This document shows positions 1-64,000 of a stretch of DNA of 64,000 nucleotides, in pieces. Source of the DNA: Siphonodentalium dalli (taxonomy: Eukaryota; Mollusca; Scaphopoda; Gadilida; Siphonodentaliidae). The DNA lies in NCBI GenBank assembly GCA_032622095.1, contig CP136066.1, forward strand, positions 156,759,152-156,823,151, read 5' to 3'. The position numbers and the translations under genes are program-made. The notes under the pieces were generated by a model. That model searched no databases and had not been told where the DNA came from. It saw only the letters and a list, made by a program, of their open reading frames with translations. The first letter of the stretch is position 1. Every line of letters begins with the position of its first letter.

Positions 1-25
1 CAATATAATATCAACATGAGTAGAG

Positions 26-2119
26 TTATGGCTGGTTTGATTTCAGTTTATCATTCGTGGTCTCTGACGTAGTCCCATGTTGCTTTCTTTGCCGATGTTG
101 CAAGATCCTTAGTAACATCATAACTGTAACACTCCCCGTCGTTTTTGTCGCCAAAAGTCCACACAGAGTGTCATTGTTCAGTTCAGACCGGAAACATGTC
201 TGAATTTTTCTAACCATTGAAAAAACTCGTTCACAGTCGGCATTACTGTTAGGTATGCAAAGCAGGCACATTATCACTTTGGAAAGAGACGGAAATCGAG
301 TAACTCCTCTGATTGTTTTTAACTTTAACACCTTGAACCACCAGCTGTCAACCCTGTCTGCCTCTATGTCGAATTCTGGTAGATCTCTGGATGTCAGGAA
401 GTCGAATTCTTCTTGCAATGTCTCTGTACAGCTGTCCAATTTAAACCGAGTTCCGATTCGTTCAGGAATACCATCGTCGATGTTCTCTCGCACAGCCGGG
501 TCTGGGTTTAATACACACATGTCGGCCAGGAGTTTGTCCTTAAACGGAAATCGCTGGATCATCTTCTGCACAATAGCTTCGTAGAACCGTCTGACTGTAT
601 CGAAGAATTCAACAAGGTCGATGGCTTTGATGACTTTGTTCTCCTCGAGATAACGACGGGCGGGTAATCCGATGGCAATGGTGTCGTTCGCAAGCTGATT
701 ATCGCGCACTTTGAACTCGACGTCAGTCATATCATCTGCAGCTTTGATCACCTTCTTCTGGACGAATTTGGCGAGGAACTTTCGCAAGAGCCGATACATT
801 TCAGGTTGAATGTGCCACATCATGGTTTCGTCGGACTGGAACAGGCAGTTGAACTCGTTGAGTGGAGCAATGATGTGTTCCAGGAACAGAAAATACAACT
901 TCATCTGATGATTTTGTAGACGGGCTGTCGTGCGAGAAATTCTGCTGACACTATCAGTTTCACTGGCATTCAACTTGGAGAAGTAGAGTTCTAATGCATC
1001 CCAATGGTGAAGCAGGCGTTTTATACATTTCTCAAGACTAAGCCACCTGGTCGCGGTGTGCTTCAGTATCTTAAGGGGGTCGGTGTCCGTGAATTCCAAG
1101 AATTTCTGATACTCCTCCTTCCGTTTAGAACTTTTACTGAAGTGAAAATGAACATCCCGTAGAAGTTCCTCAACTGGTAATTGTATCTCCTTCATTGCTT
1201 TCTTTGCGCACAAGTTAGCAAGGTGGCAGATACACCCCAAGTTCAGAACCGATGGACTCTCCTCCCGGATTTTAGTAAATACCGAACATTTTCTCCCCAT
1301 CATTACGTTACAATTGTCCGAACAGAAGGCCGTAACATTGGTCCATGGTATGTTGAGTTTCTTGAAAACAAGGTCAATCTCGTTGAATATGGTTGAAGCG
1401 TCGCTGATGTTGCAGACCGGCATGTCTAGAAATCTGGTAACAGCTTTCTCTGTCATTTCGTCGACGACGCGAACAAGAATAACGAGTTGTTTGTTGGATC
1501 CGGTATCATTGGATTCATCTATCATCAGTGTGAAGCGGCTGTTCCTGCATTTTTCGACGATGGGTTCAGTCAGGGTTGGTGCAATGGCGCGTTTAATGAT
1601 CATCGTCGTTTTCATTCGTCCACATGAGAATTTCTTAGCAATGTCACTGTCGGGAAACATGGTTTTAGACAATTTGTTGAAATGATCCGAAACTGAGAAA
1701 GGAAGGTTGTGTTCTGCCACGAAATTTGAGAATAACACTTCGGCCTTGATAACTTGTTCCGCACTACCGTCTTTCTTGTTTGCGAAAAACTTGTCTAAAG
1801 GTTTTGTCGTCGTCTGTGCTGATGAAAGGTTTTTATGCTGCACAGATTGTCCATGTCTAACTGCATCATTTTTGCCACCGTGGCTCACACTGAAATGTGC
1901 GTTACAAACTTTGCAATATGCTGTATTTGCGTTTCTATCACTTTTAGTAATCCATGGCATGTCACTGATCCATGAATATTTAAATTTTGACTCATAACGG
2001 GCACGTTTTTTGGATGGTTCGACAGACATTTTGAGATGTATACCAGACAGATATGACATAAACGCCATCAGTTGGATTAATATAGGCCCCTTGCCTTCTT
2101 GTGAAAACAAGATTATCAC
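26..2119 (-). CDS. hAT superfamily transposase, intact ORF
   Basis: This 697-codon open frame encodes a DNA transposase of the hAT superfamily. The more likely start is the internal Met at about residue 31 (near 2029), because the preceding residues are hydrophobic and unlike the basic, Ser/Lys/Arg-rich stretch that follows. A BED-like zinc finger is visible at about residues 69-95 (C-x2-C then H-x5-H). The RNase-H-like catalytic core follows: a first Asp in LMIDESND (about residue 200), a second in FCSDNCNVMMG (about 270), then the C-x2-H motif CICHLANLC typical of hAT. The C-terminal dimerisation region carries NADCERVFSM near residue 640. There is no internal stop or frameshift, so the copy looks young or recently active. 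It lies upstream of the first visible ATG2 exon, on the opposite strand, and probably in an ATG2 intron. Confidence 0.92.
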   Translation of the reverse strand: MIILFSQEGKGPILIQLMAFMSYLSGIHLKMSVEPSKKRARYESKFKYSWISDMPWITKSDRNANTAYCKVCNAHFSVSHGGKNDAVRHGQSVQHKNLSSAQTTTKPLDKFFANKKDGSAEQVIKAEVLFSNFVAEHNLPFSVSDHFNKLSKTMFPDSDIAKKFSCGRMKTTMIIKRAIAPTLTEPIVEKCRNSRFTLMIDESNDTGSNKQLVILVRVVDEMTEKAVTRFLDMPVCNISDASTIFNEIDLVFKKLNIPWTNVTAFCSDNCNVMMGRKCSVFTKIREESPSVLNLGCICHLANLCAKKAMKEIQLPVEELLRDVHFHFSKSSKRKEEYQKFLEFTDTDPLKILKHTATRWLSLEKCIKRLLHHWDALELYFSKLNASETDSVSRISRTTARLQNHQMKLYFLFLEHIIAPLNEFNCLFQSDETMMWHIQPEMYRLLRKFLAKFVQKKVIKAADDMTDVEFKVRDNQLANDTIAIGLPARRYLEENKVIKAIDLVEFFDTVRRFYEAIVQKMIQRFPFKDKLLADMCVLNPDPAVRENIDDGIPERIGTRFKLDSCTETLQEEFDFLTSRDLPEFDIEADRVDSWWFKVLKLKTIRGVTRFPSLSKVIMCLLCIPNSNADCERVFSMVRKIQTCFRSELNNDTLCGLLATKTTGSVTVMMLLRILQHRQRKQHGTTSETTNDKLKSNQP

Positions 2120-2563
2120 TAATCAGTGAACTTAAATCATAAAGTATCCGTTACTTAGAAATGTTCATCAATGGGACCTCACAATACAATTGTGCACTTG
2201 TGATTGTACGTATTGTATACTATAACAACACGCTTTATACGTGTGGCTTCTCCAGAGTGTGAAAATCAATTAATACCAGTCACAGTTCACCACTGATCAA
2301 TCTTCAATAAGAGGGAACATCAAAAGTTACCGACTGGTACATTGATTGAACGTTAATGTGTGAGTATTTACGGTACCGGAAATCCATGTAATTTGGGAAA
2401 TCCCCACATACACGAATTTAAAAAACAAAACAAAAACTTCGTTTTGGAATTTTCAATGCGGGGTTTTGATGAATCCGGGAGACATTGGGGGTAATCCGTG
2501 TTTGCGGAATTGCCGCGGGATTCCGTGAGTCTCACGGAGAATCCGTGAAACTTAACAGCTCTG
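2120..2563 (-). mobile_element. 5' noncoding region and terminus of the hAT element
   Basis: The 444 bases upstream of the transposase contain no other gene. The outer end, read on the - strand, begins CAGAGCTGTTAAG, which fits the CAGRG start of hAT terminal inverted repeats. A short palindrome around TCACGGA follows just inside. The 8 bases beyond the end (2564-2571, CTGAGGCC) would be the target duplication. The partner end lies upstream of the window, so neither the inverted repeat nor the duplication can be confirmed here. Confidence 0.6.
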
Positions 2564-2751
2564 CTGAGGCCTAATACACCATTACCCATTTAGCTATCAA
2601 AATGCAGCATGTCTTACCTGTATTAATTTTCTATTGATCACACCGTGATATGCTTCTTCAGTGCAGTGTCGTAATTGTGCATTTTCAACATACTTAATTC
2701 ATTGTTCCACTCGTTTTTTTCTCTATGTTAATAACATGCCAATGTGCCATT

Positions 2752-3100
2752 CAGGGACCAGTCTAGATGTTTCAAATTGGGAGAAGTCACTTCTCCCTTT
2801 TTAATTATCAGGGAGAAGTGGACTTATCAGGGTGATGTCATAATGGCTCAAATTCAATTTACACCCCAACATTAGCCTTTTTTTATTCAATAAGTATAAT
2901 GCAATACAATAGCCAATTTATAAAATTATTATAATAAGTAAGGACACCACTATAATCAGAAAATACAGTTTAATTATACTGTAGGGACATGAATACTGGT
3001 ATATGAAAGAGAAGTCACTTATCCCTAGGACAAAAATAGGGAGAAGTGACAGAATTTAGGGAGAAGATATCTTCAATTTCGCTCTCTTGGCTTGTCCCTG
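2752..3100. mobile_element. Non-autonomous hAT-like MITE (GGGAGAAGTG family)
   Basis: A 349 bp element with ends CAGGGACCAGTC and, inverted, CAGGGACAAGCC. The motif GGGAGAAGTGACTT is repeated in both orientations inside. Flanking octamers GTGCCATT (2744-2751) and CTGCCGTT (3101-3108) match at 6 of 8 positions, as expected for a diverged hAT target duplication. A related copy lies at 17310-18031 in the opposite orientation. Confidence 0.6.
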
Positions 3101-3148
3101 CTGCCGTTCATATGGTTTTTAATCCACAATCAGCTTGTTATTACTCAT

Positions 3149-3848
3149 TATACCCCCTTTTTTTTTTTTAAAGGGGGGTATACTGTTTTGCACCTGTCCG
3201 TCCGTCTGTGCGTCGCGCCGTACGTCCGTCCGATGTCTGTTCATGTCGTAACTTCAACAGTTGTACTGGGATCTCAATGGGATTTGGTATGGATGTTCAC
3301 TACTATGAGGACATTAAAAAAAGGGTTCCATCGTTTTGTTCCGCTATTCCATTCTAGAGTTATTCATCTTTGTTCATCTGGAAATGTTGGCTTTTTGGTC
3401 TGTCTGGTGTCTGTTCATGTCGTAACTTTAACAGTTGTGCTGGGATCTCAATGGAATTTGGTATGGATGTTCACTGCTATAAGGACATTCAATAGGGGGT
3501 TCCATTGTTCTGTTCCGCTTTTCCATTCTAGAGTTATTCATCTTTGTTTATCTGGAAATGTTGGCTGTTTGGTCCATCCGATGTCTGTTCAGCTCATAAC
3601 TTGAACAGTAATGCTCGGATCTCAATGAAATTTTGTATGGATGTTCACCGCTATGAGGACATATAATGGCACATTCAAATGTTTGTTTTGGTTTTTTGTT
3701 CTATAGTTATTCATCTTTGTTTATATGAAAATGCTGATTTCCGGGTCCATATGTCTGAGTATAGCCATCATAAGTTATAGATGTGCCCACACTAGGCGGT
3801 ATGCCATGAGGGGGTATGCACCGGACGACAGTCCATCTCTTGTTATTT
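3149..3848. repeat. Tandem-repeat element, family F5 (copy 1)
   Basis: Starts with the palindrome TATACCCCC...GGGGGTATACTG, followed by several roughly 160-180 bp monomers. Each monomer contains a CCGTCCGTCC-like stretch, ATCTCAATG, TTTGGTATGGATGTTCAC, CTATGAGGACATT and a GAGTTATTCATCTTTG end. It closes with GGGGTATGCACC...CTCTTGTTAT, also seen at 60745. Other copies are at 7022, 13295, 60168 and 62900. The open frames within it are repeats of the monomer, not genes. It ends 6 nt before an ATG2 splice acceptor. Confidence 0.7.
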
Positions 3849-3854
3849 TTACAG

Positions 3855-3922
3855 ATTCACTCTGGATGAATCGGCTCTATTTCTTTCCAACAAATGCCGT
3901 GGAAGGATTGACCTCAAATCAG
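3855..3922 (+). CDS. ATG2: ATG2 visible exon 1
   Basis: The acceptor is TTTTTACAG and the donor CAG^GTATGT. After one leading base the frame reads FTLDESALFLSNKC then IDLKS, matching the LDE-ALYLSD-C segment just before DYVCV in animal ATG2. A different frame through the same bases is also open but does not fit the next exon. This frame ends with one base (g) that completes the first Asp codon of exon 2. Earlier exons must exist upstream of the window. Confidence 0.85.
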
Positions 3923-6900
3923 GTATGTTTTCTCATTAACCCTTTCTTGGCGGGAACTGCACTGGTGCAGCATTAAAGATCCTGTGCCAGTGCAATCTCT
4001 GATATATGCGAGTCTCCCAGCATATTTAAGAGAATGCACTGGCTTACAAGGTCAATATTGTTAGGCCAATGTATTCTCTTATTTATGCAAGGCTCTCTAT
4101 GGGAGACTCAGATATATAATAGAATGCATTGGCACAGGGTTTCACAAAAATTTCAGGACGCTCCAGTCATGCAAAGGTTAAATTATTGAAAAACCCACTT
4201 TTTGTTTGATCTGATGATATTAGCAACCCCGCCATTTATTTGCTAAATTTTACAATCCTATTAAAATTCAATAATCTACAACCAGATGTTATCAGTAAAG
4301 CATTATACGTGTAATTATAATGAAAATGAGTTTATAGCTCGATATTATAATTACCATGTTGTCTACATCATTCATAGAGCATATGAGTGTATTTTGCACT
4401 CATCTCTGGTTCAAATTCATTATTTTGTTGTATATATTCTGTTGAGTATAATAGGAGATGGCCCTATAAATGGCTGGATTTAGTGTACAGTGCCCCTTGA
4501 ATCATTTCACTCCACAAAAAACATAAAAAGAATTGGTATTGACTGTCTTGTAAATGTGGCATATTTGTTACAGATTATGTGTGTGTAGCTGATATGGAGA
4601 GATTCGAGCTTTCATTGAGATCCAGTGATTATAAAGACCAGGTAGCATATAGTAATATTATTATATGTATATATGAATGTATGTCCATTTATTATTTATA
4701 ATTAAAGCATACTGTTTTCTGTTCCACTGTAGATGTATGTGTCACAACTACAAGTATCTATTAAAAAACTTGTGCCAGTGCATTCTTTTATATGTGCGTG
4801 TCTCGCATATATAAGAGAATGCACTGGCTTACAAGGTCGAGGTAAATATTATGCCAAGCCCAGTGCATCTATATCTATATTTGCGAATGTCTGTCTGTCT
4901 GTGTTTTATAGAAATTCACACGGGACCATCTAGATGGCACCAAAGGGATCTAACAGGGGTAACTTTTTACGAGAAAGATAATGGTGCAGGTTAGAATTTT
5001 CTAAAGTGACACCGTTGTTGTCAGGGGCAGAAAAGAGGAGGGGCAGAATTTTTTTTTGTCGCTGATTGCCACCAAACTATATATAATCATCCCCATGATA
5101 TGAGGATCTAATGATGTGGTATAAATATGTCAATACTGGCGCCATTCGAGTCCGGGATGCACGGAAGGGAGAGGGGCACCAAAATAGATAAAAATAATTT
5201 TAGCGCCGACTTCCACCAAATTGATACACATTCTTATCCATGATACGAGGAATCTAATCATGCGATTTAAAGATGCCATATTGGTGATGTTTGTGTGGGG
5301 GTGGGGTTGGCATTAAATTTTATATAAAAATTGTTTAGTCGCCGATCAGACCAAACTTATAAATAATCATCTCCATGGTATCAGGAGTCTGATTGAGTGG
5401 TTTAAAGATGTCAAAAGTGATATACAATTTATGAGAATATGTGTAACACTTTGATCAAGAGTATCTGCTATTCCCACCAAATATCCACAGCATGCAGAGG
5501 GTTTCACGTCACTTTAACCTGGGCAACACCGGGTACCCCTGCTAGTTCTCTTATATATGCGAGGCTCCCTATGAAATGCATTGGCACAGGGTTTTCGTAA
5601 AAAAAATCAGGAAGCACTAGTCATGAAAGGGTTAAATAAACACAAGATTTTTTATGATTTTCAGAGATTCCCCAAGCTGGACTTGAGGCTATCCAACAAC
5701 AGACTGAACATAAGGACATGTTCTGATTCATGCAAGGCCCTCATGGAGCTCATACAGTACTTCGCTAGTGACGGAGATCTGAAGGATTTGATTTCGCCAT
5801 CGAGCAGCACCACATCCAGTATCATAAAGTCCACTCTTGTTAAGGTATCGTAATAGAGAGGTTTTGCAACTCACTTATAGAGACACAACTACGTTTAGCT
5901 ATTCATAGTCGTAAAATTCATGTACGGCCAAACTGTTTGTGTCACAAAAATAACGCGATAATTAGGATTACTGAATATGGCACTGAATGGATAATCGTGC
6001 GCAATGAGCAAGCCTGGAAATAGTGTGTCTGTCATTTGCAGAATGAGGTCCCCAGAGGGTGAATTTAATGATGCTATCCTGCACTGTGGGCTAGCATCAC
6101 CAAATTCACCCTCTGGGAACCTCATTCTGCTTAGGCCTCAACTCCTATGAGAGTCCTAGGATCAGATTGAAGTTCCCCAGTTGAAGTTGGTGATGTTCAC
6201 CCATTAGTCACCTCAATTATGCATTATATCCTGAGATTCCCAGAGGGTGAATTTGGTGATGCTAGTTTGCAGTGTGGGATAGCATCACTAAATTCACCCT
6301 CTGGGGAACTCATTCTGCAAAAGACAGACAGACTATTTCCAGGTTTGGTAAAGAGAATTTATCCTTGCACAATCTTCTGGTCAGATTAAGCACAACATGT
6401 AGAATAATCTTCTCTTCAATCGGACAATTGAGGATAGTTGTTCAAGGCCTATTAACCCTTTACCCAACAGAAGGGCCCTGTGCCAATGCATTCTCTTATA
6501 TATGCGAGTCGACCATAGGTCGCCTCGCATATATAAGAGAATGCATTGGCTTAACACATTAAAAATTATAAAATTGTTAAAGAATGTAAGAAAAAATGGT
6601 ATAAAGTGTTAAAAAAAAGTTTTTTTTTTGGCCAATGCATTCTCTTATATATGCGAGGCGACCTATGGTCGACTCGCATATATAAGAGAATGCATTGGTA
6701 CAGGGCATAACTGTAACCATCACAATGTGGTCAATGAGCCGGTTCCAATGATATCCATATTTGTATGGTTTTATTGAGACCGACCCAAAATAATTTAGGC
6801 TGTTGCAGCTTTATTTGGCAGTTTTTGGCCGGTTTGTTGGGTAAAGGGTTAAGTGACGGCTGTATGATACAACAAAAATAATTGACTTATTGAATGTCTG

Positions 6901-9900
6901 TATCCTTAAATGAAGTCTTTGTACTAACCGAAGAAATTGGTACCATATCCATTGTGAAAGTTAGGACATCATGGCTACAGTTAGAATGTGTGCATAATTA
7001 TACCTCTACTCTCGAAGAGAATGGGGTGTATACTGGATTGACTGCATCAGTCTGTTTGTGCATCAGGGCATCTGTCCATCAATCCATCCGGGCATATATC
7101 TCAGCCTTGGTTTATTGTATCTGAATGAAATTTGAACGTTCACAATCATGACTGTTTTCAAAATAGGGGCAAATGACTTTGTTTGCATTTTCCGTTCTAG
7201 AGTTATTCTTCATTGTTTGTCTGTAAACCTGTGTATTTTGTCCGCCCGCAGAGATATCTCAGCCATGGGTTAATAGATCTGAATGAAATTTGGTATGTGG
7301 GTTTGCCTTCATGACTACTTTCTAAAGAGAGGAAAATGGCATTGTCTCCACATCTGGTTGTAACTAGCAATCTGATTGGCTACACTGCCACATTCAAATC
7401 TCTATGTTGCCAGAGATAACTTATATTGTTCACATTTTCCATTCTAGAGTTATCCTTCTTTATATTCTTTATTTCTCTGGAAATGTGGGGGTTTTTCCCT
7501 TCTGCACAGACATCTCATCCATGGGTTATCGGATCTGTTTTGGTATGGAGGTTCGCCATCATGACTGCATTCAAAAGAGGGATCAATGACGTTGTGTGAA
7601 TCAGAAATATCTTTCTTTGCATATTTTAAAATTGGTTTCCTTTCTGCCAATGTTTTAATTTGTCAATGTAGGGGTATGCCAGCACCTGAGGTACAACTTC
7701 TTGTTTGATGATGTACAAAGTCCCATAAATATAGTTGTAAAACCTCTCTAATTAGTTCATCAGCTTCTTGAAAGGCACATTTACACCCCTGGTTAAGTGG
7801 TCCTGCTAATTTGGTATGATGTTGGTGGGTCCTGCTGAATGTTATGATGCTGGTAGTGCAAACTGATGCTTATGAATATGTAGCGTTAATTTTATATTCC
7901 CGTTTTTAAACAATGGGACGCATTATGTTATTGGTCTGTCCATCGAGCTCTCTTTGTGTCCGTCCGTTCTTCGGTTTTGGTTTCCGGATGATAACTTTAG
8001 ATAGTCTCAACTGAATGAAATGAAATTTTGTATGTGGGGTTTTCTTGCACAAAATACAGGTGAAATTCAAATTCGAGTTCCGTCTGCCAATTTTCACCAG
8101 AGTTATGGAATTTTGTTGGAATTTGCCCTCATTTTTCGTTTTACGGATGATAACTTTAGTAAGTCGGAACTGAATTGAATGGAATTTGCTATGTGAGTTT
8201 ACTAGCCCAAAACACATGTTAAGTTCAATTTCGGATTCTGCCCACAATTTTTCACCAGGTGTGGCCCTTTGTTTATGGAATTGGACTCTATCTATTGTTT
8301 GCGGTTGGCAATTTAAGTATTCATGAAAGGAGTGTTGCCTGTGTATATTCTACCAAAAAACTAAGGTATGATTATGAGCTCTGTCACTTCACCATCACAT
8401 CAGATGGGCCTTTGTTCATATCTCTATTTTGGACAAACCACAGGCATATTTTGCACCATAGTGATGCTCTTGTTTCTAAATTTGACAGTAAAATGAATAA
8501 TTATTCAACTTGAATTACATTGCCCTAAGTAACCGACTCCTTAACCACAGCAGAATTATGGGTAACTTTTCAGGATTTAGTCGGAAATATGGCAACAAGC
8601 CATATTTCCGACTAAATCCTGAAAAGTTACCCATAATTCTGCTGTGGTTAAGGAGTCGATTACTTAGGGCATTACTGTACATTGCCTTTTATAGGAACAA
8701 AGTGAAGAGAAGGAAGAGATCTCCTCATCCAGGTTGGAACATGTTCACGATATGATGGCTGATGCCATGAAAGAATCGATCATTCCACCCCCTGTTCCCA
8801 AACCTCCGAAAGGTAACCAGAATGATTAATATTACATTAATTTAACCCATCCATGAATGGGCTAGCATCACCAAATTCATCCTCTGGGGACCAGGAATCA
8901 TCTTCTGGGAAGTATCTATAGTCACATATTAACATTATTTTTAGTACTTTTTCCATTCTGTTCAGTTTGTATATCCCCTAATTTGCAGAAGATAAATTGC
9001 ATAATCAAGCTGACTAATGGGTGAACATCACCAACTTCAATTGGGGAACTTCAATCTGATCCTAGGTCTCCCATAGCAGTTGAGGCCTAAGCAGAATGAG
9101 GTTCCCAGAGGGTGAATTTGGTGATGCTAGCCAGCTGTGCGGGATTGCGTCACTAAATTCACCCTCTGCCCAGGGACCTCATTCTGCAAAATTCAAGCAC
9201 ACAATATCCAAGCTCACCACTGTTCCCACAGTCCCAAAATGGAACCAGAACATTCCAAGAGCATTTTTGTTCTTGTATCGAGTAGATGTTTGGGCTGTTG
9301 GCCTAAAGAATCCCCCATCCCATAAAATAATCCCATGTACAGTTATAGAATGCACAAAAAGATGATTGTTTTGAGATAATTTTGTTTTTAAATGTTTATT
9401 GAAGAAACAATCATTATGAGGAATGTCATAAACAAAATGGTCAAGGAAATGTATTTATATATACAGGTATATGGCATTCCTCTCATTCATATATACATCT
9501 CTCTCACTATACGTACTCTCCTCCTCACTGCATTCGCTCACCAGTGACATAAAATTATAGAATATAAAGTATATACATGCATTTGCATAGTAGAATATAA
9601 TTTTTTTATTATTATTATATGGGACGTTTTGGATATACACAACTCTCAGCATAGGTGGTATTGGGGAGGTGGGTGGGTCATCAGATTTGTTTTAATGAAC
9701 AGGGGTGATAATCATTATTAGTCACAAAAAAGTCAAAAGTCACACTAGATTCAAGTAACTTTGTTGATTGTTGATTGAGTTTTAAGCTAAACTAATTTTA
9801 ATAAGTGGTAATTATTACAAAATAAAGTGTTGCCAAAACAAAGGGTGCCATTCTATAAATTTCACAGGATAATCAGTGGACTGAACCGAGAGCTTTCCGA

Positions 9901-12900
9901 TGAATGGCAGCAAGCCATATTTCCAACTAAATCCTGAACAATTTCCCATAATTCTGCTATGGTTTAGGGGGTCGATTATTTAGGACATTACTGTATTTCA
10001 TCATTGACTTCTTGTGTATTGATATAATGATATATTTGTTAGTTAATGTAGAGACTGACAGCAAGAAAGCAAAAGTGAAAAAGAAAGACACAAAGGCATC
10101 AGCTAAACCAGCGGATAAGACGGCGGTATCATTCTCCGCTAACGCTGACTCCATCAGCGGCACCTTGATCGGAATCAGCCCAATGTCTAGTGGAGATGAT
10201 GATGAGTTCTGTATCATCAATGACCCCGGCATGGGTATAGCAGTAAGTCATGCTTTTGAAGATACTTTAACACACTTCCATGACATGGGTATAGCAGTAA
10301 GTCATGCTTTTGAAGATACTTTAACACACTTCCATGATTGGAGCATCCTGAAATTTTGCAAAAACGCTGTGCCAATGCATTCTCTTATATATGCGAGTCT
10401 TCCATAGGGAGTCTTGCATATATAAGAAAATACATTGGCCTAACAATATTTGCCTTTACCGTGTAAGCCAGTTTATTCTCTAATATATGCGAGGCTCCCT
10501 ATGGGAGACTCACATATATCAGATAATGCACTGGCACAGGATCTTTAAAAGGGTTAAGTTTTTCCTTTACTAAATACTCATTGACGAGTAGTTCCTTTAG
10601 GAAATGTTCAGAATTTGTTGAACTTATTATCTGAACATTTCCCACCAATGAATATGAACCCTTATGCACTTGTATTATCTATTTGTCTGTCTGTGTCATC
10701 TGCTTACACTTCCTGAACACCCCTCTAAATGAATAATAAACTATTCCAATATATACCATTTATAACTGGGTGGGAGTATCCATTTAGTACAGAAAGGGTT
10801 ATAGATCTAGTTACTTTCTAAATTTGCCCTCTGGGGACCTTATTGAGCTTATGCCTCATCTTATCTGGAAAGTATCTAATTATTATCATATTTACAAGTT
10901 ATTTAGAAAGTTTCTTTTTCTTTTTTAATTTAATTTCTCTATTTCCCAAAATTGGCAGATGACACATTGCATAAACGAAGTGCCCAATGGGTGCACATCA
11001 CAATATTTACCATCTGAGAACTTAAATATGAGTCCAGGTCTGCCATAGCAAATGAGGCCTAAGCAGAGTGAGGTCCACAGACCTCATTCTGCAAATGTTC
11101 AGCACAATATTCTGAGGACAGTTCCGCTCTCGTCCTTAGCCCAGAGATGGTGAGCCAGTCGTGAAGGTGTATACAGAGTCCATCACAATTCGAGAAAATC
11201 ACTTTGAAAAACCGATTGGCTACACCGATCAGTTGAAGCCTCCAGATAATTTCCCTCCAGCGGAGTACAGATACATGCTCAAAGAGTTGAATGTTCACTG
11301 GTATATATGCGGAGGCAAAGACTTCAGTTCAAAGCCTGGAACTGGTGAGTAGATTTTAGGTTACAAGTAAGAAGATTACCAATGGGACTCCTACCTGTCT
11401 TAACCCTTTACCCAACAGAACGGCCCTGTGCCAATGCATTCTCTTATATATGCAAGTCGACCATAGGTCGCCTCGCATATATAAGAGAATGCATTGGCTT
11501 AACACATATTAAAAATGATAAAATTGTCAATGAATGCAGCTGAAGAATGTAGAAAAATATTATAAAAATTATAAAATATTATAAAAATTGTTAAAAAATG
11601 TAAGAAAAAATTATAAAATTGTTAAAGAATGTAAGAAAAAATGGTAAAGTGTTAAAAAAGAATTTTTTTTGGCCAAGGCATTCTCTTATATATGCGAGGC
11701 GACCTATGGTTGACTCGCATATATAAGAGAATGCATTGGCACAGGGCATAACTGTAACCATCACAATGTGGTCAATGAACCGGTTCCAATGATATCCATA
11801 TTTGTATGGTGTTATTGAGACAGACCGAAGATATTTTAGGCTGTTGAGCTTTATTTGGGCGTTTTTGGCCGTTTTGTTGGGTAAAGGGTTAATTCAGAGT
11901 TCATAATAATTTCTCAATTGTTGCTTGTTAAATTACTTATTACTTACTATACTTATTAAATGGACATGGCTCATTCGAGCTGCAATTGTTATCTACGTAA
12001 TTTGGAAGGAGGAATAAAATAGGTTGATAAATACATGAAATATTGATATACCGGCTTCATATGCTCTGAAAAATGCTTGCCATGGTCACAGCAATTTTCC
12101 ATCTGTTTTCAATTTTTCTCACAGAAGTGAAACAAACTATTTATTTCTACCATATCAGAAACAGACTAGCATGGAATGCTCTTTTCTGTTCCATACCATG
12201 CACATGGCTGTTGTTTGTTTGGGACCCAAACACTGTGTTCAAAGTTGTATTTTGTATGACTTCAATCCTTCTTTCTAGGACATCTGATGCCCGTAGAAAG
12301 GCTGTTCAAGTAATTATCAACCTATTTCAATACTGGGAAAAATTCAAAAGTGATTATTGTTAGGGTGTATTTTGAAGCGCAAACCGCCACATAACCACCA
12401 TGTGGCTTTAACTTATGTATGATGATTGTATGTGTTATACAATACTATGTGTTTAGTGCAGTAACTTTACTGATTTTGCTTGATTTAAGCTCCTCCGGTG
12501 ATATTCACAATCAAATTTTATGTATGGTGTATTACATATCATCAGGCAAGGATTTGTCTATAGATTACTGAATCATATAAACACAGAACAACATGAGTGT
12601 GTTAATGGGTTTGTTGCGTGTGCGAGCGCGAATGGATAGAATGAGATGTGCAGCCTTGAGTTCTATCCTTCTGCAATGGCACAAGTGCCATATCAACAAA
12701 CCCATTAACACATATGTCGTTCTGTGTTTATTACACACCACCCATCCTAGAATCTATGAATTTAAAAGAAAGCCAGACTTATAAGGTTTATTCAGCCACA
12801 TACAGAGTGTGATAATGCTTTTGTTTTATAGTTCCGGTTTGATGGTTGAGGGAATCATCAATTATGTCATGTGACATCAACAGGATGCATATGGAACGCA

Positions 12901-15900
12901 TGTTCCATACAAATTTGTAAATGTGGAACAGCAAGAACACCTAAATTCTAGGAACAAACATGTAATTATTGTAAAGCCTGTTATCCCTTCGTATGAGAGA
13001 CTCGCATATATAAGAGAATGCACTGGCACAGGATCTTTAATGCTACAACAGCGCAGCTCGCGTTATGAAAGCGTTAAATCACTAAGAAATATCTGGGGGT
13101 TTTTTTTTTTTTTTTTTCACAAGGTGGTAGTATAATTATTATCACCTGTCTTTTTTTTTGTAGTCTCTTTCAAAAGTCCCAGAAAATCTTCAGCACCTAG
13201 GTATGTATGTCTTTAATTACATGCATATGATGTTTTATTTTTTGTTGTTGGAATGATCAGATTCCATGTGACTAGGGTGTTTCTCTGCTAACTATACCCC
13301 CAATTTTTCTAAGAAAAATGGGGAGTTTGATGGATTTATAGCATCCGTCCGTCTAGCCGTCCGGGCATATATCTCAAACTTGTGTTATTGTGTCTGAATA
13401 AAATTTGATATGGAGGTTTGACTGCTTTCAAAATAGGGGCAAATTAATCTGTTCACATTTTCCGTTTTTGAGTTATCCTTTTTTAATTATCTGAAAAATG
13501 TGGACTTTTTGTCCATCTGTGCGGATATCTCAGACATGGGTTATCGGATCTGAATGAAATTATGTATGGACTGCTTTGCGTTTTTTTGCCTCAGTTATGA
13601 CCATTTGTTTGTTCATGATTTTAGTCTGTCTGTCTCTTCTACTGATGTCTTTTAACCATTATTTGAATGACTGATATTACGGAGGAGAGAATACAGAATT
13701 CCTCAGTATTTGGGTTTCTATCAGAGATTGCAGTCAGAATCCATCGCGTATTTAACAAATGTTTGAACATAGTTACAATTACAGTATTGAATCAGGAAAT
13801 CTGAATTGGTAAATTTGTCTGTTTTTATAAACAGCAATTATTTCGTACTGATTAGAACATTCCGCAACAGATTGAATTCGATTAAAAAGGTCGCTCGCAT
13901 GTGGTTTCGGGACCATGCCCACTGGCTTGAGAACCGGGAAGTTGACTTTTCGTGGCCTTATTAAATAAATTATTATTCCAGTCAAGTAATGAGTGGGCGA
14001 GGATCCCAGGAGGCTGTGAGACAGCCATGGAGACAACATGGAGGACCAGGCAGGGAGTTAGATACTGTCATCGAATTACAAGTGTCAAAGGTGTGTCTTA
14101 CATTTATAAATAAACCCCTCAAAATATGTAAGTTCACCCTTATCAGGCCTGAGAATATGGTGCTGGACATTTGCAGAATGAGGTCCCCAGAGGGTGAATT
14201 TAATGGCGCTACCCCTACAGTGGCCTAGCATCACCAAATTCATCCTCTGTGATCCTCATTCTGCTTAGACCTCATCTTCTCTGGAAAGTAACTTTATTAT
14301 AAAATTAAGTTTTTAGTTTATTTAGAAACTTCTTCACAAAGATTCTTTTTCTTTTTAGTTCATTTTAGTGCATTCTGTTCTATATGTGATTCTCCCACTG
14401 GCTTGAAAGGTCAAGGTAAATATTGTTAGGCCAATGCATTCTCTTATATATGCGAGGCTCACTATGGGCGACTCGCATATATAGGAGAATGCATTGGCAC
14501 AGGGTTTTCACAAAGTTTCTGCAAGCTCCAGTCATGGAAGGGTTAATGATCATTGATTCTATTCAAGGGGACTATATCAATGTCAACATTAAGACAAACT
14601 GCACATTTTGAATATTAATAATAATTTTTTCAAAATTAAGTTTCCTGATCTTTTATGATCTTAACCTTGACCCTAAGCCAAGACTACCCCTTTATGGTTT
14701 ATTTGACATGGTTACAATAGACCCTAAGCCAAGACTACCCCTTTATGGTTTATTTGACATGGTTACAATAGACCATAAGCCAAGACTACCCCTTTATGGT
14801 TAATTTGACATGCTTACAATAGACCCTAAGCCAGGACTATCTCATTATGTTTATTTGACATGGGATAGTTTGATGGTTTGACAGGGAACCTTATAAATTC
14901 GAAAAAATATGTTTCTTAGTTATTATCTGTTCCTTGATAATGTAAATCACTGTAGGTGAAGGTCCCAACTAGAAAATGCATGCTTTTCTGGGACTTTTGT
15001 GAGCAGATATTACAATAAAATTTGAATTAATTACCCAGAAGAAATTCAATAATTGAAAGCGACGCAAAGCAAAATTGCACACAAAGTAACTTAAATCATT
15101 AATTTTTAGTTGGGACCTTCAGCTACAGTGAAGTACATTATTAAGTAACATATAATAAATAAGAAATATATTCCCCACGTTGTTTTTTCGACTTTATTAA
15201 GTTCCCTGTCAAAACTTCAAAAAATTCCCAGATTTTGTACTGGTGGAATAAGATCTCTATGTGTATGCATTAGCCAGAGTGAGATACATGGCATGATCTA
15301 TCAGATATGGTAAGATAAAACTTTGAACTATTAATTTTATTTCAGGCCAGAATGCAGTATGACATTTATCCACAAAGTGCTGTTCAAGCTTCAAGACAGG
15401 TGATCCTGATTCATGACCTAGAAATCAGAGATCATCTCGCTTCATCATCTATAAATAAATTCCTCTATCAGTACACATCGGAGAACATGCCACGACAGAC
15501 TCATGCTAATATGGTCAGTTTATATAATGTTGATTTATCGACTTAACCACTTTCATGATGGGAGCAGCGCTGGTTCAGCATTAAAGATCCTGTGCCAGTG
15601 CATTCTCTCATATATGCCATAGCGAGTCTCCATATATAAAAGAATGCTTTGGCTTACACTGTCAAGGTAAATATTGTTAGGCCAATTCATTCTCATATAT
15701 ATGCGAGGCTCCTTATGGGAGACTCACTTATATAAGAGAATGCATTGGCACAGGGTTTTAGCAAAATTTCAGGTGGCTCCAGTCATGGAAGGGATAAGAA
15801 ATAACACATGTTTGAAGTATGTAGCTATATAGAAGCCTGAATATATGGTGCTGGACATGTGCAGAATGAGGTCACCAGAGTGTCAACTTAGTGACGCTAC

Positions 15901-18900
15901 CCTGCACAGCGGGTTAGCATCACTAAATTCACCCCCTGTGGACCTCATTCTGCATGGCTTCATCTGCTATGGGAGACCTGGACTCAGATTTAAATTCCCA
16001 GATGGCAAATATTGTGATGTGCACAGGATATTTAATGCTGCACCAGCGCTGCTCCCGTCATGACAGGGTTAACACATGGTAGTAAATGTGTCTTTTCGAT
16101 TATAACCTCATATGACCAGCTCACAGCATGCCATGGATAAAGTCGAAGTCAAGAAAATGTATCCCACATCATAACTTCAAAACACCATCCAGTTAGTAGC
16201 CATGTAGCTGTTAAAAGTCACCATCCAGTTAGTAATCATGTAGCTGTCAAAAGCACCATCCAGTTAGTAACCATGTAGCTGTTAAAACACCATCCAGTTA
16301 GTAACCATGTAGCTGTTAAAACACTATCCAGTTAGTAGCCATGTAGCTGTTAAAAGTTACACAACATCCATCCAATACAACCACTTATTCTTATTATATG
16401 GTTTATAACTTTTAGCTCCTCTTGACAAAGTAAGTTTTGAACTATTTCCATGGGTTGGCGTCCATTGTCCGTACTTCAACAATTTCCATTGTCACACCCT
16501 GCAGGCTACATTCCTCATCCGATCATCACCAAACTTCATATAAATCTATGCGGTAACCTCTCAATGGGAGCTATCAAATTTTTTGAATTTCATTGAAAAA
16601 CATGTCCGCCATTTTGAATTTTACATTTAATACATCCCTGCAGCACACCCTGCAGCCCACATTTATTGGAGAAATGTTTTGGACATTTACAGGCACGTTT
16701 ACGATCACTTCTAGATGGGAGCTACTCTTTGCATGACTAAATCCTTCAGCACACCCTATAACCAATATATTCCATCCGATTGATCCCAAAATTGATATGG
16801 ATCTTCGTTGTGAATTTTAGATGAGAGCTATCGAATTTCAATAAAAAACATAGCCACTGGTGGCCATCTTGGATTATACTCTTTGCACAACTAAATCCTT
16901 TTGCACACCCTCTACCCAACATATTCCATCCGATTGATCCCAAACTTCATACGGATTTTCAGGGTGACCTTCAGATGAGATCTATCAAATTTTAACTATT
17001 TTCAATAAAAACACAGCCACTGGCAGCCATCTTGGATTTTACTCTTGGATCAAGTAAATCCTTTGCCATGCCCTACAAGCAACATTTTTCATCTGATTCA
17101 TCCCAAACTTCATTTAAATCATCGGTCGAGTTCTAGATTTGGAGCTATCAAATTTTGCTGAATTTTATTTTAAAATGTGGCTGCCGGCAGCCATCTTGGA
17201 TTGTTTACCTCTAGTATTACTTAAACATTTCAACTTTCCGCATTCCTTATAACTCCATTGTCTGTTATGTATGACATTATTATGTATTATCTGCGCCACA
17301 TGTTGAGCTACAATATCATTGAAAGTGGCTAATGTTGGGGCGTAAATTGAACTTGAGCCGTTATTTATACCGTAATTGCCTATGTTAGTTTGTGTATAAC
17401 ACCTAGTTTGTAAATTACATCTTTACTCTGCCCCTACAGTGGGTATAAATTTCTACTGTGAGTGTAAATTTTCAATGCCATTTCATGGGTTAAACATTTA
17501 CATCCATAGTAGAACTACATCATAGTTACCAAATAGTTCTTCCGTTACATTGATTTTAAAATTGGAATATGATATCCTTTAAATATGACGAAAAGTGCTT
17601 GCATTTCAATCAAAAGTTACTTTCTATAGTGTTATGTGAACTACAGGAAACATATGAATGGGAATATCACATGACATGTTAGAAACAGGCTGACTCCATG
17701 ATGTAAAAGTATGCATCACCTTATAGCATCGTGATTGTGTCTCTCAGTGAGGATACAAAAGTAAACAGCTCAGTAGTTGAATTCGCAGAACAAAACTAAT
17801 AATTATAGCATAATTTAAATACACCCATAGTAGCTGAGAATACCAAATTTTAACCACTTGTGGTATTGTGGGACAACCACAATTCCACTCATGGTGAAAA
17901 TGTTATACTCTTGGCTACTATTAGTGTATTCGATATGACTTCTCCCTGATAACAGTCCACTTCTCCCTAATAATCAAATAGGGAGAATCGAAGTGACTTC
18001 TCCTAATTTGAAATATCTAGGCCGGTCCCTGATTGACACTTTCGTTTTATTTATCTTCTTTATACAGGTGCTAATTAAAGCTGTGCATAATCGCACAGAC
18101 ACTGATCCGGTGTCAGAAGAGTGCTCCATGAAGATATCATTACTCCCACTCAGGCTCAACATTGACCAGGTATATGTACTACATTTATATACATTTATAC
18201 AAAGCTTTATCTATTTTTCTCCTAAACAAAATTGGGGGCGGGGGGACTGTACAAATCAGCAGTGTCTGTCCGTCAAGCAGTGTTAGTGGGTTTACATTTG
18301 AGCCTTCGGTGGTCAGGAAAGTAGCAGGACAAAAGAAAGTTTGACATGATCGACCACCTAATGTCAAAATACCATCTAATGCTCATTATTTCGTACAATT
18401 TAGGAGTTAAGTCGTAGTCTTAAGTCTCCAAACCTGTCAAAAACAACAAAAGAAAGGCTATTAAAGACCAAATATATGGGTGTCCATGTGTCCGTCCGTG
18501 CATCAAGCCATCCGTCCATCCCAGAAGGTTTCCGGATGATAACTTTAGTTTTAGTTATCTGATTGTTTTAAAATTTCATATGTGAATTATCCACATGGAA
18601 ATTTAACTCAAGAGTTATGGTCCTCGTCTACTTAGAATTTGCTGATTATTTTGGTTAGGCCTTACCAATTTAATTAGTTGGTTTACGATCATGGGACCCA
18701 AAAAAATGTAGATGGAGGAGGGGGGAAAAAAAAAAACTCCTTTCGGGCTTATTCTATCCGGTATGAATTTTCACACGACATCACCACTGGAATTTTGTAA
18801 CTTAAAATGGACATGTTATTTACCCTGAACACTTTATTCAACTTAAACTTTCAAATATATTAATATTTAGTATATTAAATGAACAAATAAAACAACTGAC

Positions 18901-21900
18901 TGGATACCTTCCAATGTCAAGCAACATAAAAATAATAGTTTTAAAACAAAAATATATATAAAGATGGTCTATCTGCAAGTCGAAAATATGGGTATTTATC
19001 AAATAAACCACTATAGCTCGTTAATCAACAGGAACAATAAAAAATAAGATGACACCTGTACACGTAAAATTACTTCTTTTCTTTGTTTTTCAATAGTTAA
19101 TTCAGGGATTAATTGTGGTGAGGTCCAGTGAGGTCTGAGTTTTAGAGGTATTAAATTAGGAATTTCATGCTCTGAAAAATATACTACCTCAGTACAAACA
19201 GACAGACAGACCAGCTTTACAATTGACTAGAACTTTAAATAACTATTCTGTCTTAATCCACTGAAATATACTGAGAGACATTGTTTTTTAGGTTTCAGTT
19301 TAAATTTAAAAGAGTTGTGATGATTGGCGGTGTGATTTGCTAAGATGACTGCATGAGTGGTTAAGTTTTCTACAAGTATCCCTACTATTCAACAATGTCT
19401 GTCAGTATATTTCAGTTGATTAGGGCAGAGAAACTTAGTGTAAACAATATATATTTCTGTATCAAAGACATATTACATAATATGGTATATAATATACCGG
19501 TATAACATTTGAATGATCAGAAAAGGATTCGACATCAAGCATATGTCTTTTCTAGGTCGGTTCCATGGTGTTATCTGGTGCAACCAACCTGTATACGTTG
19601 TGGATTTTATGTTTGAATTATAAATACGAGTGACTAGCTAGTATCAATATAAATATTTTGGTATTTAATTAGAATACAAATTATGCATCATCATGGTTAA
19701 TTTAATTATGCAATATATAATCCGATATATTCGAATTGTGCAACTATATTGTCACATGTATTTAGAAGTCTACTAGTACTGTGTTAATGTGGTATCAAAT
19801 TTGTGTATTTCAGAAGCATGTCTCTAGTCATGGACAATTATAGGCAGGGAAACTTGGATTTAATAGACTACTGGATGAATAATGAGGAAAATGAGTAGTG
19901 TGAAGAAATTGAGAACTAAATCTGATAGATTGATTGGTATTAAACATCTAATTAAAAGCTCACAATACATGTATGGGCAAACAAGTTGGAGCTGCCCCAT
20001 AGACAAGTCCTAGAATTAAATCATTTAGTTCTCATTTTTTTCACATTCCTTTTCCCCCTCACAACTACTTCCAATCCAGCTTCCTTACACTTAATACAAA
20101 TTGGCCTAACAATGTCATACTGCTCCTGCAGTTTTAGAACATCATCGTCGAGGGCAAAGTCAGCTGATTTAGCCACTCCACAATGGAAGCACACCGGTTC
20201 TACTTTATATGTCTTACTAGCATAATAAGTAGTATTCCCTTCAAAGATACGTTACACACTGAACTACATGGTATATTCATCTTTATTCACAAGAAAGGAT
20301 TCTATGAGATCTGTTTAAAATTTATTATTTTGGTACGAAATAGCTTAAGTACCTTTTTGAATCATTATAACTCCGTCAAAGGTATCTTGCCCACTGAACT
20401 ATATGGTATATTATCCCAAGTAGGAGGGGTTAACTCTCTGAGTTGAAAAAAACGTACGGAAATTCTATGGTACATATCTTCTGTCATGTTCATGACCCGT
20501 GTAATCACGTGGTTTCTGACACGTAGTGAAAGAATCGCCATATTTTTTTCCCTCCTCACAGGACGGGTGCAAAAAGAATCTCTCACAAAGAATACGAAGC
20601 TAAGTTGCAGTTTGTATAGCAATAACAACATTATTTCTTTGCTTATAGTTGAAAATTATGTAACGATTCACATAAAGATTACGACGGTTTGTTCCGAATA
20701 TAATAATATCGGAATCGGTTGACTCGTTTCGTTTTAACCGACTTTGTCTTCCATAATTTTAATCGGTCAATGATTTAATATCCGTTTTCTGTGCAGACAA
20801 TGCAACGTTTCTGGCCTATTAAAGGCAGAACATTCGAGGCACCATTGGATATGACTAAAGACGCTGATCGTTTTCTTTATAACAAATCTATGGCATACAG
20901 GTGACGTGTTATTTAAGTTACCATGTGCGTTGACGGTGGTTAAAGGTATCACGAAATTAGGTGACTTATTTTCGAGTTCATTTTTTCGTTTGACGGCTTT
21001 CTTTATACGTTGACAATCATCGTCTGGTGTACAACTGACGGACAAAGCAGTGTTTAAACGCTTGTGAAATAGGCTGATAGGATTGTAAAATCCCGAATGT
21101 CACTTTGAACCTTTTTCACCCTGGATGATTAACAATGGGGCCGTTACTGCCTTGGTTGCCACATGGTAACATAACACAACAGGTGTATTTGTGATTGTTC
21201 GCAATCACATTAATTACTTTCACAGGACTGCTTATCGAGGTAAGACCAGGTTCATGAATCGCCTTCCCCGTAGCTCCCCTTGAAGTCGCTTCCCTCGTTT
21301 CGAGGTCCCAAGAGTTGAGAACGAAAGTCGATATATAGGGTTCCTCTAATTGGCGTAATTAGCACTCGGAGCGATAGTCACACCACACAGGACGCGGGTT
21401 GGGGCTACCCATCGAACCCGTAGCTCACACGAGTTGCTTCCCCTAGGACACGGACAAACTCGCGGGGAAGGATCCAGAGACTTTTTGTTTGGGGACACCT
21501 GTTCTGTATTTGAGTATGTGCCCATATAAATTTGGATGTTAAAATATTCAGGACTGGATACTTGATTGTGCAAATAAAGGCTCCATATTATAGACTATAT
21601 ATCATCTGCGGGCTGATGATTTGCATTACTAGGACATTTTGTTGAATTGTAGAAAAATTCCTTGAAAATATGGAAGATCCAACTGGAATAAATACTATCT
21701 ACATGGAATTTGGGGACATTTGGGTCTCTATAGTTTGGGCACCCAAACCTGTAACAGGTATCAAAACATCCCTGTATCCTTCTCTGACTTGCCGATATAT
21801 CGTGTTCCTCTAATTGGCGTAATTAGCACTCGGGGCGATAGTCACACCAAACAGGCGTGGGTTGGGGCTACCCATTGAACCCATGAGTCACATTGGTGCG

Positions 21901-24256
21901 CTCCCTGGACTATCGAATGGGACGTCAATCTGCTTCTGCGGGTCGACCGTTGGCTGTTGACATGCCCCGGACGGCTGTGACCACTGAGCTCTACTAAAAC
22001 ACTCGACACACGCCGTCCATCGCTACAAGTCGTCATCTCGGGGTCAGCGCGGCTGGGGGATACACCCTCGGTGATCCCTGACCATGCTCTCCGGTGCCTT
22101 ATGATCGTAGTGTGTGGAAATTTGGGCTAAAATTACTAGTCGAATGGCCATTTTACTTTGTCTCAATTCCAATTAGGAGACTTTTTCTCAATTTATTACA
22201 TTTACGCAATTATTTGGCACCTGAAAGTTTATCCTCCATGCCTTCTGCCCCAGCTGGGCTTGGAATGGGATCACAGTTCACAGGCTTGTTTCCTCCTTAT
22301 TATAAGTCCCCACTTCCGGGGGCTTGGCTGACAGGTTACTGGCCGCATTCTGGCCAACAGCTGCCAGTAACTTCGGGTTTGATTTTAAATGAAAACAAAA
22401 GATCTTATTCCCTGACGCCATTATAGCAGGAAGCTTGCTTGGGAACTGGTACCTACTAACCTCCCATCGCCAGTTCGGTCGGTTGGATATCGGGATCGGT
22501 CCTGCTGCTGCTCCACCCCGAGATGTACAGGCTCTGGACATTCCTCCGGGGGGTCCCCAATGACCAGACCTCACATGCAATTAGAAATGAAGCTTGTCGT
22601 GGTGTATTGTGCTGTTAACACTCCATCGACGGATGGAGATCAGGATCAGATCGAGCAGTCGCTCCAGCACGAGGTGAAAGGGCTTTCGACATTCCTTTCG
22701 GGTCACCTTTACATGCGCTTACGAGGGAGCTCAGTTAGTTGTTCAGGGTTCTCTGATGCAGCCAAGCGCAGGAAGAAAACTAATGTCGAATTTTGATTAG
22801 CAAATAACCTCAGATTGACATGTTTGATAGCATTGTTCTACAATCATTTACAATTTAACAGAACATCAGAGTGCTTTCCCTTGTTTCGAGGGTTCCAAGG
22901 AAGCGATAGAAACCTTTACGACCAGGACACTGTCACTTGTCGATGTATAGTGTTCCCTTCATTGGCGTAATTAACACTCAGGATGATAGTCCCACCAAAC
23001 AGGTCGCGGGTTGGGGCTACCCATCGAACCCATTGACCGCATTTGGTGGGCTTTCTGGACTATTGACAGGGACTCCAAGTCGGATACTAAGGGACGACTG
23101 TTGGCATACCCTGGGACAGTCAAATGAGGAAATAGGATACAAGTTGCATGGCTTTTGTTAGCATTTGGGTAGCAACTTGCCCTGTGATGCCGGTCAGTTT
23201 GTACCCTGCTTAACGTCGTCAGAGATGGGTGGTTATGCCATCGGACTGCACACTTGGCGACCTGGGTTCGACCATCCTGAGAGGTATTCAACCATTTTAC
23301 TGTTCTCGGGTTGGGATGTGTTCAACTTTTTGCTTTAGAAGTGGTTGCTTCTTTCCATGTTCCATCCAGCTCTTTCATGGTCACGGGCTTTGCTGGAGAA
23401 TGTCTATAGTCATTCATATCACTAGATTAGTATATGACTCTCGCCCTTTCATTTTCCTGACTTTTTAAGACGTGTTCTGGACTGGTTCGGGTGCTCGATA
23501 GGGTAAATATTTACATCTCGATTTGGGACACAAGAATCAGAGATCAACAAGCATACATGCTTTATCTCCGACCTCGCTGTGTTTCAGTAATAGTTACGAA
23601 TGACATATATTTTGTCTTCAGGTTGCTTTCAGTGCTAACTCAACATGGATTTCACTTTTGTTGTCCAGTCATACATAGATGAGTCCATTATCCATGGTTC
23701 GACATATGCTCATTTTCAGAACACTGTTGACATGAGGTCTCGTTCAGCACCCCACTCGGTCCTTTGCTGACCTCAGCGATTGCCAATGCAGGATAATGTT
23801 GCACCTGTGGGGCAGCATATGAATCGTGTTGGGCACAATTCATAAAGTTTCATTACATACCTGCCGTCGGTTTCTGCTGGTTTTGGGCTTGTGCCACAAT
23901 CCTGATGCCTCGTTAGTCCAATTTTTGTTTTGTGGATTTCCACCTTAACGATATTGGAATTTCGGTTCCTGGATGCCTTTCTGTCATGGATTCAGTAGCC
24001 TGTGATTGGTCATCGGGCTCTCATCGTGTACTGGGACACGGCCCAACCCACTCACGATTTGGGTCGGGGTGGGTTCTATTGTTTTTAAGGGGGGTCTTCG
24101 TTATTACTTGCGGCTTTTGCTGCCTGGGTTAGCCTGTTAGCTGCGGTATTAGTATTTAGCCATCCATGGGTTTATAATACCCGGCTGGGGATTTCTTGTC
24201 AACGGGTATTTTTCTATTTCCATTTCCTTTGAACATGGATGCTTCTCCTCCCCTTT

Positions 24257-24289
<33 letters not shown>

Positions 24290-27200
24290 GTTACCCGTAC
24301 CTTTCCCGGCAAGTACTCGGCTGATACATTATTAGCCCTAAGTTCCGATGCGAATGTCGTATCCGACTATCCATCTCCAGGTCTTCTGAAGCTATTTACT
24401 TTACTTGCAGGGGTCTTAAACTCTTTAAGTGGCCACTTTTTGTTCGTTTGTGAGTGCTGACAGGTATTAGTTTAGGATGGAATATTACATTGGCTTATGG
24501 TCCTATTGTGCATGTGTGTATATATATATATATGTATATACATATATATCTATATGTCTGTGCATGTGTATGTATATATTGTAGGTTATCAGGTCAATCC
24601 AGTTCTTTGATTCAGATGCATAGCGGTGTTTTTGTTTCCTCGTGGCCTCCACCTGTTAGAAAATTCTATGCTTTACCATATAGTTCAGTGGGCAAGATAC
24701 CTTTGACGGAGATACAATATTTTCCTAAAAAAGTAAAATATATATCTCCTAGAAGTATATTGCCCACTGAACGCTGAGCTCCCTCCCAGGGTTTCGCACC
24801 CACCCCGCTCACGAGGAATGTCCTACTGGGGATAAAAAATATGGCGATTCTTTCACTACGTGTCAGAAACCACGTGATTACACGGGTCATGAACATGACA
24901 GAAGATATGTACCATAGAATTTCCGTACGTTTTTTTCAACTCGGAGAGTTAACCCCTCCTACTTGGGATAATATACCATATAGTTCAGTGGGCAAGATAC
25001 TTCTAGGAGATATATATTTTACTTTTTTAGGAAAATATTGTTTATATGACGTAGCAAGTCAAGGTCATTTGTTCACTTGTTATGTATATAAGCAAGTGGG
25101 GACACAGTCAAGATCTCTTTTTCTTCTTGTGACTCGAAGGGAAGTACACGCTATGAGCAAATGAAAACCACATATTATTGTCGGCTTCATTTAACAATTC
25201 CGTTCCAATTTGTTTAATTTGTTGTGACATCGTTTCATTTTTGGGAAACGACACAATAATTATTAAAATAATATCAGAGTGACAATTTCATTCAATTTCG
25301 GTTTCGGAGCATGTGGTTTAGAATTCCGAATTGAATTCGAAATTGAATTCGTCTGTATATATGCAGCCGTTCACGTGTTGAACTCTCTTTGGGAATGCCT
25401 ATACAGCACAGTTGCTATGTTATCTCTGTTCTTGTGGTTTTAGAATGTATGTATTAGAACATTCAACCAGTGAGACAACATTGCAGTTATAACTTTGTTT
25501 ATGTGGAAATTGCCACGTGACAACATTCGTTTTGTTTACGTCGAAATTCTGAAATTGTCACTCACACATCTGTTTCATGTTGACATATGTAGCAAAATTA
25601 GGGATCAGGTTTGGGTCCTTTTTTCGTTTATCTAGGAATTAACTCACTTGTGTGGTTTTGCTTGGCTCATAGTTCACTATGAATTCGTTTACAATACAAT
25701 ACACATTGAGATTGTTTGCCAACAAAATAACTTTTTTGTCAGATCACTGACACAATTTCACACGTAATAATGTGACACATCAGTCACCTAATTTCCTGGA
25801 ATATTTTTAGGTCACTTTCCTGATCCTTATAACTGGTCATAAAACAAGCAATTTTCTTCCTCGTATGGCCTCGGTTTCAGTCACCCCATTGTCAAGCAGG
25901 TTCAGGCTAATCAAATTCCTCGTTCCATGCAGACCTTGAGGGGCCCCGCCGCATACTTCACCAATGTCACTGTAGGCAAGGCGCCATACTGTTCCGAGGG
26001 TGGGTTCCAGTATGCACGGATCCGACCATGCTCGCCCGCTGCTGCTGGATCCTACCTCAGATTTTTTGTCCTCCCATCTCCCTTTCACAAGCAGGTGGGA
26101 CGTACAAAGATCTGTCAGCCCCCTAGGGAGCAACTTAACTGGTATCGCATCACGTCACAATTTGCCATCCAAACTTGGATAATAGCCATGCATTTTAGTA
26201 TGAATTTTATGTGACGTTGAGATTGAGAACAAAATACTTTCATCATGTCAATGTGAGGCTCTTTATTGGATAATCAAAATTTCCAAAGTAAGTTGCTCCC
26301 TGGCGTCTACCCTCGGGTGGAATTGCTGTTAAGACCATTTCCTGGGACTCTGCATGGCCGTAAAATGCTTGCTCTTTGACGGGAGGTGAGTTGTAGCCAG
26401 TGTAGCCACTGGGGCTGTGGCAATTCATTCTATGTGTATTTGACTGATCTGCCCATTCAACATGTAGTTCAATGCGGATTGTGTTCATTTAGAAACATTA
26501 AGTGTGGTGTCATCATGTTGGTGAGGTATCTGGATTTGTGTCGTGACCAAGTATGTCGCCACCGCCCTACTGGCTGCACGGTATGATTCAGCTTCACGTC
26601 AAGGTTTAAGCTGGCTCCAGTTAGGGGGGGAAACAGTCTGAACATTAATCATACCTCGATGTCTCTTCCCAGGCTTTACGCAGCCCTGTTTATTCAGTTT
26701 TTTTAACTTTAAAGATAACAAAATCCAAAAATTGTTTGGATCTGCCGATCCCACATTTAGATTACAATTCTAATTAACAGGGCTGCTTGCCATCCAATTC
26801 GAATCCTGATTCTCACTTTGGTTTTCGGAGAGATCTTGTGGCTCTAAAAAAGAGCTAGAGTTAATTGCAAGGCATCGAGGTGTGGCAGACACAGTTTCTC
26901 GCCTCCGATTTGGGTCCTGGGAGGTTCGAGGGGAGACCGAGCATTGGGCCACCAGACAGCGCGCCGGCTGATGCCGGATAATCTCGGGTGCTGTCCATAA
27001 CAGTGTCCATAGCACAGTCATCGGCCGGGGCAGAGACTTTTAACAAACACTCAATTTGTTCTACAACCATGAGGTTTTACCAGGGCTCAAACTTATTACC
27101 TTTCCACTTGTCACTGATTAGCATTGTCCTTTGTTTATGGGTGACCGTTCGATTTTTCTGGTGATAAATTTACACAGATCATCTTTCGCCCTTACTACGG

Positions 27201-30200
27201 TTCCATGGGGCGAAACACCAAGCCTTGGATTCCTTGCGAGTGTCAATCTGGCTTTCTGCAGTTATAGGCTCTTTTTTCTGCGAACCAAGTTGTGACTCAC
27301 GTTTCTCTGTGCGTAGAACATTCATCAGCGACTTTTAACAAACACTCAATTTGTTCTACAACCATGAGGTTTTACCAGGGCTCAAACTTATTACCTTTCC
27401 ACTTGTCACTGATTAGCATTGTCCTTTGTTTATGGGTGACCGTTCGATTTTTCTGGTGATAAATTTACACAGATCATCTTTCGCCCTTACTACGGTTCCA
27501 TGGGGCGAAACACCAAGCCTTGGATTCCTTGCGAGTGTCAATCTGGCTTTCTGCAGTTATAGGCTCTTTTTTCTGCGAACCAAGTTGTGACTCACGTTTC
27601 TCTGTGCGTAGAACATTCATCAGCTTTTGACTCTACAGTCTTAGGACAATCCCAATGGGCTTTTTACCTGTAGTACCTGTTAGATCTATTCTCGCTCAAT
27701 ATCATGGCTTTACAGTTTGGGTTAGCTTATCAGGTTACGATATAGACAATTGAACTCGCGCAATCTTCTAGGGTGGCGGTACGGTAGGTAATAACCTGTT
27801 CCATGTGAACAGGTGCATTTCAGAACTTTGAGCCTTGCATCATGCCAACAACACACGTTGATGCCCTGCTTGAAGGAGTCCTTTGTAGGGGTTCCACGAT
27901 TAGTCGTATAATCGATGAACCGTTGATAAAGCCGATCATCGATTACCATTTATATCGTCGATTAATATGCATTATTTAATTTGACATCAGGACATGTCCA
28001 GTATTATTGAATACCGTGTTTGTTTTACAGTTTAATCTACAACCGATGGGTTAACAACCTGTGATCGCATATCAACGAGATTCCGTCAACAGGAGTACTA
28101 CTAACCTATGTTGCAAACAGTCTGCAGTTCATTTGATGATGCGCCATGGTTACTCTTCATGTTGTTGTTAATTCTACAAATTGGCGGCCCTGCAGCTTTG
28201 AAATTATGGCGATGTCATTGTATATTTCTACTTGTAAGGCGGAACTACATCTTTGATATATGCCGACTGTCACTGTCTTCAATGAGCTGAATGCACTTGC
28301 CCTTGAATCTGATTGAACCAATGGGAGTTGATTGAAATTCTCTGGAAACTAGGGAACCTATGGCATTTTAATCAGCAATGTTCTCCATGATGTCATTTGA
28401 GTATACTGTGCTTGAATAAGTATCCTTAGAGGTTAATTGTATAGGCTATTGCGTATCATGCAGTGAATGCTGAATGAACCTCGATATTATCAAATACAAA
28501 CCGTCGGCCATTCATTATGCATTCCTACTTTTATATGGTTTGCATGTTTGGCTATTCAGACACTGAAATTCATATTTACGTTCGTTCTAATGAACTCACA
28601 AATTCTATTATCACCATAACATGGCCGATAATTGTGCAGGTATAGAATACATTCTGTTCATTGGTCAATAAAAGTGGTTTGTGATGCACTTCATTAATGT
28701 AAACATGTCCTGAGCCGATTCCTCAAACAACAGCGACATTGTAGTTACCCAGCACCAAGACAATAGGCCATATTACAGAATACTTCCACTGATGGTGTTA
28801 GGTACGATTAATCGATTATAGTCTATTGTTGCCGACCGATTGTCGATTATCAAAATAAATAGTCGTGGCACCTCTGGAATCGGGCATTATTGTACTCAGT
28901 GCTCCTTTTTTGACATGCTGTCTTGCATTACTCAAACAGACGGGCAATTCGTCTAACGGCGCACATGAGACAATCATTGTTGGCGACAGAGTCTCTGCCC
29001 GCGGGGAGGACCTAGGGTCCGGGTCCTCGCTATATGAGCGACAGACAACCGTCCGACCATACACACATGTGACTGGTCTTCGGTAAATTTTGCCTTCTGT
29101 TCACACCTCTGGCATACCTCCTCGACCTCATGTCGACCGAGTATATGCTTTCTCCTTGGTCGTTGCGGTGGGCTAAAAAACAATAACTGCTCATGGACCC
29201 GGGCCCTTCGGCTGTTAAGAACAATCAGTGAATAACAAGCAGACACAATCTTCTTGTTATCCATAGTCTGGTTGTTTTTGGGACCTTAATCATCCATGGC
29301 CTGTTCCTTCTTTCAGACTGTTTGAAGTAGTTCCATCACGATGGGTCTCCTCCTTCTACACATTTTCTAATATGTTACATGCAGACTGCAAAGTATTTCT
29401 TTGAATCAAGTGTACGTGTAACTGCATACACTATTGGATTGACAGGCTGTGGAGGTAGTTACAACTCAGGACTCTCCGAACTTTTTCTTCTCGATTGTTT
29501 CGATACCAGAAAACATTTTGGGAATTTCCAAGTCCTATAACGCTCTTCATGGACTTCGTTACCTGGGGTTTTTGTTACCAGTTTCCAGACTTAAAGTAAC
29601 TACCAATCATGGGCATTGTCGGACGGAATATGGCCTCTGTCCGGTGTATTAATTCACTGAAGTACAATACTGTCATTTTGATGGTCAGTCCGAAAATACT
29701 TCTTTTGCGCCTTTATCAGTTGGTCGAGTTAGACACCGTTACTGCCAGTAGGTCGCAAACCTTACAATCTTGATGCGGTGGCTATTTAATTCTGGGTTTT
29801 CTTCACCATACATGACTTGGTGGTATGTTTCTAATCGTATTTACAGTTGCCACTTCCTCGTTTTGCATCCATATTGACCATTCAGGTAACAATAGATTTC
29901 CTTCCTCTGGTGTCGAAACGTTGGGATATCTTGGTTCGTTCAGTCACATACCATGGAGCAGGGTGGTCTATGCTTTCTGCATATGACCAGCTTACTCCAG
30001 GGAGGAGGTGGCACATGCATGTACCTGCATATGACCTTGGGGAGATTTCACAATTACAGGTTTGTCTGACTTCAGAACCAAAGGGGGGGGGGTGCATAGA
30101 TTCAGCCAATGGGCTCATTCTTCCACTTTCTCCACTCTACCTTGTACCATCAATAAAATTTGCAAATCGGTACCTTTTGGATCCATTTGTTGCTACTCAG

Positions 30201-33200
30201 CAGGTTCAAATTAATTACTCTTAACTACAATACAATAGTTTCTCATTCCTCGCAGCCTCCTCCTATGAGTTGATTCTACCATGTAGTTCAGTGTGTAACG
30301 TATCTTTGAAGGGAATATAACATTTTCAATAGATACTTACACACTGAACTCACAGGTCCCTCCCAAATTGGGATTTTCCCTCCCCGCTGCTCGGTCACAC
30401 CCCTCGAGTCTTGTAAGAGGATGAAAAAGAGATCTTGACTGTGTCCCCACTTGCTTATATACATAACAAGTGAACAAATGACCTTGACCTGCTACGTCAT
30501 ATAAATAATGATTCAAAAAGGTACTTAAGCTATTTCGTACCAAAATAATAAATTTTAAACGGATCTCATAGAATCCTTTCTTGTGAATAAAGATGAATAT
30601 ACCATGTAGTTCAGTGTGTAAGTATCTTATAGGGAATATGTATTTTCTATTGAAAATGTTATTTCCATAGGTGAGAGGCATGTCATAGACCCTCTCACAA
30701 CAACAGTGGACTCTAACGGATCATTTAAGAATAGTTTGGAACCACATGTGTACATTTCGGCATCTTTTACCATTTTCACTGCCATAATTACATCACTAGT
30801 GAGTTTCAAATTTGCGTACACACACCGTGGTTTGTCACATTCAACGCACATAATCACATCTCGAACCTTGTTCACGGTTAACAATTTTGAATTTGCAGCA
30901 TCAACTTGAGATGAGACCGACACAAGCTGTTTTGATGGGCGCTTTAGGTCATTAGTGTCCTTCCCATAAACATCCGAGAATGGCTGATAGTGGTCATCTG
31001 TGTTGTTAGCAAGAGTCGGGTCGGGTACAAACTGCAGTGAGTTGTACAAGTCATCAGGAAGCCTGGGAGGGTTTATAAGACAGTACAAACAGTTTGCGAT
31101 GTCAGCAAGTGCACACTTCTTGACCTGATATATATAATGTCTTTTCCGACAGTGTTTCTCCACAAAGTCCTTCAGTTTGGACGACTTCTCCAAATCAGCA
31201 GCAGTGAGACGAGACGCATCTAGAGTTGGATCGATTACAGTCTTCACAATTTCAAAGAATGTTTCAACTGCAGCATCAGTAGCTGTATCCTCAGTTTGGA
31301 CCTTTTCACCTTTCAGTTTCATCTTTGAGAATCTATCATTTAGAACATTTAGCACTGGTTCAACTCTTTTGGTTAGTCCTTCAGGGTACCTCGTTGCAAG
31401 CTTTCTTGAATCGTCGAGAGAAGAAATTCGTTTCATCTTCATTTCAAGTGCTGGTGTCATACGAATACGCTCAAGGGCCACATTTTGTAATGCTAAGTTA
31501 AGTATAGCATTGGCCCACTCAGCTAAATTGCACCAACTAGCCATTGGAGCGGTTCTTCCCGTGATGAACAAATCTAAGTCCAAATGAAGAAAAATTGCAA
31601 TGGAAGCCAACTGTACACTTCCATAGGTTGTCCGGTGATCGCGACCACCATCAGTATATGCTATGAGTATAGGATTGTCACTGTTAACATTGTTGTCTGA
31701 ATGGCGCCCCCTGAGCAGTTGCGTGAGTTCGCATCCATGATGGATCACATTTGATGGTCTAAAGATTTTGTCTTTGACGGTGACGTGTATAGTTCCTGAA
31801 AAGAATGATGTGGAAATATCTTTGGGAATATCACACTTGAAGGCAACAGAGGGTATAGCCCCGCAAACATGAAAGTCATGATCCAAGGCATCCAAGCGGT
31901 TATCATCTGGTTTTGTGAGTGAACCATTATGTGGTCTCACATTAGTGCTCACGGGTTTGTTTGGCTCTCCTATAGGAATGATGGCCTTGTCATCCAGCCA
32001 AAAGAAATCGCTTGATGCTCTCCATTTTATCGCAAACTCCCTTAAGTAACGCAGTTGTGCTCCACAATAATGCGAATCAACATGATCACCTCTCAATTGC
32101 CTGGTCTGAATGCGAAACTTAACTTTGAATCAACCAGTATGCTGCATTGCCCGCTTTGTCGTTGGGTGGGATGGCCAAAATTGTAATCGAACCCACTCTG
32201 TGCATGGTATAGGAGTATCTTCTGGGACCCGTTTGGTAATTATTTCCACCAAATGCTCAACACTGATAGCCATTGGAAGATACAACTGTTCCCCATGACG
32301 TCTCTCGTGAACTGGTAAAGTTAACTCGTTAAAGTATTTCTCGAGCTCTGCCCAAAATATGTCAAACTTTGTTCCATCCATGTTACCGTTTAACTTCCTC
32401 AAGTCCCAAGTGATTTCAGGGTCGTCAAGTGCCAAGAATGTCTCTAAGCGTTCATTAACTTCTTCTTGTTTGACAGTCTCAGCTAAACTACAGTCATTAG
32501 TAAGGAATCGGTACGTGTTTCGGAGAACAGCTGGTTGTGTTTTCACAGATGTCTGATATTTATTAAAGAAATCGTGCTTCATCGCCCGTGTCGCGTACTG
32601 AGGGAGACATTTATGTATCTTCTGTACTGCAGCAAGTGTCTTATCCTCACTATAATCACTGGCATCCTCCGGTAGTTTCCATATGAAGTGCACTGTACCA
32701 AGGTAGTTTCCATAAAAATATGAATAAAGTTTCACCTTGTGACTAAGCTTTAAATTATCCAAGAATTGTCTGCGTTTGGGTTTATCGCGTGGCTCAAATT
32801 TGTGAAGCGAAATCAATTCATTAGCCACAGCATCATTTAATGCAGCATATTCTGGTCGAACAACTTTCACAATATCAACGTTGACGAGGGAAAAGTTATT
32901 GTCGGGCGACCTGAGTGACGATTCAGAATGATTAGCATTTGCTGTCCTTTTTGCTTGTTGACTTAGAAAATCATAGTACTTCTGAAAAGCCGTTATCAGT
33001 TGGCCAACACTGTCATTCAGCTTAGAGTATTTCAACATCCACGGCATCATCATCAACTCGGTTAATTGATCTATGTGGACCTTCAGTGTAGACGCCTCTA
33101 TCTGAAGAAAAGAAAAAGAGAATAATAAGTACCAATTATATACTCGCATCATGTATCAGTGTGGAAAGTTAACATGCCATGAATCTCTACTCCAGCTGAC

Positions 33201-36200
33201 GCCCGTAGATCTCTACGGGCGTCAGCTGGAGCAGAAATTCATGGCATGATCTAACATGCCCCATAAATCAAGAACTGAATTTAATTTCCATTCAATGACA
33301 TTGAACCTAAAAAAAATATTAGTACATTCATGTCTCATGATATCATTCTAACAACTTTCCTATGAGTAATCAAATCATAAATTCAAAAATGTGGTATTTG
33401 TATTTCAGTATATTCACCTGTATTCAGTTCAAAAGACAACCTTGAGCCCCGGTTTATTTTGTCCACTGAATGGCAAGCATACACATGTGGCAACATATGT
33501 CAGCTCAAATTTTAGCAAAATCATGTCAGAAACGATTTTCAAACAGGCTACGAAAATTAACACTCCAGTTGAAATCCCTGTAAATGCTTCATAAATAAGT
33601 TGCTATATAACTTATAAGGCCATGGACATAACTTTAATATATATACTATATTTATCACCCAACATGAAACTCACATATCGATTAATGATTGTATTAATGA
33701 CCAAATAAAGTTTGATCAAATCGATACTTTACTTCCGATTGAATACGGTAAATGAAAATTGCGGAATGGAACCGGTACCCGAAACGAACAGGTGCTCGGT
33801 ACCCGAAACGAACAGGTGCTCTGATCCTAGTATAGTGAATTTCCTATTGATTGATTGCGTTCGTTTTTCCAATACTTTGGGGTATTAATTGTCCATTTAA
33901 AAGGTGTTGATACCACGATTGTATAACTTTAGACCACATTCTTTCAAAATATATTAGTTTGAATTTAAATTAAAATACCACAAGTATGCCTACTATAGTT
34001 AGGCTAGTATTATCATAGTTGCTGGTTGTTATTTGTGTTTTACTGGCTAATACCTTTGGTTTCTTTTTATGTCCTCTGATGTGGTCGTAATAGCCAGAAA
34101 ATCGCTTGAACATTTCTGGAAATGGTATACTTCGGTCAACCAGGTTCTCATGGAAAGGTGTAAACCACCACAGAGTCTCCGACAATGTTTTGACGACCTT
34201 CGCTCCAATAGTCTCCACATTGTCCTTATTAAATGAGAACTTTTTTCCCGGAACATGGAAATTACATCATTGTGGAGCCGAAAATCGTCCCTCATCCGTG
34301 TTGATTCAATCTGTTCAGGGTAGCATTCTGCATTCTGGTTGCACCTCTGTGCAGTCATAAGCACATCGAACGCGCTGGGCACGGGGGACTGAACAGGGAT
34401 TTTGTCCATAGGCCTATTGTCAACTTGAATGACGATGTATTTTGCCTCAAACCCGGATACAACGTGCATAGGTACATCAATTGATAGTTCATGACCAATG
34501 TCATTCTCAGCAGACGATGTTTTAGCTGTTATTCTTTTGATGACATATACATCTCCCACGTCCTTTATAAGTTCGGAAACATTTGAACTTAAATCAACCT
34601 CTTTTAGTTTTTGGGATAAAACCGTACCGCCAACGGTCACAATTTTTACACTAAAATACATTCTTTAAAATAAATCAGCAGACATGCTTTCCGGTTTCAG
34701 TTTCGCACCATTCAAAAAGTAGGAATCCGGACTCAGCACGAGTCCGCAGATGTCACCGTTTGCTACACATTACATAAAAAACGTTAAACGTGTGCCGGGA
34801 TGAGAATCCAATGCCATAATAAGTCACATATCTAACAGATAACTGTCGGGAATTTCCTTAAAAAGTTGTCGGCGGGTTCGTAAACCAAGCAATTAAATTG
34901 CTGGCGCCTTACCGGGTGATAACTTTAGTTTTAGTTGTCTGATTGTTTTCAAATTGTGTATGTGGATTAGCAACATGAAAATACAGGCCAAGTTCAAATT
35001 GAGATTCGGTCCGCCCATTTTTGCCAGAGTTATGGTCCTTGTCGACTTAGAATTTCCCGATTATTTTGGTTTTCGGGTGATAGCTTTAGTTATAGTAATC
35101 TGTTTCTTTTTTTCAATATTTGCACCAGCACAGCTAAAGCATCATTGACGAGTAGTTATCTCATAGGAAATGTTCAGATAATAAGTTTAACAAACGATTA
35201 TGTTAAACTTATTATTTTAAAAATTTCCTCAATAAATCTGGCTCCTTCTGCACTTGTATATATCTGTTGTCTGCTTGTATGACCTTAACATCCCTCCAAA
35301 TCAATAATAGACCATTCTGATGTACACTTTTTAACTGACTTGGAGCTTCTATGTAGCATAGAAAGGGTTAAACCCAAGAAAAAAAATATTTTATATTTGA
35401 TTCTCTTCTGTTATCAGGGTTCACTTTACATAAACTCTTCAATAAAATATTAATTTGATTCTTCGCTTTTTCAGGGTTCTCTATTCTTCCTTCGAAAATT
35501 CTTAACAGAACTCTCATCCAGTGAACCAGCTCCACCAAAGCCCAGTAGTCCAAAGAACGTTCCGACAACCCGAGCAGCCGACTCCGGAGTCTCCTCCTCC
35601 CCACCCGTACCTGCCCCTGTGATGAGCCTAGGTCAGACCGATTCTGTTCCAAAACAACCAGATAGCTCCGATGAACCAGAAAGTCTCGTTATGTTCGACG
35701 AGCTGGATCCTACCGCTGAACCGAAACCAGAGGATGAGACAGAAGATAATATTGCATCTTCTCAGCCTGTTTTCATCAAGTGAGTACCAAGGTTTTGCGC
35801 TGTCGGTGGCCATAATTCACAGGCCCCTGGGGAAAAAATATTAAAATACCAATATAGACTATACTAGTGACACTTGTATAGTCTATATTTGACTCAGGGG
35901 CCTAGCCTTGGCTAGTCTGGAATCCTGACCACAAACAGCTCTGCATTTGAGGTCAGATACTACGGCCCACTCACTTACATTAAGCAAACTTTGTCATTCT
36001 CTGCACCATATATGAAATGGCTGCCAATACCAGTTTGACACATAGATAAACGGAGACATAGTATATTTAACAAAATGGGAAGCAAATAGAGTGCACACGA
36101 TTTTAGATTTTTTCGACGCAAATGGTAACATACGCCAGATTTCACAATTCGGCAAGAAATTCCCAATGGAACCGAATTATCTGCACTTCATATCTATAAC

Positions 36201-39200
36201 TAATTGTATTGTGAAATGAAATGCATGAACATCTCATGATGGATAATAGCCAAACACATAGACCTGGTATATCTGATAGTTTCTGTATTATTGCAGGAGT
36301 TAAGGGGCATCGATGCCAGTACCTAAAACGCTCAAGTGAAACAACAAAGTGGCTAGATAATTGGTATGAATTTTCAATAATATACGCACAATGGCCTAAC
36401 TTGACAGCTGCTCTGTTTAAATGTGGAACAATAAAGGTCAAACTAATATGGTTTCAATAAAAAATTACCAGCATCCATAAAATATTAGGTACCAAGAATA
36501 CCACAAAAAAACTTATTTCTGCAATAAAGAAACAAACTATAAAACACCTGTTATTGGATTGTCACCTAACAAATATTCTGAGAAGAGCTGCTTAATACAA
36601 TACATATAAATGTAAGAGATCAAACTCTTATTTGGAATCTCGACAAAAGTGCATTAAATTTTTCCGCCAAGGAGAAGCCCTCAACTGAACTATATGGATT
36701 ACGTCTCCGGCCTTGTGTCAATCAGGAGGGTTAAAATTTTATTGCTGTGCCGACCCCACTCACACCCGTGTCCAGATTAGTCTCGCATGAATACACCCGC
36801 ATTCTATCTATTGTCTAGTCAGTTTTTATTCCTCCTCGCCAGGACAGGATCGTTTCTATTTTCTCAAGGTTGTATCTTTCTGTGTTGCGAGTTTATCGAC
36901 TCAATATTTATTGTTGATTTTACAAACTTGCAATTTATTGTACCCGATAGTTAATTAATATTTCTCACATCCGAAACGGGAACTTTTTTCGTTTCACTGT
37001 ATCCGTAATTTGTTTCCGTGTTTTCTGTTTTCCTCAAGACGGCTTTATCTTCCAACAATTGGAATTAAGATGGCCATCTTGACAATGACTAAAGAAGCAC
37101 ATAGCTTACTTGTGGCAAAACCACATAGTGCATATTGTGCCACACATACGGCGTGATGACTATCATGACTTACAATTGAGGACGCAATGTAGTACGGTAT
37201 GCGATATCTCCTAATTTCGTGCTACACGTGTTTCACTTTACATAAGTTTCCGTCGACCCGCTTCGGTTATTTCGTAAGTTCCGTTGCTTTGTATCCTAAT
37301 GTATACTGCCAAATCATACATGGCACTGCTCTGTTAATTCGCAGAAAGTTGCACAGGACAGCCATATCCTCCTTTGTAATAATTTACATGAATAAATACG
37401 AAAGATAGTGCTTGTTATCACTATCAGATGACAATTCACATTTCTTTCGACTGAGCGATCTGTAACATTGTTTTAACGATCAATACCTGCGAATCTACGC
37501 CCGCCAGTATGTATGAGCGCGTGGTCTTGTTAGACACATGGCAAATGTAATAACACATTACATCGACTTCAAGGTATTTAGAAAATTCTGCCTTGTCTAT
37601 CACGATTAAATATCATATAACACTCCGTAACAGGGGGATGGTATTCGTTATCACATATATAACCACACTTCAAATTGTTGTGTTGTCTGACGTTCTAAAT
37701 ATTGTGTTGCATTCTTTACATCCATGTATGTACAGTTTGGGTTACTACGAACTATTGTTCACCAACTGCAATGAAGTGAAAACTTTGTAGCCTGACACTA
37801 AGCCATCTTACCGTAGGCTCTAATATGCCTCGGCATGGGCGAGCTTGCTATAATGTATTGCACGCCGTAATAGTTCCATACATTGTACATGACAATCATA
37901 TGGTATCAGGGCCTCATGTATGCTGTCAGAACTGACTACTAGTATGCTTACATATGGTGAACAGTTTTCATCCCAATACTGACATACTTTGCAGTTTCAT
38001 CAGTGAATGATAACGGCAAACAGCGAAATAGAAAGAATACATATTGTCACGTGCTCCAGATTCACTGCCAATAGTCTTTCCAGTAGCAACCATCACTTGG
38101 CTCACTAACTTCTATTTCCACATATATCAAAACGATATTCTGCCAAATAGCTTTCACTCGTGTATGATGCGCAGTTACATGCAACACATTTATATTGCGC
38201 AGAATATCAGAAAGGACTGCATTTGTATTGTTACATGTCTAAAGCGAGCTTACATGCGCAGCGTTTATATTGCGCACATCTACTGCCAATATATTTCCGA
38301 AACCGGCCAAGACATGGCTCTTCGTCTATTGTCACATATCCACTGATTATGTGACAAAACGATTCGATACAATCATGACGAAAATGAAGGCATTCGTATC
38401 TTCACGTCCGCTGTAAGCGCACTTTCCTAACGGAAACCGCCTAGTTCTTGCCTATGTGCATTCGGAACTCATCGTCCTCATATACGAGAAAAGACAGTAT
38501 CTTACCTGTCATAGCAGGTAAGATCACGTGGCCAGGGGTATAACGTGATTTTATATTAACCTTACTTTATACTCAATAACCTAGGTTGTATTGTGTTATG
38601 TATATTAACCTTGCTTTGTTATAACTAACAGCATGTCTTGCAGTCGAACATGATTCGAATTTGATGGCCACACACCGTGCAGGTTGCTCATTCACGGGTG
38701 TATTACTTGTTATAGTTGGGTAAGGGCATATTAGTCAATGATTACCTACTTTGAGCAACCGTACCAGTCTTTACCTCGGGCAGGACCAGTTCTGGCCCCC
38801 CAGGTCCTGCTACGGCAGTGTGAACCAATGGTAGGCGGGTGCTGCAAGTGGTTGATTCGGGAAACCAATCTTCATGGGCGATTGCTCCGGCACCTTTCTC
38901 TCAGGTGCCTAATGGTAGTGGCAATACGATTATTAAATTTCGAAAAAACTCACATCGATATACTATTATTCCACATAGAGTGAAATTTCCATCAGTATTT
39001 TGATTTCGGCCTGGATTCCTGCCACGAAGATCTGTTTATAGGCCACCACAATTATTGGGCACCTGGGAGTAGCCTTTGGCGGCTGTTCTGGGTGGGGAAG
39101 ACTCGTTGTCACGTGACGCTCTTGCTCTCATAGACATAGCGCACCAGCCAAATGGCCTTCTGACTCTTCCCCATGGTGCAGTGGCCCACATCATTACAAG

Positions 39201-42200
39201 ATGGGGTCCAGTCGATCCCCTGGAATCGTAATACCTTCGGGATACATTCGGGCCTGCTCCTCCGCCGTCATGTGATCATAGTGGTATGTCATCGACATTT
39301 ATTTCAGTTTGGTCAGGACCACCTGCATTTGGGGGATTCCATGGAAGGGGCTTCCTCTGATCAAATGGCTCATCAGAACTTATTCCCTCTGGCCTTGGGG
39401 GCGCAGCTTGATGATGCCCCAGAATTTGAGGGGGTGACCTTGGACAGGACATAGCTACTTATCCCAAATGCAAGAGCATTTGTCTTGCGTCGAACCATTT
39501 CAGAGTAGGCCTCTTCCACAGTCTGGTATCCCAACCTGATGCAGCCAATTCTGTTGGCTGGCGTCGATCTTGACATGCTTCTCTGCATCGCGTGGCGTCG
39601 GCAGGTTTGACGACGATGAGCAAGAATCGCGGGTCGACAGTGGGTCACCAGGCACACTGTCGGACGAGGATTCTGATGTTCCGCTGGTAAGTGATTTTGT
39701 ACAGGATGAGGATACAGGTTGATATCTTATATTGCTTCATTTAATTCAACAATTTGCAAGTACAAGTATTTATCTCAGTCAGGAAAGATCCAGCACTGTA
39801 GCCTTTGGAGGATGTTCTGGGTGGGGAAGTGAAGAGTTGTTGCGTGCCTCCAAGAGCTGCTCCAGCCTTCTGCCTCTTCCCCACGGTGCAGTGGCCCACA
39901 TCTCCACAGATGGGGTCCAGCCACTCCCCTGGAATCGTACACCTTCGGGATACCTCTAGGCCACTCCTCCACCGGTAGGCTGAATGTTCTGGGTGGGGAA
40001 GACTTGTTGTTGCGTGCCTCCAAGTGCTGCACCAACCAACCTTCTAACTCTTCCCCATGGTGCAGTGGCCCACATCTCCACAAGATGGGGTCCAATCCCC
40101 TGGAATCGTAATACCTTAGGGATACCTCCAGACCACTCCTTCACCGGTAGGAAAGAAAGGCTGAATGATCTGGGTGGGGAAGACTTGTTGCGTGCCTCCA
40201 AGAGCTGCACCAACCAGCCTTCTATCTCTTCCCCACGGTGCAGTGGCCCACATCTCCACACGGTGGGGTCCAATCTCCTGGAATCGTAATACCTTCGGGA
40301 TACCTCCAGGCCACTCCTTCACCGGTCATTTTGCAATTTTGATCATTCTGCTACATTTGATCATTTCGAAATGTACCGACACTCGTTATGTGCGCCATCA
40401 TAGATCACTGATGCTTCTATGCTTGTTCATCAAGTCCTCAGTGGTGTTCTCTAATCCCATATATACTGGTATGCAATGATACCTTGGATCATGATGGCGT
40501 TCCCTGCTCTCTACATTATACGAGGCTGGAGTACAGATGTGTGGCATGATATAATGAAACCTCATACCTCGCTATGATATCTGCAGCATATCATTTTTAT
40601 ATCTGGTTTGTGTATCACAGGGAGCAATTTACTTTCGATATCTGATTAGCAAATAATCTCACATTGACATGATTAGATAGCATTTTTATAACATCATACA
40701 TGTATAAAAAATTCCTCGCTATTACCGGTATCCACATTTCAGTGGCAAATCGCGATGCGATTCCAGTTAATTTGCTCCCTGGTGTATCATAAGCATTCTG
40801 ATATCTTATGGCATACACAATGGCTGCATGTGACATCAGTTCATAATGTGAACTGTCGAGAGAGCGAAGAAGATAACAAAGAGAATAGGATGCAGCAAAG
40901 TTATACTTGCTCGGTTGTCTCGCTAGCATGAATTATATGGCACTACCTGGGATGTTTATTCCAAAAACAAGGGGGGGGGGGGTACACATTTGAGCAATGT
41001 CGTAATCTGAATTGGGAGCTCTTTCACGTAACATAATCATATCTGATTCATGACTAAATCACATTTACATGAATCCTGTTTCGGAAGAGTACATTCCCAT
41101 CGAATTTGGATATTAATTAACTTTATTGCTCGTGCCTCCTCCTGGGCTGGCATTCTAATCCATATAGTTCAGTTGAGGGCTTCTCCTTGGCGGAAAAATA
41201 TAATATTTATAAATAATATTACTTTTTCCTTAAGGGAAGCCCGAAACTGAACTATCATAGATCCCTCCCATGGTGGTGCCATTCCCAACCCCGCGACTCG
41301 CAAATCTCATGATTAAGTCGGAAATAAAAAACTGACTAGACAATAGATAGAATGCGGGTGTATTCATGCGAGACTAATCTGGACACGGGTGTGAGTGGGG
41401 TCGGCACAGCAATAAAATTTTAACCCTCCTGATTGACACAAGGCCGGAGACGTAATCCATATAGTTCAGTTTCGGGCTTCCCTTAAGGAAAAAGTAATAT
41501 TATTTATAAATATTATATTTCACGCAAATTTTTATATAATATTGTTTATTTCGCTGTAAATCCACTACCCTAATAAACCTACTTTTAGAGTGTTCATCAG
41601 TTCTGCAAACAGTTACTCAAAAGAATATTATATAATATTCCAACATGTTGAAAATAAAAATAGGTATGCAGATTGATGGGATATACTGAAACCTATATGT
41701 GGATCTGACAAAATAGAGAGCTCACCGTGGGCCACCATTGCCACACACTCTGCCGACTAAAATTTCTTTCCTCTGTCTCACACCCCCCCTTTGAATCCCG
41801 AAATGACACTATTATAAATTGTATCACTGTTCCTTCCATGTAATATGTCAAAAACTATACAAACAATCCATAGTATCCAGACGAACACAATTCTGAAAAG
41901 TGTAGATATGTCAATTTCACAAGTGACAACCATAAATGAGATCAGAACCATAATCATCAAAAATATTGAACAACAAATACATCAAGAACTATTAGGCTAA
42001 TAATGCTATCTTACTTTCAGAAATAGAAAGAGCTCTTTCCATCAATGTATCACATTATTATAATCAATAAATTTGAAAAATGATCAAGGAAATATGGGTT
42101 GATACAAAAATCGGACTTGGCACTGAAAGGGTTAAACATATAAAAAAAATGTCTGTCTCTGTCTAACAACTTAGAAATGAATCTACTTTCAGGTCTTTCA

Positions 42201-45200
42201 TTTTTTCACCAGATGTGCCTATTCGACTTGACTATCAGGGCAAATATCTTGCATCAGATGAGGTTAGTTCACCGTTATATAGCTTAACCCTTTCCATACT
42301 AAATACTAATTGACAAGTAGTTATCCCTTAGGAAATATTCAGATAATACGTTCAACATAACGACCAACTTATCATCTAAACATTTCCCTCCAAAAAATAT
42401 GACTCCTTCTGTATTTGTATTATCTGCCGTCTGCTTATTTTTTCTGAAACCCCTCCAGATGAATAGACCATTCCAATGTATCCTGTTATAACTGATTGGG
42501 TGAATCCATTTAGTATAGAAAGGGTTATATTGATGTAAAACACTCTACTGGTATGTTCAGATTCTCAGAATGAATAATCACACTTGAAGTATTTATTTTT
42601 ATAACGTTGTATATAGATTAGAATTTACTATATGCTCAACAGTTGATTTATCAAAAAAATCACAGTTAAATAGACTTTGATACCCCCCCCCCGAAGGCAT
42701 GGAATACCTTGAAATTGCACAAGGAAGCCTTGAAAAGCCTATAATTCTGAGATAAGATGGGTGCTTCAAGCAAGCGTAATTTAATTTCGCGCTAATTTTC
42801 TGGGTTTACAGTAATGCTCCCTGACTGTTGCAATTTTTAATAAACGACATTGTCTTTGGTCATCTCTTCTACGTTGGTAGGTTCTGCTGTGTGCTCTACC
42901 CATCAAGAGAATCCTTGTATAGGTGCTATTTGCACATGTAAATTTTCGATAGCAAAAATGTTGAAATCTTCTTTCATTTATTGTGGGGATATACAACATT
43001 GAGCTTGTCAATTCATATGTTCATTCTTCTATCTATTCTTTTGTCTGTTTGCCTTAACCCTTTCATGAAGCTCATGATGGGAGCTGCACTGGTGCAGCAT
43101 TAAAGATCATAATTTTGCTCAAAGTAGTTATTTTTACAAATAATATATAAAAATTAACAACACACGCCATCATTCTTATATATTAATTAAATTCAGTGAC
43201 TCTTGATGGCAAAATTATTTTTTTTAGTTTATCGACAACAGTTGCGTCCCGAATCGAGATGTAAATATTTACAATTAAGTGTAGTTCAGACGATGTCTTC
43301 TATGGTGTGGTATGGTCGATTTGCTTGAGATTTTTGGCGATGTTAGTAGAATGCTACTTCCTCTAGTTGGCATAGCGCCTGAATACTAACTTATCAGTTT
43401 CACGCACGCGAACAAGTCCATAATATGTCTTTAAAGAAGAGAGAGAGAAAAAGTGTGATAAAATCTTGTGTCTGTCTAGCTCATCTTCCTGTTATATTTG
43501 TTTCCTCAATAAAAATTAAAAAACAAAAAATATTTCAAGGCTTCATTACATGATTTATAGATAAATTTATGTATCATATGTATGAAAATTAAAGGATTCT
43601 ACATATTTCCTTCACAGGGTCCTATTGTTGGCTTGGTTGTTGGTCTTGCGCAACTCAACTGTTCTGAGCTCACGCTTAAAAGAATCAACTGTAAAAGCGG
43701 GTATGTCTTGTCAAAAATCTTTGTATTACAATGTGTCTCCCTAAAATTTATCCCAGGGTATTTTGCAATCATCAGATTTCAGATTCATGGCTCTCATCTT
43801 CTTTACATTAACCTTTTATTAGCTCAACTTGACGAAGTAAAGTTAGAGCTATTACCATGGGTTGGCTTCCGTCGTAGGTCCTTGCGTCCATCAACAATTT
43901 CCGTTAGCACACCCTACAGGTCACATCTCTCATCCGATCATCACCAAACTCCATGTGGATCTGCAGGGTGACCTCTAGATGTGAGCCTCCTATTTTTACC
44001 AAAATTTGTTAAAACATGTTGCCGCCAGCAGCCATCTTGGATTTCAAATTTGAATCCATCGTCGACACCCGGCAGACCAACTCTCACATCCGATCGTCAT
44101 CAAACTTGATATGGATCTTCGAGGTGACCTCTAGATGGGAGCCTCCTATTTTGACAGAAATTCATTGAAAACATGGCCGCCAGCAGCCATCTTGGATTTT
44201 AATCTTTGTATGACTAAATCCTTTGGGACACCCTACAGACCACATCCCTCATCCGCTCATCATCAAACTTCATATGGATCTACGTGCTGACCTCTAGATG
44301 GGAGCCATACAAAATTTCCAATTTTCATTGAAAAACATGGCCAGTTGGGCCATCTTGGATTTGACTATTTGTATGACTAAATCTTTTGGCACACCCTACA
44401 GGCCACCTCCCACATCCGATCATCACCAAACTTCATATGAATCTTCGGGGTGACCTATAGATGAGAACCTCTTATTTTGACCGAAATTCGTTAAAAACAT
44501 GGCTGGCAGCTGCCATCTTGGATTTCAAATTTGATCCATTGAAACACCCTGCAGCCCACATACAGTATTCTGTATAATTATACCCTTTTAATTTTCAACA
44601 TTAAAGACCCTGTGCCAGTGCATTCTCTTATATATGAGTCTCCCATAGGGAACCTCGCATATATAAGAGAATGCACTGGCTTACATGATCAAGGTAAATA
44701 TTGTTAGGCCAATGCATTCTCTTATATGCGAGGCGCCCTATGGGAAACTCGCATATACAAGAGAATGCATTGGCACAGGGTTTTCGCAAACATTCAGGAA
44801 GCTCCAGTCATGGAAAGTTTAAATAAATATCTCATTTTCCCATAAGAAAATCAAGATTTCTATTTTTACATTAACAGTTTGCTTGGAGTGAACAAACTTG
44901 TTGCCTACACACTGACAGAATGGTTAGAAGACATGAAAAAGAACCAACTTCGAAGCATTCTAGGTGGTGTTGGACCAATGCATTCCCTGGTACAACTGGG
45001 TATGTCTATTTAGTCAGTCGGAAAATATAGAAGCATATTGGATTACATCCAGTTTTAAAGGGGGACTGTACACTAAATCCACCCATTCATGGGACCATCT
45101 CCTTTTATACTCATTCATTCAAATGTTGCATATATGCTGTTGAGTATAAAAGGAGATGATCCTGTAAATGACCGGATTTAGTGTACAGTCCCCCTTTAAG

Positions 45201-48200
45201 ACTGGATGAGAAAACGGAAATTTCTGAGTTAATCCACGCTTGGTATTGTGTTGAAAATTGCATGAAAAACCACAGCCCTGACACGTTTATTTTATTGTTA
45301 CATAATTAATTGGCTGCTAAACTAGAGGACCATGTTGTAAACAAAATGCTCAAGTTTTGCTTTGTATGCTAAATTTTTTGTAAATGTACAAAAAATATAA
45401 AAGTCTAAAATAAACATCATCACTGGGAAGAACATGGTTAAATAGATAAACTTTGTTCTTACAGTAATGCCCTAAATAATCGACTCCTTAACCACAGAAG
45501 AATTATAGGTAATTTTTCAGGATTTAGTCAGAAATATGGTTTGTTGAGAGCTTTCCGATGAATGGCAACAAGCCATATTTCCGACTAAATCCTGAAAAGT
45601 TACCCATAATTCTGCTGTTGTTAAGAAGTCGATTATTTAGGGCATTACTGTATATATATTATTGATAGTTGTTATCCAATAACGAAATTTCACGTGTTGA
45701 AACCATTGTTATGTAAACAAAACTGCTACAGTGATTTTGTCAATAAACATTGCTAATAGTGGACATAGTATATTTGTAATTACAAATGTGTTGGTCTGAA
45801 TATGATTACTGGTATTATTATCTGAACATTTCCTATGGGATAACTACTCATTAATGATGCTTTGGTATAGAAAGGGTTAACTTGCATAGTTAGTCTGATT
45901 ATTTGCCAAGATGCCAGTGGAGTCACCGGTATTTGTACATCCTCCCAATATATTCTCCAAGACCTTCTCTGGTGCTGCGACCACAGCCATACTGAAAATA
46001 TTCACTGATCAAGTTAATTCATATTCGTTTTGACTAAAACCTTTATAACACATACACTAGCTGTTGCATAAGTTAAATTGCTATTTACTGCCATCTACGC
46101 AATGAATTCAATGAAAGTCCAGGACGTAAACAATGCCTTCTACACAATGAACTCAATCAAAGTCCAGGACGTAAACAATTTGAAAAGGTATGACTTCAGT
46201 TATTTTACTACCATAATCTATGTTCTAAGTATTTTTGTAAGTGGTCCATGAAAATTCTAGCATTGAAAGTTCTGGAAAAGTCCTTGAGTTTGATCATGAT
46301 CAAAGTTTCTGAATTTTTTGTCATGTTTATTTGCAGCTCAGGGCATTAAGGATCTGTTCTGGCTGCCTGTAGATCAGTATAGGAAGGATGGTCGTGTGTT
46401 CCGAGGAATCCAACGAGGAGCGACATCGTTTACCACATGTACAGCCATGGCATTCCTAGAACTGACCAATCGGCTTGTTCAAACTGTCCAGGTGAAAATA
46501 TCAGTGTTAATAATGGATTAATATACTTTCTATTAGTGGATGATATAAATTATTGTGGGAAGATCATTAATGTTGAGTTTCAACCTCTTCAATGAGTATG
46601 GACCTATTTCAGTGAAGTCAAGTATTATTAATTCTGAGCACTCAAAATTGAGTGTCTGAGAATGAGTGTATTTCAAAGATTTAAACTTCTAGTTGCTATA
46701 CAGAGGATTGGGTAATTGTAATTGAATGTAATAAATAAATTTTTCTCAGGTAATTGAGAATAATTTGTAATTGGGCTCTGTTACTTGAAATAATAGACCA
46801 TACCAATGTATACTTATATAATTGGGTGGAAGATTCAATTTAGTATAGAAAGGGGTTATATATATTTATATAGCTATATTATAGTATATTTCCTATGTTT
46901 AATAATAATGTCTTTGATGAATATGGGACTAAAACCAAATAAATATTCCGATGTTTTCTCGTTTTATTGCACATCCATTGGTTTATGTTTGCGAAATACA
47001 TAAGATTTCAAAACAATCAATAAAACAATTTGTATTGTCCTTGAACAATACAAACCGATTATGTTGACAACGTCATTGGCGACGTCAATTTTAAAGACAT
47101 ATTATGGACTTGTTCAGGTGGGAGAAAGTGATAAGTTAGTACCCAGGTGCTATTCCAACTGGAGGATTATAGCATTCTACTAACATCGCCAAAAATTACA
47201 AGTAAATCGACCATACCACTCCATACAAAACATCGTCCGAACTACGCTCAATTGTAAATATCTACTTCTAGATTCGGGATGCAATAACTGCCGATAAATT
47301 AACGAAAACAATTTTGCCATCGGGAGTCACTGCATTTATATTAATTTATAAAAATGGCGATGTGTGTTGTCAATTTGGATAATATATGTGCAAACATTAT
47401 TCTCCACTTCTATTTAATCACCCTACCTTATAGTGTTTCACATCACTTTAACAGAAAATATATTGACTAAATTATGAGGTATAGTCTACATAAATCACAT
47501 GTTTGTTTAATTAAATAAAACAATATCGACCTAGATTTTAGTGTATTTCATGCTACAATCTGCAGGGTGTGTAATAAACATAGAACACCACAATTAAGGT
47601 GCTGCGAGGTCAAACTAGAAACTCCATTTCTCGTTTTACTAACGCATCACAACAAACTTGTGCAGTAATGTTATCCAGTTCCCACATTTGTGTCATTCTC
47701 TCTCTATTCATTGCAAACTTTGTTTTATCACATAATTAACCCACAAAACCAGCATCATAATTATTGGTGATACACACATATAATATTAGTGCGTGCAATG
47801 ACTTCACGCCATTATTTAAATGACTTGCGATCACTGCAGTTTATTATTGTTGTTTTCGATGAATATTTCACGTTTATTTGATAATGTGATAAAAGGTATC
47901 TCAAACTCGTTCTATTTTATACGTAATTTACTAAACTCGTCCACTAAATTCTATTTGAGCCTCGGTAAACCTCAGCTCAAATCGATTTTAGTGAACTCGG
48001 TTAATAAATTCCATATAAAATAGAAACTCATGTGAGATCCTCTATTTTCAGTATGCTGCTGAGATGACATATGATATGTTAGCTCCTGGTCCAAGTGCTC
48101 AACAAAAACGGAAGACGAGGCGACATGGCCGCGGAAGACATCCAGCGGACTTCAGAGAAGGCGTCACTAACGCATATGTCGTCCTGAGGGAGGTCTGTAA

Positions 48201-49105
48201 ATACACAAGTTTAACCCTTTCTATACTATAAATACTCATTGATGAGTAGTTATCCCTTAGGGAATGTTCAGATAATAAGTTCAACAAACGACAATAGGCC
48301 GTATGTTGAACTTATTATCTGAACATTTCCCGTAACAAATATTATACTTTGATGTCAATGTTACATCTTACAATGGATAACATGTCATGGGCACAGTGTC
48401 CTTTGGCATTAGAATGTGATGAAATTGGTTTATCATCATTAGATTCTTAGTAATATAACATTGAATGATTCTATCTGTATAGTTTGTTTTGGCTGAAAAA
48501 GGCCATGTGGTCGAAAATTTACAACATGATTGTTGTGTTGTTATTTATCCCTTTCATGACTGGAGCTTCCTGAAATTTTGTAAAAACCCTCCCAAAGGGA
48601 GCCTCGCATATATAAGAGAATACATTGGCCTGACAATATTTATCTTGACCTTGTAGCCAGTGCATTCTCTTATATATGCAAGGCTCCCTATGGGAGAATT
48701 GCATATATAAGAGAATGCACTGGCACATGATCTCTAGTACTGCACCAGCGCAGCTCCCGTCATGAAAGGGTTATTTTGCCTCTGGACTGGAATATCTGTT
48801 GCATCAATGTCATTCTCTGCCAACAGGGAATTACGGATACAGCCCAGAATATCGTCAGGGCAGCTACAATCGAACATGATCAGAAAGGTCTGACAGGAGC
48901 TGTGGGCGGAGTTATACGACAAATCCCGCCTGCGATAGTACAACCCCTTATTCTGGCATCAGAAGCAACATCGAATGTAATGGAGGGTATGAGAAACCAG
49001 CTCGTTCCTGACGCCAGGAAGGAGGACGAAGAGAAGTGGAAGCTCAACCAGGATCTGGACACCTTCCAAGAAGACATGACCAAAAGCATGCAAGGCCTCC
49101 ACTGA
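3855..49105 (+). CDS. ATG2: ATG2 (autophagy-related protein 2), C-terminal part, 17 exons
   Basis: ATG2 is a rod-shaped lipid-transfer protein that bridges the endoplasmic reticulum and the growing phagophore, working with WIPI/ATG18 and ATG9. The exons joined here are 3855-3922, 4574-4641, 5665-5844, 8695-8812, 10052-10242, 11140-11344, 13164-13200, 13982-14090, 15346-15513, 18068-18169, 35475-35779, 42193-42262, 43618-43700, 44878-44999, 46337-46491, 48052-48192 and 48827-49105. All have GT-AG borders and every phase fits, giving 799 residues and a stop. Motifs in the order found in animal ATG2 are DYVCV, TCSDSC, EFCII (LIR), PRDGEPVV, LEIRD, PLRLNIDQ, GLAQLNCSEL, GGVGPMHS, QYRKDGR, LTGAVGGVIRQ and LASEATSNV. 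Animal ATG2 proteins are about 1,900-2,100 residues, so the N-terminal 60 percent lies upstream. No coding exon is broken by a transposon. Confidence 0.96.
3936..4181. mobile_element. piggyBac-like double-hairpin MITE, family F1 (copy 1)
   Basis: The element runs from TTAACCCTTTC to AAAGGTTAA, so TTAA flanks both ends, as for piggyBac insertions. It contains two consecutive hairpins with arms around GCATTCTCTTATATATGCGAG and its complement, joined by a linker GGTCAATATTGTTAGG. It starts 13 nt after the exon 1 donor. Confidence 0.75.
4364..4498. mobile_element. Fragment of GACTGTACACTAAATCC hairpin MITE (F10)
   Basis: The right part, ending GGATTTAGTGTACAGTGCCCC, matches the right arm of the complete hairpin at 45056-45198, including GTTGAGTATAATAGGAGATGG. 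The left arm is lost or diverged. It lies in the intron between exons 1 and 2. Confidence 0.5.
4574..4641 (+). CDS. ATG2: ATG2 visible exon 2
   Basis: The acceptor is TTGTTACAG and the donor CAG^GTAGCA. With the base from exon 1 it reads DYVCVADMERFELSLRSSD, which aligns with DYVCVLDMD-FEL in animal ATG2. It ends on a complete codon (KDQ). The donor is a little weak after GTA. Confidence 0.9.
4771..5635. mobile_element. F1 MITE copy 2, split by a Helitron
   Basis: 4771-4867 is the left part of an F1 element (first hairpin and linker). 5546-5635 is the right part (half of the second hairpin, then TCATGAAAGGGTTAA). Joining ...CCAGTGCA to TTCTCTTATATATG recreates the normal F1 sequence with nothing lost or gained. 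The right end lies 29 nt before the exon 3 acceptor. Confidence 0.75.
4868..5545 (+). mobile_element. Non-autonomous Helitron with internal tandem repeats
   Basis: A 678 bp element starting TCTATATCTATATTTGCGAA with TCTGTCTGTCTG after it, and ending CCGGGTACCCCTGCTAG. These are the TC start, GC-rich 3' hairpin and CTAG end known for Helitrons. It sits exactly between A (4867) and T (5546) with no target duplication, as Helitrons do. Inside, about three diverged monomers (near 5055, 5205 and 5335) share a CACCAAACT stretch, ATCATC or similar, and GGTTTAAAGATG. It has no coding capacity. Confidence 0.85.
5665..5844 (+). CDS. ATG2: ATG2 visible exon 3
   Basis: 60 complete codons, acceptor GATTTTCAG and donor AAG^GTATCG. 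It encodes LDLRLSNNRLNIRTCSDSC followed by ALMELIQYFASDGDLKD, the conserved segment that in vertebrate ATG2 reads -TCSDSC-AL-NLIQY-A--GDL. It ends in a Ser-rich linker. The segment is part of the long hydrophobic-groove rod. Both ends are phase 0. Confidence 0.95.
6010..6345. mobile_element. Twin-hairpin MITE, family F3 (copy 1)
   Basis: A complete copy with inverted ends AAGCCTGGAAATAGTGTGTC and its complement. Each half is a near-perfect hairpin whose arm reads CCCAGAGGGTGAATTT, with loops around GATGCTA. The centre holds GTTGGTGATGTTCACCCATT. No TTAA is present, so the superfamily is unassigned. Confidence 0.7.
6452..6852. mobile_element. piggyBac-like MITE, subfamily F1b (copy 1)
   Basis: A 401 bp element ending in TTAACCCTTTACCCAACA and its complement, with TTAA at both ends. 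It has two hairpins like those of F1 but with GTCGACCATAGGTCGCC loops, and a distinct right half containing CACAATGTGGTCAATGA. A second full copy is at 11400-11892. Confidence 0.8.
7022..7708. repeat. Tandem-repeat element F5 (copy 2)
   Basis: It starts GGGGTGTATACTGGATTGACTG, then shows three to four monomers with ATATCTCAGCC, GGATCTGAATGAAATTTG and TTCTAGAGTTATTC, and ends near GGGGTATGCCAGCACC...CTTCTTGTT. It is more diverged than the copy at 3149. No gene is present. Confidence 0.6.
7897..8260. repeat. Tandem-repeat element F6 (copy 1)
   Basis: It begins CCCGTTTTTAAACAATGGGACG and TTATGTTATTGGTCTGTCC. About two monomers follow, with TCCGGATGATAACTTTAG, GGAATTTGC or similar, AATACAGGT and GCCAATTTTCACCAGAGTTA. 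Related arrays are at 18225, 34905, 49310 and 60842. No coding function is evident. Confidence 0.6.
8516..8679. mobile_element. Long-TIR hairpin MITE with TA ends, family F4 (copy 1)
   Basis: A nearly perfect palindrome. The arms start ATTGCCCTAAGTAACCGACT and contain GCAGAATTATGGGTAAC and TTTAGTCGGAAATATGGC. TA lies at both borders, as for Tc1/mariner-type insertions. The right end is only 15 nt from the exon 4 acceptor, so the branch point of this intron probably lies in or beside the MITE. Confidence 0.75.
8695..8812 (+). CDS. ATG2: ATG2 visible exon 4
   Basis: The acceptor is CTTTTATAG and the donor AAG^GTAACC. It reads EQSEEKEEISSSRLEH then VHDMMADAMKESI and a Pro-rich tail. It corresponds to the LRDLMSDAMEEI segment of vertebrate ATG2B, upstream of the LIR. 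It starts in phase 0 and leaves one base for exon 5. The polypyrimidine tract is only about 10 nt. Confidence 0.85.
8862..9200. mobile_element. Twin-hairpin MITE F3 (copy 2), 5' damaged
   Basis: The first hairpin is reduced to its right arm (GCTAGCATCACCAAATTC). The centre with CACCAACTTCAATTGGGG and the second hairpin (CCCAGAGGGTGAATTTGG...) are intact. Intron between exons 4 and 5. Confidence 0.6.
9201..9887. other. Intron sequence, nothing recognised
   Basis: AT-rich intronic DNA between two MITEs, with short runs of ATATATAC and a TTATTATTATTAT stretch near 9605. I see no exon, RNA gene or bounded repeat. The open frames here lack splice context and family likeness. Confidence 0.5.
9888..9995. 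mobile_element. F4 MITE, right half only (copy 2)
   Basis: It starts at CCGAGAGCTTTCCGATGAAT in what is normally the loop, and ends GATTATTTAGGACATTACTGTA. The left arm is missing. Confidence 0.6.
10052..10242 (+). CDS. ATG2: ATG2 visible exon 5 with GABARAP-binding LIR
   Basis: The acceptor is TTAATGTAG (poor in pyrimidines) and the donor GCA^GTAAGT (strong). A Lys-rich linker (KKAKVKKKDTKAS) is followed by DDDEFCIINDPGMGIA. FCII with preceding acids is a LIR of the type that binds GABARAP/LC3 proteins; vertebrate ATG2A has FCIL at the same place. The segment leads into the CAD tip where WIPI4 binds. Two bases from the acceptor complete the Glu codon started in exon 4, and the exon ends in phase 0. 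The donor is duplicated downstream. Confidence 0.92.
10231..10338 (+). repeat. 54 bp tandem duplication containing a splice donor
   Basis: Two copies (10231-10284 and 10285-10338), each starting ATGGGTATAGCAGTAAGTCA and ending CACACTTCCATGA, differ at the last base only. Each carries the exon end ...GGTATAGCA and the donor GTAAGT. 54 is divisible by 3 and no stop is present, so use of the second donor at 10297 would add 18 residues. The copies also include the decayed start of the neighbouring F1 MITE (TTAACACACTTCCATGA). Confidence 0.9.
10321..10557. mobile_element. F1 double-hairpin MITE (copy 3)
   Basis: The left end TTAACACACTTCCATGATTGG is a decayed TTAACCCTTTCATGACTGG. Two hairpins follow, and the right end is AAAGGGTTAA. 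The TTAA at 10554-10557 is shared with the next element. Confidence 0.7.
10554..10802. mobile_element. piggyBac-like MITE, family F2 (copy 1)
   Basis: It starts TTAAG then TACTAAATACTCATTGACGAG, has a central hairpin around TTGTTGAACTTATTATCTGAA, and ends ATTTAGTACAGAAAGGGTTA. Full members are bounded by TTAACCCTTTCTATACTAA and its complement. Other copies are at 35133, 42284, 45814, 46793, 48211 and 57601. Confidence 0.7.
10816..11119. mobile_element. F3 MITE (copy 3), internally deleted
   Basis: Half of the first hairpin (TTTGCCCTCTGGGGACC), the middle with TGGGTGCACATCAC, and a collapsed second hairpin (GAGGTCCACAGACCTC) remain. It ends near ATATTCTGAGGAC, 20 nt before the exon 6 acceptor. 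Confidence 0.6.
11140..11344 (+). CDS. ATG2: ATG2 visible exon 6 (CAD tip region)
   Basis: The acceptor CGTCCTTAG was chosen because it gives PRDGEPVVKV, matching PRDGEPVV of ATG2A. A later AG would lose two codons. It continues TESITIRENHFEKPIGYTD, QLKPPDNFPPAEYRY and WYICGGKDFSSKP. This stretch corresponds to the WIPI-binding CAD tip and following strand in vertebrate ATG2. It starts in phase 0 and leaves one base at the donor G^GTGAGT. Confidence 0.95.
11400..11892. mobile_element. piggyBac-like MITE, subfamily F1b (copy 2)
   Basis: A 493 bp element with ends TTAACCCTTTACCCAACA and complement, TTAA on both sides. It is longer than the copy at 6452 because of a run of diverged AAAATTATAAAATTGTTAA units between the two hairpins. 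Confidence 0.8.
11958..12412. repeat. Dispersed repeat F8 (copy 1)
   Basis: It shares with 51085-51535, in the same orientation, GACATGGCTCATTCGAGCT, ATATTGATATACCG, CATATGCTCTGAAAAAT, CCATGGTCACAGC, TCTACCATATC and CCATGTGGCTTTAA. No coding frame is conserved between the two copies, so it is a noncoding interspersed repeat. Confidence 0.65.
12583..12733. mobile_element. Imperfect inverted-repeat element
   Basis: The arms ACAGAACAACATGAGTGTGT and its near complement ACACATATGTCGTTCTGTGT enclose TTAATGGGTTTGTTG and its complement. Inside, GAATGGATAGAATGAG... and GAGTTCTATCC are weakly paired. This is a MITE-like palindrome with no family match in the window. Confidence 0.5.
12981..13077. mobile_element. 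F1 MITE deletion derivative (copy 4)
   Basis: The left end TTATCCCTTCGTATGA joins directly to the second arm of a hairpin (GAGACTCGCATATATAAG) and the right end TTATGAAAGCGTTAA. Confidence 0.6.
13164..13200 (+). CDS. ATG2: ATG2 visible exon 7 (37 nt microexon)
   Basis: The acceptor is a T-run followed by GTAG and the donor TAG^GTATGT. With flanking bases it reads VSFKSPRKSSAPR, a basic Ser-rich linker matching the loop after GGKDF in vertebrate ATG2. The exon is accepted because it completes the split codons of exons 6 and 8, which otherwise do not fit. Confidence 0.8.
13295..13600. repeat. Tandem-repeat element F5 (copy 3), truncated
   Basis: The palindromic start TATACCCCCAATTTTTCT...AAATGGGGAG is followed by about one and a half monomers with ATATCTCA, TTCCGTTTTTGAGTTATCC and GGTTATCGGATCTGAATG. 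The right end is missing. The 380 bases after it, up to exon 8, show nothing recognisable. Confidence 0.55.
13982..14090 (+). CDS. ATG2: ATG2 visible exon 8
   Basis: The acceptor is TTATTCCAG and the donor AAG^GTGTGT. After one base that completes a Ser codon it reads QVMSGRGSQEAVRQPWRQ, GGPGRELDTVIELQVSK. It corresponds to the GGxGRxHD-LMEIQLSK segment of animal ATG2. It ends in phase 0. Confidence 0.92.
14145..14365. mobile_element. F3 MITE (copy 4), right half lost
   Basis: The first hairpin (CCCCAGAGGGTGAATTTAAT...AAATTCATCCTCTG) and the linker GATTCTTTTTCTTTTTAG remain. The sequence then passes directly into a truncated F1 element at 14367. Confidence 0.6.
14367..14546. mobile_element. 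F1 MITE (copy 5), left end truncated
   Basis: The first hairpin is degraded (GCATTCTGTTCTATATGTGA) and the second is intact. It ends GTCATGGAAGGGTTAA. It is fused head-on to F3 copy 4. Confidence 0.65.
14666..14870. repeat. 51 bp minisatellite, about four units
   Basis: Units of GACCCTAAGCCAAGACTACC + CCTTTATGGTTTATTTGACA + TGGTTACAATA repeat in direct orientation. The first units are nearly identical and the last is diverged (CCAGGACTATCTCATTATG). Confidence 0.85.
14872..15217. mobile_element. Foldback element with about 100 bp inverted arms
   Basis: The left arm (from TTTGACAGGGAACCTTATAA to AAGGTCCCAACTAGAAAATG) pairs with the right arm (TTTTAGTTGGGACCTTCAGC to AAGTTCCCTGTCAAAACTT) with few mismatches over roughly 100 bases. 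The middle has no open frame. Confidence 0.7.
15346..15513 (+). CDS. ATG2: ATG2 visible exon 9
   Basis: 56 complete codons, acceptor TTTATTTCAG, donor ATG^GTCAGT. It reads ARMQYDIYP, ASRQVILIHDLEIRDHLAS, SINKFLYQYTSENMPRQTH and ANM. It aligns closely with VRFQHEVYP---SRQV-VQ-LEIRDRLATS-INKFLYL--SE-MPR-AHSNM of vertebrate ATG2, one of the best-conserved blocks. Confidence 0.97.
15543..15797. mobile_element. F1 double-hairpin MITE (copy 6)
   Basis: TTAACCACTTTCATGATGGG start, two hairpins, GTCATGGAAGGGATAA end. It begins 29 nt after the exon 9 donor. Confidence 0.7.
15835..16072. mobile_element. Chimera of F3 (left) and F1 (right) MITEs
   Basis: 15835-16021 is an F3 element with its first hairpin and CTATGGGAGACCTGGACTCA. 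It passes within GATGTGCACAGG into the F1 terminus AATGCTGCACCAGCGCTG...GACAGGGTTAA. A similar fusion with nearly the same junction is at 56755-57020, so the join is not unique to this place. Confidence 0.65.
16180..16355. repeat. 34 bp minisatellite, about five units
   Basis: Units of CACCATCCAGTTAGTAACCA + TGTAGCTGTTAAAA in direct orientation with small length differences. Confidence 0.85.
16414..17235. repeat. Tandem-repeat element F7 (copy 1)
   Basis: It begins TAGCTCCTCTTGACAAAGTA, CCATGGGTTGGCGTCC. Then about five 150-170 bp monomers with CACACCCTGCAGGC, CATCCGATCATCACCAAACT, TAGATGGGAGCTA, CATTGAAAAACATG and GCAGCCATCTTGGATT. Small - strand open frames here repeat the same peptide and are products of the repeat. 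Confidence 0.75.
17310..18031 (-). mobile_element. hAT-like non-autonomous element related to 2752-3100
   Basis: Read on the - strand it starts CAGGGACCGGCCTAGATATT, then GGGAGAAGTC motifs, and further on GAGTTCAATTTACGCCCC with ACATTAGCC or similar, all shared with the copy at 2752. The far terminus is not recognisable. Its CAGGG end is 36 nt from the exon 10 acceptor. Confidence 0.55.
18068..18169 (+). CDS. ATG2: ATG2 visible exon 10
   Basis: 34 complete codons. The acceptor is TTTATACAG and the donor CAG^GTATAT. It reads VLIKAVHNRTDTDPVSEECS then MKISLLPLRLNIDQ. It matches L-IKALHVRPE---PQECCLRVSLMPLRLNIDQ of animal ATG2. The next exon is 17.3 kb away. Confidence 0.97.
18225..18670. repeat. 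Tandem-repeat element F6 (copy 2) with GACCACCTAATGTCAAAATA module
   Basis: It shares with 49310-49830 the modules CAAAAGAAAGTTTGACAT, ACCACCTAATGTCAAAATAC and TATTTCGTACAAT, then the F6 core GGATGATAACTTTAGTTTTA. The two arrays are independent copies of one element. Confidence 0.65.
18671..20020. other. Intron sequence left of the DDE pseudogene
   Basis: AT-rich DNA without a recognisable exon, RNA gene or bounded repeat. It probably contains the 3' flank and terminus of the - strand DDE transposon that ends its coding part at 20021. I found no inverted repeat to define that terminus. Confidence 0.4.
20021..20232 (-). pseudogene. DDE-type transposase, C-terminal fragment
   Basis: This is the last 70 codons of the - strand transposase whose main body is at 30662-34661. 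The frame reads TTYYASKTYKVEPVCFHCGV, then RPICIKCKEAGLEV and a basic end with stop at 20021-20023. Two CX2C pairs (CFHC and CIKC) suggest zinc binding. The piece is separated from the body by the 10.4 kb DIRS-like element C. Joining base 30662 to base 20232 keeps the frame with no gain or loss. Confidence 0.8.
21335..23080. repeat. Three dispersed copies of a GTAATTAGCACTC module inside element B
   Basis: Near 21340, 21800 and 22945 the sequence GTTCCTCTAATTGGCGTAAT then TAGCACTCGG, GATAGTCACACCA and GGGTTGGGGCTACCCATCGA recurs in direct orientation with 85-90 percent likeness over about 110 bp. The module may be part of the element's own regulatory region or an older repeat. Between the copies I see no protein domain. 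Confidence 0.6.
23222..23285 (+). other. tRNA-like stretch inside element B
   Basis: GGTGGTTATGCCATCGG resembles an A box and GGGTTCGACCATCC a B box, about 30 nt apart, as in tRNA-derived SINEs. Acceptor stem pairing is not evident, so it is not called a tRNA gene. Confidence 0.3.
24256..24288. repeat. Poly-G run of about 30 nt
   Basis: An uninterrupted G tract inside element B. Its length in the assembly is unreliable. Shorter G or C runs occur near 40970, 54993, 58453 and 63647. Confidence 0.8.
24669..24772 (+). other. Internal complementary region of element B
   Basis: CCATATAGTTCAGTGGGCAA + GATACCTTTGACGGAG is the complement of the left terminus, followed by CAATATTTTCCTAAAAAAGT...CCTAGAAG and TTGCCCACTGAAC, the complement of the right terminus. 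In DIRS elements this region templates circle completion. It is followed by CTCCCTCCCAGGG...CACCCCGCTC, a block conserved in all three elements. Confidence 0.7.
27035..27624 (+). repeat. 295 bp tandem duplication, apparently identical copies
   Basis: Copies 27035-27329 and 27330-27624 both run from GACTTTTAACAAACACTCAA (second copy begins GACTTTTAAC) to GAACATTCATCAGC. I see no difference between them. They lie inside element C and contain no recognisable gene. Identity suggests a very recent duplication or an assembly artefact. Confidence 0.85.
27889..28872. mobile_element. Possible hAT-like insertion in element C
   Basis: The ends GGGGTTCCACGATTAGTCG and, inverted, GAGGTGCCACGACTATTT, with ATCGATTA-type repeats just inside both ends (ATAATCGATGAACC, CGATTGTCGATTATC), resemble terminal regions of some non-autonomous hAT elements. 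No clear 8 bp target duplication is visible. Confidence 0.4.
30277..30352 (+). other. Internal complementary region of element C
   Basis: CCATGTAGTTCAGTGTGTAA + CGTATCTTTGAAGGGAATA is the complement of the left terminus. TAACATTTTCAATAGATACT + TACACACTGAACT is the complement of the right terminus. The two join at a single point, which fixes the element ends at 20233 and 30661. Confidence 0.75.
30662..33101 (-). pseudogene. DDE-type transposase, main exon
   Basis: A long frame broken only by one TGA (32130-32132), then cut at its 3' side by element C. The acceptor TTTTCTTCAG at 33104-33102 opens the exon with IEASTLKVHIDQLTE. Candidate catalytic residues are Asp in FWLDDKAIIPIGEP (near 31990), Asp in YTDGGRDHRTTY (near 31652) and Glu in NLAEWANAILNLALQ (near 31520). 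The last two are 43 residues apart, as in many DDE enzymes. A Cys-rich part, MCVECDKPRCVYA, lies near 30830. The fold assignment is inferred from this pattern. I recall similar unnamed proteins in invertebrate genomes but cannot give a superfamily. The full protein would be about 1,086 residues. Confidence 0.7.
33172..33249. mobile_element. 78 bp perfect-arm hairpin in the transposase intron
   Basis: The arms CTCCAGCTGACGCCCGTAGA and complement are directly apposed, flanked by CATGCCATGAAT and ATTCATGGCATG. It is a single short palindrome with no other copy in the window. Confidence 0.75.
33773..33820. repeat. 24 bp direct duplication
   Basis: GGTACCCGAAACGAACAGGT + GCTC occurs twice in tandem in the intron of the DDE gene. 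Confidence 0.8.
34054..34661 (-). pseudogene. DDE-type transposase, first exon with a frameshift
   Basis: It starts at an ATG (34661) and reads MYFSVKIVTVGGTVLSQKL to FRLHNDVISMFRE. At the run of six A (34241-34246, - strand) the frame shifts: downstream the sensible frame is FSFNKDNVETIGAKVVKTL to IRGHKKKPK. One extra A would restore one frame, so this is a 1-base loss or a homopolymer sequencing error. The donor is AAG^GTATTA at 34053, and phase 0 matches the acceptor at 33101. It has no recognised N-terminal domain. It may be THAP-less and finger-less. Confidence 0.65.
34905..35133. repeat. Tandem-repeat element F6 (copy 3), fragment
   Basis: GGGTGATAACTTTAGTTTTA, TTGTCTGATTGTTTTCAAA, CGCCCATTTTTGCCAGAGTT and TCGACTTAGAATTT are shared with 61255-61440. 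It is interrupted by an F2 fragment at its right. Confidence 0.6.
35133..35371. mobile_element. piggyBac-like MITE F2 (copy 2)
   Basis: Left end decayed (CTAAAGCATCATTGACGAG), hairpin around AAGTTTAACAAACGATTATG, right end AGCATAGAAAGGGTTAA. It ends about 100 nt before exon 11. Confidence 0.65.
35475..35779 (+). CDS. ATG2: ATG2 visible exon 11 (variable acidic linker)
   Basis: The acceptor is CTTTTTCAG and the donor CAA^GTGAGT. It starts GSLFFLRKFLTELSS, matching DALFFLKDFFTSL directly after PLRLNIDQ in vertebrate ATG2. About 75 residues of Pro/Ser/Glu/Asp-rich linker follow, ending ASSQPVFIK, which aligns with the QPVFFREF start of the next block. The linker is poorly conserved in all ATG2 proteins. 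It leaves two bases for exon 12. Confidence 0.94.
35780..36658. other. Intron sequence, nothing recognised
   Basis: Intronic DNA between exon 11 and DIRS-like element A. It has a short palindrome near 35850-35890 (TATAGACTATACTAG...GTATAGTCTATA) but no gene or bounded repeat that I can recognise. Confidence 0.45.
39070..40327. repeat. About 180 bp repeat in element A, four copies
   Basis: Copies near 39075, 39808, 39988 and 40169 share TTCTGGGTGGGGAAGAC or similar, GTGCCTCCAAG, CTCTTCCCCA-GGTGCAGTGGCCCACATC, GATGGGGTCCA, CCCTGGAATCGTAATACCTT and GGGATACCTCCAG. The last three are contiguous. The first is separated from them by about 550 bp. Open frames on both strands here are products of the repeat. 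Confidence 0.85.
39591..39722 (+). pseudogene. Possible coding remnant in element A
   Basis: One frame reads an acidic, Ser-rich peptide (DDDEQESRVDSGSPGTLSDE then DSDVPLVSDFVQDEDTG and stop). Composition is that of a real low-complexity protein part rather than noncoding DNA, and such acidic stretches occur in gag-like proteins. The evidence is composition only. Confidence 0.3.
41158..41256 (+). other. Internal complementary region of element A
   Basis: CCATATAGTTCAGTTGAGGG + CTTCTCCTTGGCGGAAAAA is the complement of the left terminus. TATAATATTTATAAATAATA...TTTTTCCTTAAGGGAAGCCC + GAAACTGAACTAT is the complement of the right terminus. The conserved block CCCTCCCATGG...CAACCCCGCGACTCG follows, as in elements B and C. 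Confidence 0.75.
41518..42192. other. Intron sequence, nothing recognised
   Basis: AT-rich DNA between element A and exon 12 with no gene or bounded repeat recognised. Near 42112-42136 it carries GGCACTGAAAGGGTTAA, which resembles a solitary right end of a TTAA-type MITE. Confidence 0.4.
42193..42262 (+). CDS. ATG2: ATG2 visible exon 12
   Basis: The acceptor is TACTTTCAG and the donor GAG^GTTAGT. It reads SFIFSPDVPIRLDYQGKYL + ASDE. It aligns with F-FTSEVPIRLDYHGKHVSMD of vertebrate ATG2B, the start of the C-terminal conserved domain. One leading base completes a Lys codon. It ends in phase 0. Confidence 0.95.
42284..42528. mobile_element. piggyBac-like MITE F2 (copy 3), complete
   Basis: TTAACCCTTTCCATACTAAA start, TGACAAGTAGTTATCCCTTA, central hairpin (ATACGTTCAACATAACGACC), and TTTAGTATAGAAAGGGTTA end. 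It begins 21 nt after the exon 12 donor. Confidence 0.75.
43054..43110. mobile_element. F1 MITE terminal fragment
   Basis: TTAACCCTTTCATGAAGCTC then GGGAGCTGCACTGGTGCAGC and ATTAAAGATC, the left end of F1 only. The hairpins are missing. Confidence 0.6.
43128..43438 (+). repeat. Dispersed repeat F9 (copy 1)
   Basis: It shares with 47085-47395, in opposite orientation, ATGGTCGATTTGCTTG/TAAATCGACCATACCA, TTGGCGATGTTAGTAGAATG, GACGATGTCTT-like parts, CCCGAATC or similar, and CATAATATGTCTTTAAA. The two copies flank exons 13-15. Confidence 0.7.
43618..43700 (+). CDS. ATG2: ATG2 visible exon 13
   Basis: The acceptor is TCCTTCACAG and the donor CGG^GTATGT. It reads GPIVGLVVGLAQLNCSEL then TLKRINCKSG, matching GTLAGILIGLAQLNCSELKLKRL of vertebrate ATG2. 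It starts in phase 0 and leaves two bases. Confidence 0.97.
43815..44575. repeat. Tandem-repeat element F7 (copy 2)
   Basis: It starts TTAGCTCAACTTGACGAAGT, CCATGGGTTGGCTTCC. Four to five monomers of about 165 bp follow, with CACACCCTACAGG, CATCCGATCATCACCAAACT, GGTGACCTCTAGATGGGAGC, AACATGGCCGCCAGCAGCC and ATCTTGGATTT. It is better preserved than the copy at 16414. Confidence 0.8.
44581..44822. mobile_element. F1 double-hairpin MITE (copy 7)
   Basis: The left terminus is decayed (ATTAAAGACCCTGTGCCAGT). Two hairpins are intact, the linker is GATCAAGGTAAATATTGTTA, and the right end is CATGGAAAGTTTAA. It ends 55 nt before the exon 14 acceptor. Confidence 0.7.
44878..44999 (+). CDS. ATG2: ATG2 visible exon 14
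   Basis: The acceptor is CATTAACAG and the donor TGG^GTATGT. It reads LLGVNKLVAYTLTEWLEDMK, KNQLRSILGGVGPMHSLVQL. It matches LLGVDKL--YA--EWL-DIKKNQLPGILGGVGPMHSLVQL of vertebrate ATG2, among the most conserved segments of the protein. Confidence 0.98.
45056..45198. mobile_element. Complete hairpin MITE F10
   Basis: The ends TAAAGGGGGACTGTACACTA and complement, arms with AATCC-ACCATCTCCTTTTATACTC, and the loop around TTCAAATGTTGCATATAT form one long hairpin of 143 nt. Confidence 0.75.
45460..45652. mobile_element. F4 long-TIR MITE (copy 3)
   Basis: TACAGTAATGCCCTAAATAA start, complement at the right, TA at both ends. The left arm lacks the GCCATTCATCGG part. Confidence 0.75.
45814..45880. 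mobile_element. F2 MITE right-end fragment
   Basis: TTATTATCTGAACATTTCCT, GATAACTACTCATTAATGAT, GTATAGAAAGGGTTAA. This is about a quarter of the element. Confidence 0.55.
46091..46180. repeat. 45-46 bp direct duplication
   Basis: Two units of CTACGCAATGAATTCAATGA/AAGTCCAGGACGTAAACAAT with four differences (second unit CTACACAATGAACTCAATCA). Confidence 0.8.
46337..46491 (+). CDS. ATG2: ATG2 visible exon 15
   Basis: The acceptor is TATTTGCAG and the donor CAG^GTGAAA. It reads AQGIKDLFWLPVDQYRKDG, RVFRGIQRGATSFTTCTAMA, FLELTNRLVQTVQ. It aligns with VQGLKDL-WLPIEQYRKDGRI-RGFQRGAASFGTSTA-AALELTNR-VQ-IQ of vertebrate ATG2. It ends in phase 0. Confidence 0.98.
46793..46860. mobile_element. F2 MITE right-end fragment
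   Basis: AATAGACCATACCAATGTAT, ATAATTGGGTGGAAGATTC, TTTAGTATAGAAAGGGGTTA, identical in order to the right quarter of the complete copy at 42284. Confidence 0.55.
47085..47395 (-). repeat. Dispersed repeat F9 (copy 2, inverted)
   Basis: Opposite orientation to the copy at 43128: TTTAAAGACATATTATGGAC at its left corresponds to the right end of the other. No coding capacity is seen. Confidence 0.7.
47396..48051. other. Intron sequence with a diverged inverted repeat
   Basis: Mostly unrecognised. ACTCGTTCTATTTTATACGT + AATTTACTAAACTCG (47906-47940) is roughly complementary to GAACTCGGTTAATAAATTCC + ATATAAAATAGAAACTC (47993-48029), a MITE-like palindrome that ends about 20 nt before the exon 16 acceptor. 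CTCGTTTTACTAACGC... near 47630 resembles 52088-52150. Confidence 0.45.
48052..48192 (+). CDS. ATG2: ATG2 visible exon 16
   Basis: 47 complete codons, acceptor TCTATTTTCAG, donor GAG^GTCTGT. It reads YAAEMTYDMLAPGPSAQQKR, a basic stretch KTRRHGRGRHPADFREG, VTNAYVVLRE. It aligns with AAAETAYDMVSPG...R-----QPVDLREGVAKAYSVVKE of vertebrate ATG2. Confidence 0.96.
48211..48352. mobile_element. F2 MITE, left half (copy)
   Basis: TTAACCCTTTCTATACTATA, ATTGATGAGTAGTTATCCCT, hairpin AATAAGTTCAACAAACGAC/GTATGTTGAACTTATT, then lost. It begins 18 nt after the exon 16 donor. Confidence 0.65.
48545..48774. mobile_element. F1 double-hairpin MITE (copy 8)
   Basis: TTATCCCTTTCATGACTGGA start, two hairpins (the first shortened), CCGTCATGAAAGGGTTA end. 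It ends 52 nt before the exon 17 acceptor. Confidence 0.7.
48827..49105 (+). CDS. ATG2: ATG2 last exon with stop codon
   Basis: The acceptor is CTGCCAACAG. It reads GITDTAQNIVRAATIEHDQ, KGLTGAVGGVIRQIPPAIVQ, PLILASEATSNVMEGMRNQL, VPDARKEDEEKWKL and a tail ending KSMQGLH with TGA at 49103-49105. The block through KWK is the C-terminal signature of animal ATG2 (GITDTAQ---GLTGAVG-V-RQ-PP-VV-PLI-A-EATSN-LGGMRNQ--PD-). The last 20 or so residues are lineage-specific, and the final five codons belong to a minisatellite. Confidence 0.98.
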   Translation, partial: GITDTAQNIVRAATIEHDQKGLTGAVGGVIRQIPPAIVQPLILASEATSNVMEGMRNQLVPDARKEDEEKWKLNQDLDTFQEDMTKSMQGLH

Positions 49106-49293
49106 TAATGTTATGTTTGCACTCTACCAGCAAGGCCTCCACTGATAACGTTATGTTTGCACTCTACCAGCAAGGCCTCCACTGATAACGTTATGTTTGC
49201 ACTCTCCCGGCGGCAAGGCCTCCACTGATAACGTTATGTTTGCACTCTCCCAGCATGGCCACCACTGATAACGTTATGTTTGCTCTCTCCCGG
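49091..49293 (+). repeat. 40 bp minisatellite spanning the ATG2 stop codon
   Basis: Five units (49091, 49131, 49171, 49214 and 49254) of CAAGGCCTCCACTGATAACG + TTATGTTTGCACTCTACCAG. The first unit includes the stop TGA and the preceding QGLH codons. A CGG triplet separates units 3 and 4. The last unit is diverged (CATGGCCACCACTG). Confidence 0.95.
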
Positions 49294-49309
49294 CAATTTT
49301 TATACGCCC

Positions 49310-49830
49310 TTTCAGCTGGCCCTTTTGGAAAAAAGGTCATATTATGTAATCAGTCTGACTGTCTGTCCATCCATCCATCTGTTGGAGCGTTTATACAGTT
49401 GAGTCTTAGGTGGTCAGGGGGAGCCTGAGACAAAAGAAAGTTTGACATAATCAACCACCTAATGTCAAAATACCTCCTAATGCCCGTTATTTCGTACAAT
49501 ATGGAGTTAAATTGTAATCTTTAAGTGGTCAAAAATAACGAAAGAAAGACCACTTAACGACCAAATGTATGGGTGTGCATCCTTCAATTAACATTTTCGG
49601 TTTTGGACCGATAACTCCAGTTTGGATTATTTGATCTGAACCAAAGTTGGATGTGTATTTCCCAGCTAAAAATACAGACCAAGTTCGAATATGGGTTTCA
49701 TCTAATTATTTTTACAGAGTTGCAGCCTTTTTTCGACTTAGAATTTGACCGATTTCATAACATTTCGGTTTCCGACCGATAACTCCTGTTTGGATTATTG
49801 GATTCATTTCTCATAGCTGTGAGAGTGCAA
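49310..49830. repeat. Tandem-repeat element F6 (copy 4)
   Basis: GGCCCTTTTGGAAAAAAGGT start, TCTGTCCATCCATCC, the GACCACCTAATGTCAAAATA module as at 18225, then two F6 monomers with TTCGGTTTTGGACCGATAAC and GGATTATTTGATCTGAA or TTGGATTC. It follows directly after the ATG2 3' minisatellite. I could not find a convincing poly(A) signal before it. Confidence 0.6.
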
Positions 49831-49853
49831 GCAATTGCTATATACTCTTCAAT

Positions 49854-50140
49854 TTAACACTTTCATGATGGGAGCTGCGCTGATACAGCAATAAAGATCC
49901 TGTGCCAGTGCATTATCCCATAGGGAGCCTCGGATATAAAAGAGAATGCACTGGCTTACAAGGTCAAGGTAAAATTGTTAGGCCAATGTATTCTCTTATA
50001 AATGAGAGGCTTCCTATGGGAGACTCGCATACATAAGAGAATGCACTGGCACAGGATTTGTTATGCTCTTTGCATTTATAAGAGAATGCATTGGCAGAGT
50101 TTTTGCAAAATTGAAGAAGCTCCAGTCATTAAAGGGTTAA
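49854..50140. mobile_element. F1 double-hairpin MITE (copy 9)
   Basis: TTAACACTTTCATGATGGGA to CAGTCATTAAAGGGTTAA with two hairpins and an extra partial arm (GCATTTATAAGAGAATGCAT). Confidence 0.75.
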
Positions 50141-50314
50141 GTTGAGTCACCTCTTTCTCATATACTTCTTGATATTCATCTATTAGTTCTTTGAAATAAA
50201 AAAAAACCAAACCAGGTTTCCTTGAAAGCCTGGAATACTATTGAATATGTCAAATCACCAGGCCTGTAATGTGACATGGGAGCATGAACGGCCTTGGATT
50301 TCAGAATACTTCGC

Positions 50315-50553
50315 TTAACCCTTCCATGACTGGAGCTTCTTGAAATTTGGCGAAAACCCTGTGCCAATGCATTCTCTTATATATGTGAGTCTCCCATAGG
50401 GAGCCTCGCATATATGAGAATAAATTGGCTTAACAATGTTTACCTTGACCTTGTAAGCCAGTGCATTCTCTTATATATCCAAGACTTGCGTATATAAAAG
50501 AATGCACTGGCACAGGATCTTTAATGCTGCAGCTCCCATCATGAAAGGGTTAA
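50315..50553. mobile_element. F1 double-hairpin MITE (copy 10, reverse)
   Basis: TTAACCCTTCCATGACTGGA to CATCATGAAAGGGTTAA, two hairpins, TTAA on both sides. Confidence 0.75.
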
Positions 50554-50809
50554 TGTGTAATCCATTCCGGTCCAATTTTACCACAATTAGAGTTATTTGA
50601 CTTGATTTGATAAAAATTTTAAAATTTGAGGTTCTTGAACAAAATTAAATTTCCAAATATAGTATTAAGTGGCCTTAAATTTCAGAATAGAGCACATTGG
50701 AAACCTTTCAATATCACACCTACAATTTGAACCTATTACTCTCACATTCACCATAAAGTGTGATTATAGTCTGACCTCAACTTATGATCCCAGACAACAC
50801 AAATTCATT

Positions 50810-51070
50810 TTAACCCTTTCATGACATGACTCATGTGAGCTGCGCATTAAAGATCCTGTGCCATTGCATTCTCATATATATATGTGAGGCTCCCTATGGG
50901 AGACTTGCATATATAAGAGAATGCAACGGCTTACACGGTCAAGGTAAATATTGGTAGGCCAATGTATTCTCTTATATATGTGAGGCTTCCTATGGGAGAC
51001 TTGCATATATGAGAATGCATTGACAGAGTTTTAGCAAAATTTCAGGAATCTCCAGTCATGGAAGGGTTAA
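50810..51070. mobile_element. F1 double-hairpin MITE (copy 11)
   Basis: TTAACCCTTTCATGACATGA to CAGTCATGGAAGGGTTAA, two hairpins and the usual GGTCAAGGTAAATATTGGTA linker. Confidence 0.75.
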
Positions 51071-51084
51071 ATCACTTTTTAAAC

Positions 51085-51535
51085 AGACATGGCTCATTCG
51101 AGCTTCTAAATTCTGTCTATGTAATTTGGATGGAGGTAAAATATAAGTTGACAAAGCCACAAAATATTGATATACCGCTCATATGCTCTGAAAAATACTT
51201 TCCATGGTCACAGCCATTTTCCAGCTATTTTAAAATATTTTGCACATAGGTGAAACAAACGCTCTTTATTCTACCATATCGGGAATAGACTAACCCGGAA
51301 TGCTCTTATCTGTTCCACGCTGTGCAAATAGCTCTTTTTTGTTTGGAACACAAACATCGTGTTAAAAGTTGTATTTTTTATGACTTCAATGCGTCTTTCT
51401 GAGACATATATTTCTTGCTGAATGGTAGTTCCAAGTATTTATCAACCTATCACGACACCGGGAAAAATTCAAAAGCGAATATTATTAGGTGTATTTTGGC
51501 TCTCAAACCGCCATGTGGCTTTAATGCCCACTGCC
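51085..51535. repeat. Dispersed repeat F8 (copy 2)
   Basis: Same orientation and order of shared blocks as 11958-12412. It has no conserved reading frame. Confidence 0.65.
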
Positions 51536-52865
51536 CATTTAAAAGCCCTCATTCCACTGACAGAGTCCAAGTCCGTTACGATCATCGTGAAAGATATAAT
51601 ACCTAAAAAACACAGGAATATGTCAGTTGGGTTTAATATCAGTTGCCTGTGGCCATGATTATTACCCAAACAAATGTCCACAAAGTTAGTTGATAATCTC
51701 TGTATGATTTACTTCACCCAATAAAGTATCATTGACACATTTTTTAATGAGTTTGCAGACGTAGTTTATCATGATGGTTGTGTATTTAATAAGAAATTTG
51801 AATCATGAAACGGGTATGTTTGAGCTATTATTTCTTACCGATTATATTTTTTCCCGATATAAACTGCAAATAAAAAGGTTGCACTTATTCTCTAAGGCCA
51901 CAAAAAATAAGTTTAATGTTTCTCAGACAATTTTATTTTCAAAAGATTTATTGTTCAATCTCTGTACTGTTGTTGTGCTATTTGAATTTTCGAATTGGAT
52001 TATTAAATGAAAACAACCAACAGATTTCTTGATCTTTTGGTCCAAGTGCTGATTGTACCTGATTGATCTCACTTACCGCCGGTTCTCGTTTTACCGTCGT
52101 GCTACGACTAACTCGTGCAATAACGTTAACCAGTTCACACACTTGTGTCGATCTATCTATTTATTTTTATGTCTCAAAAACTGACTATCCCAAGAGAGAA
52201 ACCAATAACTATCATTGCAGGTCTCTGGGCACTCTGCTAGGATATGGTAATTTAACCCTTTCTACCTTACTCGTATTTAAATTCGTGCAGTACTATTTTT
52301 GGCTCAGTTTTGAATTCGCGCACTTTAAATTCGTGCACCTAGCTGCGCGAATTTAAAACTGACAAAAATATTTTCATAATATTTCCGTGATATTTTCGTA
52401 TATCTTGGTGCTGATGACAGTTTCTGTTCTTTGTTATTGCTGGAGATAGTATATGTATATATTAAAAACCATCGCGGCGGATTTACATTGTGCAGACAAT
52501 AAATACATCATAATTTTGTGGCGAACGTCTATGTTACCATGATTTGTCGCTTGGCATTGTGAGCAATGGTCTTGATAACGGTTGGCCGAATGTAAATATA
52601 TGCATCCATATATTGCGTAATTTTCCATTCAACCGTTCATAATATTTGTAAACTCAGCAACATAGCCCTCTTGTTTTACCTAAGCACTGTCATTTAGATT
52701 AAACAAACTTGGGAGTCGTACTATTTTTCGCTCAGTTTTAAAATCGCGTCCTGATGGGTGCGCGAATAATAGTACTGCGCGATGTTAAATACGTGTAAGG
52801 TATACTAAATATATATATTTATATTTTGTTTGGCCTAATATTGTCGTATTTATCATTAATCAATG
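51536..52865. other. Intergenic DNA, no gene recognised
   Basis: AT-rich. Two short related stretches contain ATTCGTGCAGTACTATTTTT-GGCTCAGTTTT (52280) and GTACTATTTTTCGCTCAGTT (52715) with GCGCGAAT palindromes, perhaps remnants of one element. No exon or RNA gene is seen. Confidence 0.45.
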
Positions 52866-53161
52866 TACAGTAATGCCCTAAGTAATCAACTCCTTAACCA
52901 CAGCAGAATTATGGGTAACTTTTCAGGATTTAGTCTGAAATATGGCTTGTTGCCATTCATTGGAAAGCTCCCATAATTCTGCTGTGGCAAGCCTTAAGAT
53001 TCGACGAGAATCACCGAATCGATTCTCATCAATGATTCTCGCGAAACTTTTCAATTTTCAGTGCTTTATGACTAACTTGATTCAGCATTTGATTTTCGCA
53101 AAATTAAATGTATTTTGAGCCCTGTGTGGTTAAGGAGTCAATTATTTAAGGCATTACTGTA
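52866..53161. mobile_element. F4 MITE with a deleted loop and an inserted segment
   Basis: TACAGTAATGCCCTAAGTAA left end and ATTATTTAAGGCATTACTGTA right end are intact. The normal loop and part of the right arm are missing, and an unrelated stretch (about 52988-53126, CAAGCCTTAAGATTCGACGA to TTTTGAGCCCTGTG) sits after GCTGTGG. Confidence 0.65.
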
Positions 53162-53494
53162 GGTATCTGAGAAACAGAGTTTTTATATTTTGTTTGGCCT
53201 AATATTGTCATATTTATCATTAATAAATGTAGTACCAGAATCTGATATGTCTGTGATTGTGAATAAAGACAAATTGTGATTTGCTTTTAGCAAATATTAG
53301 GGCTTTCATAAATGATACATGTTATGCGTTTGTAATTTTGTGCAGATTTACCACATTACTTTTCGTTTTAATGTTTCTGTAAGATGAACGATAAATTTAA
53401 AGGCACATGTAATGTTTGCGCTCCAGATTTTCAAGATTTGATGATTATAAAATGAAGGGGATATCTGAATTTGCATTTTATTTTCTCTGACAGA

Positions 53495-53915
53495 CAAGCC
53501 TGAATTTAGTGTGTCTGACATTTGCATAATGAGGTCCCCAGAGGGTGAATTTAGTGACGCTATCCCTTCACAGCAGGCTAGCATCACCCAATTAACCCTC
53601 TGGGGACCTCATTCTGCTTAGGCCTCATCTTCTGGGAAGAATCTATAGTCTCAAATTAACTTTGAGTTTAGTTACTTTTTCCCTTCTGTTCACTTTATAT
53701 ATCCCCTAATTTACAGAAGATAATTGCACATCATCAGCTTCAACTGGGTAACTTCAATATGTTCCTAGGTCTCCCATAGCAGTTGAGGCCTAAGCAGAAT
53801 GAGATCCCCAGATGGTGAATTTGGTGATGCTAGCCCACTATGCAGAATGGCATCACTAATTTCACCCTCTGGGGACCTCATTCTGAAAATGTCAGACACA
53901 CTAAATTCAGACTTG
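53495..53915. mobile_element. Twin-hairpin MITE F3 (copy), complete
   Basis: ACAAGCCTGAATTTAGTGTG and complement at the ends, first hairpin CCCCAGAGGGTGAATTTAGT, centre CATCAGCTTCAACTGGG, second hairpin CCCCAGATGGTGAATTTGG. Confidence 0.75.
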
Positions 53916-53969
53916 CTGACAAATAATGGACTTTTTCTGAATGATTTTGATTGTCCTTTCCATTATATG

Positions 53970-54184
53970 TAGTAATGCCCTAAATAATCGACTCCTTAAC
54001 CACAGCAGAATTATGGGTAATTTTTCAGGATTTAGTCGGAAATATGGCTTGTTACCATTCATCGGAAAGCTCTCAGTGAGAGATTTCTGATGAATGGCAA
54101 CAATCCATATTTCCAACTAAATCCTGAAAAATTACCCATAATTCTGCTGTGGTTAAGGAGTCGATTATTTAGGGCATTACTGTA
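53970..54184. mobile_element. F4 long-TIR MITE (copy), complete
   Basis: A near-perfect palindrome from AGTAATGCCCTAAATAATCG to its complement, with a central loop at GGAAAGCTCTCAGTGAGAG. Confidence 0.8.
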
Positions 54185-54464
54185 CCAAGTGAAAACTCTC
54201 ATTCAAAATCAATCATAAAAATTAATTGATTTCCTGTCAAAAGAAAGTGCAACTTAAGATTTTCTTTTTCTTTTATGTAAATCGACTCTCATTTCTGCCT
54301 AATTTCCATAGTTAACACCACCACTGTCAATGGGTATATATTGTATATATACTTCTAGTTAATATCTCAATATCCTTTATGTAATATGTAATGTATTTAC
54401 TTGGATGAGAGAATAAAGCATACGGTTCTGTTGATAGCAAGGACTGAATTTTGGCATATTGTGT

Positions 54465-54666
54465 GACCTTGTAAGCCAGTGCATTCTCTTATATATGCGA
54501 GGGAGACTCGAATATATAAGAGAATACACTGGCGCAGGATCTTTAAATGGGGTGAAGGAGAAGAACACTCGATCTTTACGACCATCCTGGGCACTTGACG
54601 CCCAACTACTCTCTCTATAGGATCTCTAATGCTGCACCATCACCGCTCCTGTCATGAAAAGGTTAA
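54465..54666. mobile_element. F1 MITE, left-truncated, with an internal insertion
   Basis: GACCTTGTAAGCCAGTGCAT, a shortened hairpin, GGCGCAGGATCTTTAAATGG. About 70 unrelated bases follow (54550-54620), then GGATCTCTAATGCTGCACCA and CATGAAAAGGTTAA. Confidence 0.6.
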
Positions 54667-55311
54667 TAGAGCGGTATAGATCAATAACGTCAAATGAAAG
54701 GTGCTGTTAGCTACCTACACTCAACTGATTTACTCCTTCACCAGACATTTTCATATACTGATAAATATGATCCATATTTATTGATCTGTGATAATGTTTG
54801 GCGATCGTATAACTGTTGTAGCTGATATTGCCTGATGTTGGAAGTTGGAAGTTTTCGAATAAAACCTGTTTATTATCACACTGTATTGGATAATTTTGAT
54901 CTGGTCTGTACTGCCAGTCTATTATAATTCAATAGAAGGGGAATAACTCTATCTTAGTTGTGAATTATGATGCATTCTGGGGTAAATATCGGGGGGGGGG
55001 GGGGGGCAACTCTTGGTGTGAATCTGAAAATCTCTGTCACTTGGTGGATACTCCTAGGCCACAGCTGTTCCATATTCCGGTACAATATATATATTTTGGG
55101 TTCCTATTCCAAATGGTAGATGTTAAGGAGTATGTTGTACACTGTATATAATGTGATCTGGGCATTCAAATATTAACAGGGCCTTCAACTAGGTGCTCCA
55201 TTGATGCATATTGATGCTTTTCAACTCCCCAATAATAAAGAATGTTAATAAAATGTCAGAACACTACATGAGCCTTTAACAAGCTAATCTCCAAAAGAGA
55301 TGGAAATGTGT
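54667..55311. other. Intergenic DNA with a G tract
   Basis: No gene recognised. A run of about 16 G at 54991-55006 follows ATGATGCATTCTGGGGTAAATATC. Confidence 0.45.
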
Positions 55312-55895
55312 GGTCTAGTTTACCAAGTCTTCTCGGTCCAGAACAGCTTGGGATATCAGTTGGGTTGATGCTGTTTTGTACCGAGTCCCCTCCTGTTGCT
55401 CTTCTATAACTGACTTTCATTCAAAAGACGATGTACATGTACCTGTGGAGCCCGGGCTTTCACGTGAACCCCTGAATGTGATTAATCATCTCACATCTTC
55501 AAAATTATATATCATTTACTGTGATAGAAAAAGGTAAAGTGATGATACAATCATTTAATGTATTGTTTACATGCATTTTCTGATAGCATGACAAATCAAA
55601 ATTCTCTGGAAAACAGTGCTTTGTTTACTTATTATAAATCTCTTTACTTTGACATTCCACAGACCTCTGGTATACACATGTTTGATATAATCATGCTTGG
55701 AAAAGGCTGATCTCATGTTCATATACGCAAAGCTTCCATTTGACCTAATTCGAAGACATACAAGCAAGATAACTCCCGCCCATGATATGTGTGTAAAGTC
55801 CATTATAGAAGAGTAACAGGAGAGGACTCAGTCCAAAATATCATCAACCCAACCGATGTCCCAGGCTGTTGTGGACCGAGAAGACATAGTCTAGC
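55312..55895. mobile_element. Element with about 95 bp terminal inverted repeats
   Basis: Left arm CAAGTCTTCTCGGTCCAGAA...GATATCAGTTGGGTTGATG...GAGTCCCCTCCTGTTGCTCT-TCTATAA. Right arm is its inverted copy with about 15 percent divergence (AGAGTAACAGGAGAGGACTC ... GGACCGAGAAGACATAG). The 390 bp between have no recognised frame. Its superfamily is unknown. Confidence 0.65.
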
Positions 55896-56189
55896 GTTGT
55901 ACATAATCGTATAAAATACATGTAAATATTAAAGTATAAATTAGCATTTTATCTTCATAGCATCATCCATTATGATCAGAGTATATACACAATATTGTCT
56001 GAATGAATTTTATACATCATATCTTGTCTCTTTTTTATCTTTCCCGATCTCTCATGGTAACCAAAACTTAGAAGCCATATGTTTCATAAACATTTTATGT
56101 AGTGAAGAGTTGATCATGAAAAAGCACCACCAACCGATTTCTGATTGTTTGAGTATTGGTGCAGTCACTGAAATCTCTATTATATAAGC

Positions 56190-56611
56190 CAGGCCTCATA
56201 ATATGGTGCGGGACATTTTCAGAATGCTGAAAGAGGCTGAATTTAGCACCATGGGCTAGCATCACTAAATTCACCCTCTAGGGATCTCATTCTGCTAAGG
56301 CCACATCTTTATTATAAAAAATTAACAAGTTTTTTAGTTTCTTTAGAAGATTCTTTTTCTTTTTTAGTTTAGTTTCTCTACATCCCCATATTGGCATCGA
56401 CACAATGCATAATTGAGGTGCTCAATGGGTGCACATCATCATCTTCACCATCTGGGAACTTAAATCTATCTATGTCTCCAATAGATATGTTGAATGAGGT
56501 ATGAAGAGGGAGAATTTGGTGATGCTAGCCTGCTGTGCATGGTAGCTTCACTAAATTCTCCCTCTGGGGACCTCAATCTGCAAATGTTCTGCACCAAATA
56601 TTGAGACCTTC
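56190..56611. mobile_element. Twin-hairpin MITE F3 (copy)
   Basis: CCAGGCCTCATAATATGGTG left end, a degraded first hairpin, centre GGGTGCACATCATCATCTTC, second hairpin GGGAGAATTTGGTGATGCTA / ATTCTCCCTCTGGGGACC. Confidence 0.6.
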
Positions 56612-56754
56612 TGTAAGCTCAATCACTCAATTCCACATCTAGTTTATAAGTAGAGTATTTATCTTAGTTTGATCTCGACACTGGACCCAGCGAGTACCTG
56701 GACTGGCTCACTCTGGGTATTCTACCTGGCCAGTAAATAAACTGTGAACAGTAC

Positions 56755-57020
56755 TCAAAACATGATGCTGGACATTTTGTAGAATGAGGTCCCACAGAGG
56801 ATGAGTTTTGTGAAGCTAGTGGGCTGGAATCACCAAATTCATCCTTGGGGGACCTCATTCTGCATGGCCTCATCTGCTATGGGAGACCTAGACATAGATT
56901 TAAGTTCCCAGATGGTGAAGATGGTGATGTGCACCCATTGGGCACCTCGATTATGTATTGTGTTGTCTGCCAATGATCTTTAATGCTGCACCAGCGCAGC
57001 TTCCGTCATGAAAGGGATAA
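56755..57020. mobile_element. Second F3/F1 chimeric MITE
   Basis: F3 left part (GATGCTGGACATTTTGTAGA, one hairpin, GATGGTGATGTGCACCCATT) runs into the F1 terminus (GATCTTTAATGCTGCACCAG...TCATGAAAGGGATAA) near 56972. Same arrangement as 15835-16072. Confidence 0.6.
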
Positions 57021-57600
57021 ACAATGAATAGGCTACTGACAATCTTAAATTTTAGTAAAAACGTCAAAAATCAATAGCACATCCATGTAGTGCTCCATTG
57101 TAGAGTCAACCGTCTCGGAGATAAACGCCACGAAAAAGATAGGGGTGCAGCTCTCAGCCAATCAGCTGGCAAGAAAGTTAGGTGCGATACAATATTAATC
57201 ATTAATGCATCCAACATTAACTTTTACACACTCCTACTTATACTTCAACCCAAATATGTTTACACTGTGACGTCTGATTCTACATGTCTGACAATCAGAC
57301 AACTCTAGTCGACTGCAAATATACTGCAGGATATAATGGCTATGTCAATAAACTTATTGCCCAGTCAATTAGTTCTTGTTTGGATATTACTCATCAATAC
57401 GCTGCTAGAAATAACACATGGTAAATATTTATGCTGCTTCCACAGCATCACAGATCTATTGTTTATATGAACAAATATGCAGTTAAATCTATTTTAACTC
57501 TGAAAAACCTTTATTCAGATTCATCAGGATATTTAGAAGCGACAATTCCGTTGTCAAAATCATTTGTAATTCACTAAATGTAAATGTATATAGAAACTAT

Positions 57601-58056
57601 TTAACCCTTTCTATAGTAATGTCCTAAATAATCTACCCCTAAACCACAGCAGAATTATGGGAAATTTTTCAGAATTTAGTCGGAAATATGGCTTGTTACT
57701 GTTCATCGGAAAGCTCTCACCGAGAGCTTTCCGATGAATGGCAACAAGCCAAATTTCCGACTAAATCCTGAAAAATTTCCCTTAATTCTGCTGTGGTTAA
57801 AGGGTCATATACTTCGGGCATTACTGTATATTAAATACTCATTGACGAGGAGTTTCCTCAGGAAATGTTCAGATAATAAGTCATTTGTTGAACTTATTAT
57901 CTAAACATTTCCCTCCAATAAATATGAATTCTTCTGCACTTGTATTATCTTTCCACCTGTCTGTCGTTTGCTTTTATTATCCAAATGAATAATAGACCAT
58001 TCCAGTATATACTTTTATAACTGAATGGGAGAATCCATTTAGTATAGAAGGGTTAA
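57601..58056. mobile_element. F2 MITE interrupted by an F4 MITE
   Basis: F2 left end TTAACCCTTTCTATA at 57601 continues after the F4 copy (57614-57829) as TATTAAATACTCATTGACGA and ends TTAGTATAGAAGGGTTAA. The F4 copy is a complete palindrome inserted at a TA. Confidence 0.8.
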
Positions 58057-58984
58057 AGGGCATGCCCAGTTTGAATGGATGAAGTTGTTACATTGTATTG
58101 GAGATAACTGGAAACCGTTTTAACAGACAAATAAACCTGGTAAGCTGAAGTGCGGCTGTACTGATGGATGTTTCCATGACAATGCAACAACAATATGTGT
58201 ATTTAACACAGGGGCTTGTTTGCCTTCACGTTTATTAAGATTTGTTAAGATTCGACGAATACATGGCACAGATTACCAACAAATTGTTTTGCCAGCTCAT
58301 TGGACCACTGGCGCCAATCTTATCCGGGGACAATGACTGAAGCAGTGAAACTGTCTATTTTACACAAACTTTAACATGTCACCAGTGTGGTGACTAGCAT
58401 CATCAAAACTTTAAATGGCCTTTGGTGAGACAAGAAAGGTATTTAGTCTACACCCCCCCCCCCCCCCCAGCACCACTGTCAACAAGTGAAAGTACAACTG
58501 ACATCTGCCTGAATTCATGGATGTGGTGTCTGAAGGGGAGCCTTACCCTCCAACACCCCCCCCACATCAGTTGGAAATTTCATGCCTGACACAAAATCAG
58601 ACCAAATATAAGTTGAACACTTTCTTGGTAAATTTTAGGACTAAAAAGTTAAAATTTAGGACTAAAATTTTTGTAAAATTGGTAAAAAATTAGGACTAAA
58701 AAGGCCATCAGTTGGAAATCTCAAGCTTTGGAAGGTGTTAGTTTGGACATTTTCATCAGTTGAAAATTGGAAAATATGAACTCACCGGGTTTCAAATTGA
58801 ATTTCCTGGATTCCCGCACTATCATCCCATTTATGCACAAAACTTTTAAAAATAAACCACTGTTGTATGTTGAGCGACTCAAATTAAATGTTATACATTG
58901 CAGACCCAGAAAAGCCAGCAGTGATCTTAACTATGATATATCTATTGTGATCAATATCAAATATAACCAGAACAAGCCTTGATA
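58057..58984. other. Intergenic DNA with C tracts
   Basis: No gene recognised. C runs at 58452-58469 and 58555-58563, and small tandem pieces of TTAGGACTAAAA near 58635-58700. Confidence 0.45.
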
Positions 58985-59409
58985 TCAAGCCTGAGTTTAG
59001 TGTGCCTGTCATTTTGCAGAATGAGGTCCCCAGAGGGTGAATTTAGTGATGCTATCCCGCATAGCGGGCTAGCATCACCAAATTCACCCTCTGGGGACCT
59101 CATTCTGCTTAGGTCTCATCTTCTCTGGAAAGTTTCTTTATTATCAAATTTCTATAGAAACTTCATCACATAGATTCTATTTAATTGTTAGTTGCGTAAT
59201 CGAGGTTCCCAATGGGTGTACATCACAATATTCACCATTTGGGAACTTCATTCTTAGTCTATGTCTCTCATAGCAAATGAGGCCATGCAGAATGAGGTTA
59301 CCAGAGGGTGAATTTGGTGATGCTACCCCGCTATGTGGGTTAGCGTCACTAAATGCACCCTCTGGGGACCTCATTTTGCAAATGACAGGCATACTAAACT
59401 CAGGCTTGC
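58985..59409. mobile_element. Twin-hairpin MITE F3, best-preserved copy
   Basis: The ends CAAGCCTGAGTTTAGTGTGC and complement match over more than 35 bases. Each half forms a hairpin with arm CCAGAGGGTGAATTTGGTGA or TAGTGATGC. It can serve as reference for the family. Confidence 0.8.
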
Positions 59410-59886
59410 TTGAGATCGGGCTAGTTGTCTTGGAAGTTACATATAATACATGTACATCAAACATGAGGTTAGTTCATCGAATTGAATGTCACTGATCTTC
59501 AGAATCGTGGCTGTATTTTAAGGCATAGAAATATGAGTCTATTCCTTTCTTCTTGAAGTCTTCCAATTATCCACTTGTGACTACGAAATACTAGTACAAA
59601 TTCAGGTAAGTGATAAATTACACGATTTGGGAACAAATATTTCCAGAAATCCTTTTTTAATTTATCCCTTTTAGTTTGAGTTCATGGCCACAGGTCCATG
59701 TGTAGTCCGCGAATAAAAAATAACTACATGGGTCCGTGTTAAACCTCAATAAGATGTTATGTGTCCATTGCTTCATTTGTGAATGATCAAAGTGATATTT
59801 TGTATTGAAATGCCATTTTACGATCGGAATGGCACATTCAGATGTCCTAGAGCGCAAGATCAAGCATGAAAATCATCCCAATATTC

Positions 59887-59974
59887 GCCCATGTCGGGAT
59901 TGTAACCCACGCTGACCTCATGTAGCCCAGACAGCGATGATGGTATCCACGACCTAACCACCTCGGCTACAGGG
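59887..59974 (-). mobile_element. tRNA-derived SINE head
   Basis: On the - strand: GTAGCCGAGGTGGTTAGGTC (A-box-like), then about 35 nt, then GCGTGGGTTACAATCCCGAC (B-box-like GGGTTACAATCCC). The spacing fits an RNA polymerase III internal promoter of a tRNA-derived SINE. No intact acceptor stem is seen, so it is not a functional tRNA gene. Confidence 0.6.
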
Positions 59975-60167
59975 ACATTGATTCATTTAAAAGGAAGCTT
60001 TTTCACCCAGAGGTAAGCTGTGTATCAGCTGTGTACATCGGTTTAAAGTGTGACACAGAACAGATCCACCATTACAAGCACAGCACAATGCACTTCCTCT
60101 GAAAGTGCATGGATTGGACAATGATGTGTTGTATATGCGGATATCCTTGTGATGACCACTCACTTTT

Positions 60168-60747
60168 TATACCCCATCGAAGGAATGGGTATACTGGATT
60201 ACATGCAGCCCGATCTGATTGTCCATTTATCAGAGCATATGCCTCAACCGCTGGTAGCCAGATCTCATTAAAATTTGGTATGGATGTTCACTACTATGAG
60301 GACATTGAATTGAGTGTTCAGTTGTTTTGTTCCGATTTTCCATTCTATAGTTATTCATCTTTGTTTATCTGGAAATGTTTCTTTGTCAATCCGAGCAGAT
60401 ATCTCAGCCACAGGTTCACAGATCTCAATGAAGTTTGTTATGGATATTCAGCACTATGAGGAAATTCAGAGGAGTGTTCAAATGTTTTATTCAGGTTATC
60501 CATTCCAGAGTTATTCATCTTTGTTGATCTGGAAATGTTTTTTTTTGTCGATCCGAGCAGATATCTGAACCATATGTTGTCGGATCTTCATGAAATTTCT
60601 TATGGATGTTCACCACTATGAGGACATTCAATGGAGTGTTCAATCGTTTGAGTGAGTATCTCAGCCATGGGTTATATGTATGACCACACTAGGCAGCATG
60701 CCACATAGGGGTATGCACCAGGCAACAGCCCACCTCTTGTTATTCCA
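60168..60747. repeat. Tandem-repeat element F5 (copy 4), complete
   Basis: TATACCCCATCGAAGGAATG-GGTATACTGG start, four monomers with GCAGATATCTCAGCCA, TTTGGTATGGATGTTCAC and TAGTTATTCATCTTTG, and the end CTAGGCAGCATGCCACATAG-GGGTATGCACC...CCTCTTGTTAT. Confidence 0.7.
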
Positions 60748-60841
60748 ATGTCCGCTAGACCAGGCTGCCAGAAACAAAATGTTGTACGTGAGTGTCCTTT
60801 GCAAGGGAGTCAACATAAACCTACTCAAAAATATCCTATTC

Positions 60842-61580
60842 ATACGCCCGTTTTGAAAAAAAAACAACGTATTATGTTATTGGATCGGACATCAGATTCT
60901 GTCTGTCTGTCCATCCGCTTTTTTGTTTGTTTCCAGATGACTTTAGTAAGTCTGAACTGAATGGAATGAAATTTGGTATCTGGGTTTACTAGCACAAAAT
61001 ACAGGTAAGTTCGAATTCGGGTTCCGCCTGCCAATTTTCACCAGAGTTATTGCCCTTTTCGTTTGAATTTGTATTCAATTTTCATTTCCAGATGATAACT
61101 TTAGTAAATCTGTTCTGAATGGAATGAAATTAGGTATGTGAGTTTACTAGCCCAATATACAGGTCAAATGCGAATTTGGGTTCCGCCTGCCAATTTTGGC
61201 CAGAGTTATGGTCCTTGTTGAATTAGAATTTGCCGATTATTTTTGTTTCTGGATGATAACTTTAGTTTTAGTTGTCTGACTGTTTTCAAATTTTATATGT
61301 AGATTAGTCACATAAAAATACAGGTCAAGGTTGAATTTGGATTTGGTCCGCCCATTTTTGCCAGAGGTATGGTCCTTGTCGACTTAGAATTTGCCGATTA
61401 TTTTGGTTTCCAGGTGATAACTTTAGTTTTAGTTATCTGTTCACCTATTTTAACCACAGTTATGGTGCTTGTTGACTTATAATTTGACAATTATTTTTGT
61501 TTCCGGGTGATAGCTTTAGTGATAGTAATCATTTGTTTTAAAATTTGGTATATGTATTACTCGTTATGGCCCTTTGTTGA
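60842..61580. repeat. Tandem-repeat element F6 (copy 5), longest
   Basis: CGCCCGTTTTGAAAAAAAAA start, GTATTATGTTATTGGATCGG, then about five monomers with GATAACTTTAGT, ACAGGTCAA, GGTCCGCCCATTTTTGCC and AGAGTTATGGTCCTTGT. Confidence 0.65.
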
Positions 61581-61816
61581 AATTACCATGGGTGTATTTT
61601 GCCACGCCATAGCAACGCTCTTGTTAGGTTATGTTACTCCACCAGCTCAGAAATGAGTTCATTTTATCGCCACCCAAAGCTACATATCAGCAACTGGTCG
61701 GTTTCCATAAGATACCCAGAACATATCTGCATGCCCATTCCTCATATCCACTTTCCCCACTTCCTGTTAAGAGACCGCACTTCCAGAATATAGTTTCTTC
61801 AACCTGACCGTCTATG

Positions 61817-62222
61817 CAAGCCTGAGTTTAGTTGCCTGTCATTAACAGAATGAGGTGACACTATCCCACATAGTGGGCTAGCATCACTAAATTCACCCTT
61901 TTGGGACCTCATTCTGCATGGCCTCATCTCCTATGGGAGAAATAGACTCAGATTTAAGTTCCCAAATGGTGAATATTGTGATGTGCACCCATTGGGAACC
62001 TCGATTATGCAATGTGTCGTCTGCCAGTTTGGGGATCGATATAGAGAAACTAAACTAAAAAAGAAATAGAATCTATGCGAAGAAGTTTCTACAGAAATTT
62101 GATAATAAAGAAACGTTCCAGAGAAGATGAGGCCTGAGCAGAATGTTGCGGGATAGCGTCACTAAATTCACCCTCTGGGGACCTCATGGTGCAAATGACA
62201 GGCACACTAAACTCAGGCTTGC
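61817..62222. mobile_element. Twin-hairpin MITE F3 (copy)
   Basis: The terminal repeats CAAGCCTGAGTTTAGTTGCC and complement are intact. Both hairpins have lost much of one arm. Confidence 0.7.
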
Positions 62223-62257
62223 TTCTATGATATTCCGCAGTCGAAATACATATCACA

Positions 62258-62473
62258 TACAGTAATGCTCTAATTAATCGACCTCTTAACCAAAGAAGAA
62301 TTATGGGTAACTTTTCAGGATTTAGTCGGAAATATGGCTTGTTGGATTCATCGGAAAGCTCTCCCCGAGAGCTTTCCGATGAATGGCAACAAGCCATATT
62401 TCCGACTAAATCCTGAAAAGTTACCCATAATTCTGCTTTGGTTAAGAGGTCGATTAATTAGAGCATTACTGTA
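62258..62473. mobile_element. F4 long-TIR MITE (copy), complete
   Basis: TACAGTAATGCTCTAATTAA and complement, arms almost perfectly paired, centre GAAAGCTCTCCCCGAGAGC. Confidence 0.8.
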
Positions 62474-62899
62474 CTCCTATTATTTTATCTGTCCACATTT
62501 CCCAATCTTCTGTTTCTGATTATTCTGTAATCTGGAAGTTGTAAAAACTGGTGCCCCTATCCCTTTTGAGAACTTAACTTTCAATTTCCTCTTCATTGTA
62601 TTTGTTATTATGTAGGAGACACAAATAAAATATGTTTAAACTATATATACCATTCAAAAAGCTTTATAACGCTTTATCAATGGTAGCCAAAGTGCCTCCT
62701 TTGTGGCTGTTGGTGTGTGAATACATAATAATGGTATCATGTATATCAAGTGGTCGACTCAAATGTCTGCCATTGAATTGGCCATTTTTCTCAACCGTGT
62801 GCCATTCATTTGAGGATTGATATAAAGTGGCATGCACAATTGATATATGTGCAGGCAATATTATGTTTACCATGGTTGTGTTATACCGCCATGACCAAA

Positions 62900-63399
62900 G
62901 GAAATAGTGTGTATACTGGATTACATACATCCGACCTTCCGTCCGTCAATCTGTCAGTCTGAGCAGATATCTCAACCACCGGTTGACAGCATAATGAAAT
63001 TTTGTATGGATGCTCACTACTATGAGGATATCCAATGTGGTGTTCCATTCTAGATTTAGTTATTCATCTTTGTTTATCTGGAAATGTTGGGGTTTTTTCC
63101 ACCCAAGAAGATATCTCAAACATACAATGTAGGTTGTCGGATCTCAATGAAATTTGGTATGGATGTTCACCACTATGAGGACATTCAACTGAGTGTTCAA
63201 TCGTTTTGTTCATGTTTTCTGTTCTAGAGTTATTCATCTTCGTTTATCTGGAATTGTTGGGGGTGTTTTTGTCCGTCCAAGCAGATATCTCAACCATAGG
63301 TTGTCGATCTCAATGAAATTTGGTATGGAGATTCACCGCTATGATGACATTCAACGGAGTGTGCAATCTTTTTCTTCAGGTTTTCCGTCCAAGAGTTAA
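62900..63399. repeat. Tandem-repeat element F5 (copy 5), partial
   Basis: GTGTATACTGGATTACATAC start, three monomers as in the other copies, without the terminal GGGGTATGCACC end. Confidence 0.6.
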
Positions 63400-64000
63400 C
63401 CCATTCAAAAATATGTCTGATTTGCGGAGGGAGAATGTGATGCCAAGGAGGGTAATGAATCGGGTTTCCAATTAATTTATCGTATATGACGTCTATGCAA
63501 CCCCCCTTATTTCCAATCCAAACTACAAACGTTTTTGTTGTAATTGACATCTAGCCTTGACCTGAAACAATCTGGAACTTTACTAGCAGCAGAAATGTAC
63601 GTGTTCCACCCAAACGAAGGGTAATAGTAATATGTATAGGGTTGTCGGGGGGGGGGGGTACGAGTAGGTGATTTCTACATGCACCCGGTCTATATTGTCA
63701 TAGTGAATTCAGCAATATGTTCCTGTCGTTAGTCCACCGATAAAACTGACAGATATTATTGCAAAACTTGTGACGATATTAAACAACCAGTTACACGGAT
63801 TTAATCCGTGATCATGCATCCTGGAGTCTTAATTCCAACGATCCACATATATCATCTTATGTATTTTTGTGAAAGCTGTTGCACTGTTAGCTATTGTTAT
63901 GGGCATGAGGCATAATCATTCTCATGTCTGTATGCATTGTATACACCTGTATATTTCGTCGCGCGTGTCCTGTAAATACCTTAGCATCAATTCCGCGCGC
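63400..64000. other. Intergenic DNA, nothing recognised
   Basis: No exon, RNA gene or known repeat is recognised. A G run of 10 is at 63648-63657. Confidence 0.4.

Follow-up and report, generated by a model that had tools for sequence, protein, structure and literature searches.

A nest of mobile elements in an ATG2 intron of the scaphopod Siphonodentalium dalli

The 17,305-bp ATG2 intron contained in the 64,000-nucleotide stretch of Siphonodentalium dalli DNA analyzed here (the window) is nearly all mobile DNA nested in mobile DNA (Table 1). A cut-and-paste transposon with a transposase-like gene lies between the halves of an older dispersed repeat, the gene is interrupted by an element with DIRS1-type ends (C), and the left inverted repeat of C is split by a second element with such ends (B). 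The transposon and its inserts fill 94% of the intron, which bears out the statement of a first-pass annotation that the nest makes up most of its 17.3 kb. A four-level nest had been described there; the nest and its strict order are upheld by uninterrupted copies found in the same genome (2.23 Gb in 9 contigs searched), and the number of levels is raised to five by the outer repeat. An order of insertion in which the outer repeat was followed by the transposon, then C and then B is thus supported. The nest is not a product of chance, since B and C are multi-copy families, each with at least 40 scored copies having sharp and identical ends.

Table 1. Features of the ATG2 intron and of its neighbourhood, in window coordinates (rc, reverse complement)
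Feature	Position	Strand	Remarks
ATG2 intron (level 0)	18170..35474	+	sequence; joined exons match ATG2_CAD
Older dispersed repeat, left part (level 1)	18529..18657	+	ends in TTA target copy 18655-18657
Older dispersed repeat, right part	34909..35110	+	starts with second TTA copy 34909-34911
Cut-and-paste transposon with transposase-like gene (level 2)	18658..34908	-	ends common to other loci
Transposon left terminal inverted repeat	18658..18688	+	24/31 match to right
Transposon right terminal inverted repeat	34878..34908	-	31 bp, imperfect
Upstream open frame, 204 aa	34047..34661	-	conserved with other transposon copies
Transposase-like gene, 5' part	30630..33152	-	95% to L042 protein, one premature stop
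Transposase-like gene, 3' end	20024..20232 (20233)	-	residues 838-907 of L042 copy, 100%
Element C (level 3)	20233..30664	+	DIRS1-type ends; empty site in four loci; right end common to 19 loci
C left inverted repeat, outer part	20236..20367	+	96% to rc of 30505-30638
C left inverted repeat, inner part, severed by B	25044..25133	+	matches rc of 30413-30509
C right inverted repeat, intact, with right extension	30413..30661	-	repeat comparison
C internal complementary region	30268..30350	+	left-end complement joined to right-end complement
Perfect 295-bp tandem duplication in C	27031..27620	+	L027 copy has one unit
Element B (level 4), 4,676 bp	20368..25043	+	DIRS1-type ends; splits left repeat of C
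B left inverted repeat	20382..20548	+	166/167 identical to right
B right inverted repeat	24834..25000	-	right extension 25001-25040
B internal complementary region	24674..24772	+	rc of 20364-20408, then rc of 24983-25041
Element A, next intron	36658-41523 (about)		third element with DIRS1-type ends; same plan, junction ATT

The host intron, the outer repeat and the transposon

The intron is bordered by GT...AG and the exons on either side join in phase as NIDQ/GSLFF (at greater length LRLNIDQ/GSLFFLRKF, the slash marking the junction). In the joined peptide, a match to the Pfam family ATG2_CAD spans the junction with an E-value of 7e-8, in agreement with the earlier claim that the flanking exons are in phase. 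When the left and right parts of the older dispersed repeat were joined with a single TTA (18529-18657 and 34912-35110), they aligned without a break to positions ~61202-61451 of the window. This repeat is a fifth, outer level, into which the transposon inserted. The rest of the intron ends also contains repeats that are present at many other loci.

Both marks of a DDE-type cut-and-paste element, namely terminal inverted repeats and a target duplication of fixed length, were found in the transposon: it has 31-bp ends and is flanked on both sides by an intact TTA duplication. Its right boundary, ending at 34909-34911, is common to 6 other loci and its left boundary, starting near 18655, to 39 loci. 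Without C the transposon measures 5,822 bp, and two uninterrupted copies located elsewhere are of ~5.9-6.0 kb. No known domain was recognized in its 204-aa upstream frame. A near-perfect palindrome of 76 bp (33173-33248) is present in the transposon and in its other copies.

The transposase-like protein has seven relatives in the genome, six of which are 35-65% identical to the first. The DDK, DHD, DGGPDHR and ER motifs are invariant among the seven, as are the acidic residues D391/D392, D428/D430, D505/D509 and E549; a single-sequence fold of the main half reached a mean pLDDT of only 31. Neither the intact 907-aa copy nor the seven-member alignment matched a Pfam, NCBIfam or PDB family, and none of the six relatives matched Pfam. 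The designation "DDE transposase" given in the first-pass annotation is therefore left without a profile match, but it is plausible: the inverted ends, the TTA duplication and the conserved TDGGPDH...ER motif suggest that the protein is likely a DDE-type enzyme.

Insertion sites, order and age of C and B

The position of C was analyzed in four other copies of the transposase-like gene (loci L042, L043, L044 and L047), which are 93-99% identical to the window in the pieces. In these copies the site reads GTAGTTTCC with no break, and the predicted empty site, AAGTAGTTTCCATAGG, is their sequence at the position of C. The empty site GTAG^TTTCC announced for C was thus found letter for letter. Moreover, one open frame of 908 codons runs through this site in L042 and the two window parts of the gene match it, confirming that the frame rejoins across C. 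On this comparison, the window parts are those of one gene interrupted by C.

The inverted terminal repeats of C, in two pieces, are 94-99% identical. Its end triplets are TAT on the left and TTT, that of the target, on the right; among 19 copies, 16 have TTT and 3 have TAT as the right triplet, and the next base is usually C. Written by the triplet rule, the junction is GTTA[TAT]TCCC, the target GTAG[TTT]CC, the left end GTAG[TAT]TCCC and the right end GTTA[TTT]CC. The internal complementary region has a 21-bp deletion relative to most sampled copies: the bases missing from its right half (30317-30349) are exactly present in 13 of 19 sampled copies, and the window copy may for this reason be unable to form its circle. 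At another locus (L021 1107-1782, C9:65.197 Mb), the C family is represented by two tandem right ends, the first one running into sequence that resembles the complementary region, which is possibly a trace of circle-junction recombination.

The left repeat of C is split by B at 20368/25041 and the right repeat is whole. A 293-bp query made of the rejoined left arm found a full-length match at all 40 scored left arms (97-99% identity), and the right arms of C at 19 further loci are unbroken at the position matching the site of B. These results are in agreement with the claims that C contains an empty site for B and that its left repeat rejoins across B. For B, the triplet rule gives the junction ATTG[TAT]CTCC, the target ATTA[TTT]ATATG and the right end ATTG[TTT]ATATG; the right triplet, TTT, is that of the target, whereas the left one reads TAA in the window and TAT in all 19 relatives. 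B also contains a 93-171-bp unit in three diverged copies (21327-23105), which are conserved in other B copies. At a further locus (L016 225-1511), a B copy abuts a 429-aa open frame with rve (integrase core) and Integrase_H2C2 (zinc-binding) domains, so that B also occurs in or beside LTR-type elements.

As the copies of B and C are numerous and nearly identical, abundant repeats could have been wrongly joined in one intron during assembly. The region includes features that would fit such an error, namely a run of 31 G inside B (24258-24288), likely a trouble spot for sequencing, and the perfect tandem duplication of C (27031-27620), which is single in the L027 copy and so would be either private to the window copy or an assembly error. 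However, the pieces are all of the length seen in their families: the transposon as given above, and C with 5,759 bp without B, or 5,464 bp when the 295-bp duplicate is also removed, against mostly 5.3-5.6 kb in 21 paired-end copies. Every junction obeys the triplet rule exactly, the TTA duplication is intact, and a wrong join would not yield the predicted empty sites. An artefactual nest is therefore highly improbable.

The mutation load of the nested elements was compared by counting private substitutions, i.e. sites where the window copy alone departs from the state common to its relatives. The transposon has 29 in 2,654 sites (1.09%), scored against only four relatives, C has 5 in 1,649 (0.30%) and B has 2 in 1,600 (0.12%). 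The load of the transposon differs from that of C (P=0.004) and of B (P=0.0001); C and B do not differ significantly (P=0.45), so that their relative order is given by the nesting alone. The fall of the private load inwards agrees with the nesting and is not a strict dating, and some private differences of the transposon may be older than its insertion.

The divergence between the two inverted repeats of each element had been proposed as a clock. For C this was rejected. Compared with the other left arms listed, its own shows 97-100% identity, reaching 100% over 258-259 bp in three cases, whereas left and right arms differ by the same amount whichever sampled right arm is taken, with few exceptions (96.7% over 90 bp and 98.4% over 125 bp). 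The arm-to-arm differences are thus largely fixed in the family, as variants common to other copies, and for this reason they do not measure the time elapsed since C inserted.

Coding content and mobility of B and C

In DIRS1-like elements, two complementary regions come together at a 3-bp circular junction, and no target duplication arises on integration (PMC3266345). B and C follow this plan: both are bounded by inverted terminal repeats, and next to the right repeat, on its inner side, lies a complementary region which is the reverse complement of both ends joined. The short circular junction is TAT in both, and the empty sites and triplets show no target duplication and a target that is a triplet of the junction type. 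Coding for RT-RNase H-methyltransferase and tyrosine recombinase, which also defines DIRS1-like elements, was found in neither: no Pfam domain was detected in six read-through frames of B or C, and neither has a long open frame. A match of B to the PRD1 spike protein (E-value 0.008) was below its cut-off and was taken as due to chance. The earlier term "DIRS-like" is accordingly true of the ends and does not extend to coding capacity, and because the coding is missing B and C are described here as non-coding elements with DIRS1-type ends rather than as DIRS1-like retrotransposons. Element A, in the next intron, is a third family of this kind in the window: its inverted repeats (36659-36827 and 41327-41493) are 96% identical, its complementary region lies at 41156-41255, ATT is found at both ends, and no Pfam domain was detected in six frames.

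The size of B and C (4.7 and 5.8 kb) and their ends fit published molluscan DIRS1-like elements (PMC3266345), and the two could be decayed autonomous retrotransposons of that group. Nevertheless, their private substitutions are far too few for the erasure of genes, and no long frame was found inside any sampled B or C copy, with a mean divergence of ~1.5% among these copies. The interiors of the other copies were judged from 1.5-kb flanks and match positions; in addition, 39 other loci carry a 1-kb interior stretch of C at 98-99% identity. Decay is consequently an unlikely explanation. Since the copies are so young and yet devoid of genes, B and C look, and most likely are, non-autonomous families. 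Elsewhere, the genome contains many open recombinase frames, and none of the 150 recombinase matches listed fell inside the 21 paired-end C copies when compared by eye. A coding member of the B or C family may exist unseen.

B and C might also move as DNA circles, like Cryptons, with a tyrosine recombinase as the sole enzyme and without reverse transcription. Such a mode would be consistent with the lack of an RT domain in B and C, and integration through a 3-bp junction would need the recombinase only. Both families have nevertheless kept the complementary region, for which the DIRS replication model would account and which would serve no evident purpose in a DNA-only cycle (PMC3266345), and their high copy number would favour a step in which copies are made. 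We consider a recombinase-only mode quite unlikely. Most likely, B and C would have spread with reverse transcriptase and recombinase supplied by autonomous elements at other places in the genome.

The following course of events is proposed. With the older dispersed repeat already present in the ATG2 intron, the cut-and-paste transposon entered it, probably by DDE chemistry, and duplicated TTA. C then entered near the 3' end of the transposon gene, the TAT of its circle junction recombining with a genomic TTT without duplication, presumably under the action of a tyrosine recombinase provided in trans. B entered in the same way at a TTT in the left inverted repeat of C. In this putative recombinase step, the element seems to supply the left triplet and the target the right one. 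The resulting nest would be passive DNA, presumably removed by splicing with the intron. The account as a whole, with its three successive insertions, non-autonomous B and C and passive nest, is very probably correct.

Implications and comparison with known elements

Transposons nested in introns are of a known kind and represent an ordinary route of intron growth. The present case of stepwise growth is unusually complete and can be tested from within: for every inner insertion an empty site is present in the same genome, and the private mutation load declines from one level to the next. Two further points are indicated: elements with DIRS1-type ends can be abundant yet non-coding, and would then escape annotation based on RT or recombinase domains, and the divergence between their arms is no safe clock. 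Some novelty may lie in the presence of large, abundant, recently spread and apparently non-coding families with complete DIRS1-type ends, perhaps unexpected to specialists. A literature search for the phrases "non-autonomous DIRS" and "nonautonomous DIRS" found no use of them in the papers covered, and such elements may still have been reported. In a broader reading, A, B and C would form a class of large (4.7-5.8 kb) non-coding DIRS1-type parasites with many hundreds of copies, having retained nothing but the ends and the complementary region; the surrounding transposon would represent a TTA-duplicating transposase superfamily absent from Pfam; we give this reading about an even chance.

PIF/Harbinger DNA transposons have short inverted ends and a 3-bp duplication of TWA type (PMC4482050). 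The window transposon resembles them by its short inverted ends and by the TTA on both sides, which fits the TWA rule, but its transposase has no Pfam match and no Myb-like second protein was recognized. Because TTA fits PIF/Harbinger while the protein matches no such profile, assignment to a superfamily is withheld. The Kolobok superfamily comprises animal DDD/E transposons with T/A-rich targets and 5'-RR...YY-3' termini (PMC9587614). The GG...CC termini of the window transposon fit this pattern; Kolobok, in contrast, duplicates TTAA where only TTA is duplicated here, and again no profile is matched.

B and C share with LgDIRS1-3 of Lottia and AcaDIRS1-2 of Aplysia the inverted repeats, the right extension, the complementary regions, the 3-bp junction, the absence of duplication and a size of 4.7-5.8 kb (PMC3266345). 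Their junction is TAT, whereas that of the published molluscan elements is mostly ATT (PMC3266345). They differ from DIRS1-like elements by lacking RT, RNase H, methyltransferase and recombinase domains as well as any long frame. A non-coding relative reliant on enzymes acting in trans, as B and C would be, is known in TOC1 of Chlamydomonas, a non-autonomous tyrosine recombinase (YR) element. TOC1 has the split direct repeats of the PAT type, whereas B and C have inverted repeats and a complementary region.
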